Positions 1-64,000 of a DNA stretch of 64,000 nt are shown one piece after another; the stretch's first letter is position 1; each line of letters starts with the position of its first letter. Below the pieces are notes generated by a model, which saw only the letters and a list, made by a program, of their open reading frames with translations, had not been told where the DNA came from and made no database searches. A program made the translations under genes and the position numbers. The stretch is taken from NCBI GenBank assembly GCA_020348385.1, contig CP070750.1, positions 1,288,738 through 1,352,737 of the forward strand. The letters run 5' to 3'. The DNA comes from Candidatus Aminicenantota bacterium. Lineage in GTDB: Bacteria > Acidobacteriota > Aminicenantia > Aminicenantales > Aminicenantaceae.

Positions 1-694
1 GGTTTTGCCATTTCAAACAATCGGTGTGGGCTGTTACCTTTGTCGGCGTAAGCACGCTCCGGTCTGCACCCGGTGGCGTCAGCATAAAACGAGCTTCTTC
101 CACCGAGTGACACATCATGTCGTTGAGAACGCCCCCACCCTGGAGCTCACCTTCCCAGAACCACGGCATGTGGGGGCCGCTGTGCTCCTCTGCCGCCCGA
201 GCCAAATAGGGGCGTCCGGTCAGACTCGCGCCCCGTGCCCAAGCGATTTCCTTTCCCCGTACGATGGCCGGTGCGAACACCTGATTCTCCAGATAACCAT
301 CCAGAAGTTGCGCTTTTTGCGCAAACTCCAACACCTTTTTGGCCTCAGCCACGTTCCTCCCGAGCGGTTTTTCACAGGCTATCCCCATCAGCTCGCCCTT
401 CCCGGATTCCAAAGCGTGGACGATTTCTTCCATCACTTCTATACGGGTGAAATTTGGTGCACAAATCCAAAGGGCATCGATTCTGGGGTCGGCGATCATG
501 TCCGTAATCGTTCCATAGCTTCTGGCCTCCCCGACATTCACTTCTCTGGCCAGGGCTGCCGCCTCCTCCGCTGTGTCATCCTTGCCGACGATGCCCAAGA
601 TATCGGCATCCCGCACTCCGACCCAAGAGCGGATATGGAACCGTGCGATGAATCCGCCCCCAACAATTCCTACGCCAATTCTTTTTTTTCCCAT
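1..694 (-). CDS. Gfo/Idh/MocA family oxidoreductase (3' end cut by window)
   Basis: NAD(P)-dependent sugar or sugar-alcohol dehydrogenase family. About 231 N-terminal residues are visible and the C-terminus lies beyond the left edge. The start is the ATG at 694, preceded by a purine-rich stretch (GAAAGAGAGAGAA). Seen: a Rossmann nucleotide-binding loop at residues 6-16 (GVGIVGGGFIARFH) and the family's EKP motif in IACEKPLGRN near residue 120, whose lysine is catalytic in this family. It lies 111 nt downstream of a nucleoside-type MFS transporter on the same strand, suggesting co-transcription and uptake followed by oxidation of a sugar-containing compound. The substrate cannot be read from the sequence. 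Confidence 0.9.
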   Translation of the reverse strand, partial: MGKKRIGVGIVGGGFIARFHIRSWVGVRDADILGIVGKDDTAEEAAALAREVNVGEARSYGTITDMIADPRIDALWICAPNFTRIEVMEEIVHALESGKGELMGIACEKPLGRNVAEAKKVLEFAQKAQLLDGYLENQVFAPAIVRGKEIAWARGASLTGRPYLARAAEEHSGPHMPWFWEGELQGGGVLNDMMCHSVEEARFMLTPPGADRSVLTPTKVTAHTDCLKWQN

Positions 695-760
695 TTTTTC
701 TCTCTCTTTCTCATGTTAATGTTGCAGAATATCCCATGACGCTTTCCGATTTCGTTTTCG

Positions 761-778
761 TATTCGTATTCGTATTCG
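761..778. repeat. Hexanucleotide repeat TATTCG x3
   Basis: Three perfect tandem copies of TATTCG, flanked on the left by the related TTCGTTTTCG, in the gap between the transporter and the oxidoreductase. Probably simple slippage sequence. No stem or promoter is evident in it. Confidence 0.8.
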
Positions 779-805
779 TTTCTTATTTTATGATATTCTC
801 CCCTT

Positions 806-2023
806 TTATCCGCTTTCCTTTGTTTGTACCGGACGATCCTCTTTCACAAAAAGCAGAAACGCCGCGGCACACAGAACGGTCAAGAAGCAAGGCACGATAA
901 AAACATAGGTCCAATTCGTGAAACCATCTGTCGTGAAAAGATCCCGTATCCATCCGGCAAACAGGCTTCCGATGTAACTCCCGATGCCATAGGTGACCAG
1001 CATGATGAGGCTTTGCGCCGAGTGTCGAATATCCCTCGGGGCGATCGTGTCCACATAGATAAACGCCGCCGCAAAGAAAAACACAAAACAGAAACCATGG
1101 AGGCTCAATGAGGCGATCACCAGCTCGGAGGGTTGGCCGATGGCAAAGATGATATACCGAACGGGCCAGGCCAACACACCGAGGACGAGGATGTTCCTGA
1201 TGCCGATTCTGGAGATGAAATAAGGCAAGAGTATGGCCAGGACAAAAATTTCAGCCACCTGGGCAATCACCATCACTCCGGGGACGTTGGCGCTGGAAAG
1301 CCCGATCTTATCGGATGTGAGAAACGGGGCTGTCAACACATAGTAAAACATCAACTCTGTGGCGACCACAAAGGATATGATCACAAACGCCAGGAAATTT
1401 TTGTCTTTCATCATCTTGATGGCTTCCAAAAAAGCCCAGGGTTTTGTGCCTTCTTTTTTTGGCGGGGTATGCGGCAGACCAAAGGCAAGGAATCCCATGA
1501 TGATGGAAAAAGCCCCGGCCAGCAAAAGCGTGTCCCCTTGAAGAGCGAAAACCTCTGCGGTTTGAGCAAAATACCGCCATCCCATCAGCGCGAGGCCCGC
1601 CACAATCCAGCCGATCGTCCCCCAGACACGGACAATCCCGAATTCTTTTTCCGAGTTTTTCAGGTTGATAAAGGCCACAGAATTTGTCAAAGCGAGAGTG
1701 GGAGCATACAAAAGGCAATAGAACAGCATCAACCACATCATGGTGCTATAATCGGATATCTTGGATATAAATAGAAGCAGCCCTCCCCCGACCAATTGAA
1801 GGATGGCAATGACCTTTTGGCTGGCAAAATACCGGTCGGCTATTTGCCCGCCGATAAAAGGCGCCACGATCGTTGCAAGAGGCAATAAGCTGTAGATGAT
1901 TCCGACCTGCGTTCCGCTGAATCCCAGTTCATTCAACAAATAATCCGATAATACAGGACTCCATGCGCCCCATATCGCGTATTGCAGGAACATCATCACA
2001 CAGAGGCGAAATCTCACTCCCAT
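806..2023 (-). CDS. MFS transporter, nucleoside:H+ symporter-like
   Basis: Predicted inner-membrane carrier of 405 residues with about 12 hydrophobic segments. The N-terminus (FLQYAIWGAWSPVLSDYL, then GFSGTQVGIIYSLLPLA) resembles the nucleoside:H+ symporter (NupG/XapB) branch of the major facilitator superfamily, and a GGQIADRYF loop follows the second helix. The longer reading from 2074 adds a hydrophilic stretch. The ATG at 2023 is preferred because AGAGAGG lies about 10 nt upstream and the protein then begins just before the first membrane helix. The downstream oxidoreductase suggests import of a sugar or nucleoside for oxidation. Substrate is inferred only. Confidence 0.82.
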   Translation of the reverse strand: MGVRFRLCVMMFLQYAIWGAWSPVLSDYLLNELGFSGTQVGIIYSLLPLATIVAPFIGGQIADRYFASQKVIAILQLVGGGLLLFISKISDYSTMMWLMLFYCLLYAPTLALTNSVAFINLKNSEKEFGIVRVWGTIGWIVAGLALMGWRYFAQTAEVFALQGDTLLLAGAFSIIMGFLAFGLPHTPPKKEGTKPWAFLEAIKMMKDKNFLAFVIISFVVATELMFYYVLTAPFLTSDKIGLSSANVPGVMVIAQVAEIFVLAILLPYFISRIGIRNILVLGVLAWPVRYIIFAIGQPSELVIASLSLHGFCFVFFFAAAFIYVDTIAPRDIRHSAQSLIMLVTYGIGSYIGSLFAGWIRDLFTTDGFTNWTYVFIVPCFLTVLCAAAFLLFVKEDRPVQTKESG

Positions 2024-2121
2024 GATTATGAAGCCTCTCTTTTTCCAGTAATTCCAAGCATGGTCCTCATCCACAAAAACACTGCCGTCACAGCAAAAAA
2101 TTCCATTTCTAGAATAAAAAC

Positions 2122-2150
2122 AAAATATATATATTTTATTGGCCTGTCAA
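2122..2150 (-). promoter_or_regulatory. Predicted sigma70 promoter for the MFS gene
   Basis: On the - strand a perfect TTGACA (2150-2145) is followed after 17 nt by TATTTT, or after 15 nt by TATATT, within an AT-rich run. It lies about 100 nt upstream of the transporter start. Pattern match only. Confidence 0.5.
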
Positions 2151-2239
2151 CACAAAACAGAAAACGCCACGCAAAGGTTTCCGTTGACTTTTTGTCTCTG
2201 TTCCTAAAAAATGGAATCCCCTTTTGGGGAAGATTTTCG

Positions 2240-3172
2240 ATGTCGAAAAAGACCCTCCTTTTACCCGTCATTTTTCTCCTGTGCGTGTCCTGCCGTCAAG
2301 TTTCGGAAAAGTGGCAGACGGCTACGTTTCTTTTTTTCGATACCGTTTGCGAAATCAATCTGTTCTGTTCTCCATCGGAATTTGAGTCCGCCAAAAAAGA
2401 AATAAAAGAGATCTTTCAGGACATCGAAGCCCTCTTTTCACCCGGCGCCGAAGCTTACTCCTCCGTCTCGGTGATTACCCTTTACCTAAGAGCTTTAGCC
2501 ATCTATCACGATTCAGAAGGATGTTTCGATATCACCGTGGCTCCCTTATCCCGCATTTGGGGATTCCGAGAACACTCCCATCGTGTACCATCCTCTGAGG
2601 AAATCAACCGGGCTTTGGAAAAAATCGGGATGGACAAAATCACGCTTACGTCCGAAGAGCTTATTCTCATGCCCGGAATGGAGCTCGATTGGGGAGGCAT
2701 TGCCAAGGGTTTCGGCATCGACCTGGCATCCCAGGCCATGATTAAAAAGGGCGTTAAAAACGGTTTCATCAATGCGGGTGGAGACTTATACTGTTGGGGA
2801 ACGAATCCCGATCAACAATCCTGGCGCATAGGCATTAAACACCCTCGAGACAAAGGCGTTTCAGCGATCCTCTCTATTGCAGATACCGGGGCGGCCACCA
2901 CCGGTGATTATCAAAGGTTTTTCATCCAAGAGGGGACCCGGTATCATCATGTGTTCAACCCAAAATCAGGTTATCCCTCAGAAGGCAAACAAAGTGTGAC
3001 GGTTGTGGGTCCTGAAACGCTGGTTTGTGATGCCCTTTCCACAGCTCTGTTCGTTTCTGACCAGCCGGAGAGAATCATCAAGAAATTCTCCGATTATGGA
3101 GCGATAATTATTGATTCGGAAGGAACGTTTTTCCTTATCGGAAAAGCATTCCCAATTCGTCTAAAAGAATAG
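2240..3172 (+). CDS. apbE: FAD:protein FMN transferase, ApbE family lipoprotein
   Basis: Transfers FMN from FAD onto Ser/Thr of target flavoproteins (for example Rnf/Nqr-type subunits) outside the cytoplasm. 310 residues from ATG 2240, with GGGGA about 9 nt upstream. The longer open frame from 1982 is rejected because it lacks a signal sequence. Residues 1-19 form a lipoprotein signal ending in the lipobox LLCVSC. Family motifs: GGIAKGFGID (about 157), INAGGDLYCWG, TGAATTGDYQRFF, a His-Val-Phe-Asn-Pro stretch, and the C-terminal CDALSTALFV with the Asp that binds Mg. It is convergent with dnaN, with three bases between stop codons. No target flavoprotein is in the window. Confidence 0.93.
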   Translation: MSKKTLLLPVIFLLCVSCRQVSEKWQTATFLFFDTVCEINLFCSPSEFESAKKEIKEIFQDIEALFSPGAEAYSSVSVITLYLRALAIYHDSEGCFDITVAPLSRIWGFREHSHRVPSSEEINRALEKIGMDKITLTSEELILMPGMELDWGGIAKGFGIDLASQAMIKKGVKNGFINAGGDLYCWGTNPDQQSWRIGIKHPRDKGVSAILSIADTGAATTGDYQRFFIQEGTRYHHVFNPKSGYPSEGKQSVTVVGPETLVCDALSTALFVSDQPERIIKKFSDYGAIIIDSEGTFFLIGKAFPIRLKE

Positions 3173-3175
3173 GGA

Positions 3176-4294
3176 TTATATTTTCATCGGCATCAAGACA
3201 TAAAGATACTTGATGTCATCATCGGAATCCGTATCCGCAGCCGTTGCTGGCCTCATCAACACAGCGCTGTTCTCGTCTTTTAACTCAAACCGTATTTTTT
3301 CTGATTTTATGACTGTCAGAAAATCCAATAAATATTGAGAATTGAACCCGATTTCTATCTCGTTCCCGCTGTAATCCACGTCCACTTTGTCTCTCGCTTC
3401 CCCTATCTCTGGATTTGAGGAATACAACTTGATTTGGTTCGGCTCGATGTTAAACCGGATTCCCCTTGATCTTTCGGTAGAAAGGAGAGACACACGCCTT
3501 ATCGCATCAGCAATCTTTTCTCGCGAAATCTCCAGATTTTCTTGATTGTCCTTCGGGATGACAGCTTCGTAATTGGGGAACTTCCCCTCGATTATCCGTG
3601 AAATCAACGTCCTGTTCCGCACGCGGAAAAAGAGATTGTTCTCGTCAAGATCGAATTCGACGCTTTCATCCTCAAACTTTCTCAGTTCGTTTAATGTCTT
3701 TTTGGAAACAATCGCCTTTATCTCCTTTTCCATTTTCAATCCTTCAACGGCAAGGCTGGTGTAGGCTAATCTGTGACCATCCGTGCTCACCAGCTCCATC
3801 TGTTCATCTCGCAAAAGCATCAACGCGCCATTAAGATAATACCTTTGCTCTTGGGTGATCGCATAATAAACTCGATCGATCATCTCCTTGAATTTATCCA
3901 ATGGCAGCACGATGTTTTTTTCAAATTTGGCTTCTGGTATTGGCGGATAGTCTTCCTTGGGTAAACACAAAACCTTGAACTCACTCTCCCCGGATGTGAT
4001 TTCCATCATGAGATCTTTCCCCTCGTTGAAAGCAACCTGCTTTTCTTCGGCAAGAGATCTCACGATTTCAAAAACCTTCTTTCCCGAAATTGTTATGGAC
4101 CCCGTTCCATCAATCTGAGCAGGAAAATGTGTTTTCAAGCCGACCTCGAGGTCTGTCCCGATAAGTTCCACCTCGCTTTCGGTCGCATTGATCAAAATGT
4201 TCGCCAGAATAGGCATCGTATTCCTTTTTTCGACTATCCCTTGGAGAAGTTGTAATTCTCGGAGTATATCTTCTTTATTGATTGTGAAGTTCAT
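3176..4294 (-). CDS. dnaN: DNA polymerase III beta subunit (sliding clamp)
   Basis: Ring-shaped processivity clamp of the replicase, also the docking hub for repair proteins. 372 residues, normal for the family, with the typical opening MNFTINKEDILRELQ and the ending YVLMPMKI that forms part of the peptide-binding pocket. Start ATG 4294 is chosen over 4312 because AAGGTGG lies just upstream and homologues begin MxF. It follows dnaA on the same strand across a 122-nt AT-rich gap that carries its own promoter-like sequence. Confidence 0.97.
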   Translation of the reverse strand: MNFTINKEDILRELQLLQGIVEKRNTMPILANILINATESEVELIGTDLEVGLKTHFPAQIDGTGSITISGKKVFEIVRSLAEEKQVAFNEGKDLMMEITSGESEFKVLCLPKEDYPPIPEAKFEKNIVLPLDKFKEMIDRVYYAITQEQRYYLNGALMLLRDEQMELVSTDGHRLAYTSLAVEGLKMEKEIKAIVSKKTLNELRKFEDESVEFDLDENNLFFRVRNRTLISRIIEGKFPNYEAVIPKDNQENLEISREKIADAIRRVSLLSTERSRGIRFNIEPNQIKLYSSNPEIGEARDKVDVDYSGNEIEIGFNSQYLLDFLTVIKSEKIRFELKDENSAVLMRPATAADTDSDDDIKYLYVLMPMKI

Positions 4295-4416
4295 TTTTCC
4301 ACCTTTCCACAAACTTATTTCTTATTATTATTTATTATTGATATAAATTAGATTAAATAATAAGAATAATAAAATCAAATGAAAATGTGCAAAACTCATC
4401 TAATCTATTGATTTCC
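4295..4416. other. AT-rich dnaA-dnaN gap, possible DNA-unwinding element
   Basis: About 60 nt of nearly pure A/T (4318-4378, many TTATTA/AATAAT units) lie between dnaA and dnaN, with one DnaA-box-like TTTCCACAA at 4304-4312. The site is where an unwinding element often lies, and it also overlaps the dnaN promoter candidate. Assignment is inferred. Confidence 0.4.
4350..4378 (-). promoter_or_regulatory. Predicted dnaN promoter
   Basis: TTGATT (4378-4373), 17-nt spacer, TAATCT (4355-4350) on the - strand, about 56 nt upstream of the dnaN start. It would allow dnaN expression apart from dnaA. Confidence 0.5.
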
Positions 4417-5748
4417 CTATTGGATCTGGTTGGACAAAGTGTTTATTTTTTTGTCGAATTCTGCGTCTCTTGCTCTTAATTTCTCTATTTTCCTTATGCT
4501 GTGGAGAACCGTTGTATGATGTTTTCCACCGAATTTTTTTCCAATCTCAGGAAGGGAAGTTTTGGTCATTTGCTTGGAAAGATACATAGCGATTTGGCGA
4601 GGAAAGGCAATTTTCGGAGAATTATTCTTTGATTTCAGCTGGGATATCTTGATCTTGAATTCGTGGCTGATGGCTTTTTGGATCTTTTCCACCGTGACGA
4701 TCGTCATGGATGAATCCAACAGGGTTTTCAGAGCCTCTTTTGTCAAATCAAGATCGATGGGCTCACCCTTCAGGGAAGAATAAGCGATAACTCTCCTCAA
4801 GTATCCTTCGAGCTCACGGATGTTGGAATGGACTTTATCGGCGATATACAGGGCTACGCTCTCAGGAAGGGAAATCTCTTCCAGCTCTGATTTCTTTTTC
4901 AGAATGGCGATCCTTGTTTCTATATCAGGAGGTTTGAGGTCGGCAATAAGTCCCCACTCAAACCGGGAGCTGAATCTTTCTTCAAGATTGGGTATTTCTT
5001 TGGGAGGACAATCGCTGGATATGACGATTTGTTTCTGGCTGTCATAAAGGTGGTTGAAGGTGTGAAAAAATTCTTCCTTGGTTCTTTCTCTTCCAGAAAG
5101 ATAGTGTATGTCGTCTATCAACAGGACGTCGACACTTCGGTATTTTTGACGAAAATCCAATACCTTCCCGTATTGGAGATGATTGATCAAATCATTCATG
5201 AATTTTTCCGTTGTGATGTACAGGATTTTGAGACCCTGATTGTTATTGAGGATGCTGTGACCAATGGCATTCATCAAGTGGGTTTTTCCCAATCCAGCGC
5301 CGCCGTAAACATACAGAGGATTGTAAGATTTTGCTGGATTATTCACAACGGCAGAGGCGGCCGCGTGGGCGAATTGATTGCATGAACCGACAACGAAGTT
5401 TTCGAATGTGTAGTTGGGATTCAGGTTGGGGTTGAGAAGGCCACCGTGTTTGGAGCGACGCTCATGTGGAGAGCGCCTGATGAATTGATTGGGGGTATCT
5501 TCAAAAATATACTTTATCTCGAAAGATTTACCAAAAAGTTCAATCGAACATTTGTTTATCAGGCTCAGATAATGAAACGAGAGCCAATCCTTAAAATAGG
5601 AATTGGGGACTTTTATGTAGAGACAGTTGCTTTCTTGTCCGATGTAAATTGTCGGTCCGAACCATGTCTCATAGCTATTCCTGTCAATCTCTTGTTTGAC
5701 AGCGTCTTTGATAAGAAGCCAAGGGTTAGAGTTTTGTTTATCTTCCAT
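4417..5748 (-). CDS. dnaA: Chromosomal replication initiator DnaA
   Basis: AAA+ ATPase that binds DnaA boxes and opens the origin. 443 residues: domain I at 1-80 (WLLIKDAVKQEI...TWFGPTIY), a short linker, AAA+ domain III from about 110 with Walker A GGAGLGKTH and Walker B LLIDDIHYL, and DNA-binding domain IV at the C-terminus. The signature reads GGKHHTTVLHS where the common form is GGRDHTTVLHA, so the Arg and Asp are replaced. The start ATG 5748 gives a standard domain I. Its leader holds four DnaA-box-like sites, which suggests autoregulation. Confidence 0.97.
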   Translation of the reverse strand: MEDKQNSNPWLLIKDAVKQEIDRNSYETWFGPTIYIGQESNCLYIKVPNSYFKDWLSFHYLSLINKCSIELFGKSFEIKYIFEDTPNQFIRRSPHERRSKHGGLLNPNLNPNYTFENFVVGSCNQFAHAAASAVVNNPAKSYNPLYVYGGAGLGKTHLMNAIGHSILNNNQGLKILYITTEKFMNDLINHLQYGKVLDFRQKYRSVDVLLIDDIHYLSGRERTKEEFFHTFNHLYDSQKQIVISSDCPPKEIPNLEERFSSRFEWGLIADLKPPDIETRIAILKKKSELEEISLPESVALYIADKVHSNIRELEGYLRRVIAYSSLKGEPIDLDLTKEALKTLLDSSMTIVTVEKIQKAISHEFKIKISQLKSKNNSPKIAFPRQIAMYLSKQMTKTSLPEIGKKFGGKHHTTVLHSIRKIEKLRARDAEFDKKINTLSNQIQ

Positions 5749-5761
5749 GTGATAGCTTTAG

Positions 5762-5826
5762 ATTTCCACAGATATTTCCACATCTGTGGAAAACCTTCAG
5801 ATTTGCTGAATAACTTCTGTGGAGAA
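5762..5826. other. DnaA-box cluster, probable oriC / dnaA autoregulatory region
   Basis: Four TTATNCACA-like nonamers lie upstream of dnaA: ATTTCCACA at 5762-5770 and 5774-5782 on +, TTTTCCACA (5793-5785) and TTCTCCACA (5826-5818) on -. The middle pair forms a near-perfect inverted repeat, TTTCCACA-TC-TGTGGAAA at 5775-5792. All lie in the dnaA leader, between its promoter and its start codon. Position and clustering support an origin. Confidence 0.65.
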
Positions 5827-5835
5827 GGCGCGGAC

Positions 5836-5864
5836 ATCATAGCACTCCCGATTTTCAAATTCAA
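5836..5864 (-). promoter_or_regulatory. Predicted dnaA promoter
   Basis: TTGAAT (5864-5859), exactly 17 nt, then TATGAT (5841-5836) on the - strand. The leader of about 80 nt carries the DnaA-box cluster, so bound DnaA could block its own transcription. Confidence 0.6.
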
Positions 5865-5907
5865 GAAAAAAATGTTTTTTTTTGAAATTTCCCGCGGGGG
5901 AGCAAAG

Positions 5908-8871
5908 CTAGAAATCGAATCCGATCCAGAATTTGAGCTCGTATTTTCCGAAAGACGTAATGCTGAATGGGCTGGAAATATCTACTATTTCTAGCCTTTT
6001 TGCCCAGTCGAAATGCAGCGGAAGCCCGAGGAAGAAAAATTGGAATCCGAATCCATACGACCCGATAGCATCCGCAGCTCTCAATATTGGAATTCCCCGC
6101 TCATCATAGCCAATATCAAAGATCTTAGCAGGATAACCTTTGAGTTTTGCCCGTGTCAAATCAAGAAAGAAAACACCACGAATGGGCCCAATCAGGCCGA
6201 GGATCGTGTTTGCCGCATTCACCAGAGGGATCCGGAGCTCCAGATTTGCGTACCATCCCTCATTTCCCACGATATTGTAGTAATACGATGAACGAACCTG
6301 GTTGTTGCCACCCCAGTAGAATACATAGGGATTCCTTCCCATGCTGGCCATCACATTGAGACGGAAAGCAAAAAGCGTATTTCCACCGATGGGCAGGTAT
6401 TGACGCAGATCAGCCTGAACTGTTGTGTTCCGGATAAAACGGTTGGTCACTGGAATTGTTTGAGAAAGACCAAGCATGAATGTATTTCCCGAATAAGGAC
6501 CATACATTCTGAAATTCGTCGTTTCGCCGATCAGCGAGGCGGAAGCCGTGAGGGCGTTTCCGTTGTAGAAATAGCCGTAGCCCTGATTTTGCTGGCCGCG
6601 CGCCTGATTCATCAAGTAAGGGTCGTAAAAGTCTTCCTCGTAATTGAGGAAGCTGAGGCCCACTTGGGCTCTGTAATACCGATTGAACGGGTAGTAGCCG
6701 GTGAAACTGGCGCCCATCATCGTTCTTGTTGCCATGGCATCTCTGTAGCTAAGCTGGTCATAATAAAGCGGATCCACATAGTTGTAAGGAGTGTAGTAGA
6801 ACATGGTGTACTGAAAGGCCTCGGCAGCAAACTGGAATCTTCTTTTCAGGTTTACATATGAAAAAAGATAAGATCGAAAGCTTCTAACCTGATAAGCGAG
6901 CAATGTGAAATTGTGATCTCCCAAAAGATCGGAGAATGAGAGAGCCGTGCCTCCATAAATTGAGCCGTCGGTAGAAATGATTGCGCCGACCGGAGGCCTG
7001 TTGTTCAGGTAAAGCTTGCCCAATCCTTTGTAGGGTGCAATCTTTTTCTCGTCGATATCCACACTGACGATAGGTTCGAACCTTTCGAATTCCTCATCGT
7101 AATCCATGTCGGCAAATGTCACGGATTCTTCCTTTTGGCCTTCAAATTCGCTCTTGAAAATCTGAAACGCCCCTTTGTTGAAGGAGGAGAAAAGGATCGT
7201 ATCGGATTCATTAGGCATGGGATGCGGGAATAAATTGCCTGTTCTCACATCTGTGTACCGCAAGAGCTCCCCTGTTTCCAGGTTAAGGGAATAAATGTTA
7301 TAGGCCTCTCTTATGTCTCCGGAGAAGTAAAGCTCTTTATCGTCCGGCGAAAAGATCGGCACGATCGTGTTCCCCTTCCCAAAGGTCAACTGTGTTCTTT
7401 TTTTTAGGTTGTCGCTCGGGGAGATGAAAAGCTTATCGAAGGCATCCAAACGGATGGTGTAAGCGATATATTTTCCATCGTGAGATATAACCGGGGCTTT
7501 TTCGAAAAGATCGTTGGAGGTCAGATTGAGAACTTCTCCATTGGCAAGATTGACTTTGAAAATATCATGGATCCCATTCTCGAAGGCCGTGAAAAGAAGC
7601 TCGTTTTTATCGGGAAAAAAACAAGGAGAGGAGGGTTGGTCTTGGTTGATTTTAATATTTTGTACTATTTTCCCTGAAAGGGGATTGACGATGAAAAGAG
7701 AATGTTTTTTTCCTGCTCGTCCGAAAAAGGCGATCCGGTCTCCGTCGGCAGACCAAGCAATATCCCTGCCTTTGGATGGCTCTACGTCAAACCGGATGAA
7801 TTCGTATTTAAGGGTATAGCCTTTGGTAATATTTTTTATCGCCTTGCCGTCTTTCGTGGAGAATAAGATGATGTCGTAATCCAATTCCTTGTAGTTTGCG
7901 AGCAGGGCAGCGACAATATCACCTGAGGGAGATAGCGAAATCGACCAAGCATGATAGTAGGGATTCAAAGGGAATTCAGGTCCGAGTGGAATACTGTAAT
8001 CTTCGGGATTTTCTCGTGTCAGGAAGGGCTTGTATTTTGCGCGGAGATATTTTTTGAACTCAAAGCCGAATTCTTTGACAGGCGTGTCGAAAGCTCTGCG
8101 GATGGGATTCTGATTCCCGATTAGGGGTGAGTTCTTCATGGAATGCCAGAAATCTCGGATTCCGTTTTTGCCATATTTGTGTTCGATAAAATCAAACAGG
8201 GCATGACCGAAATCGTAATCTGGCACCCGTGGAAGCGGATAACGGGAGTAGAGGTGGCCATTCCCGACGAGATCAGGAATACGATCATTAAGGGCGGCAT
8301 CTCGGACAATCATGGCTGACCAGGGTGCCCAAGTCCGGGTGTTGTATTCGCAGAAGCCTTCGAATATCCATCCGGGGGGCTGGGACAAAGCGTACAGTAC
8401 CCCTCCTGGAGATCCCCAAAGGAGGTCATACTCGAAAACATGGGTCACTTCGTGCTCGATGAGGTTATGGATTTCATCGATGGGCATATCTCCCTGAATC
8501 GCGATTCGGTACAGGAGAGGTTCTGCCACACCGAGAACCCCCTCCGGGAGTTGAAACAAATTGGTCTGGTAGAATTCCGTTGAGGTTCGGTAATAAAGGA
8601 GAGGAACGGAGGCGGAAAGTTGGTGTTTGATCTCCTCGCTGATGGATTTGTAAGCGCTCTCTGCGAGGTCGGCGATTTTTTTAAGGTCGCGAGTGTCATC
8701 CCCATAGTAAAAAATGTCGAAGTGCTCGGTTTTATACACCTTCCAGTCAAACTTTGTGTAGAGAACTTTGTTTTTTCCGTAATACGGAAAATAGATAATT
8801 TGAGAAAAACTCAAATTAGCGCCGATTAAAAATAGGGAAAAAAGGAAAAAGCATTTTTTGAAAACTCTCAT
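5908..8871 (-). CDS. Secreted zinc metallopeptidase-like / TolB-type propeller / outer-membrane barrel protein
   Basis: 987 residues. Start ATG 8871 has a strong AAGGAGAA site and gives a signal peptide (1-24, ending LSFSQ). Residues 35-220 resemble a gluzincin-type peptidase: HEVTH at about 140-144 and a downstream GWIFEGFCEY that could supply the third zinc ligand. Residues about 300-600 hold repeated DxxxxxF(S/T)...DGK-type strands as in TolB/WD40-like propellers. The last 330 residues look like a surface-antigen (BamA/D15-type) barrel rich in alternating aromatic strands. It follows two lipoprotein genes on the same strand. Substrate and role are unknown; it could act in outer-membrane assembly or quality control. 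Confidence 0.8.
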   Translation of the reverse strand: MRVFKKCFFLFSLFLIGANLSFSQIIYFPYYGKNKVLYTKFDWKVYKTEHFDIFYYGDDTRDLKKIADLAESAYKSISEEIKHQLSASVPLLYYRTSTEFYQTNLFQLPEGVLGVAEPLLYRIAIQGDMPIDEIHNLIEHEVTHVFEYDLLWGSPGGVLYALSQPPGWIFEGFCEYNTRTWAPWSAMIVRDAALNDRIPDLVGNGHLYSRYPLPRVPDYDFGHALFDFIEHKYGKNGIRDFWHSMKNSPLIGNQNPIRRAFDTPVKEFGFEFKKYLRAKYKPFLTRENPEDYSIPLGPEFPLNPYYHAWSISLSPSGDIVAALLANYKELDYDIILFSTKDGKAIKNITKGYTLKYEFIRFDVEPSKGRDIAWSADGDRIAFFGRAGKKHSLFIVNPLSGKIVQNIKINQDQPSSPCFFPDKNELLFTAFENGIHDIFKVNLANGEVLNLTSNDLFEKAPVISHDGKYIAYTIRLDAFDKLFISPSDNLKKRTQLTFGKGNTIVPIFSPDDKELYFSGDIREAYNIYSLNLETGELLRYTDVRTGNLFPHPMPNESDTILFSSFNKGAFQIFKSEFEGQKEESVTFADMDYDEEFERFEPIVSVDIDEKKIAPYKGLGKLYLNNRPPVGAIISTDGSIYGGTALSFSDLLGDHNFTLLAYQVRSFRSYLFSYVNLKRRFQFAAEAFQYTMFYYTPYNYVDPLYYDQLSYRDAMATRTMMGASFTGYYPFNRYYRAQVGLSFLNYEEDFYDPYLMNQARGQQNQGYGYFYNGNALTASASLIGETTNFRMYGPYSGNTFMLGLSQTIPVTNRFIRNTTVQADLRQYLPIGGNTLFAFRLNVMASMGRNPYVFYWGGNNQVRSSYYYNIVGNEGWYANLELRIPLVNAANTILGLIGPIRGVFFLDLTRAKLKGYPAKIFDIGYDERGIPILRAADAIGSYGFGFQFFFLGLPLHFDWAKRLEIVDISSPFSITSFGKYELKFWIGFDF

Positions 8872-8887
8872 GTTTTCTCCTTGCTGT

Positions 8888-9562
8888 TTACTTGATAAGA
8901 TATCTTTCTTGGATTTGCTCTCCGCCAACAATCTGGCGAAAGAGTTTGTCTCTTATGTTGATCATCATGTCATAAAAGGCAAAATAGGCGGTTTGGTTCG
9001 GGTTTTTATACGCCTTGCTCTCCTTAAAGGTTCTCTTGTAGAGGGCCTCTCCTGTCTTCCTGTCGATGAGATAGAGATCAAGAGAAAGGGAGTAAAACCT
9101 GCGCTCCTCGATACGGGATTCTTCAGGGAAGGGCTCTTCGAACCGTCTTTTACTCGCAGACTTGATCGCTTTCCGGATTTCTTCTGTGTATTCCAGGCTC
9201 CCCGTGAAAAAAATGATTCCGTTTTTGTCTGGCAAGACTTTCTGCCAGAATGTTTTATCCTGGAAGGCCTCTTCGTTCTGCAGCGCAACTTCTGTGGACG
9301 AGATGTTGTTTTTTATTTTTTGCTCAAACTCTATAGTGAAATATTCTGTCAATTCTTTGTTGATATTAAAATCCTTGGCCTCTTCCTTCACCAGAAAATT
9401 CGTGATAGCGATCTCTTCATAATCGTCAAGGTTTAGCGAGGGTTTTCGCGGCATCTCGATTCTCACCCGTACGTGTTCTCCCGTGCCGCAGGAAAGAAGA
9501 AACAAAAGGCAGATAAATAAAATGAAGCTATTGCTTTTTCTTTTTTTTATCTTTGTTTTCAT
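8888..9562 (-). CDS. Hypothetical lipoprotein
   Basis: 224 residues with a basic start (MKTKIKKRKSN), a hydrophobic stretch and the lipobox LLFLLSC, so it is probably lipid-anchored in the envelope. The rest is hydrophilic with mixed strand/helix character. I recognise no family. A segment IIFFTGSLEYTEE followed by LSLDLYLIDRKTGEALYK is reminiscent of envelope proteins that assemble from small alpha/beta domains, but no assignment is made. ATG 9562 is chosen for the signal peptide; an ATG at 9571 is also possible. It overlaps the upstream TPR gene by 35 nt and ends 17 nt before the metallopeptidase/barrel gene, so the three are very likely one operon. Confidence 0.75.
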   Translation of the reverse strand: MKTKIKKRKSNSFILFICLLFLLSCGTGEHVRVRIEMPRKPSLNLDDYEEIAITNFLVKEEAKDFNINKELTEYFTIEFEQKIKNNISSTEVALQNEEAFQDKTFWQKVLPDKNGIIFFTGSLEYTEEIRKAIKSASKRRFEEPFPEESRIEERRFYSLSLDLYLIDRKTGEALYKRTFKESKAYKNPNQTAYFAFYDMMINIRDKLFRQIVGGEQIQERYLIK

Positions 9563-9914
9563 CTTCCTCATCTGTGGCGCCTTCTTCCATACGCCGTTTG
9601 AATTTTTCATAGTTGGATTGGATGTATTCGTTTTTAGGATTCAGTTTGATTGCAGCCTCATATTCTTTTCTCGCTTCCTCCCAGAGCCCTTTTTTTTCGT
9701 ATGCCACAGCTAGGTTGTTATGAGCGGAAGAGGACTCCGGCTCGAGCACAACAGCTTTTTTCCACCGGAAAATGGCTTCATCCCAAAGATCGCGTTGCGC
9801 CGCAAGGACTCCGAAATGAAGCTGGGACTGCGGAGGGGGTGGCGAACAGCGGGCGAATAGCATAAGAAAAAGAAAAGATAACAGAAGCAAGAATGATAAA
9901 GTTTTTTTATCCAT
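9528..9914 (-). CDS. Small TPR-repeat lipoprotein
   Basis: 128 residues from ATG 9914, preceded by GAGAGAG; the ATG at 9923 lacks a comparable site. The N-terminus is a lipoprotein signal with lipobox LMLFARC. Residues 40-105 contain about two TPR units (AIFRWKKAVVLEPESSSAHNN and AVAYEKKGLWEEARKEYEAA), a protein-docking scaffold. The tail is a run of charged residues (EDENKDKKKKK). It is the first gene of the operon with the lipoprotein and the metallopeptidase/barrel protein, so it may present partners to them. Confidence 0.8.
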   Translation of the reverse strand: MDKKTLSFLLLLSFLFLMLFARCSPPPPQSQLHFGVLAAQRDLWDEAIFRWKKAVVLEPESSSAHNNLAVAYEKKGLWEEARKEYEAAIKLNPKNEYIQSNYEKFKRRMEEGATDEEDENKDKKKKKQ

Positions 9915-9937
9915 CTCTCTCATTAACTAAGATACTT

Positions 9938-9959
9938 GTTTTGCAAATGTTTTGCAAAT
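9938..9959. repeat. 11-bp tandem direct repeat in the TPR-operon leader
   Basis: Two perfect adjoining copies of GTTTTGCAAAT (9938-9948, 9949-9959). The second runs into the palindrome GCAAATTTGC (9954-9963). An 11-bp period places both copies on the same DNA face, just downstream of the -10, as expected for an operator. Confidence 0.6.
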
Positions 9960-9971
9960 TTGCTTACAGTG

Positions 9972-9980
9972 ATTATAACA
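9972..9980 (-). promoter_or_regulatory. Extended -10 promoter for the TPR/lipoprotein/peptidase operon
   Basis: The - strand reads TGTTATAAT, a perfect -10 hexamer with the upstream TG of extended -10 promoters. No good -35 is seen. It lies about 58 nt upstream of the TPR-gene start. Confidence 0.55.
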
Positions 9981-10166
9981 GATGAAAAATATTAGCAATA
10001 TTTGTACCAAAAACACCCTGGGAAGAAGATCTTATTCTTCTGGGGAAAAGTGCGCATAAAAGAGGACATGTGTTTTATGGACGTCAATTATTGGCATGGA
10101 GGCACTGTTAACAGAAAAAATCTTTACAATCGAGCAAGGCCGGGCATAAAGAAAACATCAAATGGG

Positions 10167-10195
10167 TTGGTTTTTGATCCCAATTATGGTATAAA
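10167..10195 (+). promoter_or_regulatory. Predicted rpmB promoter
   Basis: TTGGTT (10167-10172), 17-nt spacer, TATAAA (10190-10195); the leader to rpmB is about 37 nt. The rpmB start has only a weak ribosome-binding site (AATAAAAG). Confidence 0.6.
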
Positions 10196-10238
10196 TGCCT
10201 TTTTCTTGAATTATTACGTTAATAGTTGAGAATAAAAG

Positions 10239-10430
10239 ATGCCTAAAGCTTGCGAAATTTGTGGAAAGGGCCCAGTATTTGGGCAAAGTCTTAGTCATTC
10301 ACATAAGGCTTCCAAGAAAAAATGGAAGCCAAACCTGCAGAAGGTCAAAGCCCAAACACCAGCAGGGACAAAACGCATATGGGTTTGCACGAGATGCCTT
10401 CGATCCGGGAAAGTCACAAAGGCAGCCTAG
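10239..10430 (+). CDS. rpmB: 50S ribosomal protein bL28
   Basis: 63 residues, a component of the large subunit. It begins MPKACEICGKGP and contains the family core LSHSHKASKKKWKPNLQ. Two CxxC pairs (CEIC and CTRC) mark the zinc-binding form. It overlaps the rel stop codon tail-to-tail by 4 nt, an unusually tight convergent join. Confidence 0.97.
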   Translation: MPKACEICGKGPVFGQSLSHSHKASKKKWKPNLQKVKAQTPAGTKRIWVCTRCLRSGKVTKAA

Positions 10431-12583
10431 ACTCTTTCGACAAAAGAAACTTCTTTTATTCCTAGTATCTTTTTGACTATCTGCTCAAGGTGTTTGATAT
10501 CCCGAATAATGATTGTTAGCTTGATTTGTGCCTTTTGGTCGGCAAAGGTGTCGACCTGAGCTTTGGTAATATTCCCTCCCAGCTCGGCTATAGCGGTTGT
10601 GAGTTTGGCCAAAACGCCTGGGGAATCTTGGCTTTTGACCAGAAGTTTGCTTTGGTATGAGCCCTCTGCAGAGGAGGAAGACCAGGATGCATCCACGAAC
10701 CGCTGGGGATTAAGGATTTCTTTTTTGACCAGCGCACATCGTTGGGCGTGAACCGTCATCCCTTTCCCCGACGTGATGTAGCCGATGATGGGTTCTCCAC
10801 GAATGGGAGCGCAACATTTGGCCAGGTTTATGATAGCCTCATCTGCCTGTTTTACTTCGATCAAGGGCTTGGGCCTTTTGGCAACCTTTGCGACCACTTT
10901 TTCGAGAAGGGTCTCTTTTTTATCCGCCAATTGTTCTTCTTGGAAGAGCTTTTCCATGAACTTATTGTTGAGCACCACTTTTCCCGAGCCGATCAGAGCA
11001 TAAAAAGCATCGATATCCGGAAGCCTAAAAGGGATTTCCTCGGATAGTCTTTTCAAAAGATTCTCTTTCTTCAACCACGGCGAGGGCAATTTGTATTCCT
11101 TGATTTTTTTCTCCCACAATTTTTTTCCCATAGCAGAGTTTTTTATTTTGTCCTGTTGGTTGAACCAGTGCTTGATGTGATATCTTGCCCTTGAAGTGAA
11201 GGCCTTGTTGAGCCAGTCTCGACGAGGCTGCTTTTCAGAGGAAGTGAGAATTTCGATGATGTCTCCTGTTTTCAGGATGGTTTTTAATGGGGTTTTTTTG
11301 CTGTTAACAATGGCCTCCTTGGCATGGAGCCCGATTTCTGAGTGAATTTTGAAGGCAAAGTCCAAAACCGAAGCACCTGTGGGTAACGTGACGACTTTGC
11401 CTTTGGGGGTAAACACGTAAATTTCTTCCGGGATAAGATGGATTTTTAGATTTTTCAGGAATTCCTTAGGGCTTTTTTGTTCTTTGTAGAGTTCAACCAT
11501 TTCACGCAACCAGTGGAGTCGTGCATCCTCTTTCATGATGGAGCGAGGGGATTTTTCTTTGTATTTCCAGTGTGCAGAAATTCCGTTTTCGGCCATGTTG
11601 TGCATTGCCTGTGTGCGAACCTGGATTTCAATGGTTTGTTTATTCTCTGTGATAATCGTGGTGTGGAGGGCTTGGTACAGGTTGGGCTTGGGCATGGAGA
11701 TGAGGTCTCGGAAGCGGTGTGGGAAATGAGGCCAGTTTTGGTGGATGATACCCAGAGCGGCATAGCAATTCTTAACCGAGTCTGTGATGATACGGATGGC
11801 CATGAAGTCATAGACCTGATCGAAATCGATATTTTGGTGCTTCATCTTGTTATAAATGCTGTAAAGACGCTTTATACGCGCAAAAATTTCAGCGGAGATA
11901 TTGTTTTCTTTCATCAAATCTTGGAGTGTTTTTTTGATTTTTTTGATTTCTTTCTCTGCCTTTTTCTTCTGAGGCTCGACAAATGAAACCATCTTGAAGT
12001 ATTCTTCTGAAGAAACATACCGGAAAGAGAGGTCTTCCAACTCTGCCTTCATCCGCCCCATCCCTAGCCGATTCGCGATGGGAACATAGATCTCTAGTGT
12101 TTCCTGGGCGATCTGTTTTTGTTTGTCTTCAGGAAGAAATTTTAATGTTTTAAGGTTATGAACCCGGTCGGCCAGCTTGATAAAGATCACTCGTAGGTCA
12201 TCGGTCATGGCCAGGATAATTTTCCGTATACTCTCGGCCTGCCTTGCCTCTGGGGAAGTGTCTTGAACACGTGTGATCTTTGTGACTCCTTCGACAAGAT
12301 CGGCAATTTCTTTCCCGAAGTTTTTTTTCAGGTCGGCGGCTGTCACATCCGTGTCTTCTAAGACATCATGCAAAAGTCCCGCAGCAAGAGTGACCCTATC
12401 GAGCTTCATCTCCGAAAGCATCATGGCAACTTCTAGAGGGTGGCTCAGATAGGGCTCTCCTGACCGGCGAATCTGTCCCTTGTGTGCTCGGGCTGCAAAC
12501 ACATATGCCTTTTTCAGGGTGGTGATGTCTTTTTCTGAGTAAAGAGAGGATGCTTTCTCCAAGATATCATCGAATCTGATCAT
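10427..12583 (-). CDS. rel: Bifunctional (p)ppGpp synthetase/hydrolase (Rel/SpoT)
   Basis: Makes and degrades the stringent-response alarmones ppGpp and pppGpp. 718 residues in the standard order: HD hydrolase at 20-190 with HDVLEDT, synthetase at about 225-360 with the pocket motif EIQVRT and RFRDLISMPKPN, TGS domain at about 395-455 (IYVFTPKGKVVTLP), and a C-terminal ACT domain from about 640. The intact HD residues argue for the bifunctional form. The start ATG 12583 is preceded by GAAGCGAG. gmhB lies 17 nt upstream on the same strand. Confidence 0.96.
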   Translation of the reverse strand: MIRFDDILEKASSLYSEKDITTLKKAYVFAARAHKGQIRRSGEPYLSHPLEVAMMLSEMKLDRVTLAAGLLHDVLEDTDVTAADLKKNFGKEIADLVEGVTKITRVQDTSPEARQAESIRKIILAMTDDLRVIFIKLADRVHNLKTLKFLPEDKQKQIAQETLEIYVPIANRLGMGRMKAELEDLSFRYVSSEEYFKMVSFVEPQKKKAEKEIKKIKKTLQDLMKENNISAEIFARIKRLYSIYNKMKHQNIDFDQVYDFMAIRIITDSVKNCYAALGIIHQNWPHFPHRFRDLISMPKPNLYQALHTTIITENKQTIEIQVRTQAMHNMAENGISAHWKYKEKSPRSIMKEDARLHWLREMVELYKEQKSPKEFLKNLKIHLIPEEIYVFTPKGKVVTLPTGASVLDFAFKIHSEIGLHAKEAIVNSKKTPLKTILKTGDIIEILTSSEKQPRRDWLNKAFTSRARYHIKHWFNQQDKIKNSAMGKKLWEKKIKEYKLPSPWLKKENLLKRLSEEIPFRLPDIDAFYALIGSGKVVLNNKFMEKLFQEEQLADKKETLLEKVVAKVAKRPKPLIEVKQADEAIINLAKCCAPIRGEPIIGYITSGKGMTVHAQRCALVKKEILNPQRFVDASWSSSSAEGSYQSKLLVKSQDSPGVLAKLTTAIAELGGNITKAQVDTFADQKAQIKLTIIIRDIKHLEQIVKKILGIKEVSFVERV

Positions 12584-12600
12584 CTCGCTTCTATTTTTGA

Positions 12601-13185
12601 TTAAGGGTTCTCTTTTTCCCTTCTGAGTATCCAGTCCACCGCCTCTTTCAGGGTTTCTGCTACGTAGGCCGGTTCGACGCCCTTCTCCTTGAGCTTGGAT
12701 ATAGATTTTTGACCAAAGCCTGTTAACAAGAGTATCGAGGTAGCCTGGATGTTCATTCCAAAAAGGATGTCTTCCGCTTTATCTCCGATCATGTAGGATT
12801 TCGCTGTGTCGATATTGAAATCACAAACGGCTTGCTGGGCCATCCCAGGGTTGGGCTTTCTACAGGCGCAGGCTTTCCTGTATTCCGGAATCTCGGCGTA
12901 CTCATAATGGGGACAGTAATAGATGGCATCAATGGTGGCTTTTTGTTTGGCAAAGTCGAGCCGCAGATTCCGATGGATGTCACGAAGGTTCTTTTCCTCG
13001 ATGAATCCTTTCCCGACCCCCGATTGGTTGGTCACGATGACGGATAGAAATCCGGCCCTGTTTATTTTCCTGACGGCAGCGAAGCTGTAGGGAAAAATTT
13101 CCACCATGTTATAGGAGTTGGGATATCCCACATCTCGGTTGATGGTCCCATCTCTGTCGAGAAAAACGGCGCGTTTTTTCATCAT
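12601..13185 (-). CDS. gmhB: D-glycero-D-manno-heptose-1,7-bisphosphate 7-phosphatase
   Basis: HAD-family phosphatase in ADP-heptose synthesis for the LPS core. 194 residues with the motif VFLDRDGTINRD at the N-terminus, the second HAD motif VTNQSGVGKG, a Cys-rich zinc loop (CPHYEY...CACRKPNPG) and motif MIGDKAEDI. The start ATG 13185 overlaps the waaF stop as ATGA; a second ATG follows at once at 13182. Pairing with waaF supports the heptose role. The other ADP-heptose genes (gmhA, hldE) are not in the window. Confidence 0.92.
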   Translation of the reverse strand: MMKKRAVFLDRDGTINRDVGYPNSYNMVEIFPYSFAAVRKINRAGFLSVIVTNQSGVGKGFIEEKNLRDIHRNLRLDFAKQKATIDAIYYCPHYEYAEIPEYRKACACRKPNPGMAQQAVCDFNIDTAKSYMIGDKAEDILFGMNIQATSILLLTGFGQKSISKLKEKGVEPAYVAETLKEAVDWILRREKENP

Positions 13186-14183
13186 AATAATTTTTGACAG
13201 GCCTGGAAAACCTCCTCGGGAGATATGTCCATCATACACCGGTGGTCAAACGGGCACTGCCTGTAAGAACAGGGCCAACATGGGGCTCCTTTGTGGATAA
13301 CCATGGCGGGTTGCTGATAGGGGCCCGTCCGGGCGGGTTCTGTCGGGCCGAACAGAGCAACCAGAGGAACCTTCAGGATATTTGCCAGATGCATGGGGCC
13401 TGAATCATTCGTCACAAGAAGGTCAGCGAGGCTCAGCAAGGCGGCCAATCGAGGAAGGCTGGTGTTTCCTGTCAGAATATGCGGGCGTTCGCTCATTAGG
13501 GAAGAGATGGCTTCGGCAAGAGGCGTTTCATCAGCGGAGCCGATGACCAAAACCTGTGCCCGCATCCTGCTTTGAAGGAGGGTGGCCAATTCAGCGTATT
13601 TTTTTGCCGGCCACCTTTTGGCGCTTCCGTAGTATGCTCCAGGGCTGATGATAATGAGAGGCCTTTGGATTTGAATATTCTGAGATCCTAACCACTCTTC
13701 TGCCCGCGTCTTTTCCTGTCGGTCAATCGGGAGAGAGTGCTCTTCGGGAAATTCTTTTAATCCCAGACCTAAGAGGAGATCGAGGTAGTAGTGGACTTGG
13801 TGCGCCCGGTTTTCTCTTGACTGGATAGGGATTCCTTTGGTGAGCAGGAGTCCTCGCCCGTCTTTTTTGTATCCCCATCTTTGGGGTATCCTTGCCATGG
13901 CGAACACAAGCGCGGATGCGAAAGAATTCGTGAACAGAATACCCAAGTCAAAACGTGATTTGCGGAGAATCTTGGCTGATTCCTGGAGATTTTTCAGACT
14001 TTTATGTTCGAGGAGAGAGATGGCGCCTGCAAACATATCATCCATTGCAAAAAGATCTTTTACCCACTCTTGAGTACCTGCCCAAACCTCGGACTCGGGA
14101 TAGTTTCTTTTTATGGTTTTCATCGCCGGAAGGGCAAGGACAGAATCCCCTATCCAATTGGGCATGCGGACCAAAATTTTCAT
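13182..14183 (-). CDS. waaF: ADP-heptose--LPS heptosyltransferase (WaaF type)
   Basis: GT9-family glycosyltransferase that adds heptose to the LPS inner core at the cytoplasmic face. 333 residues beginning MKILVRMPNWIGDSVLALPA, typical of WaaF. The donor-site motifs TNDSGPMHLA and LFGPTEPARTGP lie in the C-terminal half. Start ATG 14183 is taken rather than 14219 because homologues begin at MKILVR. Its stop overlaps the gmhB start. A Cys-rich segment (CWPCSYRQCPFDHRC) near the end is common in this family. Confidence 0.92.
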   Translation of the reverse strand: MKILVRMPNWIGDSVLALPAMKTIKRNYPESEVWAGTQEWVKDLFAMDDMFAGAISLLEHKSLKNLQESAKILRKSRFDLGILFTNSFASALVFAMARIPQRWGYKKDGRGLLLTKGIPIQSRENRAHQVHYYLDLLLGLGLKEFPEEHSLPIDRQEKTRAEEWLGSQNIQIQRPLIIISPGAYYGSAKRWPAKKYAELATLLQSRMRAQVLVIGSADETPLAEAISSLMSERPHILTGNTSLPRLAALLSLADLLVTNDSGPMHLANILKVPLVALFGPTEPARTGPYQQPAMVIHKGAPCWPCSYRQCPFDHRCMMDISPEEVFQACQKLL

Positions 14184-14217
14184 GGAATCCATTGTATTCG
14201 GTAACTGGAAACTTGTC

Positions 14218-14239
14218 AAAAAACCGGGGAAGCGGTTTC
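14218..14239 (-). terminator. Intrinsic terminator downstream of fmdB
   Basis: The - strand reads AAACCG-CTTCCC-CGGTTTTTT: a 6-bp stem with a 6-nt loop running into a T tract. It lies between fmdB and waaF, ending the upstream transcript. Confidence 0.65.
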
Positions 14240-14382
14240 ATCACACAGGCGATAAACGGTCACCAAGCGCTGTTCGCAATCATCTCTCATCTCCAGATGA
14301 CCTCCGTATCTTCTTGACTGGCTCTTATTGCGCGGGGCCTGGGAAAGGACGCACGTTTTGAATGCGAGAGAGGGGCGAATCG

Positions 14383-14691
14383 TTATTTTTTTTCAGAGGA
14401 AGAGGAGGGCGAACTTATCTTTTTTGGAAAGGTGTCGGTATTCGTATCCTTGTCCTTATCTTTATCTTTTTTTGGCTTTTCTTTAAGCTCGGGATCCGAT
14501 GCTCTGGTTCCTTTCGAGGCATAATCAGTAACATACCATCCACTTCCTTTGAATTGGATGGCAGGTGGGGAAAGAACTTTTTTAACGGCCCCTTGGCAGT
14601 GAATGCATTTTTTAAGCGGGAGATCATTGACTTTTTGCAAAACTTCAAAAACAGATCCACACTTCGTACATTTGTATTCGTATAAAGGCAT
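14383..14691 (-). CDS. FmdB-family zinc-ribbon protein
   Basis: 102 residues. The N-terminal 42 residues match the FmdB/CxxC_CxxC_SSSS regulatory-protein fold: MPLYEYKCTKCG and KKCIHC give two CxxC pairs for one zinc. The remainder is a low-complexity Lys/Asp/Ser tail (PKKDKDKDKD). FmdB proteins are small and poorly understood; proposed roles include regulation. Start ATG 14691 has AGAGGAAAA upstream and its own extended -10 promoter. Confidence 0.88.
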   Translation of the reverse strand: MPLYEYKCTKCGSVFEVLQKVNDLPLKKCIHCQGAVKKVLSPPAIQFKGSGWYVTDYASKGTRASDPELKEKPKKDKDKDKDTNTDTFPKKISSPSSSSEKK

Positions 14692-14715
14692 CGTTTTCCT
14701 CTAAATGGAAAGGCC

Positions 14716-14724
14716 ATTATACCA
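14716..14724 (-). promoter_or_regulatory. Extended -10 promoter for fmdB
   Basis: The - strand reads TGGTATAAT, a perfect -10 with upstream TG, 25 nt before the fmdB start. No strong -35 is present. Confidence 0.55.
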
Positions 14725-14787
14725 GACTCATGCCGGGATAAAAAGCGAAGTTTTTTATGATTAGGAAAAGGGAGTCAGAAAGTGGGC

Positions 14788-16215
14788 TCAGTGAAAAATA
14801 ATGGCTTCGAACACGAATATTTCGGCGCCAGTTCGCCACGCATCTTTTGGCAGGCCCGCTTTGAGGCAGGTGTTTTCCAAGAACGATTCCCGGTTCCATT
14901 TTTGTTCGAGGGCGACCTGGGGAAGAAGAAGGCCCCTTTTTCCATCCTTTGCAATCACGAGACCATGTCTTCCCACAGTAATCCTTTTGGGATCGACTAT
15001 TTTCTTAAGGGGAGTTAGCACGGAGATTTCCACCTTCAGATCATCCAGCTCGTCTCGTGTAACCGGAAGGAATCGGGAATCTCGGCAGGCCGCATAGACA
15101 CTGGCTTGCATGACAGCCTGGTGAAGCGGCAAAACGGGTTCGATGAATCCGATGCAGCCCCGTAGTTGCCCGTGTTTTTTAAGAGTCACGAAAGCCCCGC
15201 AATTCTGTAAAAGATTGCGGCCTTGAGGTTTGTATTCCTGCACTTTATTCTCCTTGACATACAGATTGACTGTGGAATAGGCCAACTGCAAGAGTTCCTT
15301 TTTTTCCTGTTCGGACAGACGAAATTCTTTAGAGACAGGCTTGGCAAAAAGAGCCGCAGCGAGATATCCGACAACCCGGGATTCATCCTGGCTAGCCTCC
15401 GAGGAGTCTGAATACCGTAAGATTTCTACACCCGCTTTATCCTTTGCAAAGAGAAGGGCGGCAACGACCGGGCCTCCTCCACACATGATGTTTTCTCGTC
15501 TCTCGCATTTCCTGATGAGTTCGCTTGTTTTGAACTGGCGGATTAGAGTGATAGTCTCATTATCTTTTTTGTTGGCTTCTTTTTTCGTAAGGTAATGGGA
15601 AAGGTCGGTCGAAGCGATGACAAGGACGTTTTTTCCCGCCGTGGCCTTTTTCAGCCCTTCTGCAAGGCTTGTTATCGTGGCCCTTTTGGGAACCCCTATC
15701 ACGATGGGTACTATTTTGGCTTTTGGCAGGATCCTTTGCACAAACGGGACCTGAATCTCTATGGAATGTTCGGCCTGATGGGCTTGAGCGATAAAACCGA
15801 ATCCTGTGGCTTTGGAAATTTCAGCAGCAAGAAACGCATCGACTTGGGAGATGCCAAAAGGTGTTTCATATCCTCCGTTTGGATAGATAGAACAGCCTTC
15901 GAATCCCCATTGGTGGGAGGGCGCAAGGATAACAACGGACTCGTAATTTTTTTTCTGGATAGACTTGTAAGCGTAAGCAGCCACTTGACCAGAATAAACA
16001 TACCCCGCATGGGGGGCGATTATCGCCAGGATGTCGCCTGAAGGGATTGAGGAAAGCGGCACGTTTTTGAGGAAATGATCGATGAGCCTAGCAAGAGCCT
16101 CTGGATCTTTAGGATACCAGGATCCAGCCAGCTGGGCCTTTCGTAAACCTTGTGGCCAAGAAACCAATACAGAAAACAGGATCAACAGGACAAAAGGCAC
16201 GATTTTTTTTCTCAC
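14788..16215 (-). CDS. MEMO1-AMMECR1 fusion (AmmeMemoRadiSam B + A), probably exported
   Basis: 475 residues. After a hydrophobic signal-like N-terminus (MRKKIVPFVLLILFSVLV) comes a MEMO1-like domain (about 20-290: WYPKDPEALARLID, IAPHAGYVYSG, LAPSHQWGFEG, STDLSHYL, CGGGPV), then an AMMECR1 domain (about 300-475: GAFVTLKKHGQLRGCIGFIEP). In many genomes the two are separate genes beside a radical-SAM partner, which is not seen here. The start is uncertain: TTG 16251 gives 487 residues, but GTG 16215 gives a cleaner signal sequence and lies about one base after the predicted transcription start. The function of this system is unknown; the MEMO His residues suggest metal binding. Confidence 0.85.
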   Translation of the reverse strand: MRKKIVPFVLLILFSVLVSWPQGLRKAQLAGSWYPKDPEALARLIDHFLKNVPLSSIPSGDILAIIAPHAGYVYSGQVAAYAYKSIQKKNYESVVILAPSHQWGFEGCSIYPNGGYETPFGISQVDAFLAAEISKATGFGFIAQAHQAEHSIEIQVPFVQRILPKAKIVPIVIGVPKRATITSLAEGLKKATAGKNVLVIASTDLSHYLTKKEANKKDNETITLIRQFKTSELIRKCERRENIMCGGGPVVAALLFAKDKAGVEILRYSDSSEASQDESRVVGYLAAALFAKPVSKEFRLSEQEKKELLQLAYSTVNLYVKENKVQEYKPQGRNLLQNCGAFVTLKKHGQLRGCIGFIEPVLPLHQAVMQASVYAACRDSRFLPVTRDELDDLKVEISVLTPLKKIVDPKRITVGRHGLVIAKDGKRGLLLPQVALEQKWNRESFLENTCLKAGLPKDAWRTGAEIFVFEAIIFH

Positions 16216-16222
16216 CAACAAA

Positions 16223-16251
16223 AATATACGCCGAAAAAACAGAAAAATCAA
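16223..16251 (-). promoter_or_regulatory. Predicted promoter for the MEMO1-AMMECR1 gene (leaderless)
   Basis: TTGATT (16251-16246), 17-nt spacer, TATATT (16228-16223) on the - strand. The GTG at 16215 starts 8 nt after the -10, so the transcript would have essentially no leader. It overlaps the region where TTG 16251 would be a start, arguing against that start. Confidence 0.5.
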
Positions 16252-16255
16252 TGGG

Positions 16256-16282
16256 TTGACTTTTATCCATATTTGGATAAAA
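16256..16282 (+). promoter_or_regulatory. Promoter with a perfect inverted-repeat operator
   Basis: TTGACT at 16256-16261 is followed by the perfect inverted repeat TTTTATCCA-TATT-TGGATAAAA (16261-16282) and a TAAAAA -10 at its right edge. The palindrome fills the space between -35 and -10 of the small membrane protein gene and lies just behind the divergent MEMO1 promoter, so a bound repressor could control either or both. Confidence 0.6.
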
Positions 16283-16298
16283 ATGGGAAGGAAAGACC

Positions 16299-16436
16299 AT
16301 GAGAGATATTTTTAAATCCCTGTTTGTCCTAATACTGGCATCTTCAGCATTTTATCTTGGCTTCTATATGGGCAAAGAGAGTGTTATGTCCCAGATCCCT
16401 GACTTTCAAGAAGAATCAGAGGAAAAACTCCCTTAG
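16299..16436 (+). CDS. Small membrane protein, 45 residues
   Basis: ATG 16299 with a good ribosome-binding site (GGGAAGGAA). The protein starts MRDIFKSLFVLILAS, has one membrane segment (about residues 4-24) and an acidic tail ending SEEKLP. No family is recognised. Support for a real gene: the site, the promoter with palindromic operator directly upstream, and the signal-anchor composition. It stands alone; about 320 nt of non-coding sequence follow. Confidence 0.6.
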   Translation: MRDIFKSLFVLILASSAFYLGFYMGKESVMSQIPDFQEESEEKLP

Positions 16437-16686
16437 GGATAATAACGCATTTTTTTGCTCCGAGCCTTCCCTCCCTGCTTTGGATACTGCCTTTCCCCTG
16501 AATTTGAAATGCTATTTCCCAGCCTTCGTAATCATCCAGGCAGGCCGGATTATTTACCAGTCGAGCCAACCCGCCCCACCCTAGCCAACCCGCCCCACCC
16601 TACATTTAAGGAATTAAAAATACACGAGGTTTTAATATTGTAAAGGAATGATGAGGTCGATAATTTTTATGAGTAGTGCAGGATGG
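16437..16686. other. Non-coding stretch with G-quadruplex-capable repeat
   Basis: No gene is supported here. It holds a 19-bp tandem duplication (16564-16601) and a hairpin-like TCCC-TTA-GGGA followed by an A/T-rich run just after the small membrane protein gene, which might be a weak terminator. The next promoter starts at 16687. Confidence 0.6.
16564..16601. repeat. 19-bp tandem duplication, G-rich on the - strand
   Basis: Two perfect adjoining copies of AGCCAACCCGCCCCACCCT (16564-16582, 16583-16601). The complementary strand reads GGGTGGGGCGGG twice with a 7-nt link, giving at least four G-runs of three or more, a potential G-quadruplex. Confidence 0.85.
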
Positions 16687-16715
16687 TTGACGAAACAATG
16701 GGTGCGCCGTATAAT
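16687..16715 (+). promoter_or_regulatory. Strong sigma70 promoter for the LolB-like/ispE/tRNA-Gln/prs unit
   Basis: TTGACG (16687-16692), exactly 17 nt, TATAAT (16710-16715). The leader to the first gene is about 38 nt with GAGGAA before its ATG. Confidence 0.72.
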
Positions 16716-16759
16716 GAATTTTAAGAAAATAGAAAAGAATTTAATTTCTGAGGAACCGA

Positions 16760-17083
16760 ATGACGCTTGCATTATATGGACTCCTGGTCATTCTCGCTTT
16801 ATTCATCGTTCTTATGGCATTTAATCCCAATCTATCCTGTTTCGGAAGGAAGTTGAAATCTCCGTTTTATCCCGTAACGCGCAAGAGGAAGATGAAGCAG
16901 AAAAAGAGGGAAACCATCGACTACGGTTTTAATCTTGGTGGTCCCGGAGATAAAAAACCCCAAGGAGCCCGCACACAAAAACAAGCTCCAACGGAAAGCC
17001 CGAGCAGAAGACCAAGCATTGCGACTGAGGATTATGGGTTTGATCTGGGAGGAAAAAGCAGAGAAAAAAATCAGGCTGATTGA
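16760..17083 (+). CDS. Small single-pass membrane protein with duplicated DYGFxLGG motif
   Basis: 107 residues from ATG 16760, with GAGGAACCG upstream. One membrane segment (about 3-20, LALYGLLVILALFIVLMAF) is followed by a basic, Pro-rich cytoplasmic or periplasmic tail. The tail carries the same motif twice: IDYGFNLGG (about 53-61) and EDYGFDLGG (about 90-98). No family is recognised. The paired motif suggests two binding sites for one partner. It is first in the unit with the LolB-like protein, with which its stop codon nearly overlaps. Confidence 0.68.
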   Translation: MTLALYGLLVILALFIVLMAFNPNLSCFGRKLKSPFYPVTRKRKMKQKKRETIDYGFNLGGPGDKKPQGARTQKQAPTESPSRRPSIATEDYGFDLGGKSREKNQAD

Positions 17084-17094
17084 GAGGATGCGTT

Positions 17095-17778
17095 TTGCGG
17101 AAGGCCCAGACATTTGTCATCTGTTTTGTGCTGGCAGTTCTTGCGTGCTGTCAGCCTCCCCCTTTATCTCTATCCCCGATCCCTTCCCAGATTGACCGGA
17201 TGGAGGGACATGCTTCCTTGGTGATCTCCGGAGATCAAGGAACGGCAAGATCGAAGTTTTCCTTTCTTTTCGAGCTGCCCGACCGCGGGCGGATCGATGT
17301 CACAGGGGCTTTGGGGAGAGTCCTTTATCGCATAGTCATCCATGAGGGGGAAGCCTACTTTGTTGTCCCTTCAAAAAAAGTGTATTGGAAAGGCCAGGAA
17401 GAAGAAATAATCGATAAATTCATGGGCTTCCGGTTGAGCCTAACCGAAATGATCAATCTTTTGAGCGGGAACTGGAGGGAATTGGAAATGTTGCATAACG
17501 AGGGTTTGAGAGATTGGTCTTTTGCGGAAGACCAGGATGGCCGCATCATATCCGGGCAAAGGGAAGACCTCTGGTTTAGTGTCGAAGAGTTTATCGGGGA
17601 TACGCCATTTGCCCGGCGTCTCCGATTCAAACACCCCGAGAGCACGGGTCAGGTGAAGGTCCTGAGCGTCGACCTCAACCGTCCGATCAAACCAAATGTT
17701 TTTTCCACAAAATTCATCGAAAAATACCAGCCCAAAACATGGGCAGAAATTCAAGAATTGCTCAATCATGCGCATTAA
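17095..17778 (+). CDS. LolB/DUF4292-like outer-membrane lipoprotein
   Basis: 227 residues, read from TTG 17095 because AGAGG lies 8 nt upstream and the protein then opens with a lipoprotein signal (RKAQTFVICFVLAVLACC). The frame could also open at TTG 17080. The body has the expected half-barrel pattern: EGHASLVISG, RSKFSFLFELPDRGRIDVTG, YKVY-type strands, and RLRFKHPESTGQVKVLSVDL. LolB accepts lipoproteins from LolA and inserts them in the outer membrane; DUF4292 proteins share the fold. Assignment is by general pattern, so moderate. ispE starts 11 nt before its stop. Confidence 0.75.
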   Translation: MRKAQTFVICFVLAVLACCQPPPLSLSPIPSQIDRMEGHASLVISGDQGTARSKFSFLFELPDRGRIDVTGALGRVLYRIVIHEGEAYFVVPSKKVYWKGQEEEIIDKFMGFRLSLTEMINLLSGNWRELEMLHNEGLRDWSFAEDQDGRIISGQREDLWFSVEEFIGDTPFARRLRFKHPESTGQVKVLSVDLNRPIKPNVFSTKFIEKYQPKTWAEIQELLNHAH

Positions 17779-18652
17779 GTCCTTTGCCAAAATCAACCTT
17801 GGGATCGAAGTTCTGGGAAAAAGAGATGATGGCTATCATGAAATCAGGACTTTGTTCCAGTCGGTAGACCTGTTTGATCTTTTGGACTTTTTTCCCTGCA
17901 CACAAGATGAAATTATCCTGATAGGGGATGATGATTCCATCCTTTGGGATGAATCTAATCTTGTTAACCAGGCTGCCACCCTTCTGAAGGAACGGCACGC
18001 CATCAAAAAGGGGATGGAAATTCACGTGAAGAAAAACATCCCCGCTGGTAAAGGCCTGGGAGGAGGAAGCAGTAATGCAGCCATGACACTGTTGGCTTTG
18101 AACAAAATGTGGCAGATTAATCTGGAGAAAAATGCTCTCAAGGACTTGGGGGCCCAGATTGGAGCGGATGTTCCGTTTTTTTTCGAAGGAGGCTTGTGTT
18201 TGGGACAAGGGAAAGGAGACATCCTTTTTCAACAGGAGGATCCAAGTCCCTTGTTATGCTTATTGGTCTTTCCGTCGGTTTCTGTCTCAACAGAATCTGC
18301 GTATGAAAGGTTTCGAGCTTCCTTGACTTCGCAGAGTAAAGAAAGTAAAATTATCAAGTTTTTAAACAGCCATGATCTTGGTTTTTTGGAAAACGATTTA
18401 GAAGAGATTGTATTTCGTACATATCCTCAGATAAAAGCTATAAAGAGCCTAATCCAGGAACAGGGGTCAGAGCTGACTTTGATGAGTGGCAGCGGCTCTG
18501 CTGTTTTTGGCCTTTTCGATCAAAGGAATAAGGCGATGAATGCTCTGAGGGTGCTTTCAAACGAGTATACGGCTGTGCTTACGACAACATTGTCACAAAC
18601 AGAGTATCAGGAACGTATACGGATAGGAGTATCGAGACAAACTGGGGTGTAG
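17768..18652 (+). CDS. ispE: 4-diphosphocytidyl-2-C-methyl-D-erythritol kinase
   Basis: GHMP-family kinase of the non-mevalonate isoprenoid pathway, phosphorylating CDP-methylerythritol. 294 residues with FAKINLGIEVLGKRDDGYHE at the start, the ATP loop PAGKGLGGGSSNAA (about 93-106) and the C-terminal MSGSGSAVFG. ATG 17768 overlaps the end of the LolB-like gene by 11 nt. The last ten bases, including the stop TAG, lie inside the tRNA-Gln gene, so the final residues Thr-Gly-Val are partly encoded by the tRNA acceptor stem. Confidence 0.96.
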   Translation: MRIKSFAKINLGIEVLGKRDDGYHEIRTLFQSVDLFDLLDFFPCTQDEIILIGDDDSILWDESNLVNQAATLLKERHAIKKGMEIHVKKNIPAGKGLGGGSSNAAMTLLALNKMWQINLEKNALKDLGAQIGADVPFFFEGGLCLGQGKGDILFQQEDPSPLLCLLVFPSVSVSTESAYERFRASLTSQSKESKIIKFLNSHDLGFLENDLEEIVFRTYPQIKAIKSLIQEQGSELTLMSGSGSAVFGLFDQRNKAMNALRVLSNEYTAVLTTTLSQTEYQERIRIGVSRQTGV

Positions 18653-18717
18653 CCAAGCGGTAAGGCAGCGGACTTTGGATCCGCCATTCGGAGGTTCGAA
18701 TCCTCCCACCCCAGCCA
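18643..18717 (+). tRNA. tRNA-Gln (UUG)
   Basis: 75 nt including encoded CCA. Acceptor stem TGGGGTG/CACCCCA, D stem GCC/GGC, anticodon stem GCGGA/TCCGC around loop CTTTGGA (anticodon TTG), T arm GGAGG-TTCGAAT-CCTCC, discriminator G. Bases 8-10 (TAG) double as the ispE stop codon. glnS lies in the same window at 32535. Confidence 0.97.
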
Positions 18718-18768
18718 CATTGTGGTGGACAAATCCTCGATTGGAGAGATTTTTAAGGAGGAGAAGCA

Positions 18769-19716
18769 GTGAAGGATGAGAATAGGATGAAAGTATTTGC
18801 AGGTTCTTCCAATGCTGCCTTAGCCAAAGAGGTTGTGGATTATCTTTACATCGACCTCGGCCAATCCGTGCTGGAGCGCTTTAGCGATGGCGAAATCCAC
18901 TTTTTCATCGACGAAAACGTCCGCGGAGAGGATGTATTTATTCTTCAGTCCGGGGCGTCCGACGCCAATTTCCATCTCATGGAAATATTTGTGATGATCG
19001 ACGCTTTCAAGCGGGCATCCGCAGAGAGGATTACAGCTGTCATCCCCTATTACCCGTATGCTCGGCAGGATTGGAAGGACCGGCCGCGCGTTGCAATTTC
19101 GGCCAGATTGGTGGCTGATTTGCTCGAAGCGGCTGGTTCGAATAGAGTCCTGACCATGGATCTTCATTCCCCTCAGATCCAAGGCTTTTTTGCCATCCCT
19201 GTGGATAACCTCACAGCGGCTCCTGTCTTGACCCGGCACATCAAGAATCTCAATCTTAAAGACTTAACCATCGTGTCTCCCGACGCAGGAGGTGTGGGAA
19301 GAGCCAGGGTTTTTGCCAAAAGACTAAAGGCCAACTTGGCGATCATAGATAAAAGACGCCCGGCGGCCAATGTAGCTCGTGTCCTTCATGTTATCGGGGA
19401 TGTAAAAGACCGGGACGTTGTGATCGTCGATGACATGGTGGATACAGCAGGAACTCTTGTCCAGAGTGCAGAGGCTTTGATCAAAGAGGGGGCCCGCAAG
19501 GTTTTTGCGGCCTGCACCCATCCTGTTTTATCCGGTGAAGCCCTGGATAGGATCGAGAATTCTCAGCTGGAAAAATTAATTGTGACCAACACGATTCCTC
19601 TGAATGAAAAAGCACAAGCTTCAGAGAAAATCTTGGTGATATCGGTGGCCGAGCTTTTCGGAGAAGCCATTCGAAGAATAAATCGTGGACATTCTGTGAG
19701 TTCCCTGTTTGTTTAA
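18769..19716 (+). CDS. prs: Ribose-phosphate pyrophosphokinase
   Basis: Makes PRPP from ribose-5-phosphate and ATP for nucleotide, His and Trp synthesis. 315 residues. GTG 18769 is preferred because AAGGAGGAG lies 6 nt upstream; the ATG at 18787 has no such site. Motifs: PYYPYARQDWKDRPR (ATP loop, with Trp where Arg or Lys is more usual), the flexible DKRRP loop, and the PRPP site VIVDDMVDTAGTL. It precedes rplY and pth, a conserved order. Confidence 0.96.
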   Translation: MKDENRMKVFAGSSNAALAKEVVDYLYIDLGQSVLERFSDGEIHFFIDENVRGEDVFILQSGASDANFHLMEIFVMIDAFKRASAERITAVIPYYPYARQDWKDRPRVAISARLVADLLEAAGSNRVLTMDLHSPQIQGFFAIPVDNLTAAPVLTRHIKNLNLKDLTIVSPDAGGVGRARVFAKRLKANLAIIDKRRPAANVARVLHVIGDVKDRDVVIVDDMVDTAGTLVQSAEALIKEGARKVFAACTHPVLSGEALDRIENSQLEKLIVTNTIPLNEKAQASEKILVISVAELFGEAIRRINRGHSVSSLFV

Positions 19717-19728
19717 GGAGGATTAGCG

Positions 19729-20445
19729 ATGAGTTTAACGATCATATGTGAGAAAAGAGACGTTTTCGGAAAAAATGCATCCCGCCGACTTAGGCGAGAA
19801 GGCAAAGTGCCGGCGGTGCTGTATGGCGGATTAGAACCCAGCACACATCTGGCGATACAAAAAAAGGATGTTTTCGGAATCCTGAGGTCTGAATCGGGAG
19901 AAAACACGATATTCAAGGCCTCTTTCGATTCGGAGTCCAAAGATACGATGATCAAGGAATTGCAAACGGATCCTGTCACAGATGAAATTCTTCACATCGA
20001 TTTGATTTTGATTTCTATGGACAAGGCTGTGAGGGTGTCTGTGCCCGTTATCGTGGTCGGAGAAGCTGTGGGAGTTAAAGCCGAGGGAGGATTTGTCGAT
20101 CTGATCACACGAGAGGTCGAGGTCGAATGCCTTCCGGGAGATATCCCCGAGTACATCGAGGTGGACATCAGCGATCTCCACCTCCACCAATCCATCAAGA
20201 TCGAGGAGATGACGTTTCCCACAGGCGTGGAAATTGTGAGCGATCCTCAAACCCTGGTTGTTTTGATCGAGGCCCCCACTAAAGAAGAGGAAATCGTGAA
20301 GGAAGAAGAGGAAGAGGAAGAAGTGGAAATCATGGCCGAAGGGGAGCAACCCGAAGTTATCAAGAAGGAAAAAGAAGAGGAAGAGGAAAAGGAAAAGCAA
20401 AAGGAAAAAACTCAGGAAGCCCCGCAAGAGGAAAAAAAGGAGTGA
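19729..20445 (+). CDS. rplY: 50S ribosomal protein bL25 (Ctc type) with long acidic tail
   Basis: 238 residues. ATG 19729 has TAAGGAGGAT upstream. Residues 1-95 are the 5S-rRNA-binding L25 domain (KNASRRLRREGKVPAVLYGG) and about 95-180 the Ctc-type beta domain. From about 183 to the end the sequence is almost only Glu and Lys (EEEIVKEEEEEEEVEI and EKEEEEEKEKQKEK). Other bL25 proteins lack so long a tail. bS6 and bL9, just downstream, show the same feature. Confidence 0.95.
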   Translation: MSLTIICEKRDVFGKNASRRLRREGKVPAVLYGGLEPSTHLAIQKKDVFGILRSESGENTIFKASFDSESKDTMIKELQTDPVTDEILHIDLILISMDKAVRVSVPVIVVGEAVGVKAEGGFVDLITREVEVECLPGDIPEYIEVDISDLHLHQSIKIEEMTFPTGVEIVSDPQTLVVLIEAPTKEEEIVKEEEEEEEVEIMAEGEQPEVIKKEKEEEEEKEKQKEKTQEAPQEEKKE

Positions 20446-20448
20446 TAA

Positions 20449-21054
20449 TTGTGGATTATCGTCGGGCTGGGAAATCCTGGGAAAAAGTATGCCTTTTCAC
20501 GTCATAACGTGGGATTTGCCCTTATCCAGAGATTGGCGGATAAGAACAGCGTCAAACTGAAGAAACGGAAGTATTCGGCAAAAGCGGCCCAGGTGGAGCT
20601 GGCAAACAGCCCCGCTCTTCTCGTAAAACCCTGGACCTATATGAATAGAAGTGGCGTGGCCGTCACCGGGATTATCGAAGGGATGGGCGTAAACCTGGAT
20701 CGGGTGTTAGTGGTGTATGATGATCTTGACATCCCCCTGGGTGAGGTAAGGATCAGGAAGGCGGGCGGTCCGGGAACCCACAAGGGGATGGTTTCCATCG
20801 TTCAGGAAATCGGCTCCACCGAATTTCCGAGAATCCGAATCGGGATTGGGCCTTTGCCCCCCGGGGTTGACGCAACAGATTATGTGCTTGATGATTTCCA
20901 AAAGGAAGAGAATCCGATCTTGGAGGATTGCCTGATTATGGCGGAAGAAGCAGTGGATTTGATTATGAAAAGCGGTGTAGACGAGGCCATGAACAGGTTC
21001 AACCGCCGACCCGCCCCGCCCCAACTTCAAGGTATATCTGAGACTGAAGAATAA
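20449..21054 (+). CDS. pth: Peptidyl-tRNA hydrolase
   Basis: Frees tRNA from peptidyl-tRNAs dropped by ribosomes. 201 residues, starting at TTG 20449 (reading MWIIVGLGNPGKKY), with AAGGAG 7 nt upstream; no in-frame ATG or GTG precedes the conserved GLGNPG. The catalytic His lies in RHNVGF, and PWTYMNRSG and YDDLDIPLG are intact. It follows rplY by 3 nt and is the last gene of its unit; about 150 nt separate it from rpsF. Confidence 0.95.
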   Translation: MWIIVGLGNPGKKYAFSRHNVGFALIQRLADKNSVKLKKRKYSAKAAQVELANSPALLVKPWTYMNRSGVAVTGIIEGMGVNLDRVLVVYDDLDIPLGEVRIRKAGGPGTHKGMVSIVQEIGSTEFPRIRIGIGPLPPGVDATDYVLDDFQKEENPILEDCLIMAEEAVDLIMKSGVDEAMNRFNRRPAPPQLQGISETEE

Positions 21055-21150
21055 GACTTGCGGCTTTTTTTATGAATAATCTAGGATAAAAAGATGGACA
21101 GAAACGGATGAATATACTATCCTGTCTTATTGTCCTGGAATAGAGTTTAA

Positions 21151-21202
21151 TAAAGCTCCTTGTTCCTTCTATTATAGAAGGAGCTTTAAATCCATAAGGA
21201 GG
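21151..21202 (+). promoter_or_regulatory. rpsF leader with mutually exclusive hairpins
   Basis: Outer arms TAAAGCTCCTT (21151-21161) and AAGGAGCTTTA (21178-21188) are perfect complements. A second hairpin, CCTTCTA-TTA-TAGAAGG (21165-21181), shares AAGG with it, so only one can form. The same CTCCTT could also pair with the true ribosome-binding AAGGAGG at 21196-21202. This suggests translational control of the rpsF operon. The conserved CCG bulge of the known S6:S18 leader motif is not visible. Confidence 0.55.
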
Positions 21203-21207
21203 TCTTC

Positions 21208-21696
21208 ATGAGACAATACGAAACAGCCTTCCTCATCACCCCTAAGCTTGAAGAAGAAGAAACGGAGAAGCTTATCGAAAAAATGGCTGAGGTGGTGAAG
21301 AAAAAAAAGGGGAAGATGGTCAACATCGAAAAGTGGGGAAAAAGAAAGTTGGCCTATCCTATCGACAAACTTGATGAAGCGATTTATGTGTTTTTCCATT
21401 ACGAAGGAAGCCCGGATATTCCGCACGAACTTCAAAGAAGATTCCGACAAACAGAGACGGTCCTTCGTTATTTGACCCTGAAGAAGGATGAACAAACCCA
21501 ACTGAGAAAAAAGGCGAAACCGGGCAAAAGAGGAAAAGCGAAAAAAGCTGAAGAAAAGGGAAAAATTGCGGAAGAGCCGATATTGGAACCCGAAAAGAAA
21601 GAAGAAAGCAAAAAAGAACCACCAGAAGAACTGCCTGAAGTTCCGCCGGAGGTGACAGAACCTGAACCCGAAATTTTGGCCGAGGAGAAAGAATGA
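21208..21696 (+). CDS. rpsF: 30S ribosomal protein bS6 with charged C-terminal extension
   Basis: 162 residues; most bS6 proteins are about 95-135. The first 95 residues are the normal fold ([32 protein letters not shown]). Residues 96-162 are a low-complexity Lys/Glu/Pro tail ([20 protein letters not shown]). ATG 21208 follows AAGGAGG by 5 nt. The stop overlaps the rpsR start. The leader can fold into alternative hairpins. Confidence 0.95.
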
Positions 21697-21950
21697 TGGC
21701 AAGAGAACAGCGAGAAAGAAGTTCTTACAGAAGATACTTTCCACCGAAGCGAAAATATTGCCGTTTTTGTGAAAGAAACATCAAGGACATCGACTATAAA
21801 AATGTGGACATTCTGAAGAGGTATGTCCCAGAAAGAGGGAAAATCGCCCCCAGGCGGGTGACAGGGACCTGCTCTTTCCATCAGCGAAAGCTTTCCACAG
21901 CCATTAAGAGAGCCCGGTTGCTAGCTTTACTCCCTTATATCGAGGACTGA
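21693..21950 (+). CDS. rpsR: 30S ribosomal protein bS18
   Basis: 85 residues; binds next to bS6 on the small-subunit platform. It has the family core [20 protein letters not shown] and [26 protein letters not shown] plus the later CSFH gives a possible zinc site (C+ form). The start overlaps the rpsF stop by 4 nt (ATGA); an ATG three bases on is equally possible. An ssb gene, often found between rpsF and rpsR, is absent here. Confidence 0.96.
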
Positions 21951-21955
21951 GAAAA

Positions 21956-22723
21956 ATGAAGATTATCCTGAAGGAGAATATAGAAAATCTGGGAAAAAGA
22001 GGGGACGTCATCGACGTTGCTGACGGCTACGGAAGGAACTATCTCATTCCAAGAAAACTGGCCCTCCAGGTCACGCCTTCTAACATGAAAATGGTCGAGA
22101 TGGAGCAAAAGGCTCTGCGGAAGAAGTTGGAACAGGAAGTCAAATCCTTTCAAAGTGTGATCGATCAGCTCAATCAAGCGTCTCTCTCTTTTGAGAGGAA
22201 AGCCGGGGACAAGGATGTGATATTCGGGTCAGTCAGCAGCACAGATATCAAAGAAGCTCTTGGGAAGTTGGGAATAGAAGTCGAAAAAAAGAAGATATTG
22301 CTGGCGGAGCCCATAAAACGGCTGGGAAATTACACGGTCCCGATCAGGGTGTTCCATGATGAACAGGCAGAGATTAAAGTCGAAGTGAAAAAAGAGGGGG
22401 CAGAAGACGAGCAAGAGAAACCAGCCGTGAGCGAAGAGAAGGTCATTGAAGAAAAAGAAAGCTTGGGAACGGAAGAAAAACAAGAAAGTCCAGTAGAACC
22501 GGAACTAGAAGAAAAAGAAAAAGCTGACCTGGATGAGGAAAAACAGGATGAAAAAATACAAGATATTCCGGAGGAAGAAGAAGTCCCGGAGCAAGAGGTC
22601 CTGGAGGAGAAGATAGAGGAACCCGAGGAAGAGCAAGAGGTTGTTCCCGAAAAAAAACCGGAGGAGGCGAAGGAAGATAGCACAAAAGAGACAAAAGAGA
22701 CAAAAGAGACAAAAGAATCATAA
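21956..22723 (+). CDS. rplI: 50S ribosomal protein bL9 with long acidic extension
   Basis: 255 residues against the usual ~150. Residues 1-148 are a normal bL9: N domain KIILKENIENLGKRGDVIDV, GYGRNYLIPRKLA, long helix, and a C domain with FGSVSSTDI. Residues 149-255 are a Glu/Lys/Pro tail (EDEQEKPAVSEEKV and EEVPEQEVLEE), ending in a four-fold Lys-Glu-Thr repeat encoded by 9-bp tandem DNA. ATG 21956 is 5 nt after the rpsR stop. Confidence 0.95.
   Translation: MKIILKENIENLGKRGDVIDVADGYGRNYLIPRKLALQVTPSNMKMVEMEQKALRKKLEQEVKSFQSVIDQLNQASLSFERKAGDKDVIFGSVSSTDIKEALGKLGIEVEKKKILLAEPIKRLGNYTVPIRVFHDEQAEIKVEVKKEGAEDEQEKPAVSEEKVIEEKESLGTEEKQESPVEPELEEKEKADLDEEKQDEKIQDIPEEEEVPEQEVLEEKIEEPEEEQEVVPEKKPEEAKEDSTKETKETKETKES
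22682..22717 (+). repeat. 9-bp tandem repeat in the bL9 tail
   Basis: Four copies of ACAAAAGAG (the last ends GAA), encoding repeated Thr-Lys-Glu at the very end of bL9. Such in-frame repeats can gain or lose units without a frameshift. Confidence 0.85.
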
Positions 22724-22732
22724 GGGGGAAAG

Positions 22733-24088
22733 ATGGAACTGGACTTGATGTTTTTGAAAAAAACGCCACCCCACAGTCCGGAAGCGGAAAAAACTGTATT
22801 GGGAGGGATCCTTGTCAATAACAAAAACCTCAATGTCGTTTTGTCCATCATTGCCATCGAAGATTTTTACAAAGAGGGAAACCGAAAGATTCTGGAGAAA
22901 ATTGCCCAGTTGGTTGACAGGGGGCTTCCGGTCGATGTGCTTTCTTTAAGCGAAGAGCTGAAAAAGGCTGGCGACTTGGATGAGATCGGAGGGGCCTCCT
23001 ATCTTTCTTCCCTAATGGATGGTGTGCCCAAAAGCCTCAATGTGGAATACTATGCTCAGATCATCAAAGAAAAAGCCCTCCTGAGGCGCCTCATCCTTTC
23101 CTCAGCCAAGATCATCTCTTCCAGTTATGAACAGAGAGAGGATGCAGACCAGCTTTTAGATGAAGCGCAGGCCTCTATCATCGAAGTCGCAGAACAAAGG
23201 ATCAAACCTGGTTTTGTACCAGTCGGGGCTTTGACAACACCCGCGCTCGACGTTATTGAGTCTCTTCGTGACCGACAGGATGCTGTAACCGGCATACCCA
23301 CCGGATTCCGAGACCTGGACAGCCTGACATCTGGCTACCACAACTCTGAGTTCATCGTTGTGGCCGGGCGGCCCTCTATGGGAAAAACAGCCCTTTGTTT
23401 GAACACTTCTTTGTATATCGGGCTCCGGACAGATTTTTCTGTGGGCTTTTTCTCTCTTGAAATGGCCAAAGAACAAATAGCCATACGTCTAATGTGTGCC
23501 GAAGCCCAGCTGGATATAAAAAAAGTGAGAACAGGATTTATCGGGGAGCGAGAATTCGAAAGACTCAAGCTGAGTGCAGAAGAACTCTCCAAGGCAAAAG
23601 TTTTTATCGATGAAACCCCCGCTCTTACTGTTGTGGAGATGAAAGCCAAAGCCAGGCGCTTGAAAATGGAGCACAACCTAGACTTGGTTTTTATCGATTA
23701 CATGCAGCTCATGCGCCCCGGCAGTCGGTTCGAAAACAGGACGCAGGAAATATCCTATATATCTCGGTCATTGAAAGAGTTGGCCAAAGAACTTCAGATT
23801 CCTGTCGTCGGCATTTCTCAGTTGAGCCGCGCTCCAGAAAAAGGCCGTCGTGAGCCTATTCCTCAGCTCTCAGATTTGAGAGAATCGGGAGCGATCGAGC
23901 AGGATGCCGATGTTGTCATATTTGTTTATCGGCCGGAATTTTATCGCCCTGAAGACGAGAACCTGAGGGGCATCGCTAAAATCAATGTTGCCAAGCAACG
24001 TAACGGTCCGACTGGAATGGTCAACCTGGCCTTCATCCGAGAGTACGCGCGGTTTGCGGATATGGAATTCCAATCTTTCGAAGCATAA
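22733..24088 (+). CDS. dnaB: Replicative DNA helicase
   Basis: Hexameric 5'-3' helicase of the replication fork. 451 residues: N-terminal domain at 8-110 (PHSPEAEKTVLGGILV), linker, then the RecA-type core with Walker A GRPSMGKTALCL (about 208-219), Walker B LVFIDYMQLM and the arginine-finger region VAKQRNGPTG. ATG 22733 follows AAGGGGGAAAG. No intein interrupts the P-loop. The rplI-dnaB pairing is widely conserved. Confidence 0.97.
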   Translation: MELDLMFLKKTPPHSPEAEKTVLGGILVNNKNLNVVLSIIAIEDFYKEGNRKILEKIAQLVDRGLPVDVLSLSEELKKAGDLDEIGGASYLSSLMDGVPKSLNVEYYAQIIKEKALLRRLILSSAKIISSSYEQREDADQLLDEAQASIIEVAEQRIKPGFVPVGALTTPALDVIESLRDRQDAVTGIPTGFRDLDSLTSGYHNSEFIVVAGRPSMGKTALCLNTSLYIGLRTDFSVGFFSLEMAKEQIAIRLMCAEAQLDIKKVRTGFIGEREFERLKLSAEELSKAKVFIDETPALTVVEMKAKARRLKMEHNLDLVFIDYMQLMRPGSRFENRTQEISYISRSLKELAKELQIPVVGISQLSRAPEKGRREPIPQLSDLRESGAIEQDADVVIFVYRPEFYRPEDENLRGIAKINVAKQRNGPTGMVNLAFIREYARFADMEFQSFEA

Positions 24089-24089
24089 A

Positions 24090-24872
24090 ATGCGTTCTCA
24101 TCAAAGACAAGCGTTTTTTTTGTTTTTTTTGCAGCAGATAGGAGAATTGGGGAGTCTCCTAGGTAAAACGATATGGAGAACCTTTAAAAAACCATGGGAA
24201 TGGAAAAATTTCATCGATCAGCTCGAAGAGGTCGGGGTTCGTTCCTTGCCTGTTGTATCGCTCACCGCAGCGTTCGGTGGGCTTGTTTTCGGACTTCAGA
24301 CCTATATCGGGTTTCACCGCTACATCGGGCCTGGATCCGAGGCATACGGAGGCCCGATTATTTCATTGGGCCTTTCCAAAGAATTGATTCCGATTCTGGT
24401 AGGCCTGATGGTTTCCGGAAGGGTGGGCTCTTCGATGGCCGCCGAAATAGGGACCATGCGGATCACAGAGCAAGTGGATGCCCTCGTCAGTCTTGGAGCG
24501 GATCCGGTTCGGTATCTTGTGGTGCCGAGGACCTTGGCTTGTATCCTCATGCTTCCCTGTTTAACCCTTTATGGGGACATCATCGGTATGATGGGAGGCT
24601 ATTTTTATAATGTCTTTGCCATGGGTGTCAATCGGTACATCTACATAAGAAACACCCTTCTTTATATGGAGTTTTGGGATGTGGGAAGCGGCTTGATTAA
24701 GGCCGCCTTTTTTGGAGGTATTATAGCTATCATCGGGTGCTGGCAGGGCTTAAAGACCGAGGCGGGTGCTGCGGGCGTGGGCAGAGCCACAACCCGGGCA
24801 GTGGTTATTTCCAGTATCCTAGTTCTCATATTCAACTTTTTTCTCAGCAAGGCCTTGCCTGCGGATTTGTGA
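24090..24872 (+). CDS. mlaE: Mla-type phospholipid ABC transporter permease
   Basis: 260 residues with about five membrane segments. MlaE/YrbE signature: VSLTAAFGGLVFGLQTYI, the conserved GLMVSGRVGSSMAAEIGTM loop, and EQVDALVSLGADPVRYLVVPR. It forms the inner-membrane part of the transporter that keeps outer-membrane lipid asymmetry. ATG 24090 is one base after the dnaB stop; the longer frame from 23985 lies within dnaB and is not used. It is followed by the ATPase and MCE subunits. Confidence 0.94.
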   Translation: MRSHQRQAFFLFFLQQIGELGSLLGKTIWRTFKKPWEWKNFIDQLEEVGVRSLPVVSLTAAFGGLVFGLQTYIGFHRYIGPGSEAYGGPIISLGLSKELIPILVGLMVSGRVGSSMAAEIGTMRITEQVDALVSLGADPVRYLVVPRTLACILMLPCLTLYGDIIGMMGGYFYNVFAMGVNRYIYIRNTLLYMEFWDVGSGLIKAAFFGGIIAIIGCWQGLKTEAGAAGVGRATTRAVVISSILVLIFNFFLSKALPADL

Positions 24873-24874
24873 AA

Positions 24875-25621
24875 ATGATACGTATTGTTGATCTGCATAA
24901 ATCTTTTGGAGGAAAAAAGGTCCTTCAAGGCATAAACTTGGAGGTCGACAGAGGTGAAATTTTGGTCATAATAGGGCAAAGCGGTTCTGGGAAAAGCATT
25001 TTGATCAAACACTTGATCGGCCTCATCATGCCGGATAAGGGAGAGATTTATGTAGATGGCGTGGAGACCACTCGCTTAAGTGAAGAGGATCGTTACAAAG
25101 TCCGACGCAAGTTTGCCATGCTTTTCCAGGGAGCAGCCCTCTTCGATTCATTGACGGTTTTGCAGAATGTCAGCTTTGGACTGGATAGGTACACGGATCA
25201 TTCCCAGGAAAAAAAGACGGCGTTGGCCCGAAAGGCTCTTAGTCGTGTGGGCTTGAGAGGAATTGAAAACCTGATGCCTTTTGAATTGAGCGGAGGGATG
25301 AGGAAAAGGGTCGGCCTTGCTAGGGCGATCGCCTATGATCCCGAAATCATCCTGTATGATGAACCATCGACCGGTATCGATCCGATAAGAGCGGATGCCA
25401 TAAATGATTTAATCATTCAGATGAAAAATGACCTAAAGGTAACGTCTATCGTTATCACGCATGACATAGTCAGCACGTACAAGGTGGCGGACCGAGTTGC
25501 CATGCTCTATCAAGGAAAGATCATCGCCACCGGGCCACCTGATGAGATCCGGGAATCCAAAAATCCTATCATCCGACAGTTTATCACCGGGGCAGCTGAA
25601 GGACCGATAGAAAACTGGTAG
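24875..25621 (+). CDS. mlaF: Mla-type phospholipid ABC transporter ATPase
   Basis: 248 residues. Walker A IGQSGSGKSILIKHL (about 36-50), Q-loop MLFQGAALFD, signature ELSGGMRKRVGLARA, Walker B IILYDEPSTGID and the switch His in THDI. LSGGM with the DPI/RAD stretch is typical of the MlaF/Mkl branch. ATG 24875 is 3 nt after mlaE; a GTG at 24869, two codons earlier, is possible. It powers the permease above, with the MCE protein downstream as the lipid carrier. Confidence 0.95.
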   Translation: MIRIVDLHKSFGGKKVLQGINLEVDRGEILVIIGQSGSGKSILIKHLIGLIMPDKGEIYVDGVETTRLSEEDRYKVRRKFAMLFQGAALFDSLTVLQNVSFGLDRYTDHSQEKKTALARKALSRVGLRGIENLMPFELSGGMRKRVGLARAIAYDPEIILYDEPSTGIDPIRADAINDLIIQMKNDLKVTSIVITHDIVSTYKVADRVAMLYQGKIIATGPPDEIRESKNPIIRQFITGAAEGPIENW

Positions 25622-25655
25622 CTTATTAATAAAACTTTACATAAGAGAAATTTAA

Positions 25656-27029
25656 ATGGGAATATTCAAAAAAGGGAAAAAGGAAGAAACGGGGCCTCTC
25701 GATGAAAGCAAGCGTGCAGGTTTGCGACAGGAAATAAAGATCGGGCTATTCCTATCAATTGGCCTGATCATTCTTGCGGTGTTTATTTTTGTGGTGGGGG
25801 ATATCAGCACTATGTTCGAAAAAAAAGGGTATACTCTGTATACCTATTTTGATTCGGTGGCCGGCTTGGAAAGAAAGACCGTGGTTCGCATGGCTGGTGT
25901 GAAAGTGGGGGCTGTCGAGGCCATAACCCTCAAGGGGAGCAAGGCGGAAGTAGCCATGGACATACAACCGGATATCGAGATCAGCCGGGATTCTAGAGCC
26001 ACCCTGGCCTCCCTTGGGCTTTTAGGAGAAAAGTATATCGAAATAACACCAGGCATAGAAGAGGAGGTCGTACAACCTGGAGGAACGATCGGAAGCCTTC
26101 CTCCTGTTAGTTTTGATCAGCTGGGAATAATCCTCTCTTCTGTCGGTGATGACATCAAAAGCACGAGCAGAGCCATGAGAGAATTGTTGGGGGAGGGTGA
26201 AGCTCGCGTGAATATCAAGGAAATTCTCCAAAACCTTTCCATGGTATCAGCAGAGCTGAAGGAATTTATCGGGGAAAGCAGGCCCCACCTCACCCAGAGC
26301 CTGGATAAGGCATCATTGGCGATAGATACCTTTGATCAGAATGTCCATTCTATTTCAGAAAATCTGGACGAGCTCATTCTTCTTCTTAAGGATACGGTTG
26401 AGGAAAACAGGGATAGCCTGAAAGGAAATTTGGAAGGAATCAAGGAATTGATATCCAAGATGGAAGAGGCTTTAAAAACCCTGAATGAGTCCTTGGAAAA
26501 GATCAATAAAGGGGAAGGCACACTGGGAAAATTAATCGAGGACCCAAGTTTATACGAAAAGACAGAGAGCATAGTAAACAAAGCGCAAGATATTGTTTCC
26601 CCGTTTTCTGGTGTGCAAACGGACCTGGGATTGAGGGCTGAATATTTTGCCAAGAGCGAATTGTTCAGAGGAATCCTTTCTCTTGGGTTTTGGCCAACGT
26701 CCGACAAGTTTTTGTTAGCCCAAATCGTAAGCGATCCCTGGCAGGACAAATTCACCTATTCTGCTCAAGGGGGAATCCGCTGGGGTGTTTTTGCTCCTCG
26801 AGCAGGGATTTTGGAATCAAAATTCGGTGTTGGGTTGGATTTGTATACGTTTAAGGATAGGGTGATATTCACGCTCGAGGGCTTTGATTTCAACCGTAAT
26901 CCTCGCCCTCGCTTTCGGGTCTGGACAAGCTTCATAGCCTCCAAATATGTTCACATCCTTTTGGGATGGGATGATTTCGCGCTGTCGGAAAATAGAGAGT
27001 TTTATCTGGGAATGAGGTTCGGATTTTAA
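25656..27029 (+). CDS. MCE-domain lipid transport protein with barrel-like C-terminus
   Basis: 457 residues, longer than E. coli MlaD (~180). One membrane anchor at about 28-50 (IGLFLSIGLIILAVFIFVVG), then an MCE domain (about 58-150: YFDSVAGLERKTVVRMAGVKVG, ISRDSRATLASLGLLGEKYIEI). A long coiled-coil-like stretch (about 170-310) follows. The last ~140 residues alternate aromatic strands and end GMRFGF, as in outer-membrane barrel proteins. The layout suggests a single chain spanning from inner to outer membrane. Its stop overlaps the radA start (TAATG). Confidence 0.88.
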   Translation: MGIFKKGKKEETGPLDESKRAGLRQEIKIGLFLSIGLIILAVFIFVVGDISTMFEKKGYTLYTYFDSVAGLERKTVVRMAGVKVGAVEAITLKGSKAEVAMDIQPDIEISRDSRATLASLGLLGEKYIEITPGIEEEVVQPGGTIGSLPPVSFDQLGIILSSVGDDIKSTSRAMRELLGEGEARVNIKEILQNLSMVSAELKEFIGESRPHLTQSLDKASLAIDTFDQNVHSISENLDELILLLKDTVEENRDSLKGNLEGIKELISKMEEALKTLNESLEKINKGEGTLGKLIEDPSLYEKTESIVNKAQDIVSPFSGVQTDLGLRAEYFAKSELFRGILSLGFWPTSDKFLLAQIVSDPWQDKFTYSAQGGIRWGVFAPRAGILESKFGVGLDLYTFKDRVIFTLEGFDFNRNPRPRFRVWTSFIASKYVHILLGWDDFALSENREFYLGMRFGF

Positions 27030-28384
27030 TGAAGAATAAAACAGTCTTTATCTGCCAACATTGCGGGGCCCATTCGCCCAAATGGCTTGGCCGGTGTCCC
27101 GGTTGCGGGGAGTGGAATTCTTTTATCGAGGAGGTTGCAGAGGAATCCCAAGCGGAATATTCCTTTGTCCCAACGGAGCCACTTCTTTATAAAGATGTCA
27201 AAGGGGCGGAAAAGAAGAGGGCAGAAACGGGCATCAAAGAGCTCGACCGTGTTATGGGAGGGGGTGTTGTCCTGGGTTCGCTGGTTCTGATCGGCGGGGA
27301 GCCGGGAATAGGCAAGTCCACCCTGCTTCTCCAAGTGAGTCGAGATTTTTGTCTAAAAGGGGAAAAAGTGCTGTACGTTTCCGGAGAGGAATCCCTGGAA
27401 CAGATCAAGCTGCGAGGGGAGCGTCTCGGCGTTTCAAACGGCGACCTGTATCTGTTGGCAGAGACGAATCTTGAGAGGATCATTTCCCAGGCTGAAAAAC
27501 TGAAACCACAAATATTTGTGATGGATTCAGTCCAGACCATCTATTCGGCGAAGCTCTCTTCAAGCCCAGGGACGATCAGCCAAGTGAGGGAAGTTACCAA
27601 CCAGGTTTTTCGGTTTGCAAAGAAAAACCAAATTTCCAGTTTCTTGATTGGACATATAACCAAAGAAGGATCTCTGGCCGGTCCCAAATCGCTGGAACAC
27701 ATGGTGGATGTGGTGCTCTATTTTGAGGGAGAACGGGACCATAGCCACAGGGTGTTGCGGGCGCTGAAGAACAGGTATGGCCCCATATCTGAACTTGCCA
27801 TTTTTGAAATGGAGACCAGCGGGCTTCAAGCCATTTCCAATCCATCGGCCTTTTTCCTGAAAGAAAGACCCAAGGATGAGACCGGCAGTGTGGTGGTCTG
27901 CACGATCAAAGGATCACGGCCTCTGTTGGCCGAGATCCAAGCTTTGGTTTCTCCTACCCTGTTTTCTGGGAATCCCAGACGGATGACCATTGGGCTGGAT
28001 CATTTCCGGACTGCCATGTTGTTGGCCGTTATCGAGAGAAAGCTGGGGTTTGGATTTGCCGGAGAAGATATCTATTTGAATGTGGCAGGGGGATTGTCGC
28101 TGGATGAACCGGCGGTGGATTTGGCCGCCATCATGGCTGTTGTCTCCTGCTTGAAAAACAAAGCCATTCCTTCGGATTTTGCCTTGTTCGGTGAAGTTGG
28201 GTTGAGTGGAGAAGTTCGCTCTGTCAACCAACCTTTAGCCAGGATCAAAGAAGCCCTTTCCTTGGGCTTTAAAACGATCGTCCTTCCCAAAGGAAATCTC
28301 TCTCAGTTGGAGAAAGAGAACATCGCGGATGTGGATTTGGCTGGAGTGGGTAATATTAAAGAAGCATTGGGTATTATATTTTAA
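27029..28384 (+). CDS. radA: DNA repair protein RadA
   Basis: RecA-like branch-migration helicase. 451 residues: zinc finger CQHCGAHSPKWLGRCPGCG (about 7-25), Walker A GGEPGIGKSTLLLQ (about 90-103), the family KNRYG motif at about 250, and a Lon-protease-like C-terminal domain (YLNVAGGLSLDEPAVDLA). The catalytic Lon serine is not needed in RadA. It overlaps the MCE gene by one base. Confidence 0.96.
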   Translation: MKNKTVFICQHCGAHSPKWLGRCPGCGEWNSFIEEVAEESQAEYSFVPTEPLLYKDVKGAEKKRAETGIKELDRVMGGGVVLGSLVLIGGEPGIGKSTLLLQVSRDFCLKGEKVLYVSGEESLEQIKLRGERLGVSNGDLYLLAETNLERIISQAEKLKPQIFVMDSVQTIYSAKLSSSPGTISQVREVTNQVFRFAKKNQISSFLIGHITKEGSLAGPKSLEHMVDVVLYFEGERDHSHRVLRALKNRYGPISELAIFEMETSGLQAISNPSAFFLKERPKDETGSVVVCTIKGSRPLLAEIQALVSPTLFSGNPRRMTIGLDHFRTAMLLAVIERKLGFGFAGEDIYLNVAGGLSLDEPAVDLAAIMAVVSCLKNKAIPSDFALFGEVGLSGEVRSVNQPLARIKEALSLGFKTIVLPKGNLSQLEKENIADVDLAGVGNIKEALGIIF

Positions 28385-28407
28385 TATTTATCATATAGGT
28401 TAATAAC

Positions 28408-29400
28408 ATGAGTGTCTTAATATTTCGTTTATTTATTGTCGCCATAATATCTGCTGCGGGATATTTCTTCCCGCCCTTTCAAATTTCCCCCTATTATGGC
28501 TTTCTAGCGGGTTTTCTTTTGAGTGTTCTTTTCATTTATCTGGAGACTCGGATCAGAAAGAGTCAGTTCAAGGTCATATGGAGCAGCACTCTCGGAACTT
28601 TTGCCGGCGTGTTGATCGGCTGGGGGCTGGGAGTCATCTACCAGAACATAACAGAGGAAGATTCGACCTCAACGTTTATCAAGGTTTTTTTCCTTGTCAT
28701 TATGCCCTACATCGGATTTTTGGTCGGTACACGTAAACATGAATGGCTCGATCCTACCTATCTAAACCGGTTTTTTAGAGAGGAAAAGACCGGAAAGAGT
28801 TTCAAGATTCTCGATACGAGTGTGATCATCGATGGCCGGATCTCCGATATTTGCGACACAGCATTCATTGATGGCGATTTGATCGTTCCCCAATTTATCC
28901 TCAAAGAACTGCAGCTTGTGGCAGATTCTGCCGATAGCGTCAAGAGGCAGAGAGGAAGACGCGGCCTGGATGTTTTGGACCAGCTCCAAAAATCTTCCAG
29001 GGTTTCCGTCGTGATTTCCGAATTGGATTTTCCTGATATTCAGGATGTGGATTCCAAGTTGATCGAATTGGCCAAACACATGGATGCAAAAATCGTCACC
29101 AATGATTTTAACCTGAATAAGATCGCCCAACTCCAAGGTGTCGCAGTCCTTAACATCAACGAGCTGGCCAATGCTTTGAAACCGGTTGTGCTTCCAGGCG
29201 AGATGATCAATGTGTTTATCCTTAAAGAAGGGAAAGAGAAGGATCAAGGTGTGGCTTATTTGGATGACGGAACCATGGTTGTCGTCGACAACTCCCGTAA
29301 GATGATCGGACAAAATGTCGAGATCACCGTGACCTCTGTTCTCCAGACCACCGTGGGAAAAATGATCTTTGGCCGTTATAACCAAGAAGAATCGGAATGA
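28408..29400 (+). CDS. Membrane PIN/TRAM domain protein (YacL-like)
   Basis: 330 residues. Four hydrophobic segments in the first ~110 residues, then a PIN nuclease domain (about 130-245) with acidic positions in ILDTSVIIDGRISD, FILKELQLVADS and KIVTNDFNLNKIAQ, and a TRAM RNA-binding domain (about 265-325). It resembles B. subtilis YacL, which sits at the same place between radA and ispD. The RNA target is unknown. Its last four bases overlap the ispD start. Confidence 0.92.
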   Translation: MSVLIFRLFIVAIISAAGYFFPPFQISPYYGFLAGFLLSVLFIYLETRIRKSQFKVIWSSTLGTFAGVLIGWGLGVIYQNITEEDSTSTFIKVFFLVIMPYIGFLVGTRKHEWLDPTYLNRFFREEKTGKSFKILDTSVIIDGRISDICDTAFIDGDLIVPQFILKELQLVADSADSVKRQRGRRGLDVLDQLQKSSRVSVVISELDFPDIQDVDSKLIELAKHMDAKIVTNDFNLNKIAQLQGVAVLNINELANALKPVVLPGEMINVFILKEGKEKDQGVAYLDDGTMVVVDNSRKMIGQNVEITVTSVLQTTVGKMIFGRYNQEESE

Positions 29401-30062
29401 AAAAGGTTTCGGTAATCATCGTTGCCGCCGGCGAAGGAAAACGATTTGGTTCGGCCAAACAGTTCGCTCTTTTGAAGGGAAAAACAGTCTTGGACTGGAG
29501 CTTGGAAAAATTTGAAGAACATGGAACGATCGACAGCATTATCCTTGTGCTTGGACGTGACCGGTCGGGGGACGAGTACCTTGCCAAGTACTCAAAAATC
29601 ACCGCTATTGCGAATGGAGGAGAAAAAAGGCAGGATTCTGTTTACTCGGGATTATGCTGTGTGGATGCACAGGAGACCGGGATCATCCTCGTCCACGATG
29701 GTGCACGACCTTTGGTCGGGAAGGATCTGATCGCCAGAACAATCAGCACAACAATAGAAAAAGGGGCTGTTATACCGGTTCTTCCTCTAGAAGATACGGT
29801 CAAACGTGTGGAGGGACAAAAAATCCTACAGACAGAAGATAGAAGACAGCTTTTCAGGGGGCAAACACCGCAGGGCTTCTCCTGTTCATTGCTCAAGGAA
29901 GCTTTTTCTCATGCCCTTCGTGATAAATTTGAGGGAACGGATGAGGCCGTTCTTGTGGAAAGGCTCGGAAAAGAGGTTTTTGTTATCCCCGGCGATCGGA
30001 GGAACATCAAAATAACGACGGCGGAAGACATGAAAATTGCGGAGGCGTTGATTGAGGATTAA
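29397..30062 (+). CDS. ispD: 2-C-methyl-D-erythritol 4-phosphate cytidylyltransferase
   Basis: Couples CTP to methylerythritol phosphate in the non-mevalonate pathway. 221 residues with the nucleotide loop IVAAGEGKRFGSAKQF at the start, GGEKRQDSVYSGL, ILVHDGARPLV, and TDEAVLVERLG near the end. It overlaps the PIN gene by ATGA. Its 3' end carries the ribosome-binding site for ispF. Confidence 0.96.
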   Translation: MKKVSVIIVAAGEGKRFGSAKQFALLKGKTVLDWSLEKFEEHGTIDSIILVLGRDRSGDEYLAKYSKITAIANGGEKRQDSVYSGLCCVDAQETGIILVHDGARPLVGKDLIARTISTTIEKGAVIPVLPLEDTVKRVEGQKILQTEDRRQLFRGQTPQGFSCSLLKEAFSHALRDKFEGTDEAVLVERLGKEVFVIPGDRRNIKITTAEDMKIAEALIED

Positions 30063-30528
30063 AATTGGGATTGGATATGATATCCACAGGCTTCAGGAGA
30101 ATAGGAAACTCATTCTTGGTGGCGCAGAAATTCCTTTCGCCAAAGGATTGATGGGGCATTCAGACGGAGATTGTTTGATACACGCCATCATCGATGCCCT
30201 GTTGGGAGCCATTGGAGGGGGAGATATCGGGCAGGTCTTTCCGGATACCGACCCCCAATATCGAAACATCCAGAGCACGAGGCTATTGGAAATCATCATG
30301 GAACGGATTCGAGAGAAAAACGGGAGCATCCATCATGTAGACTGCATCGTAATCGCTGAATCCCCCAAGATCGCTCCCCACATCGACAGGATGAAACAGG
30401 TTTTATGTCCCCTTCTGCAAATTCAGACTAACGACCTCGGTATCAAGGCCAAAACCCATGAGGGAATCGGACCAGTCGGACAAGGGGAAGCGATAGCCGC
30501 CTTTGCACAAGCGCTTATTGAATTGTAA
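30052..30528 (+). CDS. ispF: 2-C-methyl-D-erythritol 2,4-cyclodiphosphate synthase
   Basis: Zinc enzyme of the same pathway, forming the cyclic diphosphate. 158 residues with the metal ligands in GIGYDIHRL (Asp, His) and DALLGAIGGGDIG, plus GHSDGDCLIHAI and HEGIGPVGQGEA. The start is TTG 30052, with GGAGG 6 nt upstream inside ispD, giving an 11-nt overlap with it. No ATG or GTG in frame precedes the conserved GYDIH. Confidence 0.95.
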   Translation: MRIKIGIGYDIHRLQENRKLILGGAEIPFAKGLMGHSDGDCLIHAIIDALLGAIGGGDIGQVFPDTDPQYRNIQSTRLLEIIMERIREKNGSIHHVDCIVIAESPKIAPHIDRMKQVLCPLLQIQTNDLGIKAKTHEGIGPVGQGEAIAAFAQALIEL

Positions 30529-30530
30529 AA

Positions 30531-30574
30531 AAAGGCTGCAGTTCCATCCGGACCAGGAAAAAACTACGGCCTTT
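30531..30574 (-). terminator. Hairpin terminator between ispF and the small ORF
   Basis: Arms AAAGGCTGCAGTT (30531-30543) and AACTACGGCCTTT (30562-30574) pair over 13 bp with one G-T wobble and one mismatch. On the - strand it is followed by seven T's (30533-30527), a good terminator for the small ORF. On the + strand only a weak T run follows. Confidence 0.6.
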
Positions 30575-30670
30575 CTAGTTTATAGGAATAGCCTGGAATC
30601 GGAAGCCTTTTCCGACTTGACGACCCCAGATCCTGATGATTTGGCTCATCAGTTTTTTCATCATGAAGAT

Positions 30671-30823
30671 TTATCCTATAATGGGATGAACCGGGGGGTC
30701 TTCCGTGTTCAGTTTCCCGATTTTGACCATCTCCACAGCTGCCGGAGATGTGATCAGGTTAAAACCGAAAAAAGTCAGCAGGACCGCCACAACAAGGATG
30801 ACTGCCTTTGTCTTGAATTTCAT
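30671..30823 (-). CDS. Small secreted or membrane-anchored peptide, 50 residues
   Basis: ATG 30823 with a strong AAGGAGAA 6 nt upstream. The product begins [20 protein letters not shown], a textbook signal or signal-anchor, with a possible cleavage at ITSPAA, and ends in a short, Pro-rich tail ([10 protein letters not shown]). No family is recognised. It has a terminator downstream and an AT-rich divergent region to gltX upstream. A 28-codon ORF that follows it (to 30585) is not counted. Confidence 0.65.
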
Positions 30824-30974
30824 CTGTATTCTCCTTTATCATTATTGTCATTTCGTAACGTCATATATACGTAGACAAAACCAAAAAAGTTGCCTTTTTA
30901 TTCCTAAAAATAATTATTTTTATAGGATTAGTAGGAATATAAGGATTGGAGACATGCTTTTGCCTAATAGGGAT

Positions 30975-31003
30975 TTGGGTTTTTAGACAAAATGTATTAA
31001 TAT
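30975..31003 (+). promoter_or_regulatory. Predicted gltX promoter, leaderless
   Basis: TTGGGT (30975-30980), 17 nt, TAATAT (30998-31003). Transcription would begin around 31010-31012, on the ATG at 31012. No ribosome-binding site precedes gltX, consistent with a leaderless message. Confidence 0.5.
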
Positions 31004-31011
31004 TATCTTCG

Positions 31012-32538
31012 ATGAAAAACATCAGAGTACGGTTTGCCCCCAGTCCTACGGGATTTCTGCATGTGGGAAATGCGCGGACCGCTCTGTTCAATTGGCTGTT
31101 CGCCCGCCAGCAAAAAGGGACCTTTGTCCTGAGAATAGAGGACACGGATATCGAGCGGTCTGCTTTGGAGTATGAGGAGAAACTGAAAGAGGACCTGCTG
31201 TGGCTCGGATTGGATTGGGATGAAGGACCGGATGCGGGGGGGGCTTTTGGCCCGTACAGACAATCTCTCCGTCTGGATATCTACAAAGATTACACACATA
31301 AACTCTTGGATTCGGGGAAAGCTTACCGCTGTTTTTGTACGACGGAAGACTTGGAGACGGAAAGAAAAGAAGCTCAGGCAAAAAGTGGGGTGGCCATCTA
31401 CAGTGGGAAATGCGCTAATATTTCCGCGACAGAAGCCCTCCAGCGGATTCAAGATGGAGAAAAAGCCTCCGTAAGGTTGCGTACTCCGGGTCGAGGAGCA
31501 CTGGCCTTCCCAGATCTTGTGAGAGGGGAGCTCAAGTTTGATTTGAGCTTGATCGGAGACCCGATCATTGTCCGGTCCACTGGGCATCCGGCCTATAATT
31601 TTGCTGTTGTAGTAGATGATTCCCTGATGGAAATAACCCACGTGATAAGGGGAGAAGATCATATTTCCAACACGCCTCGCCAGATTCTCGTTTACCAGGC
31701 TTTATCTTTGGTCCCACCTCATTTTGCTCACCTTTCGATGGTGATGGGTAGGGATGGAACACGGTTGAGCAAACGCCATGGGGCCACAGCCGTTGACCAG
31801 TTCCAGAAGGACGGAGTGCTCTCTCCGGCTCTTTTCAATTATCTGGCTCTGTTGGGGTGGGCTCCCCCTGAGGATCAGGAGGTCTTATCCCCCGAGGAAA
31901 TGATAGGGCTTTTCGATTTGAAAAAGGTAAGCCGGTCAGCCGCCATTTTTGATTATGATAAACTCTATTGGATCAATCGGCAACATACCAAAACCTTGTC
32001 TGTGCGGCAAATGGCAGAGATGGCCTTTCCTCATATGAAATCGGCCGAACTTTTACCGGATATAATGACAGAAGCCCATTGGGATTGGCTGGAAAAGGTG
32101 ATGGAAGTATTCATCGAACGCGTGGACCGATTCGCGGATTTCCCCTTACAAGTGGACTCGTTGTTCCGATACTCTCCTGTGGAGATGGACGAGGAAACGA
32201 AAAAGGAAATGGAAGGCGATTGTGCATCCCGGGTCGTTAGCCTGTTCGGGCAAAAGATCGCAAACATCGAACATTTCGACTATGCACAATTTGTAACCAT
32301 CACGCAGGAAATAAAGCAGGATACGGGCTGCAAAGGGAAAGACCTTTACCACCCTCTGCGCATTGCACTCACGACGCGAAGTTCAGGCTTGGATTTGGAC
32401 AAATTCATACCGCTTGTGGAGGAGGGAGCCAGATTGGATCTGCCCCGGTCCCTGAAAAATTGTTGCCAGCGGATTTATGAAATGTTGGGCTATTTACAGC
32501 AGCGCGGATCGATACAGAACGAGGAGACCGAGTCATGA
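31012..32538 (+). CDS. gltX: Glutamyl-tRNA synthetase
   Basis: 508 residues. Class I signatures: [20 protein letters not shown] (HIGH-equivalent HVGN, about 8-27) and [10 protein letters not shown] (KMSKS-equivalent, about 240). ATG 31012 is chosen over the longer frame from 30946 because homologues begin right at [10 protein letters not shown]. No ribosome-binding site is visible. glnS starts within its stop (ATGA). Together they charge tRNA-Glu and tRNA-Gln separately. Confidence 0.96.
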
Positions 32539-34250
32539 AGAACGATCAGAATGACAGCAAGCTAGCTATTATCAAAGACTTCATCCGGGCTATCATCGAC
32601 CAGGACTTGGAGGCGAACAAAAACCAGGGGCGAGTCCATACCCGTTTTCCTCCTGAACCGAATGGTTATCTTCATATCGGGCATGCCAAGTCCATCTGCT
32701 TGAACTTCGGTCTTGCTGCCGAGTATCGAGGACTTTGTAATCTGCGGTTCGATGACACCAATCCTATCAAAGAAGAAATGGAATACGTGGAGTCCATCAA
32801 ACAGGACATCCGTTGGCTCGGGTTCGATTGGGAAGATCGTCTTTTTTTCGCCTCTGATTATTTTGAGACACTGTATGCCTATGCCGTGCAACTTGTTCGG
32901 AAGGGCAAAGCCTATGTTTGCGACCTGAGTGCGGATGAAATCCGGGAATACAGGGGGACGCTGACAGAACCTGGAAAAAACAGCCCTTATCGGGATAGAT
33001 CAGTCGAGGAGAATGGGGATCTTCTGGAGCGCATGCGCAACGGGGAATTCCCGGATGGTTCCCGGACTCTTCGTGCAAAGATCGATATGGCCTCTCCGAA
33101 CTTGAACATGCGGGACCCAGTGATGTACCGGATCCTCCGGGCAACGCATCACAGGACCGGTGATGAATGGTGCCTCTATCCCACCTACGATTGGGCCCAT
33201 GGGCAGTCCGATTCCATCGAGGGGATTACCCATTCTATCTGCACCCTAGAATTTGAGGACCATCGTCCTTTGTATAATTGGTTCCTCGAACAGTTGGCGG
33301 TGCATCATCCCCAACAGATCGAATTTGCCCGCCTCAATCTTACCTACACGGTGATGAGCAAACGGAAACTCTTGCAACTGGTTGAGGAGGGTCATGTGAG
33401 CGGTTGGGATGATCCCCGGATGCCGACCATATCGGGTCTGCGAAAACGAGGATATACGCCAGAATCCATCAGGAATTTTTGCGACCGTATTGGTTTAGCC
33501 AAAAGAGAAAGCACGGTGGACATCGCTCTGCTGGAGCACTGTTTGCGAGAGGACCTGAACAAAAATGCCCCGCGGGTGATGGCGGTATTACGGCCTTTAC
33601 GAGTGATCATCGATAACTATCCTGAGAGCCAGGTCGAGATGCTGGATGCAGAAAACAATCCCGAGGACCCGAGCGCAGGAAGTCGGAAGATCCCGTTTTG
33701 CCACGAACTGTATATCGAACAGGATGATTTCCGGGAAGATCCGCCGAAAAAGTTTTTCCGCCTGGCTCCTGGCCGAGAAGTTCGTCTAAAACATGCCTAT
33801 TACATAAAATGTGAGAAGGTGATAAAAGATTCTCAAACAGGGGAGATTGTCCGGCTTCATTGCACCTATGATCCGGAAACGAAGGGAGGCTGGTCAAAGG
33901 ATGGCCGGATGGTCAGGGGAACCCTCCATTGGGTTTCTGTGCCTCAGGCAATCCCGGCTGAAGTCCGGCTTTATGATCATCTGTTTTTAAGAGAAGATCC
34001 GACTGATGAAGAAGGGGGAGATTGGCTCACCGCCCTGAATCCCAAATCCCTGGAGATTTTGCACCCCTGCCAGGTCGAGCCGAGCCTTGCCGATGCAAAA
34101 CCGGGAGATCGGTATCAATTCTTGAGAAAGGGGTATTTTTGCAAGGATTCCGGAGATTCTTCACCGGGAAAACCTGTGTTCAACCGGACTGCAACCCTTC
34201 GAGACACTTGGGCCAGAATCGAAAAGGCCCAAAAGAAAAAATCTTCATAG
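32535..34250 (+). CDS. glnS: Glutaminyl-tRNA synthetase
   Basis: 571 residues. Class I motifs [20 protein letters not shown] (about 38-57) and the KMSKS variant [11 protein letters not shown] (about 273). The C-terminal half has the beta-barrel anticodon domain ([15 protein letters not shown]). Its presence means glutamine can be charged directly, without the GatCAB amidation route, and the cognate tRNA-Gln is in the window. It overlaps gltX by 4 nt. Confidence 0.96.
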
Positions 34251-34308
34251 GACATCAAAGGGGGAAGGGATTCAAGAGAAGGAAAAAATTAGCCGCCTCA
34301 ATTCTCTG

Positions 34309-35004
34309 TTGGAAGCGGTAAAGCATTCACCGGAGCGAGTGAATAAGATCCTCATCCAAGAGGGAACAGGAAGGGCCAAAATAGCCGAAATTATCGGATG
34401 GGCAAAAAAAAACCGAATCCCGTTTTTTTTCTTACCCCCAAAAAAATTGAACAGCATAGATCCTCATCATCAAGGTGCGATTGGCCTTTTGGCGGCCAAG
34501 GAATACGCCTCTCTGGATGCGATCCTGTCGTCGTCGGAACTCCCCTTCTTGGTACTTCTGGACGGCATCGGAGATCCGCAAAATTTGGGCGCCATCATCC
34601 GGACGGCAGAAGGCGCAGGCGTGGATGGTATCGTCATTCCAGAGCGACGGTCCGTGCTGCTGACTAAAACGGTTGCCGTGGTGGCATCAGGGGCTCTGGA
34701 GCATGTGAAAGTGGCGCGCACGAAAAATTTGGCCCGGACCATGGATGAATTGCGAAAAAAAGAGGTGTGGTTGGTAGGGGCTGAAGGGGGGGGAGAGGGA
34801 CTGTGGCATGACTTTGACTATACCTTTCCCGTCGGACTCGTTTTTGGCTCTGAAGGCAAAGGAATGAGACGTTTGGTCCGCCAGAAATGTGACAAGGTTC
34901 TTTCCATCCCTCTCCTCGGGAGAATAACCTCCCTCAACGTGGCCGCGGCCGCCGCTATTTTTATGTATGAGGTCGTCCGTCAAAGAAAGTGTATTTGCCG
35001 ATGA
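34309..35004 (+). CDS. rlmB: 23S rRNA 2'-O-ribose methyltransferase (SpoU/TrmH family, RlmB-like)
   Basis: SPOUT methyltransferase. Motifs: LDGIGDPQNLGAIIRTAEGAGVDGI (motif 1), VFGSEGKGMRRLVRQKCD (motif 2) and IPLLGRITSLNVAAAAAI (motif 3, knot). The first canonical start, TTG 34309, would cut into the conserved N-terminal stretch that reads NSLLEAV. The frame stays open upstream (IQEKEKISRLNS), and ATT at 34270 (after AAAGGGGGAAGGG) or 34288 (after AAGGA) would restore it, so the true start is probably non-canonical. It lies just upstream of the ECF sigma gene. Confidence 0.9.
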   Translation: MEAVKHSPERVNKILIQEGTGRAKIAEIIGWAKKNRIPFFFLPPKKLNSIDPHHQGAIGLLAAKEYASLDAILSSSELPFLVLLDGIGDPQNLGAIIRTAEGAGVDGIVIPERRSVLLTKTVAVVASGALEHVKVARTKNLARTMDELRKKEVWLVGAEGGGEGLWHDFDYTFPVGLVFGSEGKGMRRLVRQKCDKVLSIPLLGRITSLNVAAAAAIFMYEVVRQRKCICR

Positions 35005-35048
35005 ATAAATCCAAAGACAACAGCGTATATAAAAATAGGAAAAAAGAA

Positions 35049-35648
35049 ATGTCAAAAGAAGTGGCATTAAACAAGGACCAGGTTTTTTCTGGTGGCAAAG
35101 TCCATACCTTGTTGGACAGAGAGATGTCGGAGAGGGAGATATTGGAGGTGGTGCAGAAGGGAGATAAGGAAGCTTATGGGGCGATAGTAAAAAGGTACAT
35201 GCATTCGGCCTATTATATCGCTTTAGGATTTGTCCACAATCAGCAGGATGCCCTGGATGTTTCCCAAGATGCCTTTATCAAAGCCTTCCGTAAGATCAAG
35301 ATGTTCGATACAAGCAAGCCGTTTTTTCCCTGGTTCTATCGTTTGCTGAGAAATCTCTGCATCGATCAGCTAAAGCGCAAACGCAGGATGCGTGAGATTC
35401 CCCTAGAGGATGTTCCCGTTTTTTCAGAGGAAAAGGAAGACCGGGAACTGAAGGAAACGCTATGGAAGGGCATAGAAAAGCTTTCCTTCGAACAAAGGGA
35501 AATCGTCATTCTTCGTTATTTTCGGCAGTATTCCTACGCAGAGATAGCCGAGCTCATCGGGAAACCGATCGGGACCGTGATGTCTTCCTTGTTTTATGCA
35601 AAGAAAAAGCTTAAGGGGATCGTCGGAAAATACATGGGTTTTGAATAG
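35049..35648 (+). CDS. ECF-type RNA polymerase sigma factor
   Basis: 199 residues from ATG 35049, which has AGGA 9 nt upstream. Longer starts (GTG 34989, ATG 35001) lack a site. Region 2 at about 45-95 (YYIALGFVHNQQDALDVSQDAF, KAFRKI, FFPWFYRLLRNLC) and region 4 at about 145-190 (LSFEQREIVILRYF, YSYAEIAELIGKPIGTVMSS). It is followed 21 nt later by a zinc-finger anti-sigma gene, the typical RpoE-like pair, so it probably answers an envelope signal. Its targets are not known. Confidence 0.92.
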   Translation: MSKEVALNKDQVFSGGKVHTLLDREMSEREILEVVQKGDKEAYGAIVKRYMHSAYYIALGFVHNQQDALDVSQDAFIKAFRKIKMFDTSKPFFPWFYRLLRNLCIDQLKRKRRMREIPLEDVPVFSEEKEDRELKETLWKGIEKLSFEQREIVILRYFRQYSYAEIAELIGKPIGTVMSSLFYAKKKLKGIVGKYMGFE

Positions 35649-35669
35649 GGGATCAATCAGGAGAAAATC

Positions 35670-36116
35670 ATGGACCATCAGAAAATAAAAGAACTCATTT
35701 CTTCCTACCATGACGGGGAATTGGGCAAAAGCGATAAGCAGTTGCTGGAAGAACACTTCGAGCAGTGCGCGGAGTGCCGGAGAGAATTCGAAGAAATGGG
35801 CAAATTTGAGGAGGTGATGGGAAAAATGAAACTGAAAAAACCCCGGAAAGAAATGTGGGAAGTCTACTGGAGCACAATCTACAATCGCCTGGAGCGAAGG
35901 TTTGGGTGGATTCTTCTCTCGATAGGTGGTATGATCTTATTGTTTTTTGGCGGCTATAAAGTCGTTGAAGGAATCATCCAGGACTCTTCCACTTCGCTAC
36001 TGTTGAAGGTCGGAATTCTTACCGCTCTCGGTGGGGTGGTTGTACTTTTGGTGTCCCTTCTCAGAGAGCAGTTGTTTGTTCACAAAAGAGAAAGGTACAA
36101 GGAGGTTGAGAAATGA
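35670..36116 (+). CDS. Anti-sigma factor with zf-HC2 domain
   Basis: 148 residues. The N-terminal zinc motif HFEQCAECRREF (His-x3-Cys-x2-Cys, about 29-40) marks the anti-sigma domain that holds ECF sigma factors. Two membrane segments follow (about 80-100 and 113-130: ILLSIGGMILLFFGGY and VGILTALGGVVVLLVSLL). ATG 35670 has AGGAGAAAATC upstream. The stop overlaps the ybjQ-like start (ATGA). Confidence 0.9.
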   Translation: MDHQKIKELISSYHDGELGKSDKQLLEEHFEQCAECRREFEEMGKFEEVMGKMKLKKPRKEMWEVYWSTIYNRLERRFGWILLSIGGMILLFFGGYKVVEGIIQDSSTSLLLKVGILTALGGVVVLLVSLLREQLFVHKRERYKEVEK

Positions 36117-36427
36117 TCATCGTTAACACAGATTTTGTCCCCGGAAAAACCATCAAAAAAACGCTGGGGTTGTGTCGGGGAAATACAATCCGAGCCCGTC
36201 ATATCGGACGAGATATATCGGCAGCACTCAAAAATGTCGTTGGAGGCGAGATTCGCGACTACACCAAAATGATGGCAGAGTCGCGTGAACAAGCGCTCGA
36301 TCGCATGATAGAAGAGGCAGAGGGAATGGGCGCCAATGCCGTCATCAATGTTCGGTTCACCACATCGATGATCATGCAGAGCGCCTCAGAGATCCTGGCT
36401 TACGGGACAGCTGTTGTAGTGGAATAG
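36113..36427 (+). CDS. YbjQ/UPF0145-family protein
   Basis: 104 residues, cytoplasmic. Family features: VPGKTIKKTLGLCRGNTIRAR, ALKNVVGGEIRDYTKMM, and AEGMGANAVINVRFTTSMI. UPF0145 proteins form pentamer-like rings and have been annotated as heavy-metal-binding; the role is unproven. It sits in the sigma/anti-sigma unit, so it may belong to the same response. The next gene lies in the same frame directly after its stop codon. Confidence 0.88.
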   Translation: MIIVNTDFVPGKTIKKTLGLCRGNTIRARHIGRDISAALKNVVGGEIRDYTKMMAESREQALDRMIEEAEGMGANAVINVRFTTSMIMQSASEILAYGTAVVVE

Positions 36428-36433
36428 AAAAAA

Positions 36434-37111
36434 ATTCGAAAACACATCGGTTTTTGTGCCCTTCTTTTTCTTGTCATTGCCTTTCCCTCCCGTACGGCAG
36501 GTGTATATCCATATACTTCGGAGACAGGAACCCTGTCCATCTACTTCATGCAGGAACAGGTGGGATATGAAGAGTATTCATGGGAAGAAGATGATACGGG
36601 CTTCACCTTGACGGTGCGAGGGAGGATGACAAAACCGATTGCTATCGAGATCGAGCGATTGGTTATCCGTCTGGATAAAAGCTTTATTCCCGAAAGATAT
36701 ACATTTATGGGACAGGTCAGTGGAGTGACACAAGATATCCAGAGCTTTTTTTCGGAAGGAAAGGTCGTGAACACCAAACAGGTGGCCGGCCAAGAACGGA
36801 CAGAAACCATGAATGTTAAGAGAGATGCCGTCCTTTTGCCCAATCCCATATTCTCTCCTTACATGGTTTTGACAAAAAAATTCCGTTGTGGCCTTCAAGA
36901 GACAGCGCAGATTTCTGCATATATCATTCCCCAAATGGAAATCCCCTCTGCCCTCGAACCAAAACAAGATTCTCCTTGTCATCTTATTCTGCGAATGGGG
37001 ACGACAGAAATCGAGATTGCGACGGATGAGGAGGGAGTTTTGAAAAGTCTGGCTATATCCTCCCAAAATCTGAGGATCCTGCGTACCCAGGTAGGTGTGC
37101 CCATCCATTAA
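36434..37111 (+). CDS. Exported hypothetical protein, start codon lost or non-canonical
   Basis: About 225 residues. The frame after the ybjQ stop TAG (36425-36427) reads KKIRKHIGFCALLFLVIAF, a clear signal peptide, then PSRTAGVYPY and a beta-rich body (TLSIYFMQEQVGYEEYSW). No ATG, GTG or TTG precedes the signal; the first candidate is ATT 36434. Removing one A at 36425-36427 would give GAATGAAAA, an ATGA overlap with ybjQ and a normal MKKIRKH start, so a one-base insertion or an assembly error is the simpler view. Without it, translation could begin at ATG 36548, lacking the signal. No family is recognised. Confidence 0.6.
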   Translation: MRKHIGFCALLFLVIAFPSRTAGVYPYTSETGTLSIYFMQEQVGYEEYSWEEDDTGFTLTVRGRMTKPIAIEIERLVIRLDKSFIPERYTFMGQVSGVTQDIQSFFSEGKVVNTKQVAGQERTETMNVKRDAVLLPNPIFSPYMVLTKKFRCGLQETAQISAYIIPQMEIPSALEPKQDSPCHLILRMGTTEIEIATDEEGVLKSLAISSQNLRILRTQVGVPIH

Positions 37112-37214
37112 CTCCTTCTCTCTCTTCTTCGATTTTCCATTAGGTTTTCATCGCTGCCTGACTGGGAAGCTAGTCGCTTTGTTAAAGCAGATTGTAGCTC
37201 GAGTACAGAAAGAG

Positions 37215-37243
37215 TTGCCAGGTCCCGATTTTTTCTATAGAAT
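37215..37243 (+). promoter_or_regulatory. Predicted accA promoter
   Basis: TTGCCA (37215-37220), 17 nt, TAGAAT (37238-37243), about 38 nt before the accA ATG. accA has no clear ribosome-binding site. Confidence 0.5.
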
Positions 37244-37280
37244 AATCGAGGTCATTCCATCGCACCATACTTTTTTGCCG

Positions 37281-38237
37281 ATGAAAGAAACAAAAGATTT
37301 TTACCAAATGGAAAAGGGCATCGTCGCTTTTAAAGCGGAGATAGACAGACTTCAGGAATCCGAGGAGCCGGACAAAAGGAAGAAAATCGAGGATCTGAGA
37401 GCAAAAATCAAGGAAGAATGGATCCGGATAAGCGCCAGTCTCTCCCCTATTCATATCGTGCAGCTAGCCCGCCATCCGAAAAGACCCTACACGCTGGACT
37501 ATCTGGAATCCCTGACGACTGATTTTACCGAGCTTCATGGTGATCGCCGGGCGGGTGACGATCCTGCACTCATAGCAGGGTTTGGATTTTACCATGGGCG
37601 AACAGCCGCATTCATCGGTCACCAGAAGGGACGGACCACAAGAGAGAGACTGGCACGAAACTTCGGGCAACCCAACCCGGAGGGATATCGAAAAGCCCTG
37701 AGGGTGATGAAGCTGGCAGAAAAATTCGGCTTTCCTGTGATCACCCTAATCGATACGCCTGGAGCTTACCCGGGAATTCAAGCAGAGGAAAAGGGACAAG
37801 CCGAGGCCATCGCTTTTAATCTTAAGGAAATCGCAAAACTCCGCGTGCCCGTGATCAACGTTGTGATCGGAGAGGGGGGAAGCGGAGGTGCCCTGGCCGT
37901 CGGCGTAGGGGATGCGATTTTGATGCTGGAGCACTCCTTCTACTCGGTGATCTCTCCGGAGGGTTGTGCCGCCATTCTTTGGAAGGATCAAAGTGCGGTG
38001 GACTTAGCCGCCGAGAACTTGAGATTTTTATCCAAGGATTTGATTGAATTTGGCGTTGTCGATACGGTCATTCCCGAACCCCCGGGAGGGGCCCACGTGG
38101 ACTATGAGTTTACGTTCAAAACTGTGGATAAAAACCTGCACGCAACGCTCAAAAAGCTGGAGGAAAAAACTCCGGAAGTAAGGATACAGGAGCGGTACCA
38201 GAAATTCCGCAAGATCGGGGTTTTCACCGAAAAATGA
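37281..38237 (+). CDS. accA: Acetyl-CoA carboxylase carboxyltransferase subunit alpha
   Basis: Transfers CO2 from biotin to acetyl-CoA in fatty-acid synthesis. 318 residues. ATG 37281 (or 37308, reading MEKGIVAFKAEID) matches the family start; the frame from 37095 lacks homology and is ignored. Motifs: RHPKRPYTLDYLESL, THLIDTPGAYPG-type loop (ITLIDTPGAYPGIQAEEKG), IGEGGSGGALA. The beta subunit (accD) and accBC are not in the window. hisS overlaps its stop (ATGA). Confidence 0.95.
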   Translation: MKETKDFYQMEKGIVAFKAEIDRLQESEEPDKRKKIEDLRAKIKEEWIRISASLSPIHIVQLARHPKRPYTLDYLESLTTDFTELHGDRRAGDDPALIAGFGFYHGRTAAFIGHQKGRTTRERLARNFGQPNPEGYRKALRVMKLAEKFGFPVITLIDTPGAYPGIQAEEKGQAEAIAFNLKEIAKLRVPVINVVIGEGGSGGALAVGVGDAILMLEHSFYSVISPEGCAAILWKDQSAVDLAAENLRFLSKDLIEFGVVDTVIPEPPGGAHVDYEFTFKTVDKNLHATLKKLEEKTPEVRIQERYQKFRKIGVFTEK

Positions 38238-39493
38238 GTTCGAAAAAAAAACAAATTGCCGCGATCAAGGGCACAAAGGATATCCTTCCACAGGAAGTCA
38301 GAAAGTGGCAGAGAGTGGAGGCCAAAGCCAAGGGGATATTTGAGCTTTACGGATACCGGGAAATCAGAACGCCGATTTTTGAAGCCACCGAACTCTTCGA
38401 GAAAGGAACGGGTCAAACCTCTGATATCGTCACCAAGGAGATGTATTCATTCGTGGACAAGGGCGGCCGTTCCCTGACTCTCCGTCCCGAGTACACCCCT
38501 TCCATCGCGCGTTCGATCATCGAGAACGGGCTTCATCTGCAGCCACAGCCGTTGCGTTTCTACTTCATCGGTCCTATGTTCCGGTATGATAAGCCCCAGA
38601 AAGGCCGGTACCGGCAATTCCATCAGATCGACATCGAAGTCTTTGGAGAGAAAAATCCAGCCATCGATGCAGAAATTGTGGAAATGGCCGATTTTCTCTG
38701 TGACTCCCTCAATATAACGGACAAAAGAATACTCGTGAACTCGGTAGGCTGCCGTCTATGCCGCCCTGCTTATCATCGGGACTTGAAAGCCTCTGCCGAA
38801 AGCCGCAGAGACGAGTTATGTTCGGATTGTCAGCGAAAGATCGAGACAAATCCTTTGAGGCTTTTTGATTGCAAAATCGAGGCCTGCCAGGAGATTGCAC
38901 AGGAATTCCCGAAAATCACGGGCTATCTTTGTCCAGAATGTGACGAACATTTCCGCAAGTTTCGTTCTTATCTGGATCTGTATGGAATAAAATACCGTCT
39001 CGAGCCGCTTTTGGTCAGAGGTTTAGATTATTACACCAAAACCACGTTCGAGATCATCTCGTCCAAACTGGGAGCCCAAGACTCCATCCTGGGAGGGGGA
39101 AGATACGACGATATGATGAAGGATTTTGGAGGGCCGGATATCTGTGGTACTGGGTTTGCTGTAGGGATGGAACGCTTGCTTTCCCTAGTTCCTTCTGAGG
39201 AAAAACCGGATGTTTTTGTCTATTTTGTTACCATGGGAGAGGAAGCCAGGAGGGCTGGGATGGAACTGGCGCGTGCTATTCGGAGAGTCGGAGTGGAGTG
39301 TTTGATAGAATACAAAGACCGTAGCCTCCGCAATCAGATGAGCCGAGCAGATAAATTGGGAGCGACTTGGGTATTGATCCTAGGTGAAGATGAAGTAGAT
39401 CAAGGGGTATACCAGTTGAAAAGAATGGAGTCGGGGGAGCAAAAAACGTGCTCCCGGGAGGAAATCCTCAAAATTTTTTCGGAGTCGACGTAA
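38234..39493 (+). CDS. hisS: Histidyl-tRNA synthetase
   Basis: 419 residues, class II. Motif 2 [15 protein letters not shown] and the His-specific loop [15 protein letters not shown] (about 257-271) are intact; motif 3 [11 protein letters not shown] lies near 310. A Cys-rich insertion (CRLC, CSDC, CPEC at about 175-235) may bind zinc, a lineage variant. The stop overlaps aspS by one base (TAATG). Confidence 0.95.
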
Positions 39494-41262
39494 TGGCATT
39501 CGACAATTTATCTGATTGGAATAGAACCGCCTATTGCGGAGACCTCCGCATCGATGATGTCGGTCAAGATGTGATTCTTTTCGGGTGGGTCCAAAAACAC
39601 AGAGATATGGGAAATCTTGTTTTTATCGACCTGAGAGATCGACAGGGGGTGATCCAGGTTGTGGTGGGATCCGAGAAAAAAGCGCTCCTTGAAAAAGCCA
39701 AAAAGCTCCGAATGGAATTTGTTTTGGGCATAAAGGGAACGGTAGATGCACGCGGGGATAAATTACGCAATCCCCAGTTATCGACCGGAGATGTCGAGGT
39801 CCAGGCCAAGGAATTGAAAATCTTGAACGCTTCAGCGGTTCCCCCATTTGTTGTGTCGGACCCGCCACAAGCGACAGAAGAATTGCGGTTCAAACATAGA
39901 TATCTGGATTTAAGACGTCCTTCCATGCAGCAAAATTTCAAGCTCCGCCATCAGGCAGCTCTTGCCGTCCGCAACTTTATGAGTCAGAATGGTTTTTATG
40001 AGATCGAGACACCGTTTTTGACAAAATCAACTCCCGAAGGGGCCAGGGATTACCTTGTTCCCAGCCGGATGTACAAGGGAAGATTTTTTGCCCTTCCCCA
40101 ATCCCCTCAGATCTTCAAGCAGTTGTTGATGATCTCCGGGTTTGATCGATACTTTCAAATCGTTCGTTGTTTCCGGGATGAGGATTTGCGGGCCGAGCGG
40201 CAGCCTGAATTTACCCAGATTGACATCGAGATGAGCTTTGTTTCCAAACATGAAGTGTATGACTTGGTAGAAGCCATGTTGGCAGCGGCTTTTGCAGTGA
40301 TAGATGTGAAGATTGACCGCCCGTTTCCCCAGTTTACTTACCAGGAAAGCATGGCCAAATACGGAACAGACAAGCCGGATTTACGCTTTGGAATGGAAAT
40401 CGTTGATCTGACAGAAATCAGCTCATCGGTGGACTCCCCGATCATACAAGGAGCATTATCCTCCGGCGGGGCTGTGAAGGCCCTCTTGGTGCCTCAGGGA
40501 GCTAGTTTATCCCGTTCTCAACTGGACAACCTCGGTCAAAAAGCCAGGGATCTGGGTGGAAAAGGGATCATATGGATAAAAAAACAGCAAGGATTCAAGT
40601 CGAGCTTAAAACTTCAAGATCGTGATTTCAAAACACTTTGGGAGAATCTTGGGGGCTCTGAACAGGATCTGGCTCTGTTGGTGGCCGGCGAAACAGACAC
40701 GGCCCTTAAGATATTGGGCGAGCTACGCCTGGAACTTATTCCCGAAGAGGCCAAAAAATCAGGAGTTTTTAGGTTTGCCTGGGTTACGGACTTTCCTCTC
40801 TTCGAATGGGATGCAGAGGAAAAACGGTTGTTTTCCATGCACCATCCATTTACCTCTCCACAGGATGAAGATTTGAGATTTCTGGAGGAAAAGCCGCTGC
40901 AGGTTAAAGCTAAAGCTTACGATGTGGTGCTCAACGGAGTCGAAATCGGGGGGGGGTCGATCCGAATCCACGACCTTGAGGTGCAAGAGCGGATATTCCG
41001 GATTCTCGGCCTGAAACCGGAAGAGATTGAAGCCAAGTTCGGATTTTTTTTGGAGGCTCTGCGTTTCGGTGCTCCTCCTCATGGAGGGATTGCCCTGGGA
41101 TTTGATCGTCTCGTGATGCTGTTGGCCGGCGAAGGCTCGATCAGGGATGTTATTCCGTTCCCCAAAACGACCAGCTCCCTTTGCTTGTTGACTGGCTCAC
41201 CTTCAGACGTTTCAGACAAGCAGCTTCATGAACTCGGTCTTCAAAAAAAAGGGGATGGCTAA
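39493..41262 (+). CDS. aspS: Aspartyl-tRNA synthetase
   Basis: 589 residues, the bacterial type. OB-fold anticodon domain at 1-110 ([20 protein letters not shown]), class II core with [20 protein letters not shown], and motif 3 [15 protein letters not shown] at the C-terminus. A GAD-like insert is present (about 290-420). Whether it also charges tRNA-Asn cannot be told here. ATG 39493 is taken from the overlap; the ORF start at 39448 lies inside hisS. Confidence 0.95.
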
Positions 41263-41310
41263 ACTAATCTCTGAGCTATAAGAAAACAGCAACAGGTTGC
41301 ACGTTACACG

Positions 41311-41640
41311 TCACACGCGACAGCCGCATTTCTTTTTCCCCAGAATTTTCCTCTGGATTTCGGGAGAATCCACAAATTCCGTTTGTCCCGCTTCACCAGT
41401 GGCCAACCTCACATCCAGGGGGCTCTGGTGTTTGTACCCGCGTTGATTCATTTCTTGAACCAGATCCTGATGGCGCAGGTACAGGGCTCTCAAACGGCCT
41501 TTCCATCTTTGTGTTTCGGGATGAAAAGCATATCCCTTTTTTCCTGTTGTTAAAATACTCCAAATGGCGTGCAACTCCCTGTGTTCTCCCAGCAGGTGGT
41601 TGCGGCATAGTCCTTTAGCCGGAATATCCCAAATCCTCAT
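41311..41640 (-). CDS. Pyrimidine-dimer DNA glycosylase-like protein
   Basis: 109 residues resembling the Pyr_excise (T4 endonuclease V-like) family: MRIWDIPAKGLCRNHLLGEH, RELHAIWSIL, and KKGYAFHPETQRWKGR. Members of this family cut thymine dimers caused by UV. The C-terminal 15 residues (LGKKKCGCRV) are Cys/Lys-rich and vary. Start ATG 41640 follows GGGAGGG and its own strong promoter. It is a single-gene unit, convergent with aspS. Confidence 0.85.
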   Translation of the reverse strand: MRIWDIPAKGLCRNHLLGEHRELHAIWSILTTGKKGYAFHPETQRWKGRLRALYLRHQDLVQEMNQRGYKHQSPLDVRLATGEAGQTEFVDSPEIQRKILGKKKCGCRV

Positions 41641-41655
41641 CCACCCTCCCCAGTC

Positions 41656-41684
41656 ATTAAAAGAAGTCTTTCTACTTTTGTCAA
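41656..41684 (-). promoter_or_regulatory. Strong sigma70 promoter for the UV-glycosylase gene
   Basis: TTGACA (41684-41679), exactly 17 nt, TTTAAT (41661-41656) on the - strand. The leader is about 10 nt and is almost filled by the GGGAGGG ribosome-binding site. Confidence 0.7.
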
Positions 41685-41811
41685 CGCTTACCTTAACAAG
41701 ATCGATGAAAGAACAGGTCTGTGTTTTTGAAACCCGAAACGGATTTGTTTTCGAAATTCATCTTCATGCTTGTTTTTAAAGGAAAATGGTTTGAGCTCTG
41801 TCGATCTGGAT

Positions 41812-42891
41812 TCAGAGATGCTCTTTTTTCCCTTTTTTGTTCAGGTATTCAACGACCTGTTTGACCTGTTGATCGCAATCCTTCCGGCATACCAGAAGAG
41901 CGTCTTCTGTGTCGACGATGATTAGATCTTCCACGCCAACAAGAGCGGTAATTTTGTCTGGATTATGCACCAGACAATTGGCCGAGTCCAAAAATATGCC
42001 ATCGCCACGAAAGGCGTTCCTCCGGTCGTCCTTGGCCCATAAGTCGGAAAGTGAAGACCAAGCTCCCACATCCGACCAGCCGAAATCTCCCCGGCACATC
42101 CAGACAGGCTGAGCTCTCTCCATCAGGGCGAAATCGATCGAAATAGAAGGGATGTCTTCGAACGCCGAGATCAGGAGAGATTCCTGCTTTGTCTCGAGCG
42201 CTTTAATCATTTTTTTCCAAAACGGAAACAATTCAGGAGAGTATTTTTCCAGCTTAAGCGGAAAGGTTTTGGCTTGCCAAAGAAACATCCCGGAGTTCCA
42301 GAAGTGGTTTCCGGCGTCCAGGAATTCCTTGGCTTGCTCAATGCCGGGTTTTTCCTTGAATTTTTCGACGGCAAAAAAGGTCTCTCCCGCCAGTTCGGTT
42401 GATTCCTGCGGGGAGATTTGAATGTATCCGTATCCTGTGGAAGGAAAGGAAGGAGGGATCCCGAAGGTAATGATAACGTCTTCGAGGGTAGAAATTCCTC
42501 GCCCTGCAGCTTCCAGTTTCTGTAAAAATAGTGCGGCGTCCTTTATCAAGTGATCGGCAGGCAGAGCGATCACGACTGCTTCAGGATTTTGGAGATAGAT
42601 GACGGCTGTGGCCAGCATTAATGATGGGGCAGTGTTTTTTCCCTTTGGTTCGGCAAGAAAATTCTCCTCTGGAATTTGGGGCAAGAGTTTTGTGATCGTA
42701 TTTGTCTGAGAGCGGTTGGCAATGGTGTAGATCTGTGAAGGATCAATAAGGGGCAACAGGCGGAAAACGGTTTCCTCGATCATGGTTTTGTCACTTATGA
42801 TCGGAAGGAATTGCTTGGGTTTTTTAATTCGACTCAAGGGCCAGAAACGGGTCCCGACCCCACCTGCCATGATCACGGCCCGAATATCCAT
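41812..42891 (-). CDS. manC: Mannose-1-phosphate guanylyltransferase
   Basis: Makes GDP-mannose for polysaccharides or glycolipids. 359 residues: nucleotidyltransferase loop VIMAGGVGTRFWPLSR at the N-terminus, FLAEPKGKNTAPSLMLA, and LPADHLIKD. It lacks the extra isomerase domain of the bifunctional ManA-ManC form. Start ATG 42891 has GAGAGGA upstream. It is the last gene of the rpmH-to-manC cluster and follows uppP by 20 nt. Confidence 0.93.
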   Translation of the reverse strand: MDIRAVIMAGGVGTRFWPLSRIKKPKQFLPIISDKTMIEETVFRLLPLIDPSQIYTIANRSQTNTITKLLPQIPEENFLAEPKGKNTAPSLMLATAVIYLQNPEAVVIALPADHLIKDAALFLQKLEAAGRGISTLEDVIITFGIPPSFPSTGYGYIQISPQESTELAGETFFAVEKFKEKPGIEQAKEFLDAGNHFWNSGMFLWQAKTFPLKLEKYSPELFPFWKKMIKALETKQESLLISAFEDIPSISIDFALMERAQPVWMCRGDFGWSDVGAWSSLSDLWAKDDRRNAFRGDGIFLDSANCLVHNPDKITALVGVEDLIIVDTEDALLVCRKDCDQQVKQVVEYLNKKGKKEHL

Positions 42892-42911
42892 TTATTCCTC
42901 TCCATTCTGAA

Positions 42912-43706
42912 TTATAAAACAAAAGAAAAGACGATGGCTGCAAGCCCTGCCAAAAAACAATAATAGGAAAAAACATAAAATTTCCCCCTGTTGATGACAG
43001 ACACAAGCACAGCAAGAGCGATATAGCCGACGATGGCTGATACCACAATTCCTGTGATAATGATCGGCCAAGACTGAGAACTGATGTCGATCTTTCCCAA
43101 CTGAAAAACAGCAGCCCCGAGAATGGCCGGGATCGAAAGAAGAAAAGAAAATCGCGCGGCGTCCTCCCTCTTCCAGCCCAAAAACATGGCCCCCCCGATG
43201 GTCAAACCCGAGCGGGAGAATCCCGGTACGATGGCTGCGCCTTGAAGAATGCCTATGATGAAAGGGTGTAGCAAGAAATTCTTCTGTCCTGTCTTTGCCC
43301 ATCTTGTCAAGAAGAGAAAACAAGCGGTGAAAACAAGAGCCAGACCGACTGTTCGAAGAGAGGCAAAAAGGGATTCGAAGAAGTCACTGAAAAAGTATCC
43401 GATAAAAAAGGTGGGAATGGAAGCCACAACAAGGGCGAAGATTTGTTTGACACGTGGATCGGCGTGATGCCTTTGAGGATTCTTCAAAAACTCCAAGGCT
43501 CCTTTGAACAATTGGAGAAGCTCTCGTCGAAGAAACACGAAGAGGGAAATGAGAGTGCCCACGTGGAGCATCACATCCGCCAGGATCTGCGGTTCTTTTA
43601 ATCCAAACAGGTTCTGGAAGAGCACAAGATGCCCTGAGCTGCTGACGGGGAAAAATTCTGTCAGACCCTGGATGATACCTAAAATAATTATCGCGATAAG
43701 ACTCAA
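42912..43706 (-). CDS. uppP: Undecaprenyl-diphosphatase
   Basis: Recycles undecaprenyl diphosphate to the carrier lipid used by cell-wall and LPS sugar export. 264 residues, about eight membrane segments. Motifs: GIIQGLTEFFPVSSSGHL (catalytic Glu) and VPGFSRSGLTIGG. Start is TTG 43706, overlapping the phosphomannomutase stop (TTGA), with GGAGAA upstream. The long frame extending to 43844 lies within the neighbouring gene. Confidence 0.94.
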   Translation of the reverse strand: MSLIAIIILGIIQGLTEFFPVSSSGHLVLFQNLFGLKEPQILADVMLHVGTLISLFVFLRRELLQLFKGALEFLKNPQRHHADPRVKQIFALVVASIPTFFIGYFFSDFFESLFASLRTVGLALVFTACFLFLTRWAKTGQKNFLLHPFIIGILQGAAIVPGFSRSGLTIGGAMFLGWKREDAARFSFLLSIPAILGAAVFQLGKIDISSQSWPIIITGIVVSAIVGYIALAVLVSVINRGKFYVFSYYCFLAGLAAIVFSFVL

Positions 43707-45091
43707 GTATTCTCCAACCTTTGAATGGCACGTTCCACAGATTTTTCCATTTCTTTTCGGATAGCATGCAGGTCTTTTTCTGTATCCGCCTCGAACCGCA
43801 AAACAAGGACTTCTTGCGTGTTGGAGGCCCGAACAAGCCCCCATCCGGTCGGGAATTGTGCCCTGACTCCGTCGATATCCACAATGGGGTATTTTTCTGC
43901 CAAATCTTTTTTTACGTTCTCGACGATTTTAAACTTGACGGCATCCGATGCATATATCCTGATTTCGGGCGTGTGAAAGGTCTGGGGAAGATCGGCAAGC
44001 ATTGCGGAAAGTTTTTGTTCGGACCGGGATAGAATCTCCAGGAGTCTGGCCGAGGAATAGATAGCGTCATCGAATCCAAAAAACCTGTCGGCGAAAAAGA
44101 TGTGCCCGCTCATCTCTCCCGCAATCAAAGCCTTTTCCTGTTTGATTTTTTTCTTGATGAAGGAGTGCCCCGTTTTCCACATGATAGGCCGGCCCCCCAG
44201 CTTTGCGATTTCCTCGTACAAGAGTTTGGAGGCCTTGACCTCACTGATGACCGCAGCGCCAGGATAGGATGGGAGGATATCCCGAGAGAACAGGATCATG
44301 AGCTGATCACCCCAGATGATATTCCCCATGTCGTCGATAGCTCCAATGCGGTCTGCATCTCCATCATAGGCGATTCCTACGTCGGCTCCGGACTCCTTGA
44401 CTTTTGTGATCAGGGTTTCCAAAGCTTCGGGAAGTGTAGGGTCTGGGTGATGATTCGGGAAATTCCCGTCCATTTCGCAAAACAGATCTATAACGTCACA
44501 TCCCAGCTTCTTGAGAATAGGAACAGCCACGACACCCCCGGTCCCGTTTCCCGCATCCACGACGACTTTAGGACGTTTGCCCATATTGATGTTTTCCACC
44601 ACATAATCGGAATATTCCGGTACGATGTCGTAGTTTTTTTTCGTGCCCATCTCATCTTGGATGAACGCCTCGGACTCGATGATTTGGTAAATGTCTTGGA
44701 TATCCGGGCCATACAGAGTATCCTCTCCGGACATCATCTTGAATCCGTTGTATTCAGGAGGATTGTGCGAGCCGGTGATCATAACCCCGGCGTCTACGTC
44801 TGGATCCATGTCCATTTTTTTGTAAAAAATGGTGAAATAAAGAAGAGGCGTGGGGATGGTTCCCAGCGCTGTGACATCGCATCCGGTAGAAAGCAGTCCT
44901 TGACTCAGGGATTCAGAAAAGGCTGGAGAACTCAGCCGGCAGTCCATCCCGACAGCTACATGGGATCGGTTATGCTGGCGGAAATAGGTGCCGATGGCCT
45001 TTCCCAGGATTTCGACAGTATCTTGGGTAAGGTCTTTGTCCACGATTCCCCGAATATCATACTGCCGAAATATTTCTGGCTTGAGTCTCAT
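43703..45091 (-). CDS. Phosphomannomutase/phosphoglucomutase
   Basis: Alpha-D-phosphohexomutase family (AlgC/ManB type), converting hexose-6-P and hexose-1-P for nucleotide-sugar synthesis. 462 residues with the phosphoserine loop MITGSHNPPEYNGFK (about 102-116), metal site AYDGDADRIGA and the sugar-binding GEMSGH. With manC it would supply GDP-mannose. It overlaps uppP by 4 nt and follows kdsC. Confidence 0.94.
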   Translation of the reverse strand: MRLKPEIFRQYDIRGIVDKDLTQDTVEILGKAIGTYFRQHNRSHVAVGMDCRLSSPAFSESLSQGLLSTGCDVTALGTIPTPLLYFTIFYKKMDMDPDVDAGVMITGSHNPPEYNGFKMMSGEDTLYGPDIQDIYQIIESEAFIQDEMGTKKNYDIVPEYSDYVVENINMGKRPKVVVDAGNGTGGVVAVPILKKLGCDVIDLFCEMDGNFPNHHPDPTLPEALETLITKVKESGADVGIAYDGDADRIGAIDDMGNIIWGDQLMILFSRDILPSYPGAAVISEVKASKLLYEEIAKLGGRPIMWKTGHSFIKKKIKQEKALIAGEMSGHIFFADRFFGFDDAIYSSARLLEILSRSEQKLSAMLADLPQTFHTPEIRIYASDAVKFKIVENVKKDLAEKYPIVDIDGVRAQFPTGWGLVRASNTQEVLVLRFEADTEKDLHAIRKEMEKSVERAIQRLENT

Positions 45092-45135
45092 GCTCTTCTC
45101 CTTCCCGATGATTCATATACCCGTGACCGTTTCCC

Positions 45136-45681
45136 TCAGCCCAAATCTTTTTTGGGAGTAAGATTTTTCACATTCTCCTGAATCGTTTCCCATTTCTCCT
45201 GGGTCGAGAGGATAAATTCGATAAACTCGCGGACGGCGCCCTTCCCACCAGGATTTTGGCAAATGAAGTGGCTGTGTTTTTTGATCTCGGAGTGGGCATC
45301 GGCCACGGCCGCCGAAAACCCGACGGATTTTACGACCTCCAGATCTCCCAGGTCATCTCCGATATAGGCCACTTCTTGGGCGGTCAATCCGTTTCGTTCG
45401 AGAATTTCAACCAAAACCGGTTTTTTATCCAATATTCCCTGGTGGAGTTCAGTGATTTTCAGCTTTTCAGACCGGATTTCAAGCGATTTGGATGTTTTCC
45501 CCGTGATAATCCCTGTTTTCAAGCCTGCAAGATGGGCAAGAAGGATTCCCAAGCCGTCTCGTACGTTGTATGTTTTGAGCTCTTCGCCATCGGGAAGAAC
45601 CAACAGGGTACCGTCGGTGAGTGTGCCATCCACGTCCATCAGAATCCATGTGATATTCAAAGCCCGATCTTGATTTGTCAT
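45136..45681 (-). CDS. kdsC: 3-deoxy-D-manno-octulosonate-8-phosphate phosphatase
   Basis: HAD-family phosphatase yielding free Kdo for LPS. 181 residues: LMDVDGTLTDGT (about 13-24), ITGKTSKSLEIRSEKL, and GDDLGDLEVVKSV. The start ATG 45681 shares its first base with the kdsD stop. Order kdsB, pyrG, kdsA, kdsD, kdsC is common in diderms. Confidence 0.94.
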   Translation of the reverse strand: MTNQDRALNITWILMDVDGTLTDGTLLVLPDGEELKTYNVRDGLGILLAHLAGLKTGIITGKTSKSLEIRSEKLKITELHQGILDKKPVLVEILERNGLTAQEVAYIGDDLGDLEVVKSVGFSAAVADAHSEIKKHSHFICQNPGGKGAVREFIEFILSTQEKWETIQENVKNLTPKKDLG

Positions 45682-46652
45682 CAGAACATCTCCGTTCGCC
45701 AGAGGTCATGAAGATGTATAATCCCCTCGATTGTCCCCTTTTTGCTTTTGATGACCAGCGAAGTGATTTTGTTCTCCTCCATAAGATGAAGGGCCTTTGT
45801 GGCCAAGTCGTTTTTATCAATGGTCAGAGGGGAGTCGGACATACAATCTTTGGCTTTTTTACGGAGAAAAGCGCTGCCATGTTTTTGGATAGCCCTCCTC
45901 AGATCGCCATCCGTGATGATACCTTTGAGGTTTTTGTCCTTATCGATCACACATGTCATCCCCAGTTTTTTATCCGAGACTTCGGCAAGAACATCTTTCA
46001 TGGGTGCGTTTTGCAAAACCGTTGGGATTTCCCTGCCTTTGTGCATCAAGTTTCTGATCTTGAGCAATTTTTTTCCCGCTTCCCCTTTGGGATGATAAAA
46101 AACAAAATCCTTGATCCCGAAGGCCTTTTTTTTCATCAGGGCTATGGCCAAGGCATCCCCCATTGCGAGAGCTGCTGTGGAGCTTGCTGTCGGGATCACC
46201 CCGGCAGGCCCAGCCTCCTTCTCCACTTTCGTTTCAAGGACGATATCGCTGTATTGAGCCAGTTTGGATTTTTTGTCTCCGGTGATTCCTATCAGCTTGA
46301 TCCCGATCCTTTTCACGAATTCCAGAAGGTAGCTGATCTCCCGAGTTTCTCCGCTATGGGAGATAACCACAAGAATATCATCCTTGACGATCATTCCCAG
46401 GTCCCCATGGCCTGCTTCGGCTGGGTGGATATAAAGTGCCGGAGTTCCGCAGCTTGCCAGAGTAGAAGCGATTTTCCGCCCCACCAAGCCAGATTTCCCC
46501 ATTCCTGTTATGATGACACGGGATTTTGTTCGTGAAAGAGCCTCGACGGTATTGGCAAAGTTTTCATCGAGCCTGGGGATAAGAGCCTGCACAGCTTTTG
46601 CCTCCAACTCGAGGACTTGTTTTCCGATATGGATGATTTCTTTTTTTGTCAT
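45681..46652 (-). CDS. kdsD: Arabinose-5-phosphate isomerase
   Basis: Converts ribulose-5-P to arabinose-5-P, first step of Kdo synthesis. 323 residues: SIS domain (about 40-170: GMGKSGLVGRKIASTLASCG, ISHSGETREI) and two CBS domains (about 205-320). ATG 46652 is preferred to 46658 for its spacing from AGGAAG. It follows kdsA by 18 nt and overlaps kdsC by one base. Confidence 0.94.
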   Translation of the reverse strand: MTKKEIIHIGKQVLELEAKAVQALIPRLDENFANTVEALSRTKSRVIITGMGKSGLVGRKIASTLASCGTPALYIHPAEAGHGDLGMIVKDDILVVISHSGETREISYLLEFVKRIGIKLIGITGDKKSKLAQYSDIVLETKVEKEAGPAGVIPTASSTAALAMGDALAIALMKKKAFGIKDFVFYHPKGEAGKKLLKIRNLMHKGREIPTVLQNAPMKDVLAEVSDKKLGMTCVIDKDKNLKGIITDGDLRRAIQKHGSAFLRKKAKDCMSDSPLTIDKNDLATKALHLMEENKITSLVIKSKKGTIEGIIHLHDLWRTEMF

Positions 46653-46670
46653 TGCCATCTTCCTGATGTT

Positions 46671-47519
46671 TTATGCCGGGCTTTCTTTGTTCTGTATTGC
46701 ATTTTTCACCCGCATGAGCGTGCGCAGAAAGCTTTCTAAATTATTTAATATCAATGAGTTAGGACCATCTGAGAGAGCTTTGAGAGGGGCATCATGGATT
46801 TCCAGGAAAATTCCGTCTGCGCCTGCGGCGATTCCGGCGGCTGCAACGTGCGGAATAAATTCAGCATCTCCGCCTGAATAGGTGCCTTTTCCCCCAGGTT
46901 TTTGCACACTGTGGGAGGCATCGATGACCACAGGAAATCCCAAATTTTTCATGATAGGTATGGATCGGACATCAAAGACGAGATTGTTATAGCCGAAAGA
47001 TGTGCCTCTTTCTGTAAGGATGATATTGGCATTTTCCTGGCTCAAAACTTTTTCCACGATGTTTTTCATGTCGTGCGGAGCAAGAAATGGCCCTTTTTTG
47101 ATGTTGACCGGTTTGCCTGTGCGGGCTGCCTCGATTAGAAGGTCTGTTTGGCGGCAAAGAAAAGCGGGAATCTGGAGAATGTCCAGGACTTGGGCAGCTT
47201 TATCGACTTGTGACGTTTCATGAACGTCCGAAAGAACGGGGATATTCAACGTATTTTTAATATTATCAAGAACTTGCAGGCCGGCCGGATATCCAGGTCC
47301 TCTGTAGGATGTCACTGATGAACGGTTCGCCTTGTCGTAGGAAGCTTTGAAAATATACGGGATACCCAGATTATTGCACACTAAATTGATCTGCGTTGCC
47401 AGAAAAAGTGCATGTTCTTCATTTTCGATCACACAAGGTCCGCCGATCAAAAAAAGAGGTTGGGATCCCCCGATTTTAACTTTGTCGCTTATGTTTATTT
47501 CTTTTGGTTTTGTATTCAT
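46671..47519 (-). CDS. kdsA: 3-deoxy-D-manno-octulosonate 8-phosphate synthase
   Basis: Condenses arabinose-5-P with PEP. 282 residues with IGGPCVIENEEHA, FKASYDKANRSS, LSDVHET, ERGTSFGYNNLV and IDASHSVQKPGG. A Cys precedes nothing like the metal-dependent motif clearly enough to call the metal class. Start ATG 47519 has GGAG upstream. It overlaps the pyrG 3' end by 44 nt, much more than the four-base overlaps around it. Confidence 0.95.
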   Translation of the reverse strand: MNTKPKEINISDKVKIGGSQPLFLIGGPCVIENEEHALFLATQINLVCNNLGIPYIFKASYDKANRSSVTSYRGPGYPAGLQVLDNIKNTLNIPVLSDVHETSQVDKAAQVLDILQIPAFLCRQTDLLIEAARTGKPVNIKKGPFLAPHDMKNIVEKVLSQENANIILTERGTSFGYNNLVFDVRSIPIMKNLGFPVVIDASHSVQKPGGKGTYSGGDAEFIPHVAAAGIAAGADGIFLEIHDAPLKALSDGPNSLILNNLESFLRTLMRVKNAIQNKESPA

Positions 47520-49098
47520 AGCTCGCTCCGATAAAAGCTTTAAATAGGGGATGGGGCTTTATCGGTTTGGATTTGAATTCGGGATGGAACTGGCAGCCTA
47601 AAAACCAGGGATGATCCTTGAGTTCTACGATTTCCACCAGGTTGTGCTTGGGATTTTTTCCGGAAATTAACAGGCCGGCTTTGCGCAGCGGTTCCTCATA
47701 TTCAGGATTGAACTCGAACCGGTGTCTGTGTCGTTCCCATATGTTGGTTTTGCGGTAGGCTTTTTCGGCAATAGATCCTTTTTTCAGCCGGCAAAGGTAA
47801 CTTCCCAATCTCATCGTGCCACCCAGATCCTGAACGCCCTTCAGCTCCCTCCATTTGAAGAAAATTTTATGGGGTGTTTTGGTGTCGAATTCTGTGCTGT
47901 TGGCGTGATCTAAAAAAGCGATATTCCGGGCAAATTCGATTGTCGCGCACTGCATACCCAAGCAAATGCCGAAAAACGGCACTTTTTTTGTCCTCGCATA
48001 GCTGACAGCGTTGATTTTTCCCTCTATGCCCCTGACGCCGAATCCCCCAGGAACCAGAATCCCATCGAAGGATTTAAGCACAACCTCTGATTTTTTGTCT
48101 TCGAATTCTTCGGCCTCTATCCAGGAGATATTGACTTTCAATTGATGGGCTGTTCCTGCATGATGAAGTGCCTGATTCAAACTCATGTAGGAATCCTGAA
48201 GTCCTGCGTATTTGCCGATCAAAGCGATGTTCACCTCGTCTTTCGGATCTTTCATCCTGTCCAGCATCTTTTTCCACTCTGTCAGCCGGCGCCTTCTCAA
48301 AGGAAGCTGCAATTCCTTGAGAACGATGCTATCGAATCCCTCCTGGGCAAAGATCAGCGGGATTTCATAAACATTAGGGACATCTTTGGCTGTGATGACC
48401 GCTTCAAGAGGAACGTTTGTGAACATCGATATTTTGGCTTTGATATTCTCGTCGAGAAAACGGTCTGTCCGGCAGAGGATGATGTCCGGTTGAATCCCGA
48501 TGGACCGCAGCTCTTTGACGCTGTGCTGTGTAGGTTTTGTTTTGAGTTCCCCAGAGGTTTTCATATACGGGACGAGCGTCAGATGGACAAACAGGGTGTT
48601 TTCTTTCCCTAGGGATAACCTCATCTGGCGGATGGCTTCCAAAAAGGGAAGGCTTTCGATGTCGCCGACGGTCCCCCCTATTTCTGCAATGACGATGTCA
48701 TTGCTGTTGGCTGCCGCGTGAAAGGCTTTTTTGATTTCGTCCGTCAAATGAGGAATGACCTGGACGGTTTTCCCCAGATATTCCCCCTTCCGTTCCTTCC
48801 GGAGTATGGCCTCGTAGATCTTCCCGGCAGTCCAGTTGTGGGATTTGGTTGTTTTTGTTGAAGTGAAACGTTCATAGTGCCCTAAATCCAGGTCTGTTTC
48901 TGCCCCGTCATCCGTGACATAAACCTCACCATGCTGGAAGGGGCTCATGGTGCCGGGATCAACGTTGAGGTAGGGATCAAACTTCTGGAGGGTGATTTTG
49001 TATCCATGACTTTCAAGCAGCATGCCGAGAGAGGCTGCGGCGATTCCCTTCCCTAGGGCAGAAAGGACTCCCCCAGTTACAAATATGAATTTAGTCAT
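47476..49098 (-). CDS. pyrG: CTP synthase
   Basis: Makes CTP from UTP and glutamine; Kdo activation consumes CTP. 540 residues: synthase domain from FVTGGVLSALGKGIAAASLG and a class I glutaminase domain with FGICLGMQ (Cys nucleophile, about 385) and CQFHPEFKSKP (His and Glu). It sits between kdsB and kdsA. The C-terminal tail (KTKRNKHKRQS) is encoded in the part that overlaps kdsA. Confidence 0.96.
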   Translation of the reverse strand: MTKFIFVTGGVLSALGKGIAAASLGMLLESHGYKITLQKFDPYLNVDPGTMSPFQHGEVYVTDDGAETDLDLGHYERFTSTKTTKSHNWTAGKIYEAILRKERKGEYLGKTVQVIPHLTDEIKKAFHAAANSNDIVIAEIGGTVGDIESLPFLEAIRQMRLSLGKENTLFVHLTLVPYMKTSGELKTKPTQHSVKELRSIGIQPDIILCRTDRFLDENIKAKISMFTNVPLEAVITAKDVPNVYEIPLIFAQEGFDSIVLKELQLPLRRRRLTEWKKMLDRMKDPKDEVNIALIGKYAGLQDSYMSLNQALHHAGTAHQLKVNISWIEAEEFEDKKSEVVLKSFDGILVPGGFGVRGIEGKINAVSYARTKKVPFFGICLGMQCATIEFARNIAFLDHANSTEFDTKTPHKIFFKWRELKGVQDLGGTMRLGSYLCRLKKGSIAEKAYRKTNIWERHRHRFEFNPEYEEPLRKAGLLISGKNPKHNLVEIVELKDHPWFLGCQFHPEFKSKPIKPHPLFKAFIGASYEYKTKRNKHKRQS

Positions 49099-49817
49099 TT
49101 GTGCACTTTCAGAATATATTTTTCCACTGCCATTATATCTTGAGGATTATCCACACTCAAGGCTGGAAAAGGAGTGGAGACGATTTTTATCTTATATCCG
49201 TTTTCTAAAACGCGTAGCTGCTCCAGTCCTTCGGTCACTGCAAGTCGAGAAACAGGGAGGGTGTGGAATTTCAGCAAAAATTCTTTTTGATAGCCGTATA
49301 TCCCGATATGCTGAAAGAAGTGGTCGGATGGTCGAAAAGGAAGCGGGGAACGTGAGAAATACAGGGCATTCCCGTTATTATCTGCCACCACTTTCACGAT
49401 ATCCTGATCGTGGATCCGGTCCAAATCCGTCACTTTGGAAGCCAACGTGGCCATGGTAATGGAAAGGTCTTGAAGAGCTTGGACAAGATCGTCTATCATT
49501 TGGCCCTGGAGAAGAGGCTCGTCCCCCTGGATGTTTATGATGATTGGGCTTTCCAGTCCTGCAGCCACTTCAGCCACTCGTTCTGTCCCCGATTGGTGAT
49601 CTGACGAAGTCATCCGCACGTCTGCCGCAAAAGCTCGGGAAGCGGAATAAATCCGGTCGTCATCGGTAGCGATGATAATCTGCTCGAGGAGCTTGGCTTT
49701 TTGCGCTTGTTCATAGACCCGTTGGATCATGGGCTTTCCGGCGATTATGGCCAGCGGTTTGCCAGGAAATCGGGTTGCGCCATATCGGGCCGGAATGATT
49801 CCCGTAGCTTTTCTCAC
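49095..49817 (-). CDS. kdsB: 3-deoxy-manno-octulosonate cytidylyltransferase
   Basis: Activates Kdo as CMP-Kdo for transfer to lipid A. 240 residues with the loop IIPARYGATRFPGKPLA, NIQGDEPLL, and SRSPLPF. It overlaps pyrG by 4 nt downstream and bactofilin by 4 nt upstream, in the same transcription unit. Confidence 0.95.
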   Translation of the reverse strand: MRKATGIIPARYGATRFPGKPLAIIAGKPMIQRVYEQAQKAKLLEQIIIATDDDRIYSASRAFAADVRMTSSDHQSGTERVAEVAAGLESPIIINIQGDEPLLQGQMIDDLVQALQDLSITMATLASKVTDLDRIHDQDIVKVVADNNGNALYFSRSPLPFRPSDHFFQHIGIYGYQKEFLLKFHTLPVSRLAVTEGLEQLRVLENGYKIKIVSTPFPALSVDNPQDIMAVEKYILKVHK

Positions 49818-50230
49818 GGCTTTGGTTCTATCTCCTGTTTTTTCTCTGGTAAAACAGCTGCAGCCGGCTTTTCGAGAGAGATTTTATCGGTTGTTTGACA
49901 GGTGGCTTCAAGATACGCTCCCTCTTCAACAATCAATTTCGGCGATATGATGGTCCCAAAAATGCGGCCGTTGGAATTCACTTCCACTTTTTCAGAGGCC
50001 TGTATGTTCCCTTTGACTTCTCCATTGATGATCAGGTGACCGATCTTGATGTCTGCCTCGACTTTGCCGCTGTCCCCGATGATCAGGACCGATTCCGAAT
50101 CAACCTTTCCCTTGAACCGGCCATCCACGCGGAAGGTTCCTTTAAAATGCAAATCGCCTTTGATTTCTGTGTCTTTATCAAAAAAACCGGTGATTTTGCT
50201 TTCTTCCGCATCTCTTTTCTTTTCTTTCAT
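49814..50230 (-). CDS. Bactofilin
   Basis: Cytoskeletal beta-helix filament protein of 138 residues. The DUF583 core is visible as a beta ladder: ITGFFDKDTEIKGDLHFKGTF, VDGRFKGKVDSESVLIIG, GKVEADIKIGHLIINGEVKGNI. Flanked by charged N- and C-terminal tails, as in other bactofilins. It is wedged between parB and kdsB with 4-nt overlaps, so it is made with the segregation proteins. Confidence 0.93.
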   Translation of the reverse strand: MKEKKRDAEESKITGFFDKDTEIKGDLHFKGTFRVDGRFKGKVDSESVLIIGDSGKVEADIKIGHLIINGEVKGNIQASEKVEVNSNGRIFGTIISPKLIVEEGAYLEATCQTTDKISLEKPAAAVLPEKKQEIEPKP

Positions 50231-51075
50231 TCGATTACTCCTTTAATTTTATCGAATATCCTGTTCAAGTCCTCCATGGAGAAATAGAAAAGTTTGACAA
50301 TGCCTTTATCCGAATTCCCCGAGATGATGACCTTTGTCCCTAGGGCTTCGACCAGATTCTCCTGGAGAGCCTGCAAGTCCGGATCCAGTTCCGGTTTCGG
50401 CGTGGAGGAAGGCGATTGCCTTTTTTCCGATATCATTTTTTCTACATCGCGTACAGACAAATTCTTCTCTACGATAAGCCTAGAGAGAAAAATCTGTTGG
50501 TCCGGTTTTTCCAGCGGGATGAGGGCACGTGCATGGCCCATGGAAATTTTTCCCTCGGCGACCATCTTTTGGATTTCAAGAGGGAGTTTGAGAAGACGGA
50601 TGGTATTGGCCACGGATGTACGGTCTTTGCCGACTTTTTCTGCTACAGCATCTTGGGTATAGTGTGATTCCTGGATGAGCTTTTGGTAAGCAAGAGCGAC
50701 TTCGATCGGATTGAGGTCTTTTCTTTGCAGGTTTTCCACAAGAGAAGCCTCGATTTGTTCTTCTTCGGTCATGTGGCGCACGATAGCCGGAACCTTGGTC
50801 AGGCCTATTTTTTGAGCTGCACGCCATCGTCTCTCTCCCACAACGATCTTGTAATGGTTTCCCTCGGGCACCACGACAAGGGGTTGTAGGATTCCGGTTT
50901 CCTCGATAGATTGGGCCAATTCCGCAATGGCATCCTGGTCAAAATCCTGTCGGGGTTGGAGGGGATTTGGCTGGAGGTCATCGACATCCACATCCACAAA
51001 TTTCTCATCCTTCAGAATGCTGTAATCTTCGGGTAAAAAGGCTTTCAAGCCCTTTCCCAATGCTCTTTTTTTCAT
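50227..51075 (-). CDS. parB: Chromosome partitioning protein ParB
   Basis: CTP-dependent clamp that loads on parS. 282 residues: NTD at about 25-115 with LQPNPLQPRQDF and the CTP motif VGERRWRAAQKIGL, then HTH (QDAVAEKVGKDRTSVANTIRLL) and a C-terminal dimer domain. The start opens KKRALGKGLKAFLP, typical of ParB. It overlaps parA and the bactofilin gene by 4 nt each. Confidence 0.96.
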   Translation of the reverse strand: MKKRALGKGLKAFLPEDYSILKDEKFVDVDVDDLQPNPLQPRQDFDQDAIAELAQSIEETGILQPLVVVPEGNHYKIVVGERRWRAAQKIGLTKVPAIVRHMTEEEQIEASLVENLQRKDLNPIEVALAYQKLIQESHYTQDAVAEKVGKDRTSVANTIRLLKLPLEIQKMVAEGKISMGHARALIPLEKPDQQIFLSRLIVEKNLSVRDVEKMISEKRQSPSSTPKPELDPDLQALQENLVEALGTKVIISGNSDKGIVKLFYFSMEDLNRIFDKIKGVIE

Positions 51076-51827
51076 CTGTTTATTAACTCCCTGGCTAAAT
51101 TTAAATAGGATTGAGCGCCTTTTGATTTTATATCATACAACAGGACAGGTTTACCAAAACTGGGGGCTTCGGCCAGCCTTACAGTACGGGGAATCATCTC
51201 TGTGAAGATGGTTTCGCCTAAAGATTGCCGGACCTCCTGGGCAACTTGTTTGGATAGATTTGTGCGTTCATCAAACATGGTAAGGACGATGCCCTCGACG
51301 TGAAGGGAAGGATTGAGATAAGACCTCACCTCATCAAGAGTTCGGAGAAGGTCAGGGAGCCCTTCCATGCAGAAAAATTCTGTTTGGATAGGTATCAAGA
51401 CCGAATCAGCACATGCAAGGGCGTTGATCGTTAAAAAACTAAGTGACGGGGGGCAGTCGATAAGGATGAAATTGAATAATTTCCTAATATCCATGAGGGC
51501 ATTTTTGAGCCGCGCCTCCCGTTTATCTTCTGAAAAGATCTCGGCTTCGAATCCTGCCAATTCTGGAGAGCATGGACAAATATAAAGGTTATCCAATTCT
51601 GTCGGCTGGACAAGATCCATCAGGTATATGCCGTTCATCAATGCCTGATAGACCCCCTTTTTTTCTTCCTTGAGTTTTCCCAACCCGATCGTAGCCATTC
51701 CCTGGGGATCAAAATCGATGAGCAAAACCCGTTTGTTGTTCATGGCCAGGGATGCAGCAAGGTTGACGGCGGTGGTTGTCTTGCCGACTCCACCCTTTTG
51801 GTTAGCGACAGCGATAACTTTGCCCAT
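51072..51827 (-). CDS. parA: Chromosome partitioning ATPase ParA (Soj)
   Basis: Deviant Walker ATPase driving origin segregation. 251 residues with VANQKGGVGKTTTAVNLAAS at the N-terminus (both lysines), LLIDFDPQG, and LIDCPPSLSFLTINAL. It lies 2 nt downstream of mnmG on the same strand, and parS lies within that mnmG end. Confidence 0.96.
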   Translation of the reverse strand: MGKVIAVANQKGGVGKTTTAVNLAASLAMNNKRVLLIDFDPQGMATIGLGKLKEEKKGVYQALMNGIYLMDLVQPTELDNLYICPCSPELAGFEAEIFSEDKREARLKNALMDIRKLFNFILIDCPPSLSFLTINALACADSVLIPIQTEFFCMEGLPDLLRTLDEVRSYLNPSLHVEGIVLTMFDERTNLSKQVAQEVRQSLGETIFTEMIPRTVRLAEAPSFGKPVLLYDIKSKGAQSYLNLARELINR

Positions 51828-51829
51828 TT

Positions 51830-53704
51830 CTATTTCCGTTTTTGGTTTCGGTTTCGTTTTTGTGTTCCACGTGAAACGTTTTTTGCTTTTTGTTTCCTGT
51901 GGATGGAAATGGCTACATGCAGGTTGATGATAGAGGCCGGAGTTACGCCCGGTATTTTTTTTGCCTCCCCTATCGTTCGGGGGGAGGATATTTCCAGTTT
52001 TTCTATCACTTCTCTGGTTAAGCCCGGAACATTTGTGTAAGCTATACCCCTGGGGATTTTTTCACCATCCAGTTTGGTGATCCGGGCAATTTCCTTTTCC
52101 TGTTTTTTGATGTATCCCTCGTATTTGATTTCTGATTCGCAGAACCGCTTTTCTTCGTCTGTCAGGAACATATCCGATGGGACATATTCTATCACATTTT
52201 CCCATTTTCCTTCAGGCTTTTTCAAAAAATCCTTGAGAGAGATGCTTTCCCCATTTTCTACCGGGAATTTTTTCTTTTCGAGAAAAAACATCACCCGTTT
52301 CAATCGTGCTTGTTTTTCCTGATAGTCTTTATAATCTTCGGAATTTACCAGCCCGAGTGCATACCCATACTCTGTGAGTCGTTTGTCCGCATTGTCCATC
52401 CTGAGGTTCAGCCGATATTCTGCACGGGAAGTGAACAGTCGATAGGGTTCTTCAATCCCTCTAGAGATGAGGTCATCAATCAGCACGGCAATATAAGCCT
52501 CGTTTCTGCAGAGGATAAACGGCGATTTTTCTTGGATTTTTAATGCAGCGTTTATCCCGGCCATCAAGCCCTGAGCAGACGCCTCCTCGTATCCGGATGT
52601 TCCGTTGATCTGCCCTGCCAGATACAGATTAGCGATGGATCGGGTTTCTAATGTGGGCAAAAGCTGGGTAGGGAGAATCGCGTCGTACTCGATGCCATAT
52701 GCTGGCCTGAGTATTTTGGCCTTATCTAACCCAGGAATGCTGGCCAAAAGTTTCTCTTGGACATCCAGCGGCAGACTGGACGAGAGGCCGTTTACGTATA
52801 TCTCGCTTGTGTCCAATCCCTCTGGCTCCAGGAAAAATTGATGTCTATGGCGCTGAGGGAATTTGACCACTTTATCCTCGATAGACGGGCAATAACGGGG
52901 GCCGATCCCTGTGATTTTCCCTCCGTAAAGAGGAGAAAAAGAGAGATTTTGGCGGATGATTTCGTGTGTTTTGGAGTTTGTGTAACCGATGTGACAGACA
53001 ACCCGGTTTTTGAGAGGCTTTTTTGTGCGATAGGAAAAAGGAACAGGAATTTTATCCCCTGGCTGGGGTGTAAATCCAGTCCAATCGATAGAATTTTTAT
53101 GGAGCCGCATAGGGGTTCCGGTTTTCAGCCGGAATGTTTCGAGACCCAGGCTTTTCATGTTCTGGCTCAGCAGGATGGACGGCGGTTCGTTAGCCCGTCC
53201 AGCGGGGTAGCTCTGGAGACCGATATGGATGAGGCCGTTCAAAAATGTGCCTGGCGTCACGATAACAGCCCTGGATCGCAGTTTGTATCCATCCAAGGTT
53301 TCGATGCCCACAGCCGCGTTGGATTTGGTCAGAATTTTGGAAACGATTCCTTGGAAAAGGGTCAGATTCGGCGTGTCCTCCAGCCATTTTTTCATAGTTA
53401 GTCGGTATAGGGCCTTATCCGATTGGGCACGGGGAGCCTGAACAGCTCCACCGCGGCTGCTGTTTAAAAGGCGGAATTGGATGCCTGTTTCGTCAGCCAA
53501 ACGCCCCATCAGTCCTCCTAGAGCATCTATCTCTCTCACCAGCTGTCCCTTGGCGAGTCCCCCTATGGCCGGATTGCAGGACATCTGAGCGATCGTTTCC
53601 AGGTGGATGGTCACGAGGCATGTTTTCAGCCCGATCGTGCTGGCCACGTAGGCCGCTTCACAACCTGCGTGACCGGCGCCAACGACGATAACATCATAAT
53701 CCAT
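51830..53704 (-). CDS. mnmG: tRNA uridine 5-carboxymethylaminomethyl modification enzyme MnmG (GidA)
   Basis: FAD enzyme that, with MnmE, modifies wobble uridine in several tRNAs. 624 residues: FAD loop VVGAGHAGCEAAYVAS, IGGLAKGQLVREID, and C-terminal GEKIPRGIAYTNVPGLTREVIEKL. The track begins at TTG 53710, but ATG 53704 (MDYDVIVVGAG) is the family start. The last codons (residues about 605-624) contain the parS site and a basic tail. Confidence 0.95.
   Translation of the reverse strand: MDYDVIVVGAGHAGCEAAYVASTIGLKTCLVTIHLETIAQMSCNPAIGGLAKGQLVREIDALGGLMGRLADETGIQFRLLNSSRGGAVQAPRAQSDKALYRLTMKKWLEDTPNLTLFQGIVSKILTKSNAAVGIETLDGYKLRSRAVIVTPGTFLNGLIHIGLQSYPAGRANEPPSILLSQNMKSLGLETFRLKTGTPMRLHKNSIDWTGFTPQPGDKIPVPFSYRTKKPLKNRVVCHIGYTNSKTHEIIRQNLSFSPLYGGKITGIGPRYCPSIEDKVVKFPQRHRHQFFLEPEGLDTSEIYVNGLSSSLPLDVQEKLLASIPGLDKAKILRPAYGIEYDAILPTQLLPTLETRSIANLYLAGQINGTSGYEEASAQGLMAGINAALKIQEKSPFILCRNEAYIAVLIDDLISRGIEEPYRLFTSRAEYRLNLRMDNADKRLTEYGYALGLVNSEDYKDYQEKQARLKRVMFFLEKKKFPVENGESISLKDFLKKPEGKWENVIEYVPSDMFLTDEEKRFCESEIKYEGYIKKQEKEIARITKLDGEKIPRGIAYTNVPGLTREVIEKLEISSPRTIGEAKKIPGVTPASIINLHVAISIHRKQKAKNVSRGTQKRNRNQKRK
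51863..51878. promoter_or_regulatory. parS site inside the mnmG 3' end
   Basis: TGTTCCACGTGAAACG differs from the ParB consensus TGTTNCACGTGAAACA at one base. It lies within the mnmG coding region, 36 nt upstream of the parA start, and encodes part of the peptide KNVSRGTQK on the - strand. It is the only clear parS noted in the window. Confidence 0.82.
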
Positions 53705-53785
53705 GTTCAAAGTGCTTTATTAAACCAACAGCATATCAACTTGCGAATTTGTTGCCATTCTCTATGTGTTTTTATTTTTTATAGT

Positions 53786-55153
53786 CTATTTCCCGACACA
53801 GAACCTGTTGAAAATTCTGGTCAGGACGTCTTCATCTTGGATCTCCCCCGTCAGCTGCCCGACAATGGGGATGATTTTGCGTATTTCTTCGACATAAATC
53901 TCCTCTGAATAGCCCTCCTCCAACATACGTTTTGTTTTTTTCAGGCAGGAAAGGATGTCCTCGAACAGGAGTTTTTGCCGGAGGTGGAGTACGACCTCTT
54001 CGCTCCCCGTTTGAGTGGGCACAAATTGAGTGAAAATCATTTCCTTCAGCCGATCGAGGTTAGTTCCTTTCAGAGCGGAGATTGTTAAAGATGGAATATT
54101 TTTGTGCAAATGTTTTATTTTCTTGCGGTCCATTTTCACAGGAAGGTCGCTCTTGTTGAACAAAAGCAAAACCTTTTTATCCTGGAATTTTTCGAGGAGT
54201 ATGAGGTCTTCGTGTGACTCTTTTCGAGAGGCGTCGAATACGAGGAGGATCCCATCCCCTGCAGAGGCCAATTTTTTTCCTCGTTTTATGCCTTCCTTTT
54301 CGACAGGATGGGCTGGCGTGTCTATCCCGGCCATATCGGTCAGAGTAAACAAGGCATCCCTGATTTTGATGGTCTCTTGGAGGTAATCCCGGGTAGTGCC
54401 GGGAAAGGGGGTTACAATCGCCCGGTCTTTCTCCAGAAGGGTGTTAAAAAGAGTGGATTTACCCACGTTTGCCCTTCCGGTTATGGTCAGCAGAAGACCT
54501 TCAGAAAGAGATTTCCCCAGGTCGTAGCTGGAGATAAGCTTAGTGACTGTATTTTCGGCCCGTTGGAGGGTTTTGGCGATCATTTTGGGGGAAATGGAAA
54601 GACCCTCATCGGGGAACTCTATAGAGGCCTCTATCTGGGATAAAAGCTGTATGATGTGTTGACGCAGAACGGTTGTGGTTTTGGAGAGGCTGCCGTCCAG
54701 TTGTCGAAAGGAAATTTTTGCTTGTTTGAAGGAAGCAGCCGTGATCAAATCGTTGATGGCTTCGGCTTGGAGGATGTCTAAACGTCCATGCAAGTAAGCA
54801 CGGAGAGTAAACTCCCCCGGATTGGCGTGCCTTGCACCAGCTTTGATGCCTAGGCGGACAACTTCCTCGAGAATGACAGGGCTCCCATGGCAGCTGATTT
54901 CAACCAGATTCTCCCGCGTGTATGTATGGGGTTTTGGGAAAAACGTGAGGTAAGCTTCTTCAAACCTCTCGTTGCTCGAGGAATCAAGAAGATATCCGAG
55001 GACCGGGTGGCGAGAAGGTATTTTTTGCCGGGTTTTTTTTGGATGGAATATTTTCTTTGCGATCGGGAGAGCACTATGCCCGCTTATCCGTACCACTCCC
55101 AAGCCGCCAAATCCTAAAGGCGTGGAAACAGCGATGATGGTGTCATCCAACAT
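53786..55153 (-). CDS. mnmE: tRNA modification GTPase MnmE
   Basis: Partner of MnmG. 455 residues: formyl-THF-binding N-domain (about 1-120), helical domain, and GTPase domain with [12 protein letters not shown] (about 220-231), DMAGIDTP and FNKSDLP. It ends in the conserved FNRFCVGK, whose Cys is catalytic. A TATAAC -10-like element lies 11 nt before the start. The mnmE-mnmG gap is 81 nt. Confidence 0.96.
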
Positions 55154-55280
55154 GGCTACTCTCTGTTATACGGAGCGGGCTGATCTGTAAAAGGCCTCAG
55201 CAATCGTGCTCTAATAACTAGTATATTTATAAATACGATGGGAGTATAGTATTTAATGCCCATCCTTGGTTTTGGTCTGT

Positions 55281-55919
55281 CTATTCTTTCGAGGGGAAGA
55301 TTTTCACCTGCTTCAGGAATCCATCTCCGATACTTTCCGATGTGATGCCAGGGACTTGATTGGCCGCGATGTGAACGATGCGTCTTTCGTAAGGATTCAT
55401 GAAATCCAGGATTTCCTTTTCCCCGGTCTCTTGGACTTTGTGAGCGACCTCCTGGGTTTTTTCCTTGATCTCCCTCTCTTTTCTTTTCCGGAAAAAATCG
55501 CAATCGGTCTGCACCTTTTTTGTCGACATCTTATTGAGAAGATGTTGCAGAGCCAAAAGCAAGGATCCATCCTTCCGGAGCAGCAGATACTTATCCATTC
55601 CATCGAAGATGAAGTAAAGCATGTCATTTTTTTCTTTGATTTGGTAACGGATTTCCAGGGGGTACAAGGAGAGAAATTGTTCCAGGAACCGGGCTGCCGG
55701 ATAATCTCCTGCGGGTCTTTTCGGCCAGGTGCGGATGACGATTTCTTTGCTTCCTATCCCGAAAAGTTTTGTCTTTTCGGTTACGACTTCATAGTTGAAC
55801 TGGGTTCGTTGGAGCTTGAGGGTGAGCTCGGCCAGACTGATGGCATCTTCTAAATTTCTCCCTTTGAACTCTTGGTCGATATCGTTATCTGTGTTCTTAT
55901 TTTTTTCTTTTTTTTCCAT
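55281..55919 (-). CDS. Jag/KhpB-family RNA-binding protein (R3H)
   Basis: 212 residues. N-terminal Jag_N-like region (EFKGRNLEDAISLAELTL), a middle KH-like part, and a C-terminal R3H domain with ERRIVHIAANQVPGITSES. Next to yidC, as in many bacteria. ATG 55919 is chosen; GTG 55928 is possible. It overlaps the yidC end by 23 nt. RNA targets are unknown. Confidence 0.88.
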   Translation of the reverse strand: MEKKEKNKNTDNDIDQEFKGRNLEDAISLAELTLKLQRTQFNYEVVTEKTKLFGIGSKEIVIRTWPKRPAGDYPAARFLEQFLSLYPLEIRYQIKEKNDMLYFIFDGMDKYLLLRKDGSLLLALQHLLNKMSTKKVQTDCDFFRKRKEREIKEKTQEVAHKVQETGEKEILDFMNPYERRIVHIAANQVPGITSESIGDGFLKQVKIFPSKE

Positions 55920-57537
55920 GCGCTTCACTCTTTTGTTTTTTTCTGAGCCTGTTCATGATGTATTGTTGGCCTATTTGCAGGACATTATTCGTGAGCCAGT
56001 ATAGGACAAGCCCACTGGAGAAATTCATGAAAAAGATGGTCATAACCACCGGCATGATCATCATCATTCTCTGTTGCGTGGGGTCGGCAGAAGTAGGCGT
56101 CATCTTTTGGCTGATATACTGAGTGATCCCCATCAGGATGGGCGTCACATAAACGGGATCATGCACGGAAAGATCTTTGATCCAAAAAATGAAGGGACTC
56201 TTCCGGAATTCTAAAGATATGGCCAACATCCTGAAAAATCCCCAAAAAATCGGCAACTGGATCAGCATTGGGAGACATCCCCCAGCAGGATTCACCCCAT
56301 GTTCTTTGTACAGCTTCATGATCTCTTCGTTCATTTTGCGCCGCTGGCCGATGTCCTGTTTGGCCTTCTTGTATTTGGCTCTGATAGCTTTCATTTTGGG
56401 CTGCAACTCCTGCATTTTCGCCATGGATTTGGTGCTGCTGTAGGTCAAAGGGAAAAACAAAATTTTGATGATGATTGTCAGAATGATGATGGAAAATCCC
56501 CAGTTGGGAACGGCCGTATGGATGTATTTGATGGCCGTATGCAGGATTTCAGCCATCCATCCAAAAAAACCGAATCGGATGATCTTTTTTGTGCTCGGCT
56601 CGAACTCTATCAATCGGTCGACATCTTTTGGACCGATAAAAGCTCTTTCCGGGAGATCCAATGCGAGAAAATAACTAGGGATTTGGTCGATGTCTTCTCT
56701 CAGGAATGCCGCGCCCATTTTTTGCTGAGGGGCGAGAAACAAAGCGGCGAAATAGTTACTGTCATAGGCCACCCAGTCGGCAAAATTGTATAAGCTGTTT
56801 TCCAGCTTGTATTTCCTCTCCTCGTGCCGCAAAACCTTGTTGCCAGCATAAACGGTCACTCCGGCTCCTCCGCCGCCTATGCGTCTTTTCATTTCCTCGG
56901 CAGAGATATTGCCAAAGCTCGGGCCCCAGATAATGCGGGGGGTAATTTTTTGCCCATTTCTCCAAAGGTTGATCTGGATATCAAAATCGTATGCGTTCCC
57001 GTGAAATGTGAAAATTTTCTCCACTCGTGTTCCTGTTTCTGTGGCAAACTCGAAACGCAACTCCGCTTCTTCTCTTCCTGTCAATTCCAGATTCGTACGG
57101 GAAAAGGCATAACGGACGGTATTGATCATGTTATCGAATTCCGCATCGTCTGTGAGCAGGAGGAAGGGATATCTGCCCAAATCGGCAGACCGGGATGAAA
57201 TCAGTTCGAGGTTTTCTTCTTGATCGTCGCTGTATTCTTTTAATCTCCAGCTCTTGAGTTGTGCTCCTCTGTTGTTCCAAACAGCACGGTATAAAGGTGT
57301 GTCCACGATGACATCCTGTTCTTCTTCGGCTTCAGCTGCCTGAAATTCTTGTTCGGCGGGGGCCTCTGGAGGTTTAGCCTGAATCTCTGGTTCTGGTGTT
57401 TGTTCGAGCGCTTTTTCTATCTCAACGACAGGTTCGGACACAGGTTGTTGAGGGGGTTCTTTTTTTAAAAAAAGGAGATTATACAGAAATAACACCCCGA
57501 AGGAGAGGACAATGGCCAATAATAATCTTTTTTCCAT
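55897..57537 (-). CDS. yidC: Membrane protein insertase YidC
   Basis: 546 residues from ATG 57537, with AAGGA upstream. Start of the longer frame (57591) adds basic residues outside the family. TM1 is at 1-22; a large periplasmic domain (about 60-330) follows, the diderm form. TM2-5 in the C-terminal half carry LTYSSTKSMAKMQELQPKM and NPAGGCLPMLIQLPIFWGF. Followed by jag. Confidence 0.96.
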   Translation of the reverse strand: MEKRLLLAIVLSFGVLFLYNLLFLKKEPPQQPVSEPVVEIEKALEQTPEPEIQAKPPEAPAEQEFQAAEAEEEQDVIVDTPLYRAVWNNRGAQLKSWRLKEYSDDQEENLELISSRSADLGRYPFLLLTDDAEFDNMINTVRYAFSRTNLELTGREEAELRFEFATETGTRVEKIFTFHGNAYDFDIQINLWRNGQKITPRIIWGPSFGNISAEEMKRRIGGGGAGVTVYAGNKVLRHEERKYKLENSLYNFADWVAYDSNYFAALFLAPQQKMGAAFLREDIDQIPSYFLALDLPERAFIGPKDVDRLIEFEPSTKKIIRFGFFGWMAEILHTAIKYIHTAVPNWGFSIIILTIIIKILFFPLTYSSTKSMAKMQELQPKMKAIRAKYKKAKQDIGQRRKMNEEIMKLYKEHGVNPAGGCLPMLIQLPIFWGFFRMLAISLEFRKSPFIFWIKDLSVHDPVYVTPILMGITQYISQKMTPTSADPTQQRMMMIMPVVMTIFFMNFSSGLVLYWLTNNVLQIGQQYIMNRLRKKQKSEAHGKKRKK

Positions 57538-57548
57538 GGGAAGGTCCT

Positions 57549-57758
57549 TTAAGGAACGGGATCGACTCCTCCTGGACGAAATGGATGGCAACGGAGGAGC
57601 CTTTTGGTTCCTAAGATCAGTCCTTTGAGTAAACCATATTTTTCAATGGCCTCATAGGTGTATAGCGAACAGGTTGGGTGGTATCGACAGTTTTGTCCCA
57701 GAATCGGAGAAAAAACGGATTTGTATCCACGGATTAGGAAAAGAACGACTTTTTTCAT
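57549..57758 (-). CDS. yidD: Membrane protein insertion efficiency factor YidD
   Basis: 69 residues. Family core: [35 protein letters not shown], with two conserved Cys and the [10 protein letters not shown] end. Start ATG 57758 gives [14 protein letters not shown]; the frame running to 57917 lies in rnpA. It sits between rnpA and yidC, a conserved position. Confidence 0.94.
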
Positions 57759-57763
57759 TGGAT

Positions 57764-58111
57764 TTAGCTTTCCCGGTGTATAAATTTTAGCGCAGCAAGG
57801 TAGTCGTTTGCGAGATTCTGCCATTTTGCCTCGTGAATCTCTTTTCGAGGGATGAAAATCATGTCGAATGATTTTTCGAGCAATTCTTTGTTCCTCCGGA
57901 AAAGAGTGCGTAACCACCTCTTTGTCCTGTTTCGTTGGACGGCATTTCCAAGTTTTTTGCTGGCAACGACGGCCACTCTGGAAAAAGTGAGCTCGTTGGA
58001 GAGGTAAATAAGGATGAAATATTTTCCTCTGTAACGCTTGCCCTTTTTATAAAGATGCAAAAAATCTTTTTTCTTTCTTATTCTTTCTTGTGGTGTGAAA
58101 TTTTCATCCAT
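57764..58111 (-). CDS. rnpA: Ribonuclease P protein component
   Basis: Protein subunit that helps RNase P RNA cut tRNA 5' leaders. 115 residues with [20 protein letters not shown] and the RNR motif in [20 protein letters not shown] 58111 overlaps the rpmH stop; TTG 58114 precedes it by one codon. RNase P is needed to process the tRNA-Gln that overlaps ispE. Confidence 0.95.
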
Positions 58112-58245
58112 CAAGCGGCAAGTTTTTTTCTGCCTTTACGTCTGCGGTTCTTGATGATGTGCTGGCCACCTTTACTTCTCATCCGGACGAGAAAACCGTG
58201 GTTCTTCTTTCGTTTTCTTTTGTTAGGTTGAAACGTTCTTTTCAT
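58111..58245 (-). CDS. rpmH: 50S ribosomal protein bL34
   Basis: 44 residues, highly basic: [20 protein letters not shown], then [27 protein letters not shown] 58245 has GAACGAAAG upstream. It is the first gene of the cluster running down to manC and has a good promoter. Confidence 0.96.
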
Positions 58246-58277
58246 CTTTCGTTCTGTCTTTCTTGTTTGAAAACAGT

Positions 58278-58306
58278 ATGTTAATAAACCTGTTGTGATC
58301 TGTCAA
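58278..58306 (-). promoter_or_regulatory. Predicted promoter of the rpmH cluster
   Basis: TTGACA (58306-58301), 17 nt, TAACAT (58283-58278) on the - strand, about 33 nt before rpmH. -35 is perfect, -10 is four of six. Confidence 0.55.
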
Positions 58307-58338
58307 GCGAAAAAGGAAGGAAGGACGGCACCCACAAG

Positions 58339-58367
58339 TTGACTCTTTGGTAATTATTTCTTATAAT
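58339..58367 (+). promoter_or_regulatory. Strong sigma70 promoter for carD, near-leaderless
   Basis: TTGACT (58339-58344), exactly 17 nt, TATAAT (58362-58367). The carD ATG starts 12 nt after the hexamer, so the leader is about 3-5 nt and has no room for a ribosome-binding site. Confidence 0.75.
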
Positions 58368-58378
58368 ACTCGAACACC

Positions 58379-58897
58379 ATGAAAGCATTAAAGATTGGCG
58401 ATAAGGTGATTTATCCCAATCAGGGGCTCGGAATCATTGAGAATATCCAGGATGAGAACTATTTCGGGCAAGACTTTCAGATCTACCATGTAAGAATTTT
58501 GGCCAATGACACGTTGGTGTTAGTCCCGTCTTCTAACGCCGAAGAAATCGGAATCCGCAAGCCTATCTCAGAAGACTCCATCCAGGATATCTTTGATTTT
58601 ATTCGGAATGGCGGCGTTGATGTAACCATGAACTGGAAAGGAAGATACAAAGAACATGTCGATCTGATGAAGTCCGGGACCATTCAGGATATGGCTCTTG
58701 TTCTAAAAAGCCTGTACTATCTCCAGTTGATAAAGCCCTTATCCTTCCGCGAGAAAAAAATGATGGAAAAGGCGAAAGAGCTGCTCGTTACTGAGATTTC
58801 GGAGGTTTCTTGTAGTCCGTTCAAGGAGATCGAGATTCAAGTTCTGGAAATGCTCTCCAGCTGTTTTGAAGACAGGGTTACCCGCGTAGATTCCTGA
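58379..58897 (+). CDS. CarD/CdnL-family RNA polymerase-binding regulator
   Basis: 172 residues. N-terminal RNAP-interaction domain (KIGDKVIYPNQGLGIIENI, VRILANDTLVLVPSSNAEEIG) and a helical DNA-binding C-terminus. In other bacteria CarD stabilises the open promoter complex, especially at rRNA genes. The start is fixed by a promoter whose -10 ends 11 nt before the ATG. It stands alone between rpmH and smpB. Confidence 0.94.
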   Translation: MKALKIGDKVIYPNQGLGIIENIQDENYFGQDFQIYHVRILANDTLVLVPSSNAEEIGIRKPISEDSIQDIFDFIRNGGVDVTMNWKGRYKEHVDLMKSGTIQDMALVLKSLYYLQLIKPLSFREKKMMEKAKELLVTEISEVSCSPFKEIEIQVLEMLSSCFEDRVTRVDS

Positions 58898-58975
58898 CCT
58901 TTTTCCTTTTGCTCTTCCGTACTGGTCGTATTGTCTAGGTTACGCCCCTCTTTTCGGGATGGAGATCCCCCTGTT

Positions 58976-59443
58976 ATGGGAAAAAAACCTCAAGCAAAAG
59001 TTATTGCCAAGAATAAAAAAGCTTTTTTCAACTACGAACTCCTGGAAACGTTCGAAGCAGGGATTTCCCTCCTGGGGAGCGAGGTTAAATCCATAAGAGA
59101 AGGGCGGATCAGCCTGAAAGAAAGCTACGCTGAGGTAAAGGATGGGGAGGTTTTCCTCCTCCATTGTCATATCAGTCCCTATGAGGCGGCCAATCGGTTC
59201 AATCACGATCCAACACGGGATCGGAAGCTTCTCCTCCACAGTCGTGAGATCAAACGTTTAGCCGGAAAAATCAAGGAAAAGGGTTTGACCCTCGTGCCGA
59301 CCAAAGTCTTGATCAACGCCAAAGGAAAAGTCAAGGTTGAAATTTCTTTAGCCAAAGGGAAAAGAGCCTATCAAAAAAAGGAAGTTATCAAGGAAAGGGA
59401 CCGTGACAGAGAGATGAGGGCCGAACTCAAAAAGTGGCGGTGA
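58976..59443 (+). CDS. smpB: SsrA-binding protein SmpB
   Basis: Partner of tmRNA in ribosome rescue. 155 residues with KAFFNYELLETFEAGISLLG, SEVKSIREGRISLKESYAEV and the basic helical tail. ATG 58976 (MGKKPQAKV) is used; the frame from 58931 lacks homology. Its 3' end overlaps xthA tail-to-tail by 17 nt. No tmRNA gene was seen. Confidence 0.95.
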   Translation: MGKKPQAKVIAKNKKAFFNYELLETFEAGISLLGSEVKSIREGRISLKESYAEVKDGEVFLLHCHISPYEAANRFNHDPTRDRKLLLHSREIKRLAGKIKEKGLTLVPTKVLINAKGKVKVEISLAKGKRAYQKKEVIKERDRDREMRAELKKWR

Positions 59444-60209
59444 CGATCACGGGGGCATGGTCTGAAGGCTTTGGGGTTCGACGTCGCCGGGGCCAGAGAT
59501 CCACTTCCACATCTTTGATCTGGTCTATCAAAGATTCCGTGCACAGCACATAATCGATTCTCATCCCTTCGTTTTTCCATATGGCTCCGCCGATGTAATC
59601 CCACCAAGTGAACTGGCTGCGTTCCGGATAAAGATTCCGGAAGATATCTGTCAATCCCCAGTCGAGAAGATCATGAAATACCTTCCGCTCTTCAGGCAAG
59701 GTGCCGATTGCTCCTTCAAGGGCAGAAGGATCGAATACATCCTGATCTGCGCGGGCGACATTTAAATCCCCGACGATGAGAAGCGGATCTTTTGGGGAGA
59801 ATGAAACATCGAGGAAGGATATGAGTTTTGCGTACCAACCCTGTTTGTATGCATATTTTTTTTCCCCTCTCAAGCCCCCGTGAGGAGCATAGATGTTGAT
59901 GATATCGATACCTCTTATTTTTGTTGCGATGAATCGACGCTGTTCATCCCATTGGGCATCTCCGAAACCTTTTTGGGTCTCTTCCATAGGGAACCGGGAG
60001 CAGATGGCGACACCGTTGTAGGCTTTTTGTCCGAACACTTCACACGCATAACCCATTTTTTCGAATTCTTCAAACGGAAAATTTTCTGCTACAGTCTTAA
60101 GTTCCTGAAAACAAAACACATCCACATCCTGATTCCTGTGACTCAACCATTCGCCGATCAGATCCTTCCGGACCCGAATGGAATTGACATTATACGTACA
60201 AATTTTCAT
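59427..60209 (-). CDS. xthA: Exodeoxyribonuclease III
   Basis: AP endonuclease/3' exonuclease for base-excision repair. 260 residues with KICTYNVNSIRVRK, CFQELKT, INIYAPHGG, IVGDLNVARADQDV and SDHAPVIV. Overlaps pdxA by 4 nt, so both belong to one unit. Confidence 0.95.
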   Translation of the reverse strand: MKICTYNVNSIRVRKDLIGEWLSHRNQDVDVFCFQELKTVAENFPFEEFEKMGYACEVFGQKAYNGVAICSRFPMEETQKGFGDAQWDEQRRFIATKIRGIDIINIYAPHGGLRGEKKYAYKQGWYAKLISFLDVSFSPKDPLLIVGDLNVARADQDVFDPSALEGAIGTLPEERKVFHDLLDWGLTDIFRNLYPERSQFTWWDYIGGAIWKNEGMRIDYVLCTESLIDQIKDVEVDLWPRRRRTPKPSDHAPVIVTATF

Positions 60210-61177
60210 CGCATCCTCTTATCGAGCTCTCGGGCCGATATCAATCGATGGGCAAGTCGGATGGCTTCGATCATGCTTCTGGGATCGGCGGTTCCCTTTC
60301 CCGCGATATCAAAAGCCGTGCCATGGTCGGGAGATGTCCGGATAAACGGAAGGCCTAGGGTGAGGTTGACTCCCCGGTCGAAAGCGAGTAGCTTGAATGG
60401 AATGAGGCCTTGGTCATGGTACATGGCGATCGCAATTTTATCCGGCTTGTTCAAAACATGGCGAAAGACAACATCCGGAGGGAAAGGGCCGTGGATTTGA
60501 ATGCCCTTCGAACGAGCCCTTTCGATCGAGGGTAGGATATCCTCTTTTTCTTCCGATCCCAACAGCCCATTTTCTCCGGCGTGTGGGTTCATCCCAGATA
60601 CAAGGAATTCAAAGCCGGGGGATAGGATCGAATTCAAGTTTTCGTCTAGGCGCATGAAAAATTCAAACAAGGGTTTTTCTTTGACCCTTGCGATGGCTTG
60701 CTGCAAAGGAATATGATGGGTGTACAAAGCGACCTTAAGGTCGTCCGACCAGAAAAACATGATCGCTTCAGGATAGAATCGGCTGAGATACTCGGTATGG
60801 CCTGCCCAAGGTATACCCGCAAGATCCCAGGATTGTTTAGAAACAGGGCCCGTGACAAGGGCCTGGATGTTTCCTTTCTGGGCTTGCTGCACGGCTTGTT
60901 CGAAATAGCGGAAGGATGCTGTACCGTTGGGAGGTGTGGGTTTTCCCCTGATTACAGGGTCGTTTAAACCCTCGACCTCATGAAAAGAGATGGAATCACG
61001 AGGCAAGGAGAGATCAAGATTCAGGCCGGCTCTTTCATAATCAATAACCCGTTGCGATCCAAACAGGACGAAATGAGCATCGGGAAGAGAAGAAAAAGAA
61101 GATAACGATTTAAGCGTGACTTCCGGGCCGATTCCTCCGGGATCCCCAAGAGTGATGCCGATCTTGGGACGGGTCAT
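60206..61177 (-). CDS. pdxA: 4-hydroxythreonine-4-phosphate dehydrogenase
   Basis: NAD enzyme of vitamin B6 (PLP) synthesis by the DXP-dependent route. 323 residues with GITLGDPGGIGPEVTLKSL, PISKQSWD-type site, GHTEYLSRF, and the metal/substrate motif AMYHDQGLIPFK. It lies between hfq-like and xthA with 4-nt overlaps. The pathway partners (pdxJ, pdxB) are not in the window. Confidence 0.94.
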   Translation of the reverse strand: MTRPKIGITLGDPGGIGPEVTLKSLSSFSSLPDAHFVLFGSQRVIDYERAGLNLDLSLPRDSISFHEVEGLNDPVIRGKPTPPNGTASFRYFEQAVQQAQKGNIQALVTGPVSKQSWDLAGIPWAGHTEYLSRFYPEAIMFFWSDDLKVALYTHHIPLQQAIARVKEKPLFEFFMRLDENLNSILSPGFEFLVSGMNPHAGENGLLGSEEKEDILPSIERARSKGIQIHGPFPPDVVFRHVLNKPDKIAIAMYHDQGLIPFKLLAFDRGVNLTLGLPFIRTSPDHGTAFDIAGKGTADPRSMIEAIRLAHRLISARELDKRMR

Positions 61178-61500
61178 TTTTTCTTTTTTGCGGGTTTACT
61201 TTCTTTCTTTTTATCTTCGAGCTTATACATGTATTTGATGCTGCGTTTGTAGAGCAACAGGTTGGGCTTCTGGTTTCTGTTGAGCTTGATGCAGTTTTTG
61301 TCATACCATTCGATGTATCCCTCGACTGTTTCTCCCTCAGTAAGCACAAGGGCCATGGGCGTTTTTTTGTTCATCTGTTTGAGGTAATAGTAATTTTCTG
61401 CATGCGTATCGTAGGAAGGATGTTGCTTTTTTTTGGCGGAATCTTTGCTTCGTTGCTCTTTGTAATCAGTGAGGCTCGGTCGGATAAGTTTTCTATTCAT
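61174..61500 (-). CDS. Hfq-like LSm RNA chaperone, divergent
   Basis: 108 residues. Residues about 40-95 resemble an LSm fold: YYLKQMNKKTPMALVLTEGE, then VEGYIEWYDKNCIKLNR, PNLLLYKRSIKYMYK. The YKRSIKYMY end matches the Sm2 YKHAI position of Hfq. N- and C-terminal tails are basic. It starts ATG 61500 with TTGGAG upstream and has a strong promoter. It would be a post-transcriptional regulator that pairs sRNAs, if it acts like Hfq. Divergence makes the assignment moderate. Confidence 0.78.
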   Translation of the reverse strand: MNRKLIRPSLTDYKEQRSKDSAKKKQHPSYDTHAENYYYLKQMNKKTPMALVLTEGETVEGYIEWYDKNCIKLNRNQKPNLLLYKRSIKYMYKLEDKKKESKPAKKKK

Positions 61501-61556
61501 AATTATACTCCAAGCGTCAGGCTAAGAGGTAAAATTGGAGAATATCTTTGTCTTTC

Positions 61557-61585
61557 ATAATAACATTTATGCAGGCAAATATCAA
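61557..61585 (-). promoter_or_regulatory. Predicted promoter for hfq-like/pdxA/xthA
   Basis: TTGATA (61585-61580), 17 nt, TATTAT (61562-61557) on the - strand. The -35 overlaps the stop codon of the GDSL lipoprotein gene. The leader is about 50 nt. Confidence 0.6.
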
Positions 61586-62268
61586 GTATTCCCGGTAGGT
61601 CGAACACCCTCTTTTTTTAAAGCGGTGTACCAGTTTTGGGCCAATGCTTCATAACCTTGATCCGATGGATGGACGTCGGGAAGGAGGTGGGGAGATTTGA
61701 GGAAAACAGAAAAATTATCCACAAGTATCAATTTTTCTTCCAGTGCTATTTTTTGGATAAGGGGATTGATTTCCTTGGTGACTCTTTTTGCCGATTGAGA
61801 AGAAAAGGGGAAAGGCATGCTGTCAGGGATAGGCGGGATCGTCGCCAGAAGGATATGTGAATCTTTTCCCGAGCGGGTCGTGAAATCCCGAAACAGTTGA
61901 ATGATCTGTCTCATGTTGGCGGAAAACTCATCAGCTGATGTGTGATCGTGGTCAGTCCTGACGTCATTGGTTCCAAGTTGAAGAAAGATGAAATCCGGAT
62001 GGTTCTCTTCCCACTCTGTTTTCTTTTCCAGCAGGAATCGCAGATACTCTCCTGAAGTATGACCGCTTTTGCCATAATTCAAGACCTTGGCTTGGATACC
62101 TTCTCCCTTAAGAATCCGGACCAGAAACGGAGGGTAGCCCTCTTCGGTGATGCTGTCGCCAGCACAAAGGATGATGTAATTGGGAGGAGGCGAAGAGCAA
62201 GAAAAAAACAGGGCAATAATAATGAGAATCGATCCGGTTTTTGTCCAAAAAGTGATGGTTTTGAGCAC
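61582..62268 (-). CDS. SGNH/GDSL hydrolase lipoprotein
   Basis: 228 residues. Lipoprotein signal with lipobox LFFSCSS. Catalytic blocks of the family: CAGDSITEEGYP (Ser), NYGKSGHTSGE (Gly), QLGTNDVRTD (Asn) and DVHPSDQGY (Asp-His). Such esterases act on lipids or acetylated carbohydrates, here outside the cytoplasm. Start is GTG 62268, 3 nt downstream of the tolC remnant. Substrate unknown. Confidence 0.88.
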   Translation of the reverse strand: MLKTITFWTKTGSILIIIALFFSCSSPPPNYIILCAGDSITEEGYPPFLVRILKGEGIQAKVLNYGKSGHTSGEYLRFLLEKKTEWEENHPDFIFLQLGTNDVRTDHDHTSADEFSANMRQIIQLFRDFTTRSGKDSHILLATIPPIPDSMPFPFSSQSAKRVTKEINPLIQKIALEEKLILVDNFSVFLKSPHLLPDVHPSDQGYEALAQNWYTALKKEGVRPTGNT

Positions 62269-62270
62269 TT

Positions 62271-62687
62271 CTATTTTTTGATCTTTTTTAGGGTCTGGAA
62301 GACGAGCGGAAGCACGATCAAAATGTCTTGACTGAATTTGGCTGCTTCCATGTCTTTGGCGTAAACCTGGAGCCTGTGATGACGTTTGAACGGATTTTCC
62401 ACATGCTGGCAGAGCGAAAGACCCCCGGTATTTTGTTCCAAGTCTTCATCGAAGGATTTGGCTCGCCCGATGTTTAATTCCAGTTCGGGATTGGCGAAAT
62501 GTTTGGCCGCGTGATAGGAGGCCTTTCGGGCTTCGACCTCGCTTTTTTTAGCGGATAGGAGGGGATTTGTTTCCAAGACCAAGTTGAGTATTTCCGAAAG
62601 GTCGAAAACCTTTTTTTCGGTTGGATGGATAAGGGATGAGATTAGGAACAGGAAAACCAGGAAAAGAATAACCTTGGTTTTTTTCAT
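62271..62687 (-). pseudogene. Truncated TolC-family outer-membrane efflux gene
   Basis: 138 codons. Signal peptide (MKKTKVILFLVFLFLISSL), then the N-terminal repeat of the TolC/outer-membrane-factor family: EILNLVLETNPLLSAKKSEV and ARKASYHAAKHFANPELELN. Full-length members have over 400 residues. The frame closes after EAAKFSQDILIVLPLVFQTL, whose final part does not fit TolC but resembles the C-terminal end of RND pumps (LVLPVLY..LE). A deletion that removed the rest of the operon is the likely cause. It may be non-functional. Confidence 0.7.
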
Positions 62688-62833
62688 TTGTCCACTATTC
62701 TAGCGTATTTGGCCAAAAAAGAAAATTTATGTTTGGCTGCCGACACAGTTGATTTGACTGATACATTGAGAGAATCACAGAAATGGTCTGGAGATGCTTC
62801 TGTGAGAGAGAAGATTCAACACGAAAAAGGAGG

Positions 62834-64000
62834 CTAGATTCGCCACCAATAGGAGAACTTGACGAAGACGAACCGGCCTTCTATCTTGTAGATGCCCGCG
62901 TCGTCCTGTTCCTGGTTGTCATCGATCCCAAAATAAAAAACCGTGCCCGGCCGGAGTTCATAGCTGAAAAGAAGGCTGGTGTAAATTTTCTTGTAATAAT
63001 CATTGTAATCCGTGATCAGTCGTAGAGATAGGTGTCGTGTCAGCTGATAGGATATGCGCTGGCTGATGATGTTGACTTTGTACACCCTTTCCCCGCCCTT
63101 GTTTTCGTAGAAATTGTCGTTGCGAAAGGTGTAGTAGGCGCGGAGGTTTGTCAGGGGCTTTAAAGTCAACGTGAAACCAAAAGACGTTTTGTATCCCAGA
63201 TAAGGATTTTCATCATAGTAGATCGAGTCTCCGAAGGAAAAATTGAAACTTGCGTTTAACCAGGCGAGGGGTTCGGATCGGATCCACCCTCGGAACGATT
63301 TTCGGTGAAAATCGATGCCCTCGTATCGTTCCATCTCTATCGAGTAACTTGCGTAAATAAAGGAATTTCTCCAGCCGGTGATAAAAAATCCCAGCTGAAC
63401 CTCTTCATCGGTCAAGGTGTTGCTGAAATCATAGATTCTTCTGTATTCGAGCGACGGCCGGATGTCCACGATGTATTCGTTCATCGGGAGAAAAGCGTAC
63501 CCCACGCGTGTGCTGAGGGAGCGGATATCTTTCCGGCGGAAAAATCCTAGGGCAGCAGAGAAATCCTCAGGGATCTGATTGTAATCCAGTGAAAAGGTCA
63601 GATGGCGGGCTCTGCGGCTGAAATTGAAGGACATGGCTGGAACGATGTCCGTTTTATTGTCTCCCCATTTGGTTTGGGATCCCACGACCTGAAAGGATAG
63701 CCGGTAATAGTTCCATAATTTGAAGTGCCCGTCGAATCCGGCAACCCTGTTGTAGTTGTGGGTGAGATTTTTCCATGAAGAGCCCATTTCCTTGTCTGTC
63801 AGGATGAATCCCAAGTGGGACTCGGAATACAGATCCCGTTTTATGCGGAAGACGTTCATCAGGCCCCTGTAATCTTCGATGTCGGGATCGTCCTCCCAGG
63901 GGTTTTTGATTTCCGGGGGAGTCTCATCGTAGGCGCTCATGAATCCCATCGTGATTTTTCCCACTTTACCGGTGAGCTTGGTCCCCCAGAGGGGATTTAC
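62834..64000 (-). CDS. DUF5916-like outer-membrane barrel protein (5' end cut by window)
   Basis: At least 388 C-terminal residues; the frame runs on through the right edge. Repeated alternating strands of aromatics (WNYYRLSFQVVGSQTKWG, HLTFSLDYNQIPEDFSAALG, TSLLFSYELRPGTVFYFGID) end in FVKFSYWWRI, an outer-membrane-barrel C-terminus. The DDNQEQDD turn and GTVFYFGIDDN resemble the DUF5916 family, often seen with CBM9-like N-terminal domains. Function unknown. Confidence 0.75.
   Translation of the reverse strand, partial: VNPLWGTKLTGKVGKITMGFMSAYDETPPEIKNPWEDDPDIEDYRGLMNVFRIKRDLYSESHLGFILTDKEMGSSWKNLTHNYNRVAGFDGHFKLWNYYRLSFQVVGSQTKWGDNKTDIVPAMSFNFSRRARHLTFSLDYNQIPEDFSAALGFFRRKDIRSLSTRVGYAFLPMNEYIVDIRPSLEYRRIYDFSNTLTDEEVQLGFFITGWRNSFIYASYSIEMERYEGIDFHRKSFRGWIRSEPLAWLNASFNFSFGDSIYYDENPYLGYKTSFGFTLTLKPLTNLRAYYTFRNDNFYENKGGERVYKVNIISQRISYQLTRHLSLRLITDYNDYYKKIYTSLLFSYELRPGTVFYFGIDDNQEQDDAGIYKIEGRFVFVKFSYWWRI

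Follow-up and report, generated by a model that had tools for sequence, protein, structure and literature searches.

Adjacent to the origin of replication in an uncultured Aminicenantes bacterium lies a trio of genes, T, P and A, which seems to encode a hitherto unstudied machine that builds or polices the cell surface. We put at roughly 0.45 the probability that A is a zinc peptidase embedded in the outer membrane on an Omp85 scaffold, facing the periplasm and served by T and P, with a role in the assembly, processing or quality control of surface proteins. The trio was analyzed in a window of 64,000 nucleotides, that is, the whole stretch of DNA studied (Table 1). In the ORF listing, the genes are co-directional on the minus strand and almost abutting, with T and P directly upstream of A, a gap of 16 nt between P and A and an overlap of P with T, in agreement with the tight linkage claimed in an earlier note on this DNA. 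The order T-P-A-dnaA-dnaN is common to 36 relatives (identity 51-87%), a conservation far above chance. dnaA is genomic context and lies outside the proposed machine, and no RNA elements were found in the region.

Table 1. Features of the trio region, in positions of the window
Feature	Position	Strand	Remarks
Gene A	5908..8871	-	987 aa: signal peptide, gluzincin-like peptidase, TolB-type propeller, Omp85 barrel
Peptidase MA-like domain of A	8002..8781	-	residues about 31-290; Peptidase_MA_2 24/36, best 9e-8; helical in model
HEVTH, predicted zinc/catalytic motif	8440..8454	-	residues 140-144; H140, E141, H144 in 68/68
Glu171 of WxxEG, predicted third zinc ligand	8359..8361	-	68/68 homologues
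Propeller of A, six-bladed, TolB-like	7102..7974	-	residues about 300-590; PD40, TolB structures, ~25 strands in model
Omp85-type barrel of A	5911..7014	-	residues about 620-987; C-terminal residue Phe
Loop-6 motif GGNNQVRS	6289..6312	-	Omp85 VRGF/Y position; Arg in 68/68
Gene P	8888..9610	-	lipoprotein, CsgG/PelC/LptE/FlgT-like fold; likely start about 9559
Gene T	9528..9914	-	small TPR protein, probable lipoprotein; lipobox FARC
11-bp tandem repeat TTTGCAAAACA x2	9937-9958	-	earlier "operator"; only exact 11-bp tandem duplication in window
Extended -10 TGTTATAAT	9972-9980		claimed earlier; present as letters
Sigma-54 -24/-12 site TTGGTACAAATATTGCT	9994..10010	-	upstream of T; conserved sequence
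dnaA	4417..5748	-	directly downstream of trio, then dnaN; order kept across Aminicenantales

The architecture proposed for A, namely a peptidase, a propeller and a barrel in one chain, was borne out by profile searches and by structure prediction of the 987-aa protein, a check that the earlier note had suggested. The AlphaFold (AF2) model was confident (pLDDT 84.1, pTM 0.80) and matched TolB and BamA when compared with the PDB using Foldseek. Among 36 family members, Pfam detected PD40 in all, Peptidase_MA_2 in 24 and Omp85 (PF01103) in 10; the A protein of the window, taken alone, falls below PF01103 detection. The propeller matched PD40 with an E value of 1.6e-10 (Pfam) and solved TolB chains with E values of 1e-12 as a single sequence and 4e-30 with a profile. 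The barrel matched that of BamA (6fsu; Foldseek E 2e-9), and its model shows 15-16 long strands, as expected for the 16-strand barrel of the Omp85 superfamily. Moreover, the BamA profile TIGR03303 matched relative L129 with an E value of 3.5e-6. Loop 6 agrees with the Omp85 motif (V/I/L)RG(F/Y) and its arginine is invariant; RGY or RGF is seen in most distant A proteins and in a B clade of the family, and in most A proteins of Aminicenantales the motif has changed to RS by drift. Pfam scans found no POTRA domain in A or its family members, which places A outside the POTRA-bearing Omp85 proteins BamA, TamA and PlpD. The WD40-Omp85 subfamily is POTRA-less by definition, and A has its arrangement, in which a TolB-like propeller precedes the Omp85 barrel in the chain. 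The source genome also encodes a canonical BamA (skp-fabZ-lpxA locus), TamA and a stand-alone TolB-like gene; A is thus not the main assembly machine, and we ruled it out as the cell's own BamA or TolB.

The N-terminal domain of A carries the HExxH motif and third glutamate of the gluzincins (peptidase MA clan), and all four predicted catalytic and zinc residues are retained in 68/68 homologues across Acidobacteriota (a row in the wrong reading frame, L052, was left out of the count). The absence of zinc residues from relatives, which the earlier note had named as grounds against its proposal, was thus not seen. This conservation suggests that catalysis by A is probably under selection, and we infer that A binds zinc and is proteolytic. 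The M48 peptidase family was absent from the Pfam matches of A and its family members.

T matched TPR with an E value of 1.5e-13 (Pfam) and weakly resembles PilW and NlpI. P gave no significant match by sequence in Pfam, NCBIfam or the PDB, and naming it from sequence was dropped, fold comparison alone being informative; FlgT_M matched weakly in 19/36 P family members (Pfam). The AF2 model of P (pLDDT 83) resembled CsgG, PelC, LptE and FlgT in Foldseek, with E values down to 1.6e-7, TM scores mostly of 0.3-0.6 and no significant sequence match. These proteins serve outer-membrane barrels or rings, and the probable fold of P would be in keeping with the proposed machine. The earlier claim of two lipid-anchored helpers is supported in Aminicenantales, where P has a signal peptide and a lipobox cysteine (Cys41, invariant in 36 alignment rows) and the lipobox cysteine of T is kept in >90% of relatives. 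It does not hold phylum-wide, since some distant Acidobacteriota T and P proteins have plain signal peptides without a lipobox, and the arginine at -1 in the T lipobox of the source genus is atypical.

A might instead be a surface-anchored nutrient-scavenging or matrix protease, with the Omp85 barrel exposing the peptidase and propeller, as the former type Vd model assumed for PlpD. The PlpD-like joining of an N-terminal enzyme to an Omp85 barrel would fit this reading, an outer protease could serve uncultured sediment heterotrophs, and the A family shows weak profile matches to Peptidase_M9 collagenase, BSP and flagellinolysin. However, the N termini of known Omp85 proteins generally face the periplasm, and the constant pairing with P, which probably has the fold of periplasm-facing outer-membrane lipoproteins, fits less well; we consider a surface location unlikely. 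In PlpD itself, the enzyme domain stays periplasmic (PMC11116518).

We also find it improbable that A is a specialized insertase or secretion pore (BamA- or TpsB-like) for one client class, whose HExxH domain trims exported clients or only binds them. The barrel with its invariant loop-6 arginine and the LptE-like P speak for such a pore, and the propeller and barrel together resemble a BamA-BamB fusion, as proposed by Heinz and Lithgow in the part of their survey dealing with WD40-Omp85 (PMC4104836). However, a POTRA domain is missing from the Pfam matches of A, a linked client gene was not seen in the loci inspected, and the complete conservation of the predicted catalytic residues favors catalysis.

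The trio search covered Acidobacteriota, in which P occurs in 88/199 genomes: 88 of the 99 with the A family versus 0 of the 100 without it, a count uncorrected for shared ancestry. About half of the sampled Acidobacteriota are without the entire system. P adjoins A on the upstream side in 69 of the 88 P-bearing genomes, and the trio is intact in every Aminicenantales locus with A and sufficient upstream DNA, so that the conservation on which the earlier proposal hinged was indeed observed. Two lineages (families L122 and L123) encode T and P as a single fused gene. That T, P and A may act as one machine is favored by the confinement of P to genomes with the A family, by its frequent position next to A and by the fusions with T. 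The family tree, in which an A clade linked to T-P stands apart from the B clade without T-P, also argues for the proposed machine. The sites of T-P-A differ, lying beside dnaA in the class and beside dprA/topA elsewhere. In one inner clade, A and T-P occupy separate chromosomal sites, and the genomes of family f6 (G041 and G047) carry T-P beside dnaA with A missing, f6 having lost A while retaining T-P. Thus, an A-T-P complex is not obligatory. T-P without a neighboring A is also found beside rplU-obg and, in G220, beside another large gene. These cases, with the resemblance of T to PilW/NlpI and of P to PelC/FlgT/CsgG, would suit T-P as a machine of its own (e.g., for peptidoglycan, pilus or polysaccharide work) beside an unrelated A that operon inertia has retained close to the origin, but we hold this to be the most doubtful reading, since inertia at one site does not suffice to explain the phylum-wide co-occurrence and the adjacency at several chromosomal sites.

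A conserved sigma-54 site upstream of T had been overlooked in the earlier note. Strict TGGYAY-N5-TTGC sites lie upstream of T in 35/41 Aminicenantales loci, in line with the consensus TGGCAC-N5-TTGC(A/T), with GG-N10-GC (PMC12316311). Across 588 kb of strand sequence the strict pattern occurred 16 times, each time at this site upstream of T and nowhere else in the sampled loci, and the comparison with shuffles gave 0.2%. The source genome has rpoN, and the conserved sequence would act as a promoter. Sigma-54 has been linked to the bacterial exterior (PMC3162934), and the site is consistent with the proposed machine on that account. The extended -10 and 11-bp repeat operator described earlier do exist as letters, but both are missing in L009, whose A is 87% identical, and in five other relatives checked, and we rejected them as regulatory elements. 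At the position of the repeat, relatives carry TTGACG-N17-TANNTT.

In the machine that we propose, the TolB-like propeller and the gluzincin-type zinc peptidase domain of A would be held on the periplasmic side by its Omp85 barrel. T, as a TPR adaptor, and P, as an envelope protein of CsgG/LptE fold, would form a module scaffolding A or bringing clients to it, in a role comparable to that of NlpI for the protease Prc or of LptE for LptD. A would most likely cleave or clear outer-membrane or surface proteins during assembly or export, so that an Omp85 scaffold would itself incorporate processing or quality control of the BepA kind. The sigma-54-dependent promoter would set the level of the machine. 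Precedents in PlpD (PMC11116518) and in BepA, which acts on LptD at BamA (PMC8423444), favor this proposal. More tentatively, the trio may be a phylum-specific outer-membrane machine, with barrel, propeller and zinc peptidase in one chain and T-P as adaptors, forming a sigma-54-switched, peptidase-gated channel for assembly, export or quality control beside BAM and TAM.

Among known systems, TolB of Tol-Pal shares the sequence and fold of the A propeller; A scored 83.6 bits against the TolB equivalog, far under the curated cut-off of 343, and has no TolB_N match in Pfam. PlpD, a patatin-Omp85 protein, likewise fuses an enzyme domain to an Omp85 barrel, but it has a patatin lipase and POTRA and, unlike A, neither a propeller nor T-P partners (PMC11116518). 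BepA with LptD/BAM (PMC8423444) resembles the trio in bringing an HExxH metallopeptidase and a TPR element to outer-membrane barrel assembly. The M48 peptidase BepA, however, is soluble and contains a TPR domain itself, whereas A carries its peptidase on the same chain as the barrel and the TPR is found in another protein, T. In NlpI-Prc (PMC5686067) and LbcA-CtpA (PMC8764530), an outer-membrane lipoprotein adaptor (TPR in NlpI) serves an envelope protease, as proposed here; Prc and CtpA are, unlike A, serine C-terminal processing proteases without a barrel.

The closest described kind is the uncharacterized WD40-Omp85 subfamily, and our literature search on peptidase-PD40-Omp85 proteins of Acidobacteria found nothing on point. 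PF00149 we take to be a phosphoesterase family and not an HExxH one. This family is the basis of the separate 'Metallo' Omp85 class in the part of PMC4104836 describing that class. The WD40-Omp85 part of the same survey (Heinz and Lithgow 2014) describes, as in A, a TolB-like propeller followed by an Omp85 barrel without POTRA; a peptidase is not mentioned in the text, and partner genes are not named in the WD40-Omp85 section. Compared with the subfamily as presented there, the A system adds a gluzincin domain at the N terminus, T and P as likely partners and a predicted sigma-54 promoter, all of which appear undescribed. WD40-Omp85 has been listed since 2014 as an uncharacterized branch of the superfamily that builds the outer membrane, and its members were called "intriguing targets" in 2024 (PMC11116518). 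With the trio, the branch gains a probable catalytic activity, two likely partners, a conserved promoter sequence and many gene neighborhoods, and its function thus becomes directly testable. To our knowledge, proteolysis and outer-membrane assembly have so far been seen solely on different proteins (BepA and BAM); if the peptidase acts on the barrel scaffold, A would unite both in one molecule.

The architecture proposed in the earlier note for A, namely, a peptidase, a TolB-type propeller and a barrel in a single chain, was supported by family Pfam matches, an AlphaFold2 model and Foldseek. A Pfam scan with the single sequence of A gave the PD40 propeller as its sole match. Members of the A family, scanned singly, matched PD40 (36/36), Peptidase_MA_2 (24/36) and Omp85 (PF01103; 10/36), and one distant member matched the BamA equivalog model through its final residue. 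In the model of A (mean pLDDT 84.1, pTM 0.80), the N-terminal domain is helical, the propeller has about 25 strands in six blades, and 15-16 long strands make up the barrel; Foldseek matched the model to TolB (E 1.7e-11) and to BamA (e.g., the BamA barrel 6fsu; E 2e-9).

Within A, the HEVTH of residues 140-144 precedes WIFEG, which contains E171; by sequence this is a gluzincin pattern. The predicted zinc-site residues H140, E141, H144 and E171 were all present in 68/68 phylum homologues, paralogue group B included (one additional row, in the wrong frame, was left out), and this full conservation argues for catalysis by A. The Omp85 loop-6 Arg was likewise found in all 68. Loop 6 reads as the classic RGY or RGF in most of the distant members and has drifted to RS in most A proteins of the window's order. 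One B paralogue, in the window's genome (G000:C1:1878265-1881330; L060:5569-8661) is about 27% identical to A, with the same three-domain plan and a classic VRGY loop; it lacks an adjoining T-P and is present in most relatives within the order.

The trio proved to be conserved together. In Aminicenantales, the order T-P-A-dnaA-dnaN was kept at loci that include A and enough of the surrounding sequence. Among 199 Acidobacteriota genomes, 99 had strong A-family matches (A or B) and 88 had P; every genome with P also had such a match (Fisher p about 1e-44, uncorrected for shared ancestry), and P lay directly upstream of A in 69 of the 88. Outside the window's class the set occupies other sites, often by dprA-topA (genes named by eye). 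In a tree of 65 proteins, the T-P-linked A clade split from B at 100% SH-aLRT; one inner clade has A apart from T-P, and lineages of this kind carry T-P upstream of rplU and obg. Five loci of another Acidobacteriota lineage (L132, L135, L136, L137 and L138) carry T-P upstream of rplU-rpmA-obg, with the A gene elsewhere. In family f6 (L139 and L140; genomes G047 and G041), T-P is still beside dnaA, A is cleanly lost between P and dnaA, and the sigma-54 site is likewise absent. After T-P, genome G220 has a gene for a secreted 809-823-aa protein (L133:5658-8129, L134:2566-4995), perhaps an alternative T-P partner in place of A.

Features of the locus (window coordinates)
Feature	Position	Strand	Remarks
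A	5908-8871	-	987 aa
P	8888-9610	-	240 aa from listed start; likely start about 9559
T	9528-9914	-	128 aa, TPR
Sigma-54 -24/-12 element	9994-10010		TTGGTACAAATATTGCT; upstream of T; conserved
A-dnaA gap	5748-5908		three TTTCCACA boxes; probable oriC
Divergent gene	10239-10430	+	ribosomal protein bL28 (rpmB), read by eye

The window covers G000:C1:1288738-1352737 and comes from Candidatus Aminicenantes. On its minus strand, T-P-A is followed by dnaA and then dnaN. Since the sign of the GC skew flips near 4 kb and the A-dnaA gap holds its three boxes, the trio adjoins a probable replication origin.

T and P had been described as two lipid-anchored helpers. The lipobox Cys is indeed invariant in P and nearly invariant in T in the relatives' alignments (T of the window's genus has Arg at -1). 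However, several of the distant T and P proteins carry plain signal peptides, so that lipid anchoring is not universal. No significant sequence relative was found for P; its model (pLDDT 83) matched FlgT, HpaA, CsgG, PelC and LptE in structure comparison. T weakly resembles PilW and NlpI. In two families (L122, L123), a single open reading frame encodes both T and P.

Neither the extended -10 nor the 11-bp repeat operator of the earlier note held up, as both are absent from the relative whose A is 87% identical and from five others. The sigma-54 element in its strict form, TGGYAY-N5-TTGC, was found upstream of T at 35/41 non-redundant Aminicenantales loci; first-order shuffles gave 0.2%. A count over both strands of 20 long loci (588 kb in total) gave 16 strict sites, each of them the site upstream of T. 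The genome has rpoN and six exact sites. One (L160:2001-2637) precedes a pilin gene that lies directly behind a response-regulator gene; it serves as a positive control for the pattern and fits the known use of sigma-54, linked to PilR, at pilin genes. Four more lie at G000:C1 580096, 2966390, 3507787 and 3642924, two of them upstream of genes that were read by eye as a small secreted/OM protein and a large protein resembling a TonB-dependent receptor. Many relatives have TTGACG-N17-TANNTT downstream of the sigma-54 site, where the window's repeat stands in its place. In relatives, TTGTTA-N17-TATAAT faces the divergent bL28 gene, upstream of the T promoter.

In open-access papers, we found no literature on a peptidase-propeller-Omp85 protein or on T-P. 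PF00149 we take to be a phosphoesterase family. It is the basis of the "Metallo" class of Heinz and Lithgow, who also defined a WD40-Omp85 subfamily that has a TolB-like propeller but lacks POTRA (PMC4104836). A shares both of these features; "peptidase" is mentioned nowhere in their text, and their WD40-Omp85 section names no partner genes (PMC4104836). Since Omp85 N-termini face the periplasm and the enzyme domain of PlpD was shown to remain there (PMC11116518), A probably has its peptidase and propeller beneath the barrel, on the periplasmic side. We infer complex formation, side, substrate and activity for A and T-P, and favour a model in which A, built on an Omp85 scaffold and served by T-P as adaptor, would mature outer-membrane or surface proteins by proteolysis or control their quality in this way, based on PlpD topology, motif conservation and the nearest working analogies: BepA, which acts on LptD at BamA (PMC8423444), and NlpI or LbcA, which feed envelope proteases (PMC5686067, PMC8764530).
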